Positions 1 to 42,793 of a stretch of DNA of 42,793 nt are shown here, one piece after another. The notes beneath the pieces are model-generated. The model was not told where the DNA came from and searched no databases. It worked only from the letters and a program-made list of their open reading frames with translations. The DNA comes from an uncultured Alphaproteobacteria bacterium (GTDB lineage: Bacteria; Pseudomonadota; Alphaproteobacteria; Rhodobacterales; Rhodobacteraceae). The translations under genes were made by a program, and so were the position numbers. The stretch covers positions 1 to 42,793 of the forward strand of contig CACAAX010000012.1 of the NCBI GenBank assembly GCA_902530595.1, in the 5' to 3' direction. Within the stretch, counting starts at the first letter, position 1. Every line of letters begins with the position of its first letter.

Positions 1-300
1 AATTTTTTTGCTATCTTTCAAGATCTCCTGTTTTAACATCATGCTGACTCTTTTAAGTTCTATCAAAGTCGTGCAAATTACTAGCTTATCTCCAAAATAT
101 GCAGGCAATAAGTAATCGGCTATAATATTTTTTACAACGAAAAATTTATTTTCTGCTAAAAGCATTGCTCTTTGATCAACATGCAAGGATTCAATGAACT
201 TACTTCTCGCACGTTCAGTGAATTTCAAGTAATTGGCATGATACACTCTCCCACCCATATCTGTATCCTCGTAGAAAACTTCGCAATTATACTGAAACAT
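1..300 (-). CDS. ybgC: YbgC-type acyl-CoA thioesterase, 3' end cut by the window
   Basis: This is the first 100 codons of a hotdog-fold thioesterase of the Tol-Pal-associated YbgC family, which hydrolyses acyl-CoA in the cytoplasm. I read it directly from the reverse strand. It starts at an ATG at 298-300 with a GGAAG Shine-Dalgarno just upstream. The family signature YEDTDMGGRVYHANY lies at about residues 10-24 and contains the catalytic Asp of the family (D14); FTERAR follows at once. The usual length is 130-150 residues, so roughly the last third lies left of position 1. It sits 24 bases after the ruvB stop on the same strand. In related genomes ybgC is followed by tolQ on the same strand, but here the rest of tolQ lies on the other side of the ruv genes, facing the other way. 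Confidence 0.9.
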   Translation of the reverse strand, partial: MFQYNCEVFYEDTDMGGRVYHANYLKFTERARSKFIESLHVDQRAMLLAENKFFVVKNIIADYLLPAYFGDKLVICTTLIELKRVSMMLKQEILKDSKKI

Positions 301-324
301 TTTTTCTTCCAATTTATTTTCTAC

Positions 325-1326
325 CTAATCACCTGGTTTTTCTAGTCCAAGATATTCCCATGTCTTTTTACCTAGGGCACGACCTCTCGGCGTCCTCTGT
401 ATCATACCCTCCTGAAGTAGATAGGGTTCTAAGACTTCTTCTATTGAGTCTTTGGACTCCGAAAGCGCAGCAGCCAGAGTATCTAAACCTACTGGTCCAC
501 CTCCATATTCGCGTGCTACTAAATTTAAATATTTACGATCACCTTCATCAAGTCCCACATGATCCACACCAAGCCTATTAAGTGCGCTGTCTACTAATAC
601 ATCAGTAATAACACCACTATTTTCAACAGTAGCAAAATCAATTACCCTCCTTAAAAGCCTCCCCGCAATTCTTGGAGTTCCTCTTGACCTTTTTGCAATT
701 TCAGCGGCGCTTAATTGATCGATTTTAAAATTCAAAAGATCGGCTGCTCGGCTTACAACCAAAATTAGGTCCCTAACCTCGTAAAAATTTAAGCGAACTG
801 GAATACCAAACCTATCTCTCATAGGCGTGGTCAGAAGACCTAGCCGAGTTGTTGATCCTACCAGAGTAAAAGGCTTTAATTCTATTCGTAAAGAGCGCGC
901 AGCAGAACCCTCTCCCACGATTAAATCGCAACTAAAGTCTTCCATAGCTGGATATAGAATTTCTTCAACGGCTGGTGACAATCTGTGGATCTCATCAATA
1001 AAGAGAACATCATTAGCCTCGAGACTAGTAAGAATTGCCGCTAAATCACCAGATTTTGTTAAAACGGGACCAGAAGTCATTTTAAAATTTACCCCTAATT
1101 CCCTCGCAATAATTTGTCCCAAAGTTGTTTTTCCCAAACCGGGAGGACCATGAAAAAGTACGTGGTCTAATGCTCTTTTTCGTATCTTGGATGCTTCCAA
1201 AAAAATCTTCAGGTTTTTTTTTAAATCGGCCTGCCCAATAAATTCGTCTATACTTTTAGGCCGAAGAGTATTTTCATAGTCTTCTTTTAACTCATCCGGC
1301 GACAAAATATTTTGTTCATCATTCAT
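325..1326 (-). CDS. ruvB: Holliday junction branch migration ATPase RuvB
   Basis: RuvB is the hexameric AAA+ motor that, with RuvA, drives branch migration of Holliday junctions in recombination and repair. At 333 residues it has the normal family length. Visible motifs are Walker A GPPGLGKT at 60-67, Walker B VLFIDEIH at about 107-114, the sensor and arginine-finger region GSTTRLGLL...MRDRFG, and a C-terminal winged-helix part that ends in [16 protein letters not shown]. It follows ruvA by 5 bases and is followed by ybgC, so ruvA-ruvB-ybgC form one transcription unit on the minus strand. The gene looks complete. Confidence 0.98.
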
Positions 1327-1331
1327 AGGGA

Positions 1332-1970
1332 CTATCCTTTTGCAAGCGATCTGAGGGCTTTCTTTACCAACTGCGAAGCATCTATAAAATCATCTTCGAT
1401 TATAATTTTGTCTATCGTGCTCTGAGCCTCCGCTGTTTTAAAACCTAAGTTCTGCAAAGCAGATAATGCATCTTGCTGAACCTCCTTTCTCTTAATAATG
1501 TTGATCGTCTGCTCATTATTATCGTCTTTTATCTCTTTGATTTCTTCATCCTCTAAAACTATTAAATCTTTTCTACCACTTAACTCTACAACTAGTCTCT
1601 GAGCCATTCGAGATCCGATTCCGGAAACAGAAGAAAAGGCCAGTTCATTTTTCATTCTTAAGGCATGCAAAAGTTCTTTAGTATCCAGTGTATTTAAAAT
1701 AGTGAGGGCAACCTTCGCTCCGATGCCCTGAACTGATCGTAAGATATTAAACCAATCTTTTTCTATCTGAGTTATAAAGCCTACCAATTGTAATAAGTCC
1801 TCTTTCACTAGTAACTCAGAGTAAAGCGATATCTCTCTCGATTGATTATCCAGATTTAGGGACCTTGCGGTTTTTTCAGTAACATAAACAACGTAACCAA
1901 TTCCATGAACATCAATGACAACGCTATCTCTTTTTTTCTCAATGAGCTGACCCTTTATTCTACCTATCAT
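1332..1970 (-). CDS. ruvA: Holliday junction DNA helicase subunit RuvA
   Basis: RuvA binds four-way DNA junctions as a tetramer and loads RuvB. The protein has 212 residues, close to the usual 190-210. It opens with [13 protein letters not shown], typical of the N-terminal OB-fold domain. The helix-hairpin-helix region follows ([12 protein letters not shown], then [18 protein letters not shown]). A charged, variable linker comes next, and the C-terminal RuvB-binding domain ends in [14 protein letters not shown]. It starts 6 bases after the stop of the ruvC fragment and ends 5 bases before ruvB, matching the usual ruvC-ruvA-ruvB order. Confidence 0.97.
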
Positions 1971-1976
1971 TTGAGA

Positions 1977-2144
1977 TCACATTGCTTTCTTTATTGCTCT
2001 ATTAAGATTAGCATTTAATTTCAAAGTATGCATATGGCATATAGCTATCGCAAGAGCATCTGCCTCATCGGACTGGCTAAAGCATACTTTTGGGAACTGT
2101 AACAAAGCCATTCTTTCAACCTCTTCTTTGGTCTTGGGCAATCA
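1977..2144 (-). pseudogene. ruvC: RuvC resolvase, C-terminal fragment only
   Basis: Reading the minus strand upstream of ruvA gives about 50 in-frame codons with the C-terminal signature of the RuvC Holliday junction endonuclease: KEEVERMALL, then SDEADALAIAICHMH, ending in NRAIKKAM with a TGA stop at 1977-1979. EADALAIAICH matches the last catalytic acidic region (DxADALA-A-CH) of the family. The frame closes upstream at a stop at 2142-2144, and homology stops before that, at roughly 2130-2138. The first two thirds of RuvC (usual length 160-180) are missing. The fragment overlaps the start of the tolQ remnant on the other strand. I read this as a breakpoint, not a gene that decayed in place. 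Confidence 0.85.
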
Positions 2145-2725
2145 TTATTCAGAAAATTACAGACTATAGAAAATCAAAAAGAGAAAAGAAAACTTTTTTA
2201 GATGAGTTCTGGTCTGGGGGCTCTTTAGAAGAATTATATAACGAAAAAAGAGACAACCCCAAAGGTGCTTGTGAACAAATATTTTGTGCTGCAATGGATG
2301 AATGGCAAAGATCCTCTGACGGTGATGGAAAACTAATTGACGGAGTGCAGTCTAGGTTAGAGAGAGCAATGTATGTGGTTTTAGATCGTTGGAACGAGAA
2401 ACTAAGCTCTGGATTATATTTTCTTGCTACAGTTGGGTCAGTTGCACCCTTTGTGGGCTTATTTGGTACTGTGTGGGGTATCAAAAATGCTTTTCAAGAA
2501 ATTGCAATTCAAGAAAGTAGTAATTTAGCGGTAGTAGCTCCTGGTATTGCTGAAGCCCTCTTGGCTACTGCTTTAGGGCTACTAGCGGCAATCCCCGCAG
2601 TTGTTTTCTATAATAAGCTATCCGGTGACTCTCAAAAAATTATAAATGGGGTAGAAGAATTTTCAGAAGAATTCTCTGTTATAATTTCAAGGCACATCGA
2701 CATGAATAAAAATCATAAAGAGTAA
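2090..2725 (+). CDS. tolQ: TolQ proton-channel subunit, N-terminus replaced at a junction
   Basis: TolQ is the inner-membrane channel subunit of the Tol-Pal complex; with TolR it uses the proton motive force to drive outer-membrane constriction at division. From WSWAIII (2129 onward) the sequence is clearly TolQ: the linker FWSGGSLEELY, the second and third membrane helices (GLYFLATVGSVAPFVGLFGTVWG-like, and PGIAEALLATALGLLAAIPAVVFYNK-like). The first 30-40 residues of a normal TolQ, with most of the first membrane helix, are absent. The codons before about 2125 are the antisense of ruvC, so the TTG at 2090 is only a formal start. The gene runs straight into tolR with a 2-base gap. As written it would not encode a normal TolQ. 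Confidence 0.88.
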   Translation: MGTVTKPFFQPLLWSWAIIIQKITDYRKSKREKKTFLDEFWSGGSLEELYNEKRDNPKGACEQIFCAAMDEWQRSSDGDGKLIDGVQSRLERAMYVVLDRWNEKLSSGLYFLATVGSVAPFVGLFGTVWGIKNAFQEIAIQESSNLAVVAPGIAEALLATALGLLAAIPAVVFYNKLSGDSQKIINGVEEFSEEFSVIISRHIDMNKNHKE

Positions 2726-2727
2726 GT

Positions 2728-3174
2728 ATGCAAATTGGACCAAAGTCAGCAAGCCGCTCAAAAAAAAGGCAAAAATTTTCTAGCAGGAATTTTGTTCCAA
2801 TGTCAGAAATTAATGTGACACCTTTTGTTGATATAATGTTGGTGCTTTTGATTATATTTATGGTAGCAGCGCCTCTATTGAGCGTAGGCATAGAGGTTGA
2901 TTTGCCTAATACTCAAGCAAAACCAATAGAAACTGAAAAAGAAAGACCTCTTACTCTTACGCTGGATGGTGAAAGCAATCTGTTTATAAATGAAGTAAAA
3001 ATAGAGAAAAGCGAGCTCCGCTCTAAGCTTTTGGCGATTAAAAAAGAAAGAGAATCGAATGAGATTTATTTGAGAGCTAGTAAAGATATCGAGTATCAGA
3101 ATGTTGCAACCATTCTGGCTCTCGTAAGCAATATTGGGTATTCTCAGATATCATTAGTTACCGATGTAGAATAA
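2728..3174 (+). CDS. tolR: TolR/ExbD-family proton-channel protein
   Basis: TolR pairs with TolQ to form the proton-driven motor of the Tol-Pal system. The protein has 148 residues, the usual size. A short basic cytoplasmic tail is followed by one membrane helix with the family motif INVTPFVDIMLVLLIIFM at 28-45; D35 is the conserved membrane aspartate thought to carry protons. The periplasmic part (about 55-148) has the ExbD/TolR fold pattern with GIEVDLP and a C-terminal ISLVTD strand. It starts 2 bases after the tolQ stop and is followed by tolA after 17 bases. It is intact even though tolQ is broken. Confidence 0.96.
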   Translation: MQIGPKSASRSKKRQKFSSRNFVPMSEINVTPFVDIMLVLLIIFMVAAPLLSVGIEVDLPNTQAKPIETEKERPLTLTLDGESNLFINEVKIEKSELRSKLLAIKKERESNEIYLRASKDIEYQNVATILALVSNIGYSQISLVTDVE

Positions 3175-3191
3175 CGCAAACGAGATTAAAT

Positions 3192-4190
3192 ATGAGACAA
3201 GGTCTTTATACTTCTGGATTTTTTCATATATTTTGGGGTTTTTTATTGATAGTTAATTTCCAAGTATTAGAAGAAAATCCAAATGAAGTGTTAAATAAAG
3301 TAAGTGTGAAATTATTATCTGAGCAAGAGCTTAATGAACTTACTGCGTCGGATAAAACAAGTGCTCTCAAAGTTGAAAACTTTCAGCCAATGACGATTGC
3401 TGACTCCAACAATAATCCAAAAAAAATATCTATTCCTCCCAAGGAAAAAGTTGGCAATGAAATAAAAGGTGTAACTGAGCCGAATATTATTGAAATTAAA
3501 AAGCGTAAAACAAATGATGAAATCATCACTAATCGTGCTAAAAGAGGTGAGAATGATGTTGAAGAGCAGGTTAAAGAAAGAGTAAGCAGGTCTATTCAAA
3601 AGAAAGACTCTTCAGAAAAACAAAATAATGATCAAGCAAAACAAAAGAATACTAGTTCACATATTTCGTCAGAAGGTAAAAATGTGGAGATTATTTCTGG
3701 TGCCTTAAATATTGCAAAATTACCCCCATCGAGACCGACATTTGTTGAGTTAAGCGATCAAGATGACACTAATGAACCTACATTACAAAAAAACAGTAAT
3801 GAAGTGTATGATAACTTAATCGAACAAGTGGTTAATAATAAGAAAAACGAAAAAGTTTTAGAAACTTCAATCCAAAGATTGACTAAGGCCAGGATTCTTC
3901 AGAAGTTAAACGAGAATTGGAATGTTGTTTCGATAAATAGACTAGCAAATTATGAAAAGTATGTAATTATTTTGGAGTTAAAGATTGATAAGAATGGATA
4001 TATAAGCGGTCCAATAAAGCTGGTTTATCCACAAAAAGCCTCTGGAAACTTTCTTATAGCGAAAAGATCTGCTATCAAAGCGGTTTTAGAGTCGTCTCCT
4101 TTTCCAGTTCCAAAGGAAAGCTTTCCTAGAGGTTTGGTCTTAAGAGTAGTATTTGATCCTGAAACAAATGTGGGTGTAAATAATGGTTAG
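3192..4190 (+). CDS. tolA: TolA-like periplasm-spanning protein
   Basis: TolA links the TolQR motor to Pal and TolB across the periplasm. The call rests on position between tolR and tolB and on architecture, since sequence conservation is low. There is one N-terminal membrane helix (about residues 8-24). A long polar segment rich in Lys, Glu, Asn and Ser follows (about 40-210). The C-terminal TolA/TonB-like domain (about 230-332) contains LNENWNV and a VVFDPE-type ending. The domain includes the pattern [14 protein letters not shown] typical of TolA/TonB C-termini. At 332 residues it has the normal size. Its stop overlaps the tolB start by 8 bases, which suggests translational coupling. Confidence 0.85.
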
Positions 4191-5532
4191 ACATAGTGTT
4201 TTAAAATTCCTAAAGATTTTTTCTTTTACAAGCATCTTATTCATAAACTCTAGCTTTGTAGCCGCTCAGAAAAATGACGCTCCACAGCTTGACATGACAG
4301 TAAATAGGGGGGTAATAAAACCTTTATCACTGGCCGTTCCAAGCTTTATTAAAGAAAGCGGTGCAAACTCGATTATTAGCAGAGAACTAGCAAAAGTAAT
4401 CTCAAATAATCTTGATAGCACCGGATTATTTAAATCTATTCCACAGTCTGCTTACGTCAGTATGCCATTGAGTTTCAATACACCAGTGCAGTTTAGTGAC
4501 TGGTCGATAATTAATGCTGATGTTTTGGTCATGGGATCTGTTGGTTTAAAGCCTGATGGTCGCTTGGAAGTTAAATTTAGATTGTGGGATGTATCTCAGC
4601 AAAAAGAAATTGGAAAAGGAAAGCAGTACTTCACAAATTCCGAGAGCTGGAGAAGAATTTCGCATAAAATCTCTGATACTATATATACTCGAGTTACAGG
4701 TGAGGGGGCATACTTTGATAGCAGAGTTGTTTTTGTTTCTGAGACTGGACCAAAGGATAATAGAACAAAGAGGCTTGCTATTATGGATCAAGATGGAGCA
4801 AATTTTAGGTTGTTAAAGCACCCACCTTCTCTAGTAATTGCACCACGCTTTTCTCCAACCACGAATAAAATTATTTTTACTGGATATGAAACAGGTAAGC
4901 CAAGGGTTTATTTGATGGACCTTAGCTCGGAAGAGATAACTTCTCTCCCTGAATTAAAGGGAATGAGTTTTGCTCCAAGATTCTCTGCGGATGGTAGTCA
5001 AATAGTATTATCAATGACTGAAAATGGTAATACCGATATTTTTATAAATACTTTGTCTACGGGAGCGAAAAGAAGACTAACAACAAACAATGCGATTGAT
5101 ACCGCACCAAGCTTTTCACCAGACGGGAAAAGTATTGTGTTTGAAAGTGATAGAGGAGGTGGCCAACAACTTTATATTATTTCTAACCAAGGAGGAGATG
5201 CAAAAAGGATTAGTTTTGGCAAAGGTAGATATGCTACTCCCGTTTGGTCACCAAGAGGTGACCTGATTGCATTTACAAAGATTAAAGAAGGGAAATTTCA
5301 TATTGGAGTGATGCGGGTTGATGGAACAAAGGAAAGGTTGCTGACTACGTCATTTCTCGATGAAGGCCCTGCTTGGGCTCCAAATGGCCGAGTTTTAATG
5401 TTTTTCAGGGAAACGCCAGGTAAGGCCGGAGCACCTTCTATTTACTCGATTGACATATCCGGACGTAATCTTAGAAAAATAAAAACTTCTTCCTTCGCTT
5501 CGGACCCCAATTGGTCTCCAATTTTAAATTAA
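4183..5532 (+). CDS. tolB: Tol-Pal system periplasmic propeller protein TolB
   Basis: TolB is the periplasmic partner of Pal and TolA. A Sec signal peptide is visible (basic start, hydrophobic run, cleavage likely after SSFVAA at about 27). The N-terminal domain spans about 30-165. A six-bladed beta-propeller made of WD40-like TolB repeats follows, with recurrent [48 protein letters not shown] and [12 protein letters not shown] blades ending at SDPNWSP. At 449 residues it is slightly longer than the E. coli protein but normal for Alphaproteobacteria. The ATG lies inside the last codons of tolA. Confidence 0.97.
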
Positions 5533-5595
5533 TGTTATCGTTTAAGATTTATGGTATAAAATACTAAAATTCGAACAGTAGACGAGGCAAAAATT

Positions 5596-6066
5596 ATGAA
5601 AAATGTTGGACTTGCTATTTTCATTATCTTACTGCTTGTGGGATGTGAAAATAATAAGGGTTTTAAAAACTCACTTGATAAAGCACAAATCTCTGAAAGT
5701 GATATAGAATATTTCCAAAACTTAGTGGGAGACACCGTTCTATTTACTGTTGACCAAAGTGGATTACGTCCAGACGCGATAAGTATTTTAAACGCACAAG
5801 TGAATTGGCTCAAGGAAAAGAAGTTTTTACCCATCACTATAGAAGGACACGCCGATGAACAGGGAACAAGAGAATATAATTTAGCTCTTGGTGCACGAAG
5901 AGCTACTGCAGTTAGAGAATTTCTCTTAGCCAAAGGAATTGAGCAAGATCGGATCAGTATAGTTACCTATGGAAAAGAGAGACCTTTGCGTGTTTGTTCC
6001 AACGAGGAGTGTTGGTCAAAAAATCGTAGAGCAGTAACAGTAGTCGGTAAAAAAATTGTAGAGTAG
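5596..6066 (+). CDS. pal: Peptidoglycan-associated lipoprotein Pal
   Basis: Pal anchors the outer membrane to peptidoglycan and binds TolB and TolA. The precursor has a short signal peptide ending in the lipobox LVGC, so C17 would be the acylated N-terminus of the mature protein. The OmpA-like domain fills about 45-156, with IEGHADEQGT (G84-T91) and YNLALGARRATAVREFL (94-110). D87 and the Arg pair 101-102 match the residues that hold the diaminopimelate of peptidoglycan. The length (156) is normal. A 63-base gap separates it from tolB; the AT-rich gap (TATAAA-like stretch near 5554) could carry an extra promoter, which would suit the high copy number of Pal, but this is inference. Confidence 0.96.
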   Translation: MKNVGLAIFIILLLVGCENNKGFKNSLDKAQISESDIEYFQNLVGDTVLFTVDQSGLRPDAISILNAQVNWLKEKKFLPITIEGHADEQGTREYNLALGARRATAVREFLLAKGIEQDRISIVTYGKERPLRVCSNEECWSKNRRAVTVVGKKIVE

Positions 6067-6094
6067 TCGTTGAAACAGAGATTATAAAGTTATT

Positions 6095-6892
6095 ATGCTT
6101 TTAAAATCATTAATTATTATTTTAACACCGTTTTTATTATACGTTAGCAAATCATTAGCAAATGAAGCTCCTGAATTGGAGGCCCTTCAAAAAAGATTAC
6201 TAATACTTGAAAAGGAGATACTCGACTTAAAGATGAAAAACGTTGTTGAAGATAAGTTTGAATGGCAATTTTTAAAAATGACTGAAATAGAAAATGATAT
6301 CAAAAAGTTGCATAACAGATTTGAAATCCTAGAAAACAACTATTACAAGGAATTAAAAAATTTGAAAGCATTGATAGTAAATTCACATACAAGCAATGTT
6401 GAAAAAGTTGAAGACTCAAACGAAGATATTCAAACAGAGACGGTAATAGAGCCCTTAAAAGATAGCTCTGCGTCTTTAGAGAACCTCGAAGTTCGTAGTA
6501 GAGAGGAAGAGCTGTATATGAGAGCATTAGAACTCTTTGAAAGAGGCCAAATAAGTTTGGCCGAGCAACGTTTTTCAGAATTTATAGAGAGTTACCCAAC
6601 TAGTATAAAGCTTGCAGCTGCTTTGTTCTGGAGAGCGGAAACCAGAGTAAAAGACGAAAATTGGATTGGTGCTGCTAATGATTATTTAGAGAGTTTTACA
6701 ATAAATCCTGATGGAGATATCGCTGCAAAAACGTTATTTGGTTTGGGAGTAAGTTTAGGGGCTATTGGGGAGAAAGAACAAGCATGTTTAACTCTTGATG
6801 AAGTTGGATCAAGATTTGAAAATATTGAAAAAACTCTGTTGGTTGAAATTGTAAAAGCAAAAAATCTCTTGAATTGTGATCAACCAAGATAG
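6095..6892 (+). CDS. cpoB: Cell-division coordinator CpoB (YbgF), TPR periplasmic protein
   Basis: CpoB (older name YbgF) is the last gene of the Tol-Pal cluster. It coordinates peptidoglycan synthesis with outer-membrane constriction. The 265-residue protein has a signal peptide (about 1-22, ending near SLANEA). A heptad-rich coiled coil with many Leu, Glu and Lys follows (about 25-95), then a polar linker. TPR repeats fill about 137-260: YMRALELFERGQISLAEQRF, then FWRAETRVKDENWIGAANDY, then AAKTLFGLGVSL. Its C-terminus follows the same Cys-rich pattern (CLTLDEV, LLNCD) seen in other alphaproteobacterial members. tilS starts 7 bases after its stop, or overlaps it if a GTG start is used. Confidence 0.9.
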   Translation: MLLKSLIIILTPFLLYVSKSLANEAPELEALQKRLLILEKEILDLKMKNVVEDKFEWQFLKMTEIENDIKKLHNRFEILENNYYKELKNLKALIVNSHTSNVEKVEDSNEDIQTETVIEPLKDSSASLENLEVRSREEELYMRALELFERGQISLAEQRFSEFIESYPTSIKLAAALFWRAETRVKDENWIGAANDYLESFTINPDGDIAAKTLFGLGVSLGAIGEKEQACLTLDEVGSRFENIEKTLLVEIVKAKNLLNCDQPR

Positions 6893-6899
6893 CACAAAG

Positions 6900-8150
6900 A
6901 TGATTGAGCATGTTGTTAGAAATTTAGCTAGTCTAAAACTACGATCTTGTGGGATAGCAGTTTCTGGTGGCAGCGACTCAATAGCTCTTTTTCATATTAT
7001 GACAGATTGGGAGTCTGAAAATAAGCCTGAAATATTAGTGGCATCAGTAGATCACGGGTTGAGATCAGAGAGTAGATCGGAGGTGGAATTTGTAAAAAAA
7101 ATCTGTGAAATGAAAAATGTTAAACATTTTTCGTTGAAACCGACTGCGAACATATCAGAAGCAAAAGGAAATTTGCAAGATAATGCTCGATCAGCAAGAT
7201 ATCAATTATTAAGAAATTGGGCTATCTCGAATGATCTACAATCTATCCTTGTTGGTCATACATTAGACGATCAAGAAGAGAATCTCCTGATCAGATTTTT
7301 ACGAGGATCTGGTGTTGATGGATTGGCTAGCATGGAGAATATGGTCGTTAGAAATGGGATTTCATGGATAAGGCCATTATTAAAATTTAGAAAAGAAGAG
7401 TTGAGAAATTATTTGAGAAATAACAATTATAGTTGGATTGACGATCCTTCAAACTATAATGAAAAATACAAGCGCGTAAAGATGAGACAACTACTCAAGC
7501 AACTAAAATCTAATGATCTTATTACACCAAACTTTGTAAAAACCGCTGATCACATGTTAAGGACCTCAAAGCTATCCAAGGAAATAGCTAAATCTAATTC
7601 CAAAACACTTTTGTCGTTTAATGTTGTTGGTCAAATTACTTTCGAAGTTGAAAAATTCTCTAAGCTCTTTGAGGATACACAATTTAGAATACTTTCGGGT
7701 ATAATCTCGTGGTTCTCTGGAAAATTCTACAAACCCCGCTTCTCACAGCTCGAGAATATACATAACAAAATACTTAACCTGAAACGGATGGGTGCCACTT
7801 TAGGTGGGACAGTTTTTAAGAAAAAAAACGGTGTGGTCACTGTGATGCGAGAATTAGCGTCCATTGAAGAAAATTACTTAGTTAAAGAAGAAAAGTTTAT
7901 TTGGGATAACAGGTGGCTAATTACGTTAAAACCAGAAACGAAAGGAAAATTATACGTAAAGCCTTATGGGTTATTAGGTCTTGATGACCATAGCTTCTCT
8001 ATTACTAGTGAATTTGATAAAAGTGCATTGGCTCCAATCCCAACAATAACAACAAATAAAAGTGTTAAATTTGTGCCTCTTTCTAATTTGGAGTATGATA
8101 TCGATATAAAATTATTAAATCAGGATAATGAGTTTTATAAATTCTTTTAA
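6900..8150 (+). CDS. tilS: tRNA(Ile)-lysidine synthetase TilS
   Basis: TilS uses ATP and lysine to convert C34 of the CAU-anticodon tRNA(Ile) to lysidine, so that the tRNA reads AUA. The N-terminal PP-loop ATPase motif SGGSDS lies about 21-26 residues after the start. DHGLRSESRSEVEFV and GHTLDDQEENLLIRFLRG follow; both are typical of the TilS catalytic domain. The C-terminal part (after about residue 290) is weakly conserved, as in many low-GC relatives. I chose the ATG at 6900; a GTG at 6876 would add eight residues and overlap cpoB by 17 bases. Neither has a clear Shine-Dalgarno. tilS between cpoB and ftsH is the usual alphaproteobacterial order. Confidence 0.93.
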   Translation: MIEHVVRNLASLKLRSCGIAVSGGSDSIALFHIMTDWESENKPEILVASVDHGLRSESRSEVEFVKKICEMKNVKHFSLKPTANISEAKGNLQDNARSARYQLLRNWAISNDLQSILVGHTLDDQEENLLIRFLRGSGVDGLASMENMVVRNGISWIRPLLKFRKEELRNYLRNNNYSWIDDPSNYNEKYKRVKMRQLLKQLKSNDLITPNFVKTADHMLRTSKLSKEIAKSNSKTLLSFNVVGQITFEVEKFSKLFEDTQFRILSGIISWFSGKFYKPRFSQLENIHNKILNLKRMGATLGGTVFKKKNGVVTVMRELASIEENYLVKEEKFIWDNRWLITLKPETKGKLYVKPYGLLGLDDHSFSITSEFDKSALAPIPTITTNKSVKFVPLSNLEYDIDIKLLNQDNEFYKFF

Positions 8151-8220
8151 AAACAGTTGAATTTGAGTTTTTTTAGCATACTTATAGGGTGTTCAAAAAT
8201 TAAAAGTTGGTATCAAACAC

Positions 8221-10140
8221 ATGAATAACTTCAGAAACATAGCTTTTTGGCTAATCTTATTCTTCCTTCTAGTCGCTTTATTCAACGTTTTCAGCGGCAA
8301 CACAATAAACAACAAAAGAGAGTTATCTTTTTCTCAGTTTTTGGATCAAGTTGGTTCAGGAAAGGTCTCCGAAGTTGTCCTTGATGGAGAAACCATACAT
8401 GTGAGAGAAGCAGATGGAACAAGATATGAAGTCGTGCAACCACTAGGTACAAACCTAGTAGAAGTTTTAAGCAGATCAGATGTCGAAGTTCGTGCAGTGA
8501 AGCAAGAGAAGTCAGGATTGATGAGCGCGATAAGTGTTTGGTTGCCTTTCATTTTACTGATTGGAGTGTGGCTCTACTTGATGAATAGAATGCAAGGCGG
8601 TGGTCGCGGAGGCGCCATGAGCTTTGGTAAGTCTAAAGCAAAACTTCTAACTGAAAAACACGGCAAGGTTACGTTTAACGATGTTGCTGGTATTGACGAA
8701 GCAAAAGATGAATTGGAGGAAATAGTTGAGTTTTTAAAAGATCCACAGAAATTCGGAAGGCTCGGTGGGAAAATACCCAAAGGCGCGTTACTAGTAGGCC
8801 CCCCTGGAACAGGTAAAACACTATTAGCTAGAGCCATCGCAGGTGAAGCCGGAGTGCCTTTTTTCACTATCTCTGGCTCAGATTTTGTTGAAATGTTTGT
8901 TGGTGTAGGAGCTAGTAGAGTAAGAGACATGTTTGACCAAGCTAAGAAAAATGCACCTTGTATCGTGTTCATCGATGAAATTGATGCGGTGGGGCGTCAC
9001 CGAGGAGCCGGTTATGGTGGTGGAAACGATGAAAGAGAGCAAACTCTTAACCAACTACTTGTTGAAATGGATGGTTTTGAGTCGAATGAAGGAGTTATAT
9101 TGATTGCTGCTACCAATAGACCTGATGTTTTAGATCCAGCGCTTTTGAGACCTGGGCGCTTTGACAGACAAGTCCAGGTACCAAATCCTGATATACAGGG
9201 CCGTACAAAAATATTGAATGTACATGCAAAGAAGACTGTTTTGGGACCAGACATAGATTTAAGAATCATTGCTCGAGGAACACCTGGTTTTTCTGGGGCA
9301 GATCTCGCTAACCTAGTAAATGAAGCAGCATTAATGGCAGCAAGGGCCGGAAAACGATTTGTTGCTATGATAGACTTTGAAAATGCAAAAGATAAAGTCA
9401 TGATGGGCGCAGAGAGACGATCCATGGTGATGACCGATGAAGAAAAGAAATTGACCGCTTATCATGAAGCAGGGCATGCTATCGTGGGTTTAAATGTCCC
9501 TCAGCATGATCCTATACATAAGGCTACTATAATCCCTCGAGGAAGAGCTTTGGGTTTGGTGTTGAGCTTACCTGAACGAGATCAGTTGTCAGTCACTAGA
9601 ACTAAATATAAATCAAAGATAGCAATGGCTATGGGAGGTAAAGTTGCAGAAGAAATGGTTTTTGGACCCGAGAACGTAACATCTGGGGCTAGTTCCGATA
9701 TTCAGCAAATAACTAAAATAGCTAGAGCAATGGTTATGCAATTTGGGATGTCCGATAATTTAGGAAACATCGATTATGCCAACGAACAGCAGACTTATTT
9801 AGGCCCAACAAGTCCGGGCAGTCATCTAGGTCCCGAAACACAAGAAAAGATTGACATTGAAGTAAGGAAGCTCGTCGATGAGGGTTACGCGACTGCAAAA
9901 AATATTTTAAAGAAAGAAAAAAAGAAGCTAGATTTGCTAGCTAATGGCTTGTTAGAGTATGAAACTCTCACAGGAAGCGAAATAACACAGGTGCTTTCAG
10001 GAAAACCACTTAATAGAGATTTGGATGACTTTGATGAACCTGATGATAAACAGAATAAAAATAGTGTAACTTCGATACCAAAAACGGGTACAATTGGTAG
10101 AAAGAAAGGTGGAGGCTTGAAGTCCCAACCACAGTCGTAG
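8221..10140 (+). CDS. ftsH: ATP-dependent zinc metalloprotease FtsH
   Basis: FtsH is the membrane-bound AAA+ protease that degrades unassembled membrane proteins and some regulators. All parts are present in 639 residues: membrane helix 1 (about 8-24), a periplasmic domain, membrane helix 2 (about 103-122), the Gly-rich linker, Walker A GPPGTGKT (193-200), Walker B VFIDEID (249-255), the pore motif FVG (226-228), SRH region [18 protein letters not shown], and the zinc site HEAGH (415-419). The C-terminal tail is basic and Gly/Lys-rich. A 70-base gap follows tilS. ftsH ends one base before rimO on the other strand, with no hairpin between them. Confidence 0.98.
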
Positions 10141-10141
10141 G

Positions 10142-11461
10142 TTAAAACAGGACCCCTTCCAAGTCATATTCGGAAGAGCCTCTAATCTTAACGGTTACAT
10201 GTTCACCTACGCTATAATGAGTTTGTTTTGTTGGAACGGAGACTACGCCGTCTATCTCCGGAGCATCAAAAATTGATCTACATATAAGATGGTCTCTTTC
10301 TACAGAGTCTATAACACAGGTAAATGTTTTACCTACTTTTTCTTTAAGCTTCAACTCGGATAGTTGTTGTGCCCTAGACATAAAACGGTCGTATCGATCT
10401 TGTATTATATCATCGTTAAGGTGACCCTCCATTACGTTCGATCTTGCGCCAGAAACGTCTTCGTATTTAAAGCAACCCACTCGATCAATTTTTGCCTCTT
10501 CTAACCAATCAAGAAGAAAATTAAACTCACTTTCAGTTTCTCCAGGGAAGCCTACGATAAAAGTTGACCTGATACTAAGATCTGGATTAATTGAACGCCA
10601 CTCAGAAATTTGTTCAAGGTCATGCACGTTATTTGACGGCCGAGCCATTCTTTTTAACACATCCGGGTGTGCATGTTGAAAAGGGACATCTAAATACGGC
10701 AAGACCCTATTTTGATCCATAAGAGGTATTAATTGCGTCACATGAGGATAAGGATAAATATAGTGAAGTCGCACCCATACGCCAAGAGACGCAAGCTCGT
10801 TCACTAGATTATAAATATTAGTCTTAAGTTTTCTCCCACTCACGAGTGTCTCTTCAAACTTTAGATCGAGTCCGTAAGCGGAAGTATCTTGCGATATTAT
10901 AAGTAATTCTTTAGTGCCGCTTTCAACTAAATTTTTTGCTTCAGAAAGTATTGAAGTCATTGACCTAGATTTTAAAGGTCCTCTCAAGGAGGGAATTATA
11001 CAAAATGAGCATTTATGGTTACATCCTTCAGAAATTTTTAAATAACTATAATGTCTCGGTGTAAGTTTAACATAAGACGAGGATGGTTTGGCCTCAAATT
11101 GATTGGTTTTTATTGGAACGTTCTCCGTTATTGAATCCAATACTTCATTAAACTTTTGAGGTCCTGTTATGACCATTACATTTGGATGAGACGCTCGGAT
11201 AAATTCTGGTGTTGAGCCTAGACAGCCAGTTACGATTACTTTCCCATTTTTGTTTAAGGCCTCACCAATAGCATTCAAACTTTCAGCTTTTGCTGAGTCG
11301 AGAAAACCACACGTATTAACAACGACTGCATCTGCATTATCGTATGTTGGTGATATTCCATAACCTAATTTTTGAAGCTTGTTTATTAAAACCTCGGAAT
11401 CTACAAGTGCTTTTGGGCAACCGAGACTGACTATACCAATATTAGGGGAGTTTTTATCCAT
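10142..11461 (-). CDS. rimO: Ribosomal protein S12 methylthiotransferase RimO
   Basis: RimO is a radical-SAM enzyme that adds a methylthio group to an aspartate of ribosomal protein S12. The N-terminal UPF0004 domain carries three iron-sulfur cysteines (C15 in SLGCPK, C51 in VNTCGF, C80 in VTGCLG). The radical-SAM cluster is C147-x3-C151-x2-C154 in EGCNHKCSFCIIPSLRG. A TRAM domain fills the last 65 residues or so. The opening IGIVSLGCPKALVDSE separates RimO from the tRNA enzyme MiaB. Length 439 is normal. It starts 7 bases after the stop of the DmdA-like gene, so the two are probably cotranscribed, though no functional link is evident. Confidence 0.96.
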   Translation of the reverse strand: MDKNSPNIGIVSLGCPKALVDSEVLINKLQKLGYGISPTYDNADAVVVNTCGFLDSAKAESLNAIGEALNKNGKVIVTGCLGSTPEFIRASHPNVMVITGPQKFNEVLDSITENVPIKTNQFEAKPSSSYVKLTPRHYSYLKISEGCNHKCSFCIIPSLRGPLKSRSMTSILSEAKNLVESGTKELLIISQDTSAYGLDLKFEETLVSGRKLKTNIYNLVNELASLGVWVRLHYIYPYPHVTQLIPLMDQNRVLPYLDVPFQHAHPDVLKRMARPSNNVHDLEQISEWRSINPDLSIRSTFIVGFPGETESEFNFLLDWLEEAKIDRVGCFKYEDVSGARSNVMEGHLNDDIIQDRYDRFMSRAQQLSELKLKEKVGKTFTCVIDSVERDHLICRSIFDAPEIDGVVSVPTKQTHYSVGEHVTVKIRGSSEYDLEGVLF

Positions 11462-11468
11462 ATTGAGT

Positions 11469-12596
11469 TCATATAAATGGTTTTAGCTTGGAATTAAAGG
11501 GTCTTTCTTTAACAAAAGCATCTCTTAACTTATTATCTATAAGGACCTGGAGCTTGGTCCCCTCGACAGCGTACGCAACATCAACAATGCCAATAGCGAC
11601 ATTCGTATTGAACTCAGACGAGAAAATTCCAGATGTTATTTCTCCCACTTTTTTATTATTAAATATAGGCCAGTGATCATGACAAAACGGTACCTTATCA
11701 CCTTTTATGTCAAAATATCTCAATACTTTTGACGGTCCATTTCTGGCTATATTGCCCAATTCTTCCGAACCAATACACGTCGAATTTGCTCCAATCTCAC
11801 AAAACCTTCCAAGACCGCATTCGAAAGGAGAATTTTGGATTGTCATATCGGATCCATATGATAAAAGGCCAGATTCAATTCTTTCGATCTGGTTGGGACA
11901 GCCTGGTCTAACATTCAAATCCTTCCCATTTATAAACAATTCCTCCCATAGCTCATTAGCATATTCCGTGCCTTCAACATATATTTCAAAACCACCTTGC
12001 TTAGACCAACCAGTTCTAGCAACATTAACAGTGTGTTTTCCAAATTTTAGTTTCCTAAGGTCAAAATAACTGAAGTAGTCCATTTCATTTCCAAATATTC
12101 TTTTCATAAGTAGTCTAGATTTAGGCCCCTGAATTGCCAGAGGCGCAACTGAAGGTTCTGACACCTCAACATTTAATTTCAATGCAGCAGCAATCCCTGA
12201 AACCCACAAAAGAACATCACTATCAGCTATAGAAATCCAGTAACGGTCTTCATCTACTCTTAACAGTACAGGATCATTTATCATGCCCCCATTTTGATTG
12301 ACCATTGGAGCGTAAAGACATTTGTTTGGGTTCATATCCTTTACATTTCTTGGAGTTAAAAGTTCTAATAGCGTTGATGCGTCTTTTCCTACAATCTCAA
12401 CTTGTCTTTGGACGGATACATCCCATACTTGAACTTCACTCTTTAAGTGTCGGCAGTCTTCCTCTGCGTCTTTAAAGATAGTCGGTAAAATCATATGGTT
12501 ATAAACTGTTACACCCTTAACTTGATCTTCTATTTTAGAAGAGAAGGGCGTGCGCCTTATTCTTTTTGTTGGAGTTAAAATTTTACCTTGCAACAC
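11469..12596 (-). CDS. dmdA: DmdA-like DMSP demethylase (GcvT fold)
   Basis: The 375-residue protein belongs to the aminomethyltransferase (GcvT) fold and matches DMSP demethylase more than glycine cleavage T-protein as far as I can tell by eye. DmdA moves a methyl group from dimethylsulfoniopropionate to tetrahydrofolate, leaving methylmercaptopropionate. DmdA-like features are RIRRTPFSSKIE near the start, YNHMILPTIF, VQVWDVSVQRQVEI, INDPVLLRVDEDRYWISIADSD, ARTGWSKQGGFEIYV and GCPNQIERIESGLLSYG followed by ECGLGRFCE. No gcvH or gcvP is nearby. The start is GTG at 12594-12596 or TTG at 12591-12593; an AGGAG just upstream (about 12600-12604) fits the TTG better. Other GcvT-family demethylases cannot be excluded. 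Confidence 0.8.
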   Translation of the reverse strand: MLQGKILTPTKRIRRTPFSSKIEDQVKGVTVYNHMILPTIFKDAEEDCRHLKSEVQVWDVSVQRQVEIVGKDASTLLELLTPRNVKDMNPNKCLYAPMVNQNGGMINDPVLLRVDEDRYWISIADSDVLLWVSGIAAALKLNVEVSEPSVAPLAIQGPKSRLLMKRIFGNEMDYFSYFDLRKLKFGKHTVNVARTGWSKQGGFEIYVEGTEYANELWEELFINGKDLNVRPGCPNQIERIESGLLSYGSDMTIQNSPFECGLGRFCEIGANSTCIGSEELGNIARNGPSKVLRYFDIKGDKVPFCHDHWPIFNNKKVGEITSGIFSSEFNTNVAIGIVDVAYAVEGTKLQVLIDNKLRDAFVKERPFNSKLKPFI

Positions 12597-12637
12597 TTTC
12601 TCCTATCGTAAACAAACTCGAACTCTGATATAAATCA

Positions 12638-12667
12638 TTAATAGAACTATGCAATGGTTTTTATAAT
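12638..12667 (+). promoter_or_regulatory. Possible promoter of aroQ and the nitrile hydratase genes
   Basis: A perfect TATAAT lies at 12662-12667, about 22 bases before the aroQ ATG. A TTAATA at 12638-12643, 18 bases upstream, matches four of six bases of a TTGACA box. This is in the 92-base gap between the divergent dmdA-like gene and aroQ, where promoters for both must lie. The closeness of the -10 box to the ATG would leave a very short leader. I see no clear operator repeat. Confidence 0.4.
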
Positions 12668-12688
12668 ATTGGACGAAGTTTTGTTAAC

Positions 12689-13129
12689 ATGACCAAACAA
12701 AAAAATATCTTAATTTTAAATGGGCCCAACCTGAACCTACTTGGTACAAGACAACCTGAAATATACGGATCTCGAACTCTTGAAGATTTAGAGGAAATGT
12801 GTTTGAGTAAAGGCAAAGCTTGTTCAATGAATATAAAATTTGAACAAAGCAATTCCGAATCGGAATTAGTGACTTTTATTCAGGAGGCAATAAAGACTTC
12901 AGATGGTATAATTATAAATGCTGCTGCATATTCACATACTTCAGTTGCAATCCTCGATGCCTTAAATTCTTTTACTGGGTATGTAATCGAAGTTCATATA
13001 TCTGATATTTCTAAGCGAGAAGAGTTCAGGAAATTCTCATATGTATCTTTGAGGGCGGACTATGTAATTATGGGTAAAGGTCTAGAAGGATATATTGAAG
13101 CATTAGAAAAAATGCAACGAGAACATTAG
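12689..13129 (+). CDS. aroQ: Type II 3-dehydroquinate dehydratase
   Basis: This enzyme turns 3-dehydroquinate into 3-dehydroshikimate in the shikimate pathway. The 146-residue protein opens with ILILNGPNLNLLGTRQPEIYG. The active-site set of the family is in place: R21 and the catalytic Y26, N77 and H83 in NAAAYSHTSVAI, H103 in EVHIS, then R110 and R114 in SKREEFR. The spacing is the same as in well-studied type II enzymes. It lies only 9 bases before the nitrile hydratase alpha gene on the same strand, so this housekeeping gene probably shares a transcript with a nitrile-using module. Serine-rich HISDISKREEF differs a little from the common HLSN-HARE-F form. Confidence 0.94.
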   Translation: MTKQKNILILNGPNLNLLGTRQPEIYGSRTLEDLEEMCLSKGKACSMNIKFEQSNSESELVTFIQEAIKTSDGIIINAAAYSHTSVAILDALNSFTGYVIEVHISDISKREEFRKFSYVSLRADYVIMGKGLEGYIEALEKMQREH

Positions 13130-13138
13130 ATTGAAAAT

Positions 13139-13759
13139 ATGAAAAAAGATAATTTAAAACAATTTTACAAAGAGTTTCCAAGTAATCCAGACGTCAGGGT
13201 TAAAGCTTTGAAGGCGATTTTAGAAAAAGAAGGACTCATTGATCAAAAAGCGCTGGATGAAATTCTCGATACCTATCAGAACAAGGTAGGGCCCTTAAAT
13301 GGTGCAAAAATAGTTGCCAAAGCATGGGCAAACAAAAAGTTTAAAGAGGACCTTATAAATAATACAGATCAGGTGTTAAAGGATATGGATCTTAATGGTC
13401 GTCAAGGTGAACATGTTGTGGTGGTAGAAAATACTGAGACAGTCCATAATCTTATAGTCTGTACCCTTTGTAGTTGTTATCCGTGGCCTTTGTTGGGGCT
13501 ACCACCTAGCTGGTATAAGTCCGATGCCTACCGAAGTCGAGCAGTGAGAGAACCGAGGGCAGTTTTAAGCGACTTTAATGTCAAACTTCCAATATCAAAA
13601 AAAGTTAAGGTTTGGGACTCGACTTCAGAGATACGGTATCTTGTACTGCCACAACAGCCACCTAGTTCTAAGGGATTGAGTGAAAATGAATTAGTGAGTT
13701 GGATTACGCGTGATAGTATGATAGGGACAGGCTTTCCAAAGCCTCCAAAAGGTAAATAA
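13139..13759 (+). CDS. Nitrile hydratase alpha subunit, cobalt type
   Basis: Nitrile hydratase hydrates nitriles to amides in the cytoplasm; the alpha chain holds the metal. The metal-binding motif VCTLCSCYPWP is present with C108, C111 and C113. In this family Thr between the first two cysteines (C-T-L-C) marks cobalt enzymes, and Ser marks iron enzymes. The 206-residue length and the pieces LGLPPSWYKS, YRSRAVREPR and LPQQP match the family. It is followed by the beta gene with a one-base stop/start overlap (TAATG), so the subunits are translationally coupled. Thiocyanate hydrolase gamma chains share the motif, but the full-length beta gene next door argues against that. No amidase gene lies in the window. 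Confidence 0.93.
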   Translation: MKKDNLKQFYKEFPSNPDVRVKALKAILEKEGLIDQKALDEILDTYQNKVGPLNGAKIVAKAWANKKFKEDLINNTDQVLKDMDLNGRQGEHVVVVENTETVHNLIVCTLCSCYPWPLLGLPPSWYKSDAYRSRAVREPRAVLSDFNVKLPISKKVKVWDSTSEIRYLVLPQQPPSSKGLSENELVSWITRDSMIGTGFPKPPKGK

Positions 13760-14427
13760 TGTCTAAAGCGCATGACATGGGTGGTCGGGTAGACCCGCGA
13801 AGAATTGATATCACGTCAAGTAACGCAAATTTTAAGGCAGATTGGGAAAAGGAAGTTTTCGCTATAACTTTAGCTTTGGGTTTTTCGAGTTTATGGAATT
13901 TGGATAGATCTCGGTACGCGCGAGAGTCTTTGGAGCCACAAGACTATCTACAATTTGGTTATTTTGAAAAATGGCTTGCTGGACTGATCAACCTATTGGG
14001 TGAAAACGGTATTATTAAAGATGGGACAGAAAGTGAAGACAATTTTAAGAAAAGCTCTTTTCGCGTTTTAGAAGCAAAAAATGTAAAAAAATTGTTGCAT
14101 ATCGGGGGACCAACCAAGAGAGACAGCACCACAGAAAAAAACTTCAACTTAGGAGAGACTGTTTCCGTAAGAGCTAATAATAGTAATACAAAAGTTGAAA
14201 AAGGTCATACAAGACTACCAGACTATGTAAAGGGAAGAACTGGGAAGGTCATTGCCTATCACGGTAGCCATGTATTTCCAGATGCAAACGCTCATTTTTT
14301 AGGGGAAAGTCCGGAAGCACTCTACTCAGTAGAATTTAAGAGCCAAGATTTATGGGATAAATGTGAGCATGTTGAGGATGCAGTAGTAGTTGATTTATGG
14401 GAAAGTTATCTTGAAAAATTCAATTGA
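13759..14427 (+). CDS. Nitrile hydratase beta subunit
   Basis: The beta chain completes the nitrile hydratase heterodimer. The 222-residue protein starts with the HDMGGR motif typical of beta chains (usually HDxGG). A helical N-terminal domain follows (about 25-110; FKADWEKEVFAITLAL, then YFEKWLAGLINLL). The C-terminal SH3-like barrel lies at about 130-220, with LGETVSVRA, HTRLPDYVKGRTGKV and EALYSVEFKSQDLW. Both halves are present, so it is a true nitrile hydratase beta chain and not one of the split thiocyanate hydrolase chains. It overlaps the alpha gene by one base. The downstream accessory gene overlaps its 3' end by 17 bases if the TTG at 14411 is used. Confidence 0.92.
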   Translation: MSKAHDMGGRVDPRRIDITSSNANFKADWEKEVFAITLALGFSSLWNLDRSRYARESLEPQDYLQFGYFEKWLAGLINLLGENGIIKDGTESEDNFKKSSFRVLEAKNVKKLLHIGGPTKRDSTTEKNFNLGETVSVRANNSNTKVEKGHTRLPDYVKGRTGKVIAYHGSHVFPDANAHFLGESPEALYSVEFKSQDLWDKCEHVEDAVVVDLWESYLEKFN

Positions 14428-14728
14428 TAAATCAATACAATTACCTCAAGGCAGCGAAGTTTTTTCCGCACCATGGCACTGTGAATTATTTGCACTTACC
14501 ATTTCTTTGCATGAAAAAAAAGTTTTCGATTGGGCACTTTGGACTGCCGCGCTGGGTAATAAGCTTAAGGACAAGTCAGTGAGTATGGAAGACGATTTAG
14601 ATTACTATTATGGTAGCTGGCTTGAGGCACTGGAAGAATTGATTTTGAGTAAAAAGATGACTCATCGGGATGATTTCAAAAGAGAAGTTTTGTCCCAAAT
14701 GAAGCATCTCCGAGATGATAACCATTAA
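14411..14728 (+). CDS. Nitrile hydratase accessory (maturation) protein
   Basis: About 105 residues, matching the small accessory proteins (p14K/NhlE group) that help insert cobalt into the alpha chain. The key pattern is FSAPWHCELFALTISLHEKKVFDWALW followed by YYGSWLEALEELIL, split here into motifs at about residues 18-45 and 63-76. It resembles the N-terminal helical domain of the beta chain just upstream, as known for this group. I chose the TTG at 14411 because GGGAAAG lies 6 bases before it; an earlier TTG at 14390 is possible. It ends 7 bases before the convergent meaB-like gene. The function is inferred from family and position. Confidence 0.8.
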   Translation: MKNSIDKSIQLPQGSEVFSAPWHCELFALTISLHEKKVFDWALWTAALGNKLKDKSVSMEDDLDYYYGSWLEALEELILSKKMTHRDDFKREVLSQMKHLRDDNH

Positions 14729-14735
14729 TATAAAG

Positions 14736-15662
14736 TTATCTTAAATCTTTAATAATACGTTTGACAATTTCACTAATATCTTTTTCATTGAAAGTTTCTT
14801 GATTTAGTTTCTCATGTATTTTTTGATCAAATAGGCTCTTTTCTATTTTTTCATAAAGTATTTGACGTACGAACCACAAATAACTTTCTTTGCTTTTCTC
14901 TAATTTTAATCTTTTATCTAAAAAATTTTCAATGTGGGTAATTATTTTAGTATTTTCTTCTCGGTCTTTTTGATTAGTAATCATTATTTCGATATTTTTA
15001 CCATCGGGAGCCTGAGCCATATCAATTATAGACTTTAATTGGTGGAATGTTTGTGCGGATTCTGGTTTGTCGGATTTATTAACTAAGATTAAATCTACTA
15101 TTTCCAAAACACCACCTTTCATCGCCTGGATACTATCTCCGAGTCCTGGGGCCAAAGTAAGAATTGAGAGATCTGCTAGTTTAGTAATATCTGATTCAGA
15201 TTGCCCAACCCCAACAGTCTCAACGAAAATAAAATCAAAGTCGAAAGTGGCCATAACCAGTGATAGAAGAAAGCTTTTGTGAGATATTCCACCCAATGCT
15301 CCATCCGACGATAATGACCTTATAAAGACATTATCATCTGAAGAATGCTGTTCCATTCTAGTCCTATCACCGAGAAGCGAGCCTCCAGAAATTAAGCTGC
15401 TTGGGTCGACAGCAATCACGCCAATTTTCTTTTCTTTCGATCTCAGGATACTTATGAAGCTATTTATCAAACTCGATTTGCCTGCCCCAGGGAAGCCAGT
15501 TACGCCAATTATTGGCGTTGTGCGCTCTGCTTTATTATAAAGCTTCAAGACCAATTCTATTGGATTGTCACTAGTCTCTACATGGGTTAAGAATTTTGAT
15601 AAAGCTAGCCTGTCGCCTGCTTTGAGGTCTTCTATTGTTTGTTGTAACTCCATTGATTTCAT
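14736..15662 (-). CDS. meaB: MeaB/ArgK-family GTPase, chaperone of a B12 mutase
   Basis: MeaB-type G proteins protect and reload adenosylcobalamin-dependent acyl-CoA mutases such as methylmalonyl-CoA mutase. The 308-residue protein has the P-loop GFPGAGKS (56-63), the family stretch DPSSLISGGSLLGDRTRM, ETVGVGQSE (switch region) and NKSD for guanine recognition. It is the last gene of a minus-strand operon after a nitroreductase (23-base gap). No mutase gene lies in the window, so its partner is elsewhere or the link is to the acyl-CoA genes upstream. The older name ArgK (lysine/arginine/ornithine transport ATPase) is misleading. Confidence 0.92.
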   Translation of the reverse strand: MKSMELQQTIEDLKAGDRLALSKFLTHVETSDNPIELVLKLYNKAERTTPIIGVTGFPGAGKSSLINSFISILRSKEKKIGVIAVDPSSLISGGSLLGDRTRMEQHSSDDNVFIRSLSSDGALGGISHKSFLLSLVMATFDFDFIFVETVGVGQSESDITKLADLSILTLAPGLGDSIQAMKGGVLEIVDLILVNKSDKPESAQTFHQLKSIIDMAQAPDGKNIEIMITNQKDREENTKIITHIENFLDKRLKLEKSKESYLWFVRQILYEKIEKSLFDQKIHEKLNQETFNEKDISEIVKRIIKDLR

Positions 15663-15685
15663 AACGAGGTTATTATTTTATTACA

Positions 15686-16372
15686 TCACTTTTCAAAACC
15701 ATAAAATGTAGTAAAATTATCGACTGCTTCACGGTCGGTTCTCCATGAGTTAATAGGATGATTTTCATCAGCATACCCGATACCCATTCCACAAAAGAGC
15801 ATAAATGTGTTATCTACAACAAGGTGTTTGTTTACAGTGGAATGCCACATCGCCCATGCCTCTTGAGCACAACTATGTAAGCCTTTCTCTCTTGCTATTA
15901 ACATAATAGTTTGCAGAAACATTCCAACATCTGACCATTGGGGAGGTCCCATCTTTCTGTCGATGTAAACAAATAGCCCGACAGGGGCACCAAAAAAGCA
16001 TAAATTTTTAGCCAATTGGTTTAACCGTGCGCCCTTATCTTCCCTTGGTATATTTATGCTTTTGTATAAATCTTCGCCACATTTAAAGCGTCGACTTCTA
16101 TAAGGTTCCCAAAGGTTTGGCGGATATACGTCATATTCCGTCTTTTCCCCCATAGGCATATCTGTGATTTTAGATTCAATATCCGAAACTATCTGATCAA
16201 GTTTCTTTCCTGATATTGCATGAATATGCCATGGCTGAAGGTTGCCCCCCGAGGGAGCTTGTTTAGCGACGTCTAAAATTTCCTTGATTAATTCCTTAGA
16301 AACAGGTTTCTCAGTAAATGCTCTGCAAGAAAATCTTGATTTTACAGCTTCTGAAACATACATTTTAGTCAA
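15686..16372 (-). CDS. Nitroreductase-family flavoprotein
   Basis: An FMN-dependent NAD(P)H oxidoreductase of the nitroreductase fold. The N-terminal signature SRFSCRAFTEKPVSKE is followed by EILDVAKQAPSGGNLQPWHI, which contains the usual FMN-phosphate contacts (SR-S-R and PSGGNLQPW). The C-terminal part FCGMGIGYADENHPINSWRT is typical of the group. Length 228 is normal. Its start overlaps the end of the racemase gene by 8 bases, so the two are cotranslated. The natural substrate cannot be told from the sequence. Position in an acyl-CoA operon hints at an enoyl or quinone-type substrate, which is inference only. Confidence 0.88.
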   Translation of the reverse strand: MTKMYVSEAVKSRFSCRAFTEKPVSKELIKEILDVAKQAPSGGNLQPWHIHAISGKKLDQIVSDIESKITDMPMGEKTEYDVYPPNLWEPYRSRRFKCGEDLYKSINIPREDKGARLNQLAKNLCFFGAPVGLFVYIDRKMGPPQWSDVGMFLQTIMLIAREKGLHSCAQEAWAMWHSTVNKHLVVDNTFMLFCGMGIGYADENHPINSWRTDREAVDNFTTFYGFEK

Positions 16373-17474
16373 TACCCCACTGGCTAAACACCTCGGCTTC
16401 AGTCAATTTAATTTTATGCTTTTCTGTAATGTTTGGTGCTGGAGTTACGGATAGATCAGGCGCTGGTTTTGGCTGAATAATATTAAAAGCCTTAGGAAAA
16501 ATTTCTCGGTATTTATTATGAGGATCGACAAAAGCTTCCTCAAAGTTTAAAACAGGGGCAACGCATGCGTCTGTCCCAAAGTAAATCTCCTCCCACTCTC
16601 TCATAGTTTTTGTCTTAATAATTTCTTGAAATATATCTTTTAGCTTCGGCCAATTAGATTTATCTGTTCTGTTTGGAAGTTCATCAAGTTTTAAATCAAG
16701 TTTTGTAATAAACTCTAGGTAAAACTTATCTTCAATAGCACCAACTGAAATATGCCGACTATCAGAAGTTTTATAAGTTGTGTAAAAAGGCGCACCCCCA
16801 TCAAGAAGATTAGTGTCTCGTCTATCTTCCCATTGTTTAAAATTAAACATAGAGTACATCATTGCCATCAAATTGGCAGTTCCGTCCACGATGGAGCCAT
16901 CGACGACTTGACCCTGACCGGTCTGCTTCGCATGTAAAACGGCACATAGGATTCCAAAAACTAAATACATTGAACCTGCTGCAAAATCCCCCAAAAGATT
17001 TAGTGGTGCTATTGGAGTATCTTTGGTCCCAATAGCGTGAAGTGCGCCAGATATAGAGATATAATTAATATCGTGACCTGCTGTATTACTGAGAGGCCCT
17101 TTCTGACCCCACCCAGTCATTCTTCCATAAACGAGCTTTTTGTTTGCTGAAAGCATCTCTGAAGGTCCTAAGCCCAATCTTTCCATAACGCCTGGTCGAA
17201 ACCCTTCTATCAATATGTCAGAATGGGATACAATTTTCTTCGCAATACCGATGTCGTTAACATTCTTAAGATCAAGCTCTATATAAGATCTATTCCTAAT
17301 AACAATATCAGTAAATTGATTAGCAGCCTGGGTACCTGTTTTTCGAGCAATTCTAATTACATTGGCACCCATATCTGCTAACTGCATAGCAGAAAACGGA
17401 GTTGGTCCAAGCCCATCGAATTCAACAACTTTTAAGCCGGATAAAGGTCCGCCAGTGTTGTTCTGATCCGCCAT
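16365..17474 (-). CDS. Alpha-methylacyl-CoA racemase (CaiB/BaiF family)
   Basis: The family holds class III CoA transferases and racemases. This member carries the racemase residues: H134 in AGHDINYIS, D163 in LLGDFAAG and E247 in VGAIEDKFY. Their spacing is close to the His/Asp/Glu set of known alpha-methylacyl-CoA racemases. It would interconvert 2R- and 2S-methylacyl-CoA so that branched acyl chains can enter beta-oxidation. The length (369) is normal. It starts 5 bases after the acyl-CoA dehydrogenase gene, whose family accepts the S form, which fits a shared pathway for branched lipids. Confidence 0.87.
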   Translation of the reverse strand: MADQNNTGGPLSGLKVVEFDGLGPTPFSAMQLADMGANVIRIARKTGTQAANQFTDIVIRNRSYIELDLKNVNDIGIAKKIVSHSDILIEGFRPGVMERLGLGPSEMLSANKKLVYGRMTGWGQKGPLSNTAGHDINYISISGALHAIGTKDTPIAPLNLLGDFAAGSMYLVFGILCAVLHAKQTGQGQVVDGSIVDGTANLMAMMYSMFNFKQWEDRRDTNLLDGGAPFYTTYKTSDSRHISVGAIEDKFYLEFITKLDLKLDELPNRTDKSNWPKLKDIFQEIIKTKTMREWEEIYFGTDACVAPVLNFEEAFVDPHNKYREIFPKAFNIIQPKPAPDLSVTPAPNITEKHKIKLTEAEVFSQWGID

Positions 17475-17479
17475 TTTAA

Positions 17480-18643
17480 TTAGTCATCCAACGATCTGGC
17501 AATTAATTCCTTCATGATCTCATTAGTCCCTCCATAGATCGACTGTACACGGGCATCGGCGTACATGCGAGCGATAGGGTACTCCATTATAAAACCGTAT
17601 CCGCCATGAAGCTGTAAACATCCATCCATAATCTCATTTTGGGTTTGGCTTCCCCAGTATTTTGCCATTGAAGCCGTAGCAGCATCAAGAGAACCCTGCT
17701 TAACCCTATCAACACAATCATTAATAAAGGACCTAAGAACCTCAGCTTTAGTTTTCATTTCAGCGAGTTGAAAACGAGTATTTTGAAAATCCATAATTCG
17801 CTTATCAAAGGCTTTTCTATCTTTGACATATTTAATTGTCTCTTCGAGCGCAAAGTCTATGTTTCCCAGAGCGCCTATTCCAATTGCTAATCTTTCCCAT
17901 GGCAACTGTTTCATCAATTGATAAAAACCTTGGCCTTCTTCACTCCCAAGCAAATTTGTTAAAGGAACCTTAACATCTTCAAAAAACAACTCACATGTGT
18001 CATTACCTTTTTGACCTAGTTTCTTTAAGGGCTTTCCTCTTGAGAAGCCTTCTAGGTCTTTTGTTTCAACGACTACTAATGATACACCTTTCGATTTTTC
18101 ATTTTTATTTGTCTTTGCCGCTAAAACAATGAGGTCAGCTGAGCCACCATTTGTTATAAATATTTTCGATCCATTAATTTTATATTGGTTTCCATCTTTT
18201 TCTGCAGTTGTTTTAATTGCTTGAACATCCGACCCAGTACTGGGTTCGGTCATGGCAAGAGAAGCCACGTATTCACCAGTTGAAAGTTTAGGAAGCCATC
18301 TTTTCTTCTGTTCATCGGTACCATAAGCATTGATGTAATGAACAACTATTGATTGAATCGCATATCCCCAGCTACCAGAGTCTCCCGCTGTTCTTCCAAG
18401 CTCATATAAAGTGATAGCATCGAATCCTAAATCACCGCCGAAGCCACCGAATTCTTCAGGTATTGAGCTTCCTAAAATTCCAGCATCTCCCGCCTTATTC
18501 CATAACGTCCTGTCGACTTGTTGTTTTTTACCCCACTCGTCCAGATTGGGCTTTACTTCGTCTATAAAAAATTTCTTTACACTATCTGTAAATAATTGGT
18601 GTTCTTCCATTTGCCATTTAGAAGTTGGGGTAAATAATGTCAT
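17480..18643 (-). CDS. Acyl-CoA dehydrogenase, long-chain/isovaleryl active-site type
   Basis: A 387-residue FAD enzyme that oxidises acyl-CoA to 2-enoyl-CoA. Family motifs are LAMTEPSTGSDV (129-140), KIFITNGG (160-167) and the C-terminal LHGGYGFIMEYPIARMYAD. The site of the catalytic Glu of medium-chain enzymes reads IYGGTNEI, so Gly replaces it. Instead E250 in PWERLAIG stands where isovaleryl-CoA and long-chain enzymes keep their catalytic base. That places it in the long/branched-chain group. It is the first gene of the operon with the racemase, nitroreductase and MeaB. The divergent gap 18644-18759 should hold its promoter. Confidence 0.93.
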   Translation of the reverse strand: MTLFTPTSKWQMEEHQLFTDSVKKFFIDEVKPNLDEWGKKQQVDRTLWNKAGDAGILGSSIPEEFGGFGGDLGFDAITLYELGRTAGDSGSWGYAIQSIVVHYINAYGTDEQKKRWLPKLSTGEYVASLAMTEPSTGSDVQAIKTTAEKDGNQYKINGSKIFITNGGSADLIVLAAKTNKNEKSKGVSLVVVETKDLEGFSRGKPLKKLGQKGNDTCELFFEDVKVPLTNLLGSEEGQGFYQLMKQLPWERLAIGIGALGNIDFALEETIKYVKDRKAFDKRIMDFQNTRFQLAEMKTKAEVLRSFINDCVDRVKQGSLDAATASMAKYWGSQTQNEIMDGCLQLHGGYGFIMEYPIARMYADARVQSIYGGTNEIMKELIARSLDD

Positions 18644-18680
18644 AAAAGTTCCTCAAAATAATTAGTATGTGAAAATGCTA

Positions 18681-18727
18681 CTACAAAAAAAATTTTGTGA
18701 ACATCTAAATTTTGAACTTTTTTGTAG
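18681..18727. repeat. Inverted repeat in the divergent gap
   Basis: A 10-base perfect inverted repeat (CTACAAAAAA at 18681-18690, TTTTTTGTAG at 18718-18727) flanks 27 bases that hold a near-direct repeat (AATTTTGTGAAC and AATTTTGAAC). It lies between the divergent acyl-CoA dehydrogenase and hydrolase genes. It could be an operator for a dimeric regulator or a hairpin in the hydrolase leader. AT-richness makes chance more likely than usual, so this is tentative. Confidence 0.35.
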
Positions 18728-18759
18728 ATATTTGAGGTTTTCTCCCCCAACATGTATTG

Positions 18760-19764
18760 ATGTTGGCTTTGATAGTGAAATATACTTCTTTTCTTGTGAT
18801 TTCAATATTTATTACATGCCTGGCCGTGGGCGAATTTATACTGTGGCAAGCTTTACCGGTTTCATGCTCAAACCATGAAAAAATAGAAACGAATAATCCT
18901 ATCAAGTTTGTAACGAATGCAAAAGGCCATGGTCCCTTCAGAGGTGAGAGATGGTCACAACTAGTGGATATGGACCTTTCACAGTGGTACCTAAAAAACA
19001 AAAAATACGAAAGCGTAACAATAAAAAATACAGAAGATGGTATAGATATTAGTTCTTGGTGGATACCCGCTGGTGAAGAAAGTGAAAAGCGAACGGTTAT
19101 TGTTGTGCATGGCATTAATGGTTCAAAGAAACAATTTAATCAATTGATACCAGCAAATATTATTGCCAATTCTGGATTAAATGTTTTGATGATAGATGTT
19201 AGAAATCATGGGGAAAGTTCATGTCCAGATGGATGGCACTACGCTGGAATTGAAGAATGGAAAGATGTTGATGCCGCAATTGAATATCTTATCGATAAAA
19301 AAGGAATACCAGAGAGAAATATTGGAATTCATGCGGTCTCAGGTGGAGGTCTGGGTACTTTCTTTTTGATAAAAAATAGAAAAGATCTTGGAGCATTTTC
19401 ACTTGATAGTGGAGTGTTTGATTGGGACTCTATTGTCCAACATGAGTTGGAATACCATGGTGTGCCTGGGTTTACGTGGCAGCTTGCTATTTTTGTAGCT
19501 AAATTTCACGGCATTTTCTTTGATAAGAATTTGCCTAAAGAAGCGCTTAATGAATTGCAGGAAAGGCCATTGCTCGTTTTTCATGGGAAAAAAGATTCTA
19601 GAGTGCCCTTCTTCCATTCCGAGAAATTAGTTGAATATGTGAAAAGTATTAATGGTAAAATAATATTTTTTCCATTAGAAGGAGCAGACCATACAGAGGG
19701 TGTGCTATCACACTCCGAGATTTATGAGGATAATCTCCCCAAATTTTTCAAAACAAACCTTTAA
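18760..19764 (+). CDS. Membrane-anchored alpha/beta hydrolase
   Basis: A serine hydrolase of the alpha/beta fold with an N-terminal membrane helix (about residues 5-30), so it is probably anchored with the catalytic domain in the periplasm. The oxyanion region is VVHGINGSKKQF. The nucleophile is S194 in HAVSGGG, an A-x-S-x-G elbow instead of the common G-x-S-x-G. D279 (GKKDSRVP) and H311 (EGADHTEG) complete the triad. The LMIDVRNHGESS segment is typical of the family. I use the ATG at 18760; a TTG lies directly before it. The reductase gene follows after 15 bases, so the two may form an operon. The substrate is unknown. Confidence 0.85.
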   Translation: MLALIVKYTSFLVISIFITCLAVGEFILWQALPVSCSNHEKIETNNPIKFVTNAKGHGPFRGERWSQLVDMDLSQWYLKNKKYESVTIKNTEDGIDISSWWIPAGEESEKRTVIVVHGINGSKKQFNQLIPANIIANSGLNVLMIDVRNHGESSCPDGWHYAGIEEWKDVDAAIEYLIDKKGIPERNIGIHAVSGGGLGTFFLIKNRKDLGAFSLDSGVFDWDSIVQHELEYHGVPGFTWQLAIFVAKFHGIFFDKNLPKEALNELQERPLLVFHGKKDSRVPFFHSEKLVEYVKSINGKIIFFPLEGADHTEGVLSHSEIYEDNLPKFFKTNL

Positions 19765-19779
19765 TGGGTAGGATGGAAT

Positions 19780-20787
19780 ATGAACAGAAAAATAATTCTT
19801 AAATCACGACCAGAAAAAGAACCTCTAAGAGAGAATTTTCAAATTGTTGAAGAGGATTTGAAGCCAGTTCAACCCGGTCAAGTACAATTAAAGTCAATTT
19901 ATTTGTCTTTAGATCCCTATATGAGAGGAAGGATGAACGCAGGGCGCAGTTATGCAAAGCCCGTGGAACTAGGAACTGTAATGGAGGGAGAAGCTGTTTC
20001 TGAAGTTATAGAAAGTCAAAGTGATACCTTTAACAAAGGTGATATTGTTATCGGTAGAACTGGATGGCAAACAATGCCGTTGGTTTCGGATAAAGCTATA
20101 GAAAAGGTTCACAATCCTGATCTTCCTCTAAGTCTAGCTCTTGGGACGTTGGGAATGCCGGGTAGAACTGCCTATATAGGAATGATGAATATTGGGAATC
20201 CAAAAGAGGGAGAGACTTTAGTTGTATCTGCGGCTTCGGGAGCTGTTGGATCTGTTGTAGGACAAATTGGAAAAATTTATGGCTGTAATGTAATAGGGGT
20301 TGTGGGTAATGAAGAAAAATCGATTTATGTAAAAAATGAATTAGGCTTTGATCATTGTCTGAATTACAACGATGATAATTTCGAAAAAAAACTAGGCGAA
20401 ATTTGTAAAAATGGCATCGACATTTATTGGGAAAATGTTGGAGGGAAAACATTCAATGCCGTTTATCCTCATCTCCGAGATTTTGCAAGAATTCCAGTTT
20501 GTGGTGTAATCTCAATGTATAATAATCAAAGCCAGCAATTGGAAGAAGATCGTCTGCCGATGTTTTTTAGAAATGTTCTAACTTGGCGATTGAGAATACA
20601 AGGATTTATTGTGAGAGAATTCCCTGAGCAACAACTAGAAGCAATGCAGCATTTAGAAAAGTGGTATTTGGAAGGGAAGCTAAAATACAGAGAGGATATA
20701 GTAGAAGGCTTGGACAATATGGTAGAAGCTTTTCAAGGTCTTTTAAGAGGTGACAATTTTGGAAAGTTGTTAATCAAAGTCAACTGA
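19780..20787 (+). CDS. CurA-like NADP-dependent oxidoreductase (zinc-free MDR family)
   Basis: A 335-residue medium-chain reductase of the leukotriene B4 dehydrogenase/CurA group, which reduces activated double bonds of enones with NADPH. The family pattern is visible: SLDPYMRGRM (43-52), LGTLGMPGRTAY (121-132), the nucleotide-binding AASGAVGSVVGQ (151-162), GIDIYWENVGG and ISMYN. No zinc ligands are seen, as expected. It lies 15 bases after the hydrolase and 31 bases before the methyltransferase on the same strand, which suggests one operon. The true substrate is not known; aldehyde or enone detoxification is a reasonable guess. Confidence 0.9.
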   Translation: MNRKIILKSRPEKEPLRENFQIVEEDLKPVQPGQVQLKSIYLSLDPYMRGRMNAGRSYAKPVELGTVMEGEAVSEVIESQSDTFNKGDIVIGRTGWQTMPLVSDKAIEKVHNPDLPLSLALGTLGMPGRTAYIGMMNIGNPKEGETLVVSAASGAVGSVVGQIGKIYGCNVIGVVGNEEKSIYVKNELGFDHCLNYNDDNFEKKLGEICKNGIDIYWENVGGKTFNAVYPHLRDFARIPVCGVISMYNNQSQQLEEDRLPMFFRNVLTWRLRIQGFIVREFPEQQLEAMQHLEKWYLEGKLKYREDIVEGLDNMVEAFQGLLRGDNFGKLLIKVN

Positions 20788-20805
20788 GTAACAGAACGCA
20801 TATTT

Positions 20806-20813
20806 AGAGGAGG
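20806..20813 (+). promoter_or_regulatory. Strong ribosome binding site of the methyltransferase gene
   Basis: AGAGGAGG lies 5 bases before the ATG at 20819. It is one of the few near-perfect Shine-Dalgarno sites in this window, where many genes have weak or no such site, so the methyltransferase may be strongly translated. Confidence 0.6.
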
Positions 20814-20818
20814 AAAAA

Positions 20819-21883
20819 ATGTTAGACACTAACTTAGATGTTGAAAAATTAAAAAAACTTCAGTTTAAGATAATGAAAGATGTTGCAGCATCAGCATTAA
20901 TACCACTTATGCGAATAGGTGATCAGTTAGGGCTCTTTCAAAAACTTTCTGCATTAGGACCTATCACTTCCAAAAAGTTTGCTGAAGAAGCCAAAGTTGA
21001 TGAGCGTTATTTGAGGGAGTGGTTGTATGCTTTATCCGCTACTGACTTTGTCTCTTATGATGGAGAAAAAGAGGAATTTTCATTATCACCTGAACAAAAA
21101 GCAGTTTTTGCAGATGAAGAAGGGCCAGCTAATATGTTAGGTGCGTATGAAGTTCTAGCAGGACAAGTATATGCTGAGGAAAAAGTACTAGAAGCCTTTA
21201 AAACAGGAAATGGTGTAGCCTATGAAAATGCTTGCCCTCTGTGTTTTACCGGAACTGCTAGATTTTTTAAGCCATCTTATCAAGTAAATCTTATAGAGAA
21301 ATGGCTTCCTATGATTGATGGTTTCGGCGAAATAATGAAGTCTGGTGGAAGCTTTGCAGACGTTGGGTGTGGACACGGACTGTCTACATTAATGGTTGCA
21401 CAAGCATTTCCAAATGCAAGTGTAGCGGGGTTTGATATCCATGGACCATCAATAGAGGAAGCAAAAAAACTGGCTGATAGTGCTGGAATATTAGATAGGA
21501 TAAAATATGAGATAGCGGATTCAAAAAGTTATGAAGGCAAGTTTGATTATATAGCTTTTTTTGATTGCCTTCATGACATGGGCGATCCTGTGGGAGCCGC
21601 AAAATATGCCTATGATCATCTAAACAAGGGTGGGGGGGTTATTCTGATTGAGCCAACAGCAAATGATAAACCAGAGGAAAACTTTAACATTTTTGGACAA
21701 ATGTATTATTCCTTCTCAACTATGGGATGTATACCGGTTTCAAAATCTCAGGAGGTTGGCTTAGCATTGGGTGCTCAAGCTGGACCCGCTAAACTAATTG
21801 AGGTTTTGGAGCAGGCAGGCTTTAAGGACTGCAAGATAGTCAAAAAAAATGCGACAAATATGGTATTAGAGGCGAGAAAATAA
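20819..21883 (+). CDS. Class I SAM-dependent methyltransferase with winged-helix N-terminus
   Basis: A 354-residue methyltransferase. The N-terminal part (about 15-95) looks like the winged-helix dimerisation domain found before many small-molecule methyltransferases: LGLFQKLSALGPITSKKFAEEA, then VDERYLREWLYALSATDFV. SAM-binding motif I is DVGCGHG (181-187), followed by AGFDIHGPSIEEAK and FDCLHDMGDPVGAAKYA. This layout resembles a group of bacterial proteins often called transcriptional-regulator-like methyltransferases. The acceptor is not known. Its 3' end overlaps the convergent MFS gene by 18 bases. A strong Shine-Dalgarno precedes the start. Confidence 0.87.
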   Translation: MLDTNLDVEKLKKLQFKIMKDVAASALIPLMRIGDQLGLFQKLSALGPITSKKFAEEAKVDERYLREWLYALSATDFVSYDGEKEEFSLSPEQKAVFADEEGPANMLGAYEVLAGQVYAEEKVLEAFKTGNGVAYENACPLCFTGTARFFKPSYQVNLIEKWLPMIDGFGEIMKSGGSFADVGCGHGLSTLMVAQAFPNASVAGFDIHGPSIEEAKKLADSAGILDRIKYEIADSKSYEGKFDYIAFFDCLHDMGDPVGAAKYAYDHLNKGGGVILIEPTANDKPEENFNIFGQMYYSFSTMGCIPVSKSQEVGLALGAQAGPAKLIEVLEQAGFKDCKIVKKNATNMVLEARK

Positions 21884-23035
21884 AAGTCTATAATTGATCA
21901 TGCATATTCCTGCCATGAAAAGCGAGCAGCCAGATAAAAGCATGGCGTTTTGGTAGTCTCCAAAAAAGTCGATCATTAAACCTGAAATGTATGGTCCAAG
22001 AATCTGGCCAATGCTAAAGGTGGTAGTTAAAAAAGCCACGGCAAATTTTATTGAGCCAGCATGCCGGATCTTTCCTTCCATTAACACTAAACCAACGATG
22101 CCGACTACCCCAAGTCCATAAGCTAAGCAGGCAAATAATGAAGCTCCAATTCCATCAAAAAAGTACAAGGTAAGTATCCCTGTAGAGCAGGTGAAGCAGG
22201 ATAAGGCTAAAGAGATATGATTACCAGTAAGTTTACTGATAGCTTGCCAGATGAAAATGGCTGGCATAGCAGATATCCCAACTAAGATCCAACTTGCATG
22301 CTGAATGTTCTCTAATGCGGGGGTGTTGACTGCCAAAGCTGCGATAAAGGTGCCAAAAATAATGTAGCCAAACCCAAAAAAAAAGTAACCTACGGAGATA
22401 CCGACGAATCCCAAAGAGAGTTTATTCGACTCAGAGGTCTGATCAATGCTTGGTTCTGAACCTTTTTCTAGTGGACTTGAAATGATTGGTATCGTTAAAA
22501 CCAAGCAAATTAACGCTATCACAAACCATTGGTAGTGCCATTGCAAGTCAAACATAGAGCAGATCCATACAGCTATAGCACTTAAAAACATTCCAACACC
22601 AAAACCCGATATATGAGCTAAACGAAGATCTATGCGACCGGTAACTGTAATCTGAGAAAAAATTAGATTTGTCGCTATAACTAATCCAATTGCACCTGAA
22701 ATTCCCTGAAGGAATCTTAATAGAACGAATATGTAAAAATCGCTAGTTGAACCCATAAGGCCAAGTGTCAAAATGGACACTACAACCGAAAAATAAAGTG
22801 TAAGCCTTTGTTTGTTTGCAAAAGAATAGATAAGGGGAATTATCGAACCAATTAGATATCCCAAATAGTTAGAAGAAGCTATCAAACCGATATCTGCAGA
22901 GGAAATATTAAGAGTATTTTGCATGTAGGGGATTATAGGAGTATAAGCAAACCTGCCTAAGCCACCAGTAATTGCCACAACACAAATTCCTACTACTGCT
23001 AATCTCAACTGTGAATTTGTTGTTAAAAATGACAT
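21866..23035 (-). CDS. YbfB/YjiJ-family MFS transporter
   Basis: A 389-residue major facilitator protein with about 12 membrane helices by hydrophobicity. The start GGLGRFAYTPIIPYMQ and the first loop region SSNYLGYLIGSII match the YbfB/YjiJ group, whose substrates are mostly unknown. The second half starts after a polar loop (about 195-215) and shows a repeat of the first-half layout. The ATG at 23033-23035 is preceded by 74 bases facing the SelD fusion gene, so promoters for both must lie there. The 3' end overlaps the methyltransferase gene by 18 bases. Confidence 0.87.
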   Translation of the reverse strand: MSFLTTNSQLRLAVVGICVVAITGGLGRFAYTPIIPYMQNTLNISSADIGLIASSNYLGYLIGSIIPLIYSFANKQRLTLYFSVVVSILTLGLMGSTSDFYIFVLLRFLQGISGAIGLVIATNLIFSQITVTGRIDLRLAHISGFGVGMFLSAIAVWICSMFDLQWHYQWFVIALICLVLTIPIISSPLEKGSEPSIDQTSESNKLSLGFVGISVGYFFFGFGYIIFGTFIAALAVNTPALENIQHASWILVGISAMPAIFIWQAISKLTGNHISLALSCFTCSTGILTLYFFDGIGASLFACLAYGLGVVGIVGLVLMEGKIRHAGSIKFAVAFLTTTFSIGQILGPYISGLMIDFFGDYQNAMLLSGCSLFMAGICMINYRLLFSRL

Positions 23036-23109
23036 TTGTTTTTATAGTTCCTATGATTGAAAATAGCTTTTTATGCCTTAAGAATATGCAAACAAAAGGA
23101 TAGCCATAA

Positions 23110-25272
23110 ATGAATAGTGAGGAAAGTTTTTTTGAAAGAGACTTGGTTCTCATCGGAGCGGGGCATACAAATTGTCTTTTTTTGAAAATGTGGGCAATGA
23201 AGAGTAATCCTTCTCTTCGAGTGACTCTAATCAATCCAGATCCTAATTCCTCTTATACTGGTATGCTACCTGCTCTAGTAGCTGGTTTATGTACTAAAGC
23301 AGATGCTCAAATAAATTTATTCAGTTTGTGTAGAGCTACAGGAACAAGACTAATTATCGATACTGTTAAAAAAATCGATAAGAGAAAAAATGAAATTTTG
23401 TGTAAGACAGGGAGGATTATAAACTTTGATCTCCTATCCATAAATATTGGATCTAACTCTGTCCCTTTGATTAATGGGTTTAAAAAATTTGGATGCAGTG
23501 TTCGGCCTCTAGCTGCATTTCAAGAGCGTTGGGAAAACTTTTTGGAGTCTGTTAATGAAAAATCTTCTCCAGTTATTTGTGTTATAGGAGGAGGCCTAGC
23601 ATCAATTGAGTTGAGTTTCGCGATGGATATTCGATTGAAGAAGACTGAATTAGAAAATTTCAAGATTAAAATTTTTGAAAGTGGTAAAGCTTTTGAAAAA
23701 TTGAGCTCAAATCAACAAAAATATTTGAAAACCAAAGCCAAGCTACGAAAAATTGAAATAATTGAAAACACAACAATAAAAGAAGTCTCAAATAATGGAT
23801 TAGTACAAAAAAATGGTAACTTGGTTCATGCAGATTTTATTATTTCTTGTATAGGACCTCAACCAAATGATTTGTTTAAAAAGTCAAAAATTGAAAATAA
23901 AGATGGATATGTTTGCGTCGACGAAACGCTAAGAGTTATAGGTTTTCAAAATGCGTTTGCAGTTGGCGATTGTGCATATTTCCCTTCCGAAGCAGTAGAT
24001 AAGTCAGGAGTTTATGCAGTTAGGCAAGCACCAATTCTTCATAAGAATATCCTTAAGCTTTTTAAGAACAAGCAGCTAATTCGATTTAAACCTCAAAGTG
24101 ATTATTTAAAGCTCATTGTCTATGAAGATGAATCCGCGATTTTCCTTAGAAATGGGGTTGCCTTTTCAGCAAAATGGGTTTGGGCATTAAAAAGTTTTAT
24201 CGATAAAAAGTTTATAAAGAATTTTAAAAAACTTAGTGAGATGGTCATTAAGGATATGGAAAACGCTCGAAGCAATAACCAAAAAATGCTTTGTGGTGGC
24301 TGTGGCTCGAAAGTCGGAAATGTTATTTTAGAGTCTTCATTAAGAAAGTTATCAGATCCTAGCTCAAAACATATTGTTAGTAAAATAGGAGATGACGCAG
24401 CAATTATAAAATTTAATTCCTTGTTTCAAGCTTTGACGACCGATCATCTAAGGTCATTCACAAAGGATGCATGGCTTCAAAGTAAAATAACGGCGATCCA
24501 CGCTTTGGGAGATATTTGGGCAATGGGATCCGATCCCGAATTCGCTCTCACAAATATTATTATTCCAGAGTCCTCCAACGACATACAAAAGCGAACAATC
24601 GAAGAAATTATAGATGGGGCAAATAGTGTTTTTGGTGCTGAGGGAGTGAAGATAGTGGGTGGTCATACCTCTTTAGGAAAAGAGCTAGTGATCGGGTTCA
24701 CGTTGGGAGGTCTTTCCAAAAACCAACCCAAGACTGTTGATAGGGCAAGCGTAGGTGATCAAATAATATTAACAAAACCATTAGGCTCTGGGGTTTTATT
24801 GGCAGGGGAAATGCGTTTTGAAGGTGAAGGGCAGGATCTAAAAAATCTTTTTGATGCAATGTCTAAGTCACAAAGTTCTATCGCAAATGTGTTGAGGAAA
24901 GTTGCAAACTCCATGACGGATATCACTGGGTTTGGCTTAGGTGGCCACCTTCTAAACATAGTTTCAAAGTCTAACGTAGGAGCAAAACTATATTTGGATC
25001 AGATACCAGTATACCCTGGTGCCAATAATCTAATAGCCAAAGATATTAGGTCTTCGATTTTCGAGAACAATTACATGTATTCTGAGAGAATGATTATTAA
25101 AACAACAGCGAATACAGATATCCTTTTTGATCCCCAAACATCCGGTCCATTACTTGCTACCGTTCCGAAGAGCAAAGTAAAGGGTATTATTAAATCTGGT
25201 GAGAAGTTGGGTTTTGAGTGTAAAGTAATAGGCGAATTGACAAATGGAAAGCCCTACATAGAGGTATTATAG
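23110..25272 (+). CDS. selD: Fused FAD/NAD oxidoreductase and selenide, water dikinase SelD
   Basis: A two-domain protein of 720 residues. Residues 1 to about 385 form a pyridine-nucleotide oxidoreductase of the NDH-2 type: FAD motif LVLIGAGHTN (13-21), NAD motif VIGGGLASIE (158-167) and AVGDCAYFP (284-292). Residues from about 393 on are SelD, which makes selenophosphate from selenide and ATP. The active site reads CGGCGSKVG; by alignment C398 and K401 match the catalytic Cys17 and Lys20 of E. coli SelD, with Ser in place of the second Cys. DDAAI, TTDHLRSF and ALGDIWAMG follow. The oxidoreductase part may supply reduced selenium, which is inference. It converges with selU, overlapping by 6 bases. 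Confidence 0.95.
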   Translation: MNSEESFFERDLVLIGAGHTNCLFLKMWAMKSNPSLRVTLINPDPNSSYTGMLPALVAGLCTKADAQINLFSLCRATGTRLIIDTVKKIDKRKNEILCKTGRIINFDLLSINIGSNSVPLINGFKKFGCSVRPLAAFQERWENFLESVNEKSSPVICVIGGGLASIELSFAMDIRLKKTELENFKIKIFESGKAFEKLSSNQQKYLKTKAKLRKIEIIENTTIKEVSNNGLVQKNGNLVHADFIISCIGPQPNDLFKKSKIENKDGYVCVDETLRVIGFQNAFAVGDCAYFPSEAVDKSGVYAVRQAPILHKNILKLFKNKQLIRFKPQSDYLKLIVYEDESAIFLRNGVAFSAKWVWALKSFIDKKFIKNFKKLSEMVIKDMENARSNNQKMLCGGCGSKVGNVILESSLRKLSDPSSKHIVSKIGDDAAIIKFNSLFQALTTDHLRSFTKDAWLQSKITAIHALGDIWAMGSDPEFALTNIIIPESSNDIQKRTIEEIIDGANSVFGAEGVKIVGGHTSLGKELVIGFTLGGLSKNQPKTVDRASVGDQIILTKPLGSGVLLAGEMRFEGEGQDLKNLFDAMSKSQSSIANVLRKVANSMTDITGFGLGGHLLNIVSKSNVGAKLYLDQIPVYPGANNLIAKDIRSSIFENNYMYSERMIIKTTANTDILFDPQTSGPLLATVPKSKVKGIIKSGEKLGFECKVIGELTNGKPYIEVL

Positions 25273-26331
25273 AGTGTTCATTCTATTATTTGCTATTTGT
25301 AATATTCTATCCACCATTAAACTTAGCCCTCTTTGGGATATATCATCTAATCTTAGGGTAGCAAATACTTCTTTTTTCTCTCTTAAGAGTCCCCGTTTGT
25401 ATCTGGGGTCATAATGCTTTTCTATCAATTGTTTTGCAAGTTCAATAAACTCTTTATTTTTTGCCATTTGTAACCAACTTTCTACAATTTTAGGTCCCGC
25501 TATGGTCGAAAGGCTCGTAATCTGTTTTTCTAATAAATCTAGATCACTTGTTATTTCTGAATATTCTTCAACTAAAAATTGTGCCCTCTGTTCAACTGTA
25601 GCCGATATTTCAATTTGTGGAGAGCTTTTCATTAACTTCCAAAATTCTTTAGGTATATGCAAGTTTCCAATTTTATTGGATTCTGCTTCAACAAATATAG
25701 GTTCACCAGTTTCGAGGTTTTTGACTTTATCGTAAATCAAAGTTTCGAATAACTTTTGAGACGGTTGTTTCTGTCCTTGTGATCCAAATACTGATCCTTT
25801 GTGATTGGCTAGGTTTTCTAGATCGATCGTTTGCCCATTTCTTTCCTCTATCAAATTAAGCATTTTTGTTTTTGCTGTACCTGTATTACCCGTAAGGAGT
25901 ATTAGAAAGTAATTTTCTATATTTTTATTCAGGAATTCACTGACATGTTTTCGAAATGATTTATAGCCTCCATCCACAACTCCTACCTTCCATCCTATTT
26001 GGTCAAGTATAGTTGCAAAGGCATAGGATCGCTGTCCACCTCGCCAACAGTAGATTAAAGGAATCCAATCTCGATTTTTTTCTCGAATATTCTCTTTTAA
26101 ATGATTTGAAATGTTTTTTGAGATAAGAGCGGCACCGAGTTTTTTTGCTTCAAACTTACTACTCTGCTTATATATGGTGCCTATTATCTCACGCTCTTTA
26201 TCAGAAAGAACCGGTAAATTAATTGCACCAGGTATATGATCAACCTCGTACTCGGATGGCGACCGAACATCTATTACATCATCGAGTTTTTTCAAATCGA
26301 TATCGGAAAAACTTATACGTTTAATTGCCAT
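25267..26331 (-). CDS. selU: tRNA 2-selenouridine synthase SelU
   Basis: SelU (YbbB, MnmH) uses selenophosphate to turn 2-thiouridine into 2-selenouridine at the wobble position of tRNAs for Lys, Glu and Gln. The N-terminal rhodanese domain has DVRSPSEYEVDHIPGAINLP and the active-site Cys in IYCWRGGQRS. The C-terminal P-loop domain has TGNTGTAKTKML. I chose the ATG at 26329-26331 because the protein then opens directly with the rhodanese domain. A GTG at 26365-26367 would add 12 residues. Its tail overlaps selD by 6 bases. The pairing gives donor and user of selenophosphate side by side. Confidence 0.94.
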   Translation of the reverse strand: MAIKRISFSDIDLKKLDDVIDVRSPSEYEVDHIPGAINLPVLSDKEREIIGTIYKQSSKFEAKKLGAALISKNISNHLKENIREKNRDWIPLIYCWRGGQRSYAFATILDQIGWKVGVVDGGYKSFRKHVSEFLNKNIENYFLILLTGNTGTAKTKMLNLIEERNGQTIDLENLANHKGSVFGSQGQKQPSQKLFETLIYDKVKNLETGEPIFVEAESNKIGNLHIPKEFWKLMKSSPQIEISATVEQRAQFLVEEYSEITSDLDLLEKQITSLSTIAGPKIVESWLQMAKNKEFIELAKQLIEKHYDPRYKRGLLREKKEVFATLRLDDISQRGLSLMVDRILQIANNRMNTL

Positions 26332-26423
26332 ATCTTTATTAAAAACCTCTTTAAAAACTTTCAACACGATGTGCTGTTAATGGATTAGTATTAACTTAGG
26401 CGAAAAAATTGAAGGATACAAAA

Positions 26424-26960
26424 ATGTTTTCAAATTTACGAAGAGTTGTTACTGGAAATGATGCAAGTGGAAAATCGTTGATAACTTTTGACGGGCCACC
26501 CCCTGCGTCGTATGAAATGGGTGCAGGCGGACTCTATGAATTATGGAACTCTGCAGGAAATGTCCTAAATTCGCGGGATAAACTTGATCGTGGGCTAGGA
26601 AAAGTAGTTCTGGGTCCACAATCTGGGGGAGTAAAGTTTCGGTATTTCGCAATAGCGCCAACTCCAGAGGGGATCTCGAATGATGAGCTAAATAAAATGT
26701 TTGCTAAAGTATTTGGAGACATTAATGCAGCCGATGACCGTGTGGATGTAACTCGACATCCTGGAATGCATAAAACTAAAACTTTGGACTATATAATCCT
26801 CCTAAAAGGAACTGCTAAATTAATTTTAGATAATGATGACGCTGATCTTAAGCCCTTTGATGTTGTAGTACAGAGGTCTACTAACCATGCTTGGGTATGC
26901 ACCAGTCAGGACCCTGCTTTATTTATAGCTGTACTTATAGCAACTGAAGTGGATATCTAA
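26424..26960 (+). CDS. Cupin-domain protein of unknown substrate
   Basis: A 178-residue protein with a single C-terminal cupin fold: KTLDYIILLKGTAKLILDN (about 122-140) and DVVVQRSTNHAWVCTSQDPALFIAVLI (about 147-173). The metal motifs are partial: the second cupin motif keeps one His (NHAW) and the first has no clear H-x-H. The N-terminal half (RRVVTGNDASGKSL and ELWN) resembles proteins described as cupin domain-containing regulators or isomerases of small aromatic or dicarboxylic acids. I chose the ATG at 26424 because GAAGGA sits 7 bases before it. The TRAP genes follow 105 bases later. It may be part of the same substrate module. Confidence 0.75.
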   Translation: MFSNLRRVVTGNDASGKSLITFDGPPPASYEMGAGGLYELWNSAGNVLNSRDKLDRGLGKVVLGPQSGGVKFRYFAIAPTPEGISNDELNKMFAKVFGDINAADDRVDVTRHPGMHKTKTLDYIILLKGTAKLILDNDDADLKPFDVVVQRSTNHAWVCTSQDPALFIAVLIATEVDI

Positions 26961-27050
26961 ATCGCCCTTCCTTTTGGTTATATTTAAATGAAGATTTGGT
27001 TTTACATTGTGTCAATTTGTCGCTAACTTTTTTAATATAAGAACAAATAT

Positions 27051-27060
27051 AAAAGGGGGG
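27051..27060 (+). promoter_or_regulatory. Strong ribosome binding site of dctP
   Basis: AAAAGGGGGG ends 5 bases before the ATG of the TRAP binding-protein gene. A G-rich Shine-Dalgarno of this strength is rare in this AT-rich window and fits the high expression expected for a periplasmic binding protein. The 105-base gap before dctP must hold its promoter; I see AT-rich stretches such as TAATAT at 27033-27038 but no convincing -35 box. Confidence 0.55.
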
Positions 27061-27065
27061 AAACG

Positions 27066-28127
27066 ATGAAAAAACTATTTTTTGGTATTTTTTCTGTGTT
27101 AATCATTTCTATTACTTCACAACTAGCGGTAGCTAAAGAGATAAGTGTTACTTATGTTGCTGGACATCCACCGGTATTCAGATGGGTGAAACACGTCAAT
27201 CAAACATTTATTCCAGCAGTAAACAAATCTTTGGAAGGTAGTGGTCATTCTATAAAATGGAGTGAACAATATGGGGGATCCTTGGCAAAAGTTGGAGATG
27301 AGCTTGAAGCGGTTGAAGAGGGGTTAGCTGAAATAGGAGGAATATCAAGTTTATTTGACCCTGCTAAACTAGCGGTGCAAAACGTCACTTATTATTCTCC
27401 CTTTGTTTCAAGTAACGTCGACAAAGTATCTGAGTTAATGACAAGAATGCAGTTCGAGAACAAAGATATGAAGGCAGCTTGGGAAGCGAATGGATTAATT
27501 CAGCTAGGTGGTTCCATTGCAATTGATGATTACTTACTAATGACAACCTTCCCAGTCAATTCGATTGCCGATTTAAAAGGAAGAAAAATTGGAGCTCCTG
27601 GTCCTGCTGTTACTTGGTTGAAGGGAACAGGAGCAGTCGGAGTATCCGGTAATCTGACCACTTACAACAATGAAATAAAAGCAGGGGTATATGACGGAGT
27701 AATAGTTTTTGCTTCTGCAGCATTGCCTGGCAAACTTCATGAGGTGGCCCCATATATAACAAAAGTTGGGTTCGGAGCTCAATATGCTGGCTCAATTGCG
27801 GCTAATAAAGATTGGTTTGAATCTCAACCCGATGTTGTGCAGAAGGCTCTAATAGACGCTGGTGAAACATACCGAGTTGCATATCAAAAAGATCTAGGTG
27901 CATCAGTTGCTAAATTTCTGTCTATAATGGAATCTCAAGGAGCAAAGGTTTCTGAAGCTAGTCCCGAGATGAGGAAAAAATGGGCTGCTGGAATGGATAA
28001 TGTTGCTATGGAGTGGGCTAAAAAACTAGACTCTTCTGGTGTGAATGGAACTGCAGTTCTAAAAGCCTATATGGACACGATGAGAGATGCAGGAGCAAAG
28101 CCGGTTAGAAACTGGGATAAAGAGTAA
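27066..28127 (+). CDS. dctP: TRAP transporter periplasmic binding protein (DctP family)
   Basis: The binding protein of a tripartite ATP-independent periplasmic transporter. A Sec signal peptide runs to about residue 23 (cleavage after AVA, before KEISVTYVAGHPP). The mature part has the DctP pattern: EQYGGSLAKVGDELEAVEEGLAEIG, DLKGRKIGAPGPAVTWLKGTGAVGV, YDGVIVFASAALPGKLHEVAPYIT. The 353-residue length is normal. No conserved Arg position can be used to assign a substrate by eye, so 'C4-dicarboxylate' is only the family name. A strong ribosome binding site precedes it and a hairpin follows it before dctQ. The next genes suggest a cyclic or amide-containing ligand. Confidence 0.93.
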   Translation: MKKLFFGIFSVLIISITSQLAVAKEISVTYVAGHPPVFRWVKHVNQTFIPAVNKSLEGSGHSIKWSEQYGGSLAKVGDELEAVEEGLAEIGGISSLFDPAKLAVQNVTYYSPFVSSNVDKVSELMTRMQFENKDMKAAWEANGLIQLGGSIAIDDYLLMTTFPVNSIADLKGRKIGAPGPAVTWLKGTGAVGVSGNLTTYNNEIKAGVYDGVIVFASAALPGKLHEVAPYITKVGFGAQYAGSIAANKDWFESQPDVVQKALIDAGETYRVAYQKDLGASVAKFLSIMESQGAKVSEASPEMRKKWAAGMDNVAMEWAKKLDSSGVNGTAVLKAYMDTMRDAGAKPVRNWDKE

Positions 28128-28151
28128 AGACAAGTATCTTTTGTATATTTG

Positions 28152-28181
28152 AGGTGCCTTTTGAATAAGGCACCTTACTTT
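28152..28181 (+). terminator. Hairpin between dctP and dctQ, likely attenuating terminator
   Basis: A perfect 9-base stem, AGGTGCCTT (28152-28160) and AAGGCACCT (28167-28175), with a 6-base loop, is followed by TACTTTTTTT. This is a classic intrinsic terminator shape. Placed between the binding-protein gene and the two membrane genes, it should let most transcripts stop after dctP, giving more binding protein than permease. Partial read-through would supply dctQ and dctM. Confidence 0.75.
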
Positions 28182-28208
28182 TTTTAAATTTTATTTCTTC
28201 ATATACAG

Positions 28209-28856
28209 ATGGGTTTAACAAAGCTTTTATTTTCAAAAACAGAACTGTTCTTCAATTTTATTACGCAGAGTTTTAATATAATCGGGACGATATTAATCAT
28301 TTTTATAATGATAATAGTCAATGCTGATGTAATAGGTAGAGAATTGTTTCTAATGCCTATTGCGGGCGTCCCAATGATGGTATCAATGTCTATTGTTGCA
28401 ATAGTTTTTTTGCAAACGCCTCAAACATTTAATCGAGGCAGACTTACTCAAAATGTATCTATATTAAATGCCATTGGACGAAGAATGCCTTTAGTAAAAT
28501 TGCTATTAGATATCACATATTCTATAGCAGCTTTTTTCTTAATTTTACAGATATTCAAGTCGACTTATCCTTTATTTATAAAATCTTGGGTAAGAAATAC
28601 GTATGAGGGAACCATAGGAGATTTTACAGCACCAATCTGGCCCATAAAACTTGTCATCCTTTTGGGGTGTTTTTTACTGATGGTGCAAATCATGTTATTT
28701 GGTATTAGGCAAGTGATAAAATATTATGATCCAACACATCAAGAAAATGAATCAGAAAAGATTAATGCAGAGGATATGGCTCTAAGGTTAGTTGCACAAA
28801 ATACGAAAAAGATAATCACGGGAACTGAGGAAAAAGAACCCGCAGAGAGGAACTAA
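28209..28856 (+). CDS. dctQ: TRAP transporter small permease (DctQ family)
   Basis: The small membrane subunit of the TRAP transporter, 215 residues with four hydrophobic segments (about 22-42, 58-80, 100-122, 148-170). The motif VNADVIGRELF (about 38-48) matches the DctQ helix 1-2 region, where NVxxRYxF is common. The C-terminal 40 residues form a charged cytoplasmic tail. It lies 81 bases after dctP, with the terminator-like hairpin between, and 48 bases before dctM. Confidence 0.9.
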   Translation: MGLTKLLFSKTELFFNFITQSFNIIGTILIIFIMIIVNADVIGRELFLMPIAGVPMMVSMSIVAIVFLQTPQTFNRGRLTQNVSILNAIGRRMPLVKLLLDITYSIAAFFLILQIFKSTYPLFIKSWVRNTYEGTIGDFTAPIWPIKLVILLGCFLLMVQIMLFGIRQVIKYYDPTHQENESEKINAEDMALRLVAQNTKKIITGTEEKEPAERN

Positions 28857-28904
28857 ATTGATTGTTTTTTCCTTCAGAGATTTCTTTATAAAGAAGCGTT
28901 GCTA

Positions 28905-30218
28905 ATGACCCCTTTTGACATTGGACTATACTCACTGGTTGCAATTGTAATACTTGTTTATATGGGCTTTTGGGTTCCCTTTGCTTTGATGCTTTCTTCC
29001 TATATAGGAGTTTGGTTAATAAAAGACTCCTCTATTTTAGCAGGAAAATTGCTAGCACTGGCAGCATCTGAAGCCATTTCAAGCTATTTTTTTGGCGTAG
29101 TGCCATTGTTCGTATTCATGGGAAATGTTGTTTCAGCTACAGGGATGGGAGAAGATGCCTATGACGTTGCTAATCAAGCATTTAGAAAAATCAAAGGTGG
29201 TTTGGCTATCGGAACAGTTGGAGCCAACGCAGTATTTGCGGCTGTAACGGGAATATCAATAGCATCAGCTGCAGTATTTACTAAAATTGCGGTTCCCCAT
29301 ATGGTCAAGTTTGGTTATTCACCGAGGTTTTCGGTAGGAGTGGTTGCAGGTTCTTCAGTTCTTGGAATGCTTATTCCTCCAAGCTTGTTGTTAATTTTAT
29401 ATGGAATTTTAACGGAACAATCAATTGGGGATTTATTTGTTGCTGCAATTATTCCAGGGATCTTGTTAGCAATAGTTTTTGGCTTTGGAATTTTTATTCT
29501 ATGTATTTTTTGGAAAAAATTTGTATTTTCAGAAGAAGTTCAAACTTTTGGTGATATTGAATTAATGCCATTGAAAGATTTTTGCTTAAAATGTTTGCCT
29601 TTAATTTTTTTAATTTCCATAGTTTTAGGGGGTATTTACGGAGGGATTTTTACTCCGATAGAAGCGGGTGCGATCGGTAGTCTTGGAGCAGTAATAATAG
29701 GTATTCTGAAAAGACGGCTCTCATTGAAAGTTCTTTGGGAGGTGCTCGTCGAAACTGGCTATATAACGGCTACAATATCTTTCATTATCATAGCGGCACA
29801 GATGTATGCCAGAATGCTAGCTCTTTCTGGAATGCCAGCAGAGTTTGGTTCGTTTGTGGTTGGTTCAGACCTAAGCATAATGGGTATAATAATTCTTTAC
29901 ATAATACTCATTATACTGATGGGAACGATATTAGATAGTGGATCAATAATGTTGATACTAGTGCCTTTAATGTATCCTATATTGGTCTCTCTGAATATTG
30001 ATTTGATTTGGTTTGGAATAGTCACCGTTATTGCCGTTGAGGTAGGGCTCCTTACTCCTCCTTTAGGCATATCTATATTTGTTATTAAGTCTTCTCTAGA
30101 TAATGATAAAATATCGTTGGGAGACATATTTGCGGGTGCAGCACCATTTGCTTTAATGATGGTTGCAGTATTGTTACTTGTGATTGCGTTCCCAATTTTG
30201 ACAACAATTCTTTTATAA
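28905..30218 (+). CDS. dctM: TRAP transporter large permease (DctM family)
   Basis: The large membrane subunit that moves the substrate with sodium ions. The protein has 437 residues with 11-12 membrane helices. Family patterns include PLFVFMGNVV, the GANAVFAAVTGISIASAAVFT segment, VGVVAGSSVLGMLIPPSLLLILYG and TEQSIGDLFVAAIIPG, then ILDSGSIMLILVPLMYPI and VEVGLLTPPLGISIFVIKS. I use the ATG at 28905, preceded by AAGAAG; a TTG lies two codons earlier. The cyclase gene follows after 9 bases with AGAGGA before its ATG, so they form one operon. Confidence 0.94.
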   Translation: MTPFDIGLYSLVAIVILVYMGFWVPFALMLSSYIGVWLIKDSSILAGKLLALAASEAISSYFFGVVPLFVFMGNVVSATGMGEDAYDVANQAFRKIKGGLAIGTVGANAVFAAVTGISIASAAVFTKIAVPHMVKFGYSPRFSVGVVAGSSVLGMLIPPSLLLILYGILTEQSIGDLFVAAIIPGILLAIVFGFGIFILCIFWKKFVFSEEVQTFGDIELMPLKDFCLKCLPLIFLISIVLGGIYGGIFTPIEAGAIGSLGAVIIGILKRRLSLKVLWEVLVETGYITATISFIIIAAQMYARMLALSGMPAEFGSFVVGSDLSIMGIIILYIILIILMGTILDSGSIMLILVPLMYPILVSLNIDLIWFGIVTVIAVEVGLLTPPLGISIFVIKSSLDNDKISLGDIFAGAAPFALMMVAVLLLVIAFPILTTILL

Positions 30219-30227
30219 GAGGAAAAA

Positions 30228-31004
30228 ATGCCAAGAAAATTTATTGATCTTTCGGTAGCCTTAGAAACGGGTATTGTTTCAGATCCCCCTATGGCTCTTC
30301 CCGAAATAGAGTATGTAGATCATGCTATGTCAGCAGATCAAATCTGTTCCTTTTTTCCAGGACTCGACAAAAAAGATTTGCCCGCTGAAGAAGGTTGGGC
30401 CGTGGAAAATCTGAAAATAAGTACTCATAACGGTACGCATTTAGATGCTCCTTATCATTACCATTCTACAATGGATGGTGGAAAACGAGCCATTACAATT
30501 GACGAGGTTCCTTTGGATTGGTGCTTTAATGATGGTGTAAAATTAGACTTCAGGCATTTTGAGGACGGTTATGTGGTTACTCCTAACGACATAGATGCTG
30601 AATTAGATAGAATAGGTTATCAAATTAAACCCTTTGATATAGTCTTGGTCAACACTTCAGCTGGGGAGAGATATGGTTACGATGATTATTTACTCAAAGG
30701 CTGCGGTATAGGTCGAGAAGCAACGCTTCATCTAACTAGTAAGGGAGTTAAAGTTACTGGAACGGATGCATGGAGTTGGGATGCGCCATTTTCTCATACA
30801 GCAAAAAGATATGCTGAGAGTAAGGATCCTTCTATAATTTGGGAGGGACATAGAGCTGGTATGGAAAGAGCATATTGTCATATTGAAAAACTGAGCTCAT
30901 TAGAAAAACTACCTGACTTTGGTTTTTTGGTTTCTTGCTTTCCCTTTAAAATAAAGAAAGCATCAGCTGGCTTCATTAGAGCAGTAGCAATCCTGGAAGA
31001 ATAA
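30228..31004 (+). CDS. Cyclase-family metal hydrolase (kynurenine formamidase/isatin hydrolase fold)
   Basis: The 258-residue protein belongs to the cyclase family (kynurenine formamidase, isatin hydrolase). The metal-binding motif H-x-G-T-H-x-D-x-P-x-H is complete at 67-77 (HNGTHLDAPYH). The domain also shows FIDLSVALE at the start and LVNTSAGERYGYDDYL. Members hydrolyse cyclic or formylated amides such as isatin or N-formylkynurenine. It sits 9 bases after dctM, so the transporter probably brings in its substrate or a precursor. The exact substrate cannot be told. An OsmC gene follows after 15 bases. Confidence 0.88.
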   Translation: MPRKFIDLSVALETGIVSDPPMALPEIEYVDHAMSADQICSFFPGLDKKDLPAEEGWAVENLKISTHNGTHLDAPYHYHSTMDGGKRAITIDEVPLDWCFNDGVKLDFRHFEDGYVVTPNDIDAELDRIGYQIKPFDIVLVNTSAGERYGYDDYLLKGCGIGREATLHLTSKGVKVTGTDAWSWDAPFSHTAKRYAESKDPSIIWEGHRAGMERAYCHIEKLSSLEKLPDFGFLVSCFPFKIKKASAGFIRAVAILEE

Positions 31005-31019
31005 TCAGAAAGAAGAAAT

Positions 31020-31526
31020 ATGAACAATAAATTAGATTTAGAAAATTTACCAGACGAAGCAGAAGTAAAGTTTACTTGCAATGGCCAAGCCGTTGGAAAA
31101 ATGAGAAATGAACTTAAAGTAGATATGGTGTCTCCAATAAAGGAGTCATTCCATTTGGCTACTGACGAAGGTTCTTTTCATGGAGGTGATGCTACTGCCC
31201 CACCGCCACTTGCTTTATTTATAGCAAGTCTTACTGGTTGCATAATGACACAAATTAGGGCGTTTTCTAAAAGAATGAAAATTGAAATAAACGATTTAAA
31301 GGTTGATAGCCGAATTATATGGAAATGGAAAAAACTCGATAATATTTATGAAACGGCTCCTCAAAGTTTCGAATTAGATGTATTCATAGAAAGCACTGAA
31401 CCTTTAGAAAGAGTGAAAAGTTTAATCGCGGCAGCTAAAAAGGGATGCTTTATTGAGCAAACTTTAGGTCAAAAAAATATTATTAACCATAAGTTAAGGG
31501 ATGGTGACAGCTGGGTTGATGTATGA
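31020..31526 (+). CDS. OsmC-family peroxide reductase
   Basis: A 168-residue OsmC/Ohr-fold protein. Both redox cysteines are in place: C74 in SLTGCIMTQIRAF and C143 in KKGCFIEQTLG. The region PPPLALFIASL fits the helix that holds the first Cys. Members reduce organic hydroperoxides; some are linked to catabolic operons. It follows the cyclase gene by 15 bases and ends 7 bases before the convergent AidB-like gene. Confidence 0.85.
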   Translation: MNNKLDLENLPDEAEVKFTCNGQAVGKMRNELKVDMVSPIKESFHLATDEGSFHGGDATAPPPLALFIASLTGCIMTQIRAFSKRMKIEINDLKVDSRIIWKWKKLDNIYETAPQSFELDVFIESTEPLERVKSLIAAAKKGCFIEQTLGQKNIINHKLRDGDSWVDV

Positions 31527-31533
31527 AGTTGAC

Positions 31534-33201
31534 TTAGGTTGGTAAAGCTCTTTTTATAATATCGTCAAAATTTGTATTTGAATTTAGAGTTCCAAAAGCT
31601 CCAGTCCAGTTGCCTCCAAGGCGACTACTACAAAAAGCCGAAGCTATTTCTTCATTACAATTTTTCAAGAAAATAGAAGCCTGCATCAGTGTTGCTAATC
31701 GTTCTGTTATAGATCTTGATTTTATTTCTAAATCCTCTGGGTTCTTTAACTCAAGAAATAAATTATCAAAATTCAAATCATAGTAAGCATTTAATCCTCT
31801 CGCTTTCTCTAATTCGTTGAAAACTGAAGAAATAGCGTTTTTATCCTTTTGCATGGCCCTCAAAACATCGACACACATAACGTTACCACTTCCTTCCCAA
31901 ATACTATTTAGAGGAGCTTCCCGATATAATCTAGGCATAATTGACTCTTCTATGTATCCTGGTCCACCATGACATTCCAAGGCCTCAAAAATCAGGTACG
32001 GCGCTCTTTTAGTTATCCAATACTTACTCACAGTCGTGAATATTCGCGATATTGATTTTTCGTTTTCATCCTCTTCCTGACAATCAACTGACCTAGCTAC
32101 CCTCATAGCGAGATTAGCTGCCGCGTCGCTTTCTAAAATCATATCTGCTATGACATTCTTCATAAGAGGTTGATCAATCAATTTTTTCTGGAAAGCCGAT
32201 CTATGGGTCGTGTGGTGTAGGACCTGAACAACCGCTTGACGCATTAAAGACGCTGAGCTGACAGCACAGTAAATTCTGTTTCCTATAACCATATCGAGTA
32301 TAGTCTTAATTCCCTTACCTTCTTCTCCAATCATTGTGCCAAACGTATCATCAAGCTCAATTTCAGAGGATGCATTCGACCTATTTCCAAGCTTGTCTTT
32401 TAGTCTTTGGATGAAAAAACTATTTCGTTCCCCATCTGGTTTCCATCTTGGAACAAGAAAGCATGACAAACCGACATTAGTATTAGCTAGCACAAGAAAG
32501 GCATCGCACATTGGGGCTGAACAAAAATACTTATGCCCAGTAAGAAGATATTCCGATCCATTGCCAACACTTGAGGACACCGGTTTTGCTAGTGTAGAGT
32601 TGGCTCTAACATCTGATCCACCTTGTTTCTCAGTCATAAACATGCCTATTGTTCCACCCAATTTCTGATCAATAGGGATATCTCGATCGTCATACTCATT
32701 AGATAGTACCTTTGGTAGCCATTGAGCTTCTAAGTCTGGATTATGCTTCAGTGCCGGAATAACAGAATACGTCATTGCCATTGGACACATAACACCTCCC
32801 TCAACCTGGCTAAACATATAAGTGAGTGCCATATGTGCGACCTGTGACCCTTCTTTTTTATGGTTCCACGCAAAACTTGGGATTTCATTCTTTATAGCTA
32901 CTCCCAAGAGGTGATGGTAAGAAGGATGATAATCAACGTAGTTAATTCTATTGCCATATTGATCGAATGCCTTTAATTCTGGCGGATTCTTATTTGCCTT
33001 CTCAGCATGATCAAACATTTCAGTGCAGCCCATCAAATGTCCAAAAGCACTTAAATTTTTCTCTGCCCAACCAGCGCCTTCTCTATTAACAGCTTCTCTA
33101 AGATTTTTATCATTTTTCCATAAATCTTGATTGCCCATATATGGCGGCATGTTTTCAACTTCATGGGTAGGTAATTGTTTAATTGGTCTAAGATGGTTCA
33201 T
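31534..33201 (-). CDS. AidB-like acyl-CoA dehydrogenase
   Basis: A 555-residue flavoprotein of the AidB branch of acyl-CoA dehydrogenases, longer than the common 380-400 residues. The N-terminal stretch PPYMGNQDLW and LREAVNREGAGWAEK, then HPSYHHLLGVAI, match E. coli AidB. MFMTEKQGGSDV and YFCSAPMCDAFLVLA correspond to the FAD core, and ALECHGGPGYIEE and IWEGSGNVMCVDVLR to the C-terminal half. AidB has weak isovaleryl-CoA dehydrogenase activity and is tied to protection from alkylating agents. I use the ATG at 33199-33201. It is the last gene of the five-gene operon. Confidence 0.92.
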   Translation of the reverse strand: MNHLRPIKQLPTHEVENMPPYMGNQDLWKNDKNLREAVNREGAGWAEKNLSAFGHLMGCTEMFDHAEKANKNPPELKAFDQYGNRINYVDYHPSYHHLLGVAIKNEIPSFAWNHKKEGSQVAHMALTYMFSQVEGGVMCPMAMTYSVIPALKHNPDLEAQWLPKVLSNEYDDRDIPIDQKLGGTIGMFMTEKQGGSDVRANSTLAKPVSSSVGNGSEYLLTGHKYFCSAPMCDAFLVLANTNVGLSCFLVPRWKPDGERNSFFIQRLKDKLGNRSNASSEIELDDTFGTMIGEEGKGIKTILDMVIGNRIYCAVSSASLMRQAVVQVLHHTTHRSAFQKKLIDQPLMKNVIADMILESDAAANLAMRVARSVDCQEEDENEKSISRIFTTVSKYWITKRAPYLIFEALECHGGPGYIEESIMPRLYREAPLNSIWEGSGNVMCVDVLRAMQKDKNAISSVFNELEKARGLNAYYDLNFDNLFLELKNPEDLEIKSRSITERLATLMQASIFLKNCNEEIASAFCSSRLGGNWTGAFGTLNSNTNFDDIIKRALPT

Positions 33202-33205
33202 ATTA

Positions 33206-33988
33206 TCATTCCATTTTATTAAGTGAAAGCACACTATTTATTCTTATAGTCCCGGGTGTTCTCACACTACAGTAAACGCCAAAATCCTGGTGGCCAAAAC
33301 GTTCATTAAGTATACCTATGGTATCACAATTATGTTGGCCTGTCTTAGTATTAGTTTTTGTAGCGTTACATCGCTCAATTCTATCAACGACCTTTAACTC
33401 TACTTTATCAACTTTAATTAATTCACCAACCCAATCAAATTCAGTCCATGGCTTCCCGGTTCGTATCCATATATTTCCTCTAAACCTTTCAGGTTCCAAG
33501 CTAATCCCTGCTTTTTTAGAGAGGTCTTCTAGAGAGTCCAGCGAGTTGATAGAAATTGACTGGAAAGGAGTGTCTGTGAGAGCTGTATCGGCTACGCAAA
33601 CTAATTTGGTAGGTTTCGGAAATTTATCAGAACAAATAGGGAGCAACCAGTTCACGAAAGATCCTCTGTCAGTATGATCACTAAGGTCTAATGATATAGG
33701 TTTTAGCTCAGGATGTTTAAAAGTATATTTTTGATCATCAGTCCTTATTGACTCGACGGCTGATAGCGTAGGCATAATTGAGCCTCTGAGAAACTTAGTA
33801 CACGGTTGCCACTCATTTGATAATTCGTCAAAAGAACTTTTTTCATGCACCAATGCCCACATCCTGTCTAACGGTAGAGCTTTTCTTCTTTCTAACTTAA
33901 TCTGTGTAATTTCTTCGCGACTTATCGATTTTATTGGATGCCGAAAAATCTTTTCCACTCTAACAGGCAGGGTGCTTCGTAAATTCAT
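33206..33988 (-). CDS. MOSC-domain protein
   Basis: A 260-residue protein with the MOSC N-terminal barrel (VEKIFRHPIKSISREE, then LDRMWALVHE at about 37-46) and the MOSC domain proper (about 120-250): RFRGNIWIRTG, WVGELIKVDKVELKVVDRIERCNAT and GVYCSVRTPGTI. MOSC domains occur in molybdenum-cofactor sulfurases and in mARC-type reductases of N-hydroxylated compounds. C227-like Cys in ERCNATKTN is a typical conserved site. The start codon shares one base with the stop of the carboxylase gene (TAATG), so the two are translationally coupled. Confidence 0.85.
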   Translation of the reverse strand: MNLRSTLPVRVEKIFRHPIKSISREEITQIKLERRKALPLDRMWALVHEKSSFDELSNEWQPCTKFLRGSIMPTLSAVESIRTDDQKYTFKHPELKPISLDLSDHTDRGSFVNWLLPICSDKFPKPTKLVCVADTALTDTPFQSISINSLDSLEDLSKKAGISLEPERFRGNIWIRTGKPWTEFDWVGELIKVDKVELKVVDRIERCNATKTNTKTGQHNCDTIGILNERFGHQDFGVYCSVRTPGTIRINSVLSLNKME

Positions 33989-35559
33989 TATGGTCTCATT
34001 GTTATAAGGTAAGGTTTTGGTCTTTTCAATCGGTAAGCTTTAAGCGCGAGTTCTAACCAAGATATTAGTCGTGGACGCGTTTCCCTGGGATCTATCAAAT
34101 CATGGGCAGAAAAACCTTCTGCTCTTGGAATTGGTGATTGTCGTTGAGCTAATTGATCCTCAAGCTCCTTTTGTTTTTTTTCAGGATTTTTAGCCATAGC
34201 AATTTCCTTTGAAAATGCAACAGCAACGCCACCTTCTACAGGTAAAGCACCACTTAAGGCACTGGGCCAAAGTAATGTGAAGCTATCAGGCCCATAGTGT
34301 GCAGTAGCAGCTACTCCAAAAGATTTATGCATATGGACGGACGCCCATGGCACTCTTGATTGCATTATTGCGGATATAGCAGCTGTGCCAAATCTTATTG
34401 TACCACTTTTCTCTGATTCTGGACCAATCATGAATCCAGGTTCATCTACCAAACTGATAATAGGAATATGGAAACTGTTACAAAAATCAGAAAATCTCTC
34501 TAATTTCTTTGAGGCACTGGTTGTCATCGCCCCTGCGTAGAACATGCAGTCATTAGCGATAACGCCAACTGATTGACCATTAAGTCTACCTAAGCCTGTT
34601 ACGAGGCTTGGACCATATTTTTTACCGATCTCGAAAAAGGTGCTTTGATCATCATTTATATCTAGTAGGGATGTGATGATCTTTCTGACGCTGTATGGTC
34701 TACGTCTATCTTTTGGTATTATATCGATTAATAAGTCATCACAACGATCCTCCTTGTCATTAGTAGAAATAGAGTCTGGGAACGACCAAGCATTATCCGG
34801 CACGAAGGAAAGAAATGTTTTTATTTGTTCGAAAGCGTCATCTTCAGTTTTTGCAAAGTTGTTTATTACTCCGCTTTTTAAGTGTACCTCAGGTCCACCA
34901 AGAGCTTCTTTCGTAACATCTATATTTAAAGCTCTTTTTACGACTTTTGGCCCTGCTATAAGTACTAACGAGCTCTCTGTCATTACTGAAAAGTGTGAAG
35001 CTACGAGACGAGATGCAGGTAGTCCAGCTACTGGTCCCAATGCAGCCGTCGCTACGGGGACTTCTCCCAAAGTGTTAGCGAGCGAAATAAATCGTGAAGG
35101 CGTATATACAGCATCACTTGTAGGCCGATTACTTTTTTCTTGATCGGTGCCACCAACGGACCCACCAGCTCCTTCGTGCAATCGAATTAAAGGGACCTTG
35201 TATTTTAGCGCTAGTTCTTCTATGTAAATACTTTTCCTTAACCCGGCAGCATTTGGTGATCCACCTTTTAAAGAAAAATCTTCTCCTCCTATGACCACTG
35301 GTCTTTTATTGATTTTCCCAAATCCTAGGATAAAGTTTCCGGGAGTAAATTTCTTGAGTGATCCATCATCATTATACTCTGAGAAACCAGCACTTTTACC
35401 AATTTCATTGAAAGATTTATTATCTAGTATCCTGTTGATCCTTTCTCTTACAGGTAGTCGACCTTTTTTATACTGTAATTCTACAGCCTCTTTGCCACCC
35501 ATCTGATCAGCAAAATTTCTCTTCTCATTGATTTCTTTTGCTTCTTTTTCCCACGTCAA
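33988..35559 (-). CDS. Acyl-CoA carboxylase, carboxyltransferase (beta) subunit
   Basis: The 523-residue protein is the carboxyltransferase part of a biotin-dependent acyl-CoA carboxylase of the propionyl-CoA/methylcrotonyl-CoA type. It has both crotonase-fold halves: RLHEGAGGSVGGT and ATAALGPVAGLPASRLVASHF in the first, SLVDEPGFMIGPESEKSGTIRFG and HMHKSFGVAATAHYGPDS in the second. The substrate cannot be chosen by eye. The biotin carboxylase (alpha) chain needed for activity is not in the window. It lies 14 bases after the CobW-like gene and is coupled to the MOSC gene. Confidence 0.9.
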   Translation of the reverse strand: MTWEKEAKEINEKRNFADQMGGKEAVELQYKKGRLPVRERINRILDNKSFNEIGKSAGFSEYNDDGSLKKFTPGNFILGFGKINKRPVVIGGEDFSLKGGSPNAAGLRKSIYIEELALKYKVPLIRLHEGAGGSVGGTDQEKSNRPTSDAVYTPSRFISLANTLGEVPVATAALGPVAGLPASRLVASHFSVMTESSLVLIAGPKVVKRALNIDVTKEALGGPEVHLKSGVINNFAKTEDDAFEQIKTFLSFVPDNAWSFPDSISTNDKEDRCDDLLIDIIPKDRRRPYSVRKIITSLLDINDDQSTFFEIGKKYGPSLVTGLGRLNGQSVGVIANDCMFYAGAMTTSASKKLERFSDFCNSFHIPIISLVDEPGFMIGPESEKSGTIRFGTAAISAIMQSRVPWASVHMHKSFGVAATAHYGPDSFTLLWPSALSGALPVEGGVAVAFSKEIAMAKNPEKKQKELEDQLAQRQSPIPRAEGFSAHDLIDPRETRPRLISWLELALKAYRLKRPKPYLITMRP

Positions 35560-35573
35560 TGTCTATCTCCAAT

Positions 35574-36485
35574 TTAATATGTCTGGATACTGTTTAGTTT
35601 CTCAACAAACTCTTTTTCGTTATAAAAATTCTTTTTACCGATTACAACAAACACAGGATCTTTTTCATTTTCTATTTTTTTAATTTCCAAAGTTAATCCA
35701 TCATATTGGATTGTACATAATTCTCCCTTATTATCTTTAAAAAATCCTTTCGCTCTTTCGATATTATAAATTGGATCCCGCAAAAGCGTGCTGAGAGCAT
35801 CGGCGTTTATTGTTCCAGTAGGTTTTATCGTTGATGAAATGAATTCATGTGCTTGCTTTTTCTCTAATTTTGTTTTGTCACTTTTATCTTTTTCACTGGG
35901 GGCAAAGTCTAGAAGCATATCTTTTTCTTCAATATGTGCGTTTACCGTTTTGAGAAACTTTCGTATTTCAAAACGTTTTGATAGAGTGTCGATACAATTT
36001 AATAGCTCATCTTCTGTAATCAAATCTGTCTTATTTAACACCAAAAGATCATGTTGCTCAATTTGTAAACCAATAGTATCGCTAATATATACGTCATTTA
36101 ATTGCGCTTGCAGGCGGGATGCATCTGTTAACAACACCGTTCCATGAAATGACAGGAAGTCCATGAGCGATATTGTTTGTATGATTTTAGAAGGTAAAGC
36201 AATCCCGCTTGCCTCAAGCACAATATGATCTGGTAAAATCCCATTTGAATTCATACTCTCCAAAGTTTCTATCAACTCATTTCCATAGCTACAACACACA
36301 CATCCACCCGCGATGCTCAGAACGGAGTCAGTTCTAGCTTCAATTAAGGACTCGTCAATGTTGACGTCACCAAAGTCATTTACCAGTAGAGCTATTTTTT
36401 TCTTAGTTGTCCTAAGTAAATTATTTATTAATGTCGTTTTACCCGTTCCAAGGTAACCGGAGATCAATGTCAGAGGAATGCCCAC
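35574..36485 (-). CDS. CobW/COG0523-family metallochaperone GTPase
   Basis: A 303-residue G3E GTPase. The P-loop is GYLGTGKTTL (10-19), the metal-binding C-x-C-C motif is C62, C64, C65 in GGCVCCSYG, and the guanine motif is NKTDL. A C-terminal CobW domain (about 210-300) is present. Such proteins deliver zinc, cobalt or iron to specific enzymes. It starts 2 bases after the amidohydrolase stop, so loading metal into that enzyme is the simplest reading. Nitrile hydratase, 20 kb away, is another possible client and is less likely. Confidence 0.9.
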   Translation of the reverse strand: MGIPLTLISGYLGTGKTTLINNLLRTTKKKIALLVNDFGDVNIDESLIEARTDSVLSIAGGCVCCSYGNELIETLESMNSNGILPDHIVLEASGIALPSKIIQTISLMDFLSFHGTVLLTDASRLQAQLNDVYISDTIGLQIEQHDLLVLNKTDLITEDELLNCIDTLSKRFEIRKFLKTVNAHIEEKDMLLDFAPSEKDKSDKTKLEKKQAHEFISSTIKPTGTINADALSTLLRDPIYNIERAKGFFKDNKGELCTIQYDGLTLEIKKIENEKDPVFVVIGKKNFYNEKEFVEKLNSIQTY

Positions 36486-36487
36486 AA

Positions 36488-38128
36488 TTACGCACTATTT
36501 TCAATAATATGTGGCTTGCCACCTTTGATTGTCCCTACAATTTTTTGATCTTTGAATTTAATTTCTTCAACATCAAAAGGATCCTCCTCTAAGATGCAAC
36601 AATCTGCTTTTTTCCCTGTTTCTAAGGACCCTACTTCATGATCTATCTTAAGAGTAAACGCAGCTCCTAAAGTTATGGCATATAATGCTTCCATTTTATT
36701 AATTTTTTCATAATCCCCTAAAGTTCTTCCTGAAAATGTTAGCCTATTCATAGCACACCAAGCCGTAAATAGTGGGCCTAGGGGAGTTACCGGGGCATCT
36801 GAGTGTATTGCCAAAGGGACTTTTTCTTGCAGTGCTGTTTTACAGGCATTCATTCGATGAGCTCTTTCTGGACCAACCGTTAGGGAGTAATGTTCATCTC
36901 CCCAATAAAAATGATGGTTAGAAAATAAGTTTGCGCACATACCAAGCTTATGCATCCTTTTAAATTGAGCAGTTGATGCAAGCTGACAATGTTGAAGAGT
37001 AAATCTATGATCATTTTTAGGAAATTTAGCCAGAGCACCTTCTAGACAATCGAGAGCTAATTCCGTAGCCTCGTCTCCGTTAGTATGCGTGTGTACTAAT
37101 ATATTATTTTCTAATGCAAGCTCATAAGCTTCTTGTATATGTTCTGGAGCGGTATACCACATCCCATTGGGGGCTCCATTATAATATCCGGGCCACTTCA
37201 GTCTGGCCGTGAAGCCTTGTATTGAGCCATCGGCAACAATTTTTATTGAACCAAGTCTTAAATTTTCTGTAGATTTTTTTTTGAGCTCTAAGACTTTAGG
37301 GATTAATTCCTTTGGGTTTATCCCCTGCATGTATCGTAATGAAACGATCCGAGCTGGAAAATCTGCTTCCGATGTAACCTTTAGCATCATTTCAACAGCC
37401 TCATCTGTTTGAAGGTTTGCAAGGTCAGCAGCAGTAGTGACCCCGGCTCTGGCACATATTTTCCCAAAGTTCCTTAGACCTTCTGCATCTCCTGAAAGCC
37501 AATCCTTGCCTAAGCCTACATGCCTAGTTACCAAAGCAATGGTTTCAGCCCCTCTTATCTCCCCAGATGGAAGACCATCGTCACCGAGAGGAAGGCCCTC
37601 ATGATTTATGCCTGTTCTTAAAAATCCCGCTAGCTTTAAGCCTACTGAGTTTACATTGAGTTTATGTCCAGACGCATGTAATATTCCTATTGGTCTTTGG
37701 TCTGAAACCACATCTAGTATTTTTCTGTCTAATGCTTTGTCGTCAAAATAAATTGGGTCTAATCCCCATCCTGCTAGTGGGTCGTTCGGGTCCAATAAAT
37801 TTTCATTCTCTTGTTTAAGCTTCTGAATAAGATCTTTTACATTTTTAATGCCAAGGCTCATTGTTCCATCCGGCTTTTGTCTATCAAAATACCCACAATA
37901 TAATTTACTCCACAATGCACCTTCAAATAAATGACTATGCCCTTCAACAAGACCCGGCATTAAAACGCAATTTTCAAAATTTTTATCTAGTTCGTATTTG
38001 CCCTCAGGTTTAATTGTGTTGAGGTCTCCCACCTGAACAATTTGACCATCCAGAACACTCATGTATTGTGCCTCTGGATTTCTAGGGTTCATTGTAATTA
38101 TTTTTTTTGCCTTAAAAAATTTCAACAA
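36488..38128 (-). CDS. YtcJ-like metal-dependent amidohydrolase
   Basis: A member of the amidohydrolase superfamily (YtcJ/amidohydrolase 3 group), which hydrolyses amides, imides or similar C-N bonds. Visible are KKIITMNPRNPEAQYMSVLDGQI, the metal motif H-x-H in EGHSHLFEG, HTHTNGDEATELAL, HCQL and HSDAPVTPLGPL, then GSLETGKKADCCIL at the C-terminus. I chose the TTG at 38126-38128: AAAGG sits 7 bases before it and the fold starts here. An ATG at 38213-38215 would add 29 residues that do not look like the family. It is the first gene of the five-gene operon, opposite a peptide-type importer. Confidence 0.88.
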   Translation of the reverse strand: MLKFFKAKKIITMNPRNPEAQYMSVLDGQIVQVGDLNTIKPEGKYELDKNFENCVLMPGLVEGHSHLFEGALWSKLYCGYFDRQKPDGTMSLGIKNVKDLIQKLKQENENLLDPNDPLAGWGLDPIYFDDKALDRKILDVVSDQRPIGILHASGHKLNVNSVGLKLAGFLRTGINHEGLPLGDDGLPSGEIRGAETIALVTRHVGLGKDWLSGDAEGLRNFGKICARAGVTTAADLANLQTDEAVEMMLKVTSEADFPARIVSLRYMQGINPKELIPKVLELKKKSTENLRLGSIKIVADGSIQGFTARLKWPGYYNGAPNGMWYTAPEHIQEAYELALENNILVHTHTNGDEATELALDCLEGALAKFPKNDHRFTLQHCQLASTAQFKRMHKLGMCANLFSNHHFYWGDEHYSLTVGPERAHRMNACKTALQEKVPLAIHSDAPVTPLGPLFTAWCAMNRLTFSGRTLGDYEKINKMEALYAITLGAAFTLKIDHEVGSLETGKKADCCILEEDPFDVEEIKFKDQKIVGTIKGGKPHIIENSA

Positions 38129-38314
38129 AAATAAACCTTTCAAAAAAAACTTCTGTTTATACGAAAGCTTGATATCATTAACATTAAATGTGACTTTTGA
38201 ATGATAATCAATCAAATGTTTCTATTGCAAATTGGTTTACCTGTGGTCAATCTAATTAAATGGGGGCGTTAAGCGAAAATCGGGCAAAAATTCAATTAAC
38301 AGAAAGGTCGAGAA

Positions 38315-39889
38315 ATGAAAAAACATTTTTTAAAAACGTTACTTCTCACTGCTACTCTAATTTTTACGTCATTAGGCGTAAGCTTTGCAGAGCCGAAAAA
38401 GGGCGGTACTCTGATAGCTGCTGTAGGAAATAATCCACGGCATTTAAATCCAGCTGTTCAATCAGGAATTGTGACTGGGTTTCCAGGAGCACAACTCTTT
38501 GCAACACCAATTCGATATGACAATAATTGGGAACCACAGCCATATCTTGCGGAATCATGGGATATAAGTGATGGTGGAAAGACAGTTAAATTAAACCTTG
38601 TAAAAGATGCTGTTTTTCACGATGGGGTTCCGATAAAGTCTAGTGACGTCAAGTTTTCACTGGAAACGATTAAGAAGCACCATCCGTTCAAAACGATGTT
38701 CGCTCCGGTGGTATCTGTCGAAACGCCTGATGAGCATACTGCGGTTCTAAAATTATCTTCTCCACACCCCGCTTTAATGCTAGCCATGTCATCACAATTA
38801 ATGGCTATAATACCTGAGCATGTCTATGGAGATGGCCAAGATCCAAAAACACATCCACAAAACTCCGAAAATGTTGTTGGGTCGGGTCCTTTTAAGCTCG
38901 TTGAATTCAAATCAGGTGAGCATATCATCTTGGAAAGATTTGATGATTTTTTCATCGATGGCAGACCATACTTAGATAAGATGGTTCTAAAAATCATCAG
39001 AGATCCAGCTACTAGAACAATCGGTCTTGAGAATGGCGAAATTGATTTCTATGCTTTCGAAAATGTACCTACAAATATTAACAGGTTAAAAAAGAACGCA
39101 AACCTTAACGTAACACCTGATGGATACGCAGCCATCGGACCAATTGATTGGTTAGCTTTCAATACCAAAAGTGGAAAAACGGCTGACGTGAATGTGAGAC
39201 GGGCCATTGCCTATGCGATAGACAGAAACTTTATTCTTAAGGCCATTATGCTTGGAGTTGCTGATGAGGCACGTACAGGTATTCACCCAGGAAGCCCATA
39301 TTATGAGCCAGATGTCGAAGCGTACGATATTGATATTGATAAGGCAAACAAGATTCTTGACGACGCTGGATACAAAAAGGGCAGCGACGGGATGCGGTTT
39401 GGATTGAATGTCGACTTTGGTTGGCCCGGTTTAAGGCCCAATGCGGAATACACAAAGGCGGCACTCAAGAAAATTGGTATTGACGTTACAGTTAGGCAGT
39501 CTGCTGACTTTCCAACATGGGCACAAACTGTAAGCAACCATAATTTTGATCTAACCTGGGATACCGTTTTTAATTGGGGAGATCCTGTTATAGGTGTTCA
39601 TAGAACCTATCAGACGTCTAACATAAAAAAGGGAGTCATCTGGTCTAATACTCAACAATATAGTAATCCAAAAGTGGATGCTATAATGGAGAAGGCAGGA
39701 GTAGAAAACGATATGGATAAGCGAAAAGCTCTATATTCAGAACTTCAAAAAATGCTGGCAAACGACTTGCCCGTATATTGGACAAATACGCTTCCTTATC
39801 ATACCATTTACAGCAATAAGGTTGGCAATCCCCCTATGGGAATTTGGGCAACCAGCTCTCCAATGGATATGACATATATCAAAGATTAA
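38315..39889 (+). CDS. Peptide/opine-type ABC transporter binding protein (SBP family 5)
   Basis: A periplasmic binding protein of the DppA/OppA family, 524 residues with a Sec signal peptide (about 1-26, cleavage near SFAEPKKGG). The typical start GGTLIAAVGNNPRHLNPAV is followed by LAESWDISDGGKTVKLNLVKDAVFHDGVPIKSSDVKFSLE, then VGSGPFKLVEF and NVRRAIAYAIDRNFI. The family also takes up opines, nickel chelates and amides, so 'peptide' is only a label. The shared 186-base gap to the divergent amidohydrolase should hold both promoters; TTTACC near 38236 and TAATTA near 38253 are weak candidates. A 10-base hairpin follows the gene. Confidence 0.94.
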   Translation: MKKHFLKTLLLTATLIFTSLGVSFAEPKKGGTLIAAVGNNPRHLNPAVQSGIVTGFPGAQLFATPIRYDNNWEPQPYLAESWDISDGGKTVKLNLVKDAVFHDGVPIKSSDVKFSLETIKKHHPFKTMFAPVVSVETPDEHTAVLKLSSPHPALMLAMSSQLMAIIPEHVYGDGQDPKTHPQNSENVVGSGPFKLVEFKSGEHIILERFDDFFIDGRPYLDKMVLKIIRDPATRTIGLENGEIDFYAFENVPTNINRLKKNANLNVTPDGYAAIGPIDWLAFNTKSGKTADVNVRRAIAYAIDRNFILKAIMLGVADEARTGIHPGSPYYEPDVEAYDIDIDKANKILDDAGYKKGSDGMRFGLNVDFGWPGLRPNAEYTKAALKKIGIDVTVRQSADFPTWAQTVSNHNFDLTWDTVFNWGDPVIGVHRTYQTSNIKKGVIWSNTQQYSNPKVDAIMEKAGVENDMDKRKALYSELQKMLANDLPVYWTNTLPYHTIYSNKVGNPPMGIWATSSPMDMTYIKD

Positions 39890-39902
39890 ACCAAAACGAT
39901 GA

Positions 39903-39925
39903 GAAGGGGCAAAAGTTGCCCCTTC
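39903..39925 (+). repeat. Hairpin between the binding-protein gene and the permease genes
   Basis: A perfect 10-base inverted repeat, GAAGGGGCAA (39903-39912) and TTGCCCCTTC (39916-39925), with a 3-base loop, lies 13 bases after the binding-protein stop. There is no T run behind it, so it is more likely a 3'-end stabiliser or processing signal than a terminator. It would protect the upstream mRNA and raise the amount of binding protein. Confidence 0.65.
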
Positions 39926-39959
39926 CCATTTCCCACTAACTTATTTCAGCCATTTATAC

Positions 39960-40934
39960 ATGCCATTTTTTGTTTCACTGATTAGGCGCCTTGTATCCAT
40001 GCTCTTGGTTTTGCTTGTTGTAGTCATCTTAAACTTTCTAATGCTCCATTTGGCTCCTGGTGATATAGCCGACACAATTGCCCAAACAATGGGGGGTGCA
40101 GATGAACAAGATATGGCCGAGCTGAGAAAGCAGTATGGGCTTGATCAACCGTTTTTTATTCAGTTATTTAATTATGTTGTTAGAGTCGCCTTATTGGATT
40201 TTGGACAATCCCACTTTTACAATCTACCAGTATTTGACTTGATCATGGAGAGATTTCCTGCAACCTTATTGTTAGTTTTTTCTGCGCAGATACTGTCTTT
40301 ATTCGTAGGCATACTTTTGGGAGTATACGCTGCTCAAAACCCTAATGGACTATCAAGCCTTTTTGTAAATATGTTTTCTCTATTTGGATACGCAGCTCCT
40401 GTGTTTTGGACTGGAATTCTTTTATTGATTGCGTTTTCACTTCACATTCCTATTTTTCCAGTCTCAGGTATGAGGGATATAACAATTGAAAGCGGTAATT
40501 TCTTTGTTCATTTCTTTGACGTACTTAAACACTTATTTTTACCCATGATAACGCTGGCCTCTATATTTTTTGCCTATTATTCGCGTCTTTGCAGAGCGAG
40601 TATGTTAGAGGTACTGGGTGCAGACTTTGTTCGAACCGCTAAAGCAAAAGGACTATCCAAGAAGAATGTATTACTAAAGCATGCACTGAAGAATTCTTTA
40701 TCCCCAGTTATAACTTTTGCTGGACTAAGCTTCTCTGCCGTTGTCTCAGGAGCTATTCTGGTAGAAACGGTTTACAGTTGGCCAGGTTTAGGAACATTAG
40801 CATTTAATTCAATTATATCAAGGGATACACCGGTTTTACTAGGTATTCTGATTTTCTCCACTCTCATGGTAACTGTGGGAAATCTTTTAACAGATTTAAC
40901 GTTAAAAGCCTTAGACCCAAGGATAAAAATTTGA
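39960..40934 (+). CDS. ABC transporter permease, DppB type
   Basis: The first membrane subunit of the importer: 324 residues with six membrane helices. The N-terminal IRRLVSMLLVLLVVVILNFLMLHLAPGD is typical of DppB/OppB. The EAA-type loop that contacts the ATPase reads ADFVRTAKAKGLSKKNVLLKHALKNSLSP. ETVYSWPGLGTLAFNSI and LTDLTLKALDPRIKI close the protein as in the family. It follows the binding-protein gene after the hairpin and precedes the second permease by 9 bases. Confidence 0.93.
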   Translation: MPFFVSLIRRLVSMLLVLLVVVILNFLMLHLAPGDIADTIAQTMGGADEQDMAELRKQYGLDQPFFIQLFNYVVRVALLDFGQSHFYNLPVFDLIMERFPATLLLVFSAQILSLFVGILLGVYAAQNPNGLSSLFVNMFSLFGYAAPVFWTGILLLIAFSLHIPIFPVSGMRDITIESGNFFVHFFDVLKHLFLPMITLASIFFAYYSRLCRASMLEVLGADFVRTAKAKGLSKKNVLLKHALKNSLSPVITFAGLSFSAVVSGAILVETVYSWPGLGTLAFNSIISRDTPVLLGILIFSTLMVTVGNLLTDLTLKALDPRIKI

Positions 40935-40943
40935 GGTTTCAAA

Positions 40944-41816
40944 ATGTTAGAAAATGAAGAAATTGAAGAACCTACAATCAAGCCTGTTAAAGAAATTTTT
41001 CTGACATTCTTCAAGAGTTACTCAGCGGTCACAGGACTGATTATTCTTATTGGTATCGCGGTAATGGGCTTTATAGGACCACTATTTTATCCTACTGACC
41101 CCTTTGATATGGTATGGATGCCATTTTCGCCTCCAGGAACCGATGGATTTTTGCTGGGAACAGATTATTTAGGTCGTGACATTTTATCTCAAATTATCAA
41201 CGGTGCGCGTGTTTCGATCGCAATAGGTTTTTCAGCGGCTTTAGTTTCATGTTTTATAGGTGTTGGTATAGGTTCATTCGCCGGGTTCTATGGCGGTTGG
41301 GTAGAGGAGACATTGATGAGACTAACCGAATTTTTTCAAGTTTTACCTACCTTATTGTTTGCCATGGTAATCGTTGCATTATTTGGCTCATCTGTACTCT
41401 CGATAACTCTCGCGATAGGAGCAGTGAGCTGGGCGAGTGTTGCTAGAATTACAAGATCCGAGTTTTTAAGAATAAAGGAGCTTGATTTTGTCTTGGCCTC
41501 ACGTGCCTCGGGAAGTAATAATTTGGCTCTTATTTTCAGAGTTATTTTACCGAACGCTGCAGCACCAATAATTGTACAATCAGCATTGTTGGTAGGAGCC
41601 GCAATTACATTTGAGGCGGGCTTGGCTTTTCTAGGTTTATCAGACCCAAATGTTATAAGTTGGGGTCAGGTAATAGGGTCGAATAGAATATATATTCTTG
41701 ATGCGACATATACAGTAACAATTCCAGGAATAGCAATTTTTATAACAGTGCTCGCCATATCACTTGTAGGTGATGGTCTTAATGATGCGTTAAACCCAAA
41801 ACTTAGGTCACGTTAA
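40944..41816 (+). CDS. ABC transporter permease, DppC type
   Basis: The second membrane subunit of the importer, 290 residues. A polar tail (about 1-28) precedes the first helix. LLGTDYLGRDILSQIINGARVSI and IGIGSFAGFYGGWVEE-like patterns are classic for DppC/OppC, and the EAA loop is ELDFVLASRASGSNNLALIFRVILPNAAAPI. GDGLNDALNPKLRSR ends the protein. The last base of its stop codon is the first base of the ATPase start (TAATG), so the two genes are translationally coupled. Confidence 0.93.
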   Translation: MLENEEIEEPTIKPVKEIFLTFFKSYSAVTGLIILIGIAVMGFIGPLFYPTDPFDMVWMPFSPPGTDGFLLGTDYLGRDILSQIINGARVSIAIGFSAALVSCFIGVGIGSFAGFYGGWVEETLMRLTEFFQVLPTLLFAMVIVALFGSSVLSITLAIGAVSWASVARITRSEFLRIKELDFVLASRASGSNNLALIFRVILPNAAAPIIVQSALLVGAAITFEAGLAFLGLSDPNVISWGQVIGSNRIYILDATYTVTIPGIAIFITVLAISLVGDGLNDALNPKLRSR

Positions 41817-42793
41817 TGGAAGACCTAGTTTCAATAAATAATCTGAATATAGAGGCAAGGACAAGAGCCGGCACTCTAAAAGTGGTAAATGATCTCTCTT
41901 TTACCATAAAAAAAAGTGAGACTTTGTGTGTTGTCGGAGAGTCAGGATGTGGAAAGTCTGTAACTGCATTGTCCTTGATGAGCTTATTACCCGAGGGAAT
42001 ATTAAAGGTTTCATCAGGAGATATATTATTTGACAATACTAACCTAGCTCAATTATCAGAGGCAGAGCTTGAGGGTATAAGAGGCAATGAGATTTCAATG
42101 ATATTTCAGGAGCCGATGACTTCCCTCAATCCTCTTTTTACAGTTGGAGAACAGGTTTCAGAAGTTATCAGGCGGCATAAAAATCTCAATAAAGAAAAAG
42201 CATGGGCAAGTACAGTCGAGCTACTAGACGCTGTGAAAATTCCTAATCCAGATAAAAGGGCTTTTGATTATCCTTTCCAGCTTTCTGGTGGACAAAGACA
42301 AAGAGTTATGATTGCAATTGCGTTAGCGTGTCAGCCAAAAATCTTGATCGCAGATGAGCCAACAACAGCTTTGGATGTGACCATTCAAGCAGAGATACTC
42401 GCTTTGATTAATATGCTTAAAGAAGAAACTGGTACGGCAGTGATGTTTATTACGCATGATATGGCAGTGGTAGCGCAAATGGCGGATCGTGTTGTTGTTA
42501 TGCATCCAGGTAAAAAAGTTGAAGAGGGAACAGTGCATGAGATTTTTAATAATCCCCAGCATGAGTATACGAAGTCTCTTTTAGCGGCGGTTCCAAAACT
42601 AGGAGAGATGGCGAGCAAGAAATATCCCGAACCCATGCGGTTAGTTGGGGAGAAAAAGACAAAGGCCCTAAAGCCTATTGTAGGAACGAATGAGCCACTA
42701 CTTAAAGTCAATAATTTAGTGACCCGCTATCCGGTAAAAGGGGGTGTGTTGAGACGAACGGTAGCACGTGTTCACGCTGTTGAAGATGTATCT
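41816..42793 (+). CDS. Fused two-domain ABC transporter ATPase (DppD-DppF type), 3' end cut by the window
   Basis: An open frame of 326 codons runs to the window edge without a stop. I translated it from the ATG at 41816. The first ATPase domain has Walker A GESGCGKS, Q-loop FQEPMTSLNP, signature LSGGQRQR, Walker B ILIADEP and the H-loop ITHDM, then the usual HEYTKSLLAAVP. After a linker a second domain starts (LLKVNNLVTRYPVKGGVLRR, then VHAVEDVS at the edge), as in fused GsiA-like ATPases. It would power the two permeases upstream. The second Walker A lies outside the window. Confidence 0.92.
   Translation, partial: MEDLVSINNLNIEARTRAGTLKVVNDLSFTIKKSETLCVVGESGCGKSVTALSLMSLLPEGILKVSSGDILFDNTNLAQLSEAELEGIRGNEISMIFQEPMTSLNPLFTVGEQVSEVIRRHKNLNKEKAWASTVELLDAVKIPNPDKRAFDYPFQLSGGQRQRVMIAIALACQPKILIADEPTTALDVTIQAEILALINMLKEETGTAVMFITHDMAVVAQMADRVVVMHPGKKVEEGTVHEIFNNPQHEYTKSLLAAVPKLGEMASKKYPEPMRLVGEKKTKALKPIVGTNEPLLKVNNLVTRYPVKGGVLRRTVARVHAVEDVS

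Follow-up and report, generated by a model that had tools for sequence, protein, structure and literature searches.

Near one end of a contig from an uncultured member of the Rhodobacteraceae, the remnants of two genes, ruvC and tolQ, lie head to head, and the question raised by this locus is whether such an arrangement belongs to the organism or was made in the laboratory. The window, i.e., the whole stretch of 42,793 nt analysed here, is the entire contig 12 (G000:C12:1-42793) of an assembly of 1,363,954 bases in 51 contigs, 62.48% complete.

The junction and its two truncated genes

In the window, a minus-strand arm (1-2133) with ybgC, ruvB, ruvA and the final 51 codons of ruvC is joined inversely to a plus-strand arm (2127 onward) with tolQ and tolR. 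The features are as follows:

1-312, minus strand: ybgC, truncated at the contig end so that 104 aa of the thioesterase remain (TIGR02799, 101.6 bits, E 3.5e-29)
325-1326, minus strand: ruvB, full frame, 333 aa (NF000868, 486.2 bits, above cutoff)
1332-1970, minus strand: ruvA, full frame, 212 aa (TIGR00084, 169.7 bits, above cutoff)
1977-2133, minus strand: ruvC, last 51 codons only (weak NCBIfam matches and congener frames)
2127-2133, no strand: the junction, a 7-nt exact word, TTTGGTC, common to both arms, with imperfect likeness back to 2120
2134-2725, plus strand: tolQ, lacking about 38 of its 236 codons at the start (TIGR02796, 240.3 bits, and congener frames)
2728-3174, plus strand: tolR, full frame, 148 aa, directly downstream of tolQ (Pfam ExbD/TolR, 94.7 bits, above cutoff)

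A sequence-only reading of this DNA had described head-to-head remnants of ruvC and tolQ, and this is borne out both by the profile matches and by BLASTN alignments with congeners. The score of ybgC is below the TIGR02799 cutoff of 141.35, as expected, because the gene is cut; tolR reached 123.2 bits with TIGR02801, just under the cutoff of 127.3. The minus-strand frame 1977-2141 corresponds to the RuvC C-terminus with weak NCBIfam matches (TIGR00228, E 0.0018; NF000711, E 0.0021), which are far below both cutoffs because the piece is short, and no match to this piece was obtained from Pfam at E 0.01. An alignment of 50 of its codons with the ends of RuvC frames from congeners agrees with the earlier estimate of about 50, and about 117 of 168 codons are absent, the 51/117 split being hand-counted on the frame of congener G010, from which the length of 168 was taken. 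The plus-strand frame 2090-2725 is TolQ and covers profile positions 25-216 of 216. Compared with congener frames it is kept from about residue 39; about 38 residues are absent, where a loss of 30-40 had been claimed, and with them most of the first membrane helix, as placed by eye. Further downstream, the frame 4183-5532 is presumably tolB-like.

Both stumps carry open frames. When the tolQ part was compared with 10 congeners, pN (0.009-0.031) was far below pS (0.143-0.667). For the ruvC part, pN (0-0.124) was below pS (0.070-0.628) in 10 of 10 comparisons; the contrast is weaker here and, with 150 nt and few sites, the test is a weak one. By this measure the stumps resemble pieces of functioning genes and show no sign of decay. 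The explanation that they are old, decaying pseudogenes was rejected, since pN is below pS in both pieces.

In the BLASTN alignments with congener stretches, the match of the ruvC arm extends to 2133 and that of the tolQ arm begins at 2127; the switch thus falls within the interval of about 2120-2140 where it had been placed from the letters. The short shared sequence expected there proved to be the 7-nt word TTTGGTC; if one gap is allowed, the likeness of the arms extends to 2120 and spans 14 window bases. Thirteen congeners were entered in the measurement of overlap and distance, of which two (G009 and G005) failed the arm-score filter. Among the 11 measured, the joined points are 2,327-2,382 nt apart, and the exact overlap anchored at 2133 is 7 nt in four, 3 nt in three and 0 in four, so that the 7-nt word rests on the letters of the window and on four relatives. 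Read from the strings, TTTGGT is still common to the arms, one base earlier, in three of the four congeners with zero overlap. Random joins with at least 7 shared bases occurred at a frequency of 0.0007-0.0008 (three operons, 200,000 random pairs per operon). No inverted repeat with an arm of at least 12 nt was found on the junction (2120-2133) in window 1-2800, the other end of the segment being outside the contig, and the only inverted pairing between the two break sites in congeners is the 7-nt word, with or without its gapped extension to 14 bases. An exact match of the junction 31-mer was absent from viral contigs, which says little.

Gene order among relatives

A search with the tolQ fragment covered 41 genomes and matched 33, including the window's own genome, where one match was found; 14 congener stretches formed the BLASTN comparison set. 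Both arms are present in 12 of these stretches and are colinear on one strand in all 12, which agrees with the earlier statement that Alphaproteobacteria carry the ruv genes, ybgC, tolQ and tolR in one line. The two other stretches contain the tolQ arm only and the ruvC arm only, respectively. In each of the 12 two-armed stretches, the left arm of the window matched over 1-2133 (from 20 or 82 in two of them) and the sequence from 2120-2127 onward matched on the opposite strand. The second segment is hence inverted relative to the congeners in 12 of 12 cases, and from these relatives we infer the true order in the cell itself. A full RuvC frame is present in 12 of the 14 stretches (cut by the contig end in G020, absent in G005); where the first Met is that of MQVIGID, the frame comprises 168 residues. 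TolQ, mostly beginning MEES/MEE, is likewise a full frame of 236-240 residues in 12 of 14 (cut by the contig end in G017, absent in G011).

The whole junction was found in one of 22 genus genomes, that of the window itself. Among the other 21, both halves occur apart in 11, the tolQ half occurs alone in one and there was no match in nine. The sequence-only reading had counted a recurrence of the junction in independent genomes against an artefact, and there was none in these 21, of which 11 are informative. Contigs end in or near ruvC-tolQ in four other congener assemblies as well, i.e., at L045 (G020), L047 (G005), L048 (G011) and L049 (G017); the ruvC-tolQ region often breaks in congener assemblies.

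In a single genome scan, ruvA, ruvB, ybgC, tolQ and tolR were all present in 47 of 80 named loci and were colinear on one strand in 45 of the 47. The two exceptions, L082 and L096, are both from Jannaschia and have, like the window, ruvA and ruvB on the strand opposite to tolQ. However, L082 has ruvA, ruvB, ybgC, tolQ and what was identified by eye as ruvC as full frames, with other sequence between them, and the break lies between genes, whereas in the window it lies inside two genes. Judged from its frames, L082 shows what a true rearrangement of the ruv/tol neighbourhood would look like. In another locus (L106), the best ybgC match, with 35% identity, is on the opposite strand. YbgC, TolB, TolQ and TolR are named among the STRING-linked partners of Ruv proteins in the available part of one report (PMC3403352).

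Recovery of the region and origin of the join

Neither the front of ruvC with 1.2 kb upstream nor the front of tolQ was found in the own assembly, where the searches gave only the contig end already known. An empty answer obtained without a control genome is weak, although a similar query did recover upstream flanks there. Full-length ruvC or tolQ copies elsewhere, which the sequence-only reading had also counted against itself, were absent from the own assembly, and this is unsurprising because the assembly is 62% complete. In the coordinates of congener G008, nothing was found in the own assembly for the 14.6 kb that precede the ruvC site, and contig C40 covers the 4.5 kb ahead of these. Since these 14.6 kb and both gene fronts are absent, the region appears to be poorly recovered.

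When the remainder of the window was aligned with one congener, its matched part contained no further inverted join, and none was clear in three 20-kb stretches of the own assembly against four congeners. The latter were partly unmatched or repeat-rich (e.g., C1:1-1919 had no match, and over its first 9.7 kb the C2 stretch gave scattered short matches in several orders). Wherever the matches were clear enough to judge, these searches were negative, and a high load of chimeras in the assembly is therefore not supported. The comparison with G008 also left about 3.8 kb of the window (26443-30232) unmatched, the flanks of which are only about 20 nt apart in that congener; the frames in it are, we presume, TRAP-type transporter-like (binding protein, small and large membrane subunits), and a cyclase-like frame is located beside them at 30228-31004.

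Of the 12 closest named relatives, 11 are AG- records (three titled MAG) and the other is MED-G56. We take AG- names to mark single cells, and the window's genome would accordingly be a single-cell assembly of SCGC type. The single-cell workflow presumably used for them, so far as its description is available, comprises MDA-based amplification, SPAdes, trimming of 100 bp at contig ends and a floor of 2,000 bp. In the parts available, 1.5 misassemblies per 100 kb are given for it (PMC9771814, PMC11247762); by our own arithmetic, about 0.6 would be expected in the window at this rate, and one is therefore unremarkable. The last-numbered contig (C51), with 2,135 nt the shortest seen, fits this floor.

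In the available portion of a study of 475 MDA chimeras, 85% were inverted, 83% of the inversions were under 10 kb, shared bases were present in 93.5% of the inverted joins under 10 kb and the frequency of chimeras was about one per 22 kb (Lasken and Stockwell 2007, PMC1855051). The window resembles these chimeras in that one locus is involved, the second segment is inverted, the joined segments are less than 10 kb apart and a short word is shared, its 7 nt being within the 2-21 nt expected of such joins. It differs in that the junction is known from the assembled contig and not from reads, and that the intermediate molecule was not observed. For phi29 chimeras in next-generation data, the part at hand of another, larger survey gives shared words mostly of 5-8 nt with a peak at 6 nt (PMC4595205), a range that includes the 7-nt word of the window. 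The distance of about 2.4 kb is well above the commonest 250-300 nt of those chimeras but within their range of 0 to >5,000. Taken together, inversion, a distance below 10 kb and a short shared word make up the signature of MDA chimeras in the portions of these two reports (PMC1855051, PMC4595205).

The explanation that we regard as very probable is an inverted MDA foldback chimera, which would have formed in vitro from the DNA of one cell and been carried into the contig. During amplification, a new strand ending in ruvC (or tolQ) may have been displaced by branch migration; its 3' end could then have annealed, by means of TTTGGTC, to a displaced strand nearby, at a distance of about 2.4 kb, and extension of the annealed end by phi29 polymerase would have produced a copy turned back on itself. 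In a poorly recovered region the assembler may have taken the chimeric path, leaving the true front ends of ruvC and tolQ absent. Several observations stand against the chimera. In congener coordinates, about 247 nt are left between the contig end and the tolQ site, whereas after a clean graph fork and the published trimming of 100 bp an end nearer to that site would be expected. The own assembly contains no competing correct copy of the junction region. The exact shared word is 3 nt or 0 in seven of the 11 congeners measured, and no other clear inverted join was seen in the parts of the assembly compared.

An assembly error in the strict sense, in which two unconnected ends were joined via the short shared word without any chimeric molecule, is very improbable. 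The smallest k-mer of the presumed assembler is 21, and the 7-nt exact word and the 14-base gapped likeness are both shorter than this, so that a real chimeric read was probably needed to bridge the junction. What speaks for such an error is the workflow's rate of 1.5 per 100 kb, which counts misassemblies of all kinds.

Still less probable is a live chromosomal inversion of about 2.4 kb, arising in a living marine cell by microhomology-mediated repair and disabling RuvC and the TolQ proton channel at once. The lack of a contradicting copy in the own assembly would agree with it, as would the rearrangement of ruv genes relative to tolQ within the family in the two Jannaschia loci. The reciprocal junction that a true inversion requires, between the tolQ front and the ruvC front, would fall just past the left end of the contig, at about 247 nt in congener coordinates. 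However, such an inversion would remove about 117 of the 168 RuvC residues and most of the first TolQ membrane helix, the stumps show no sign of decay, no inverted repeat of at least 12 nt pairs the two break sites, the junction is seen in 0 of the 11 other genus genomes with both halves, and the genes rearranged in L082 are all full frames. An artefact had been judged from the sequence to fit better than a live inversion, and the colinear congeners, the restriction of the junction to one of 22 genomes and the MDA-like geometry support that judgement.

A programmed, reversible switch of the tol operon, for which nothing speaks except that the segment is inverted relative to relatives, was rejected as extremely improbable, as the junction carries no repeat arm of at least 12 nt in window 1-2800, the 12 two-armed congener stretches have a single orientation and the breaks lie inside both genes.

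Reading the contig

The ruvC/tolQ junction is thus most likely a laboratory artefact, not biology, and it matters as quality control only. Comparison with congeners flags such a junction even without reads. Taken at face value, the contig would suggest the loss of ruvC and a truncated tolQ in the organism, and a false divergent arrangement of the ruv and tol genes would enter surveys of gene neighbourhoods.
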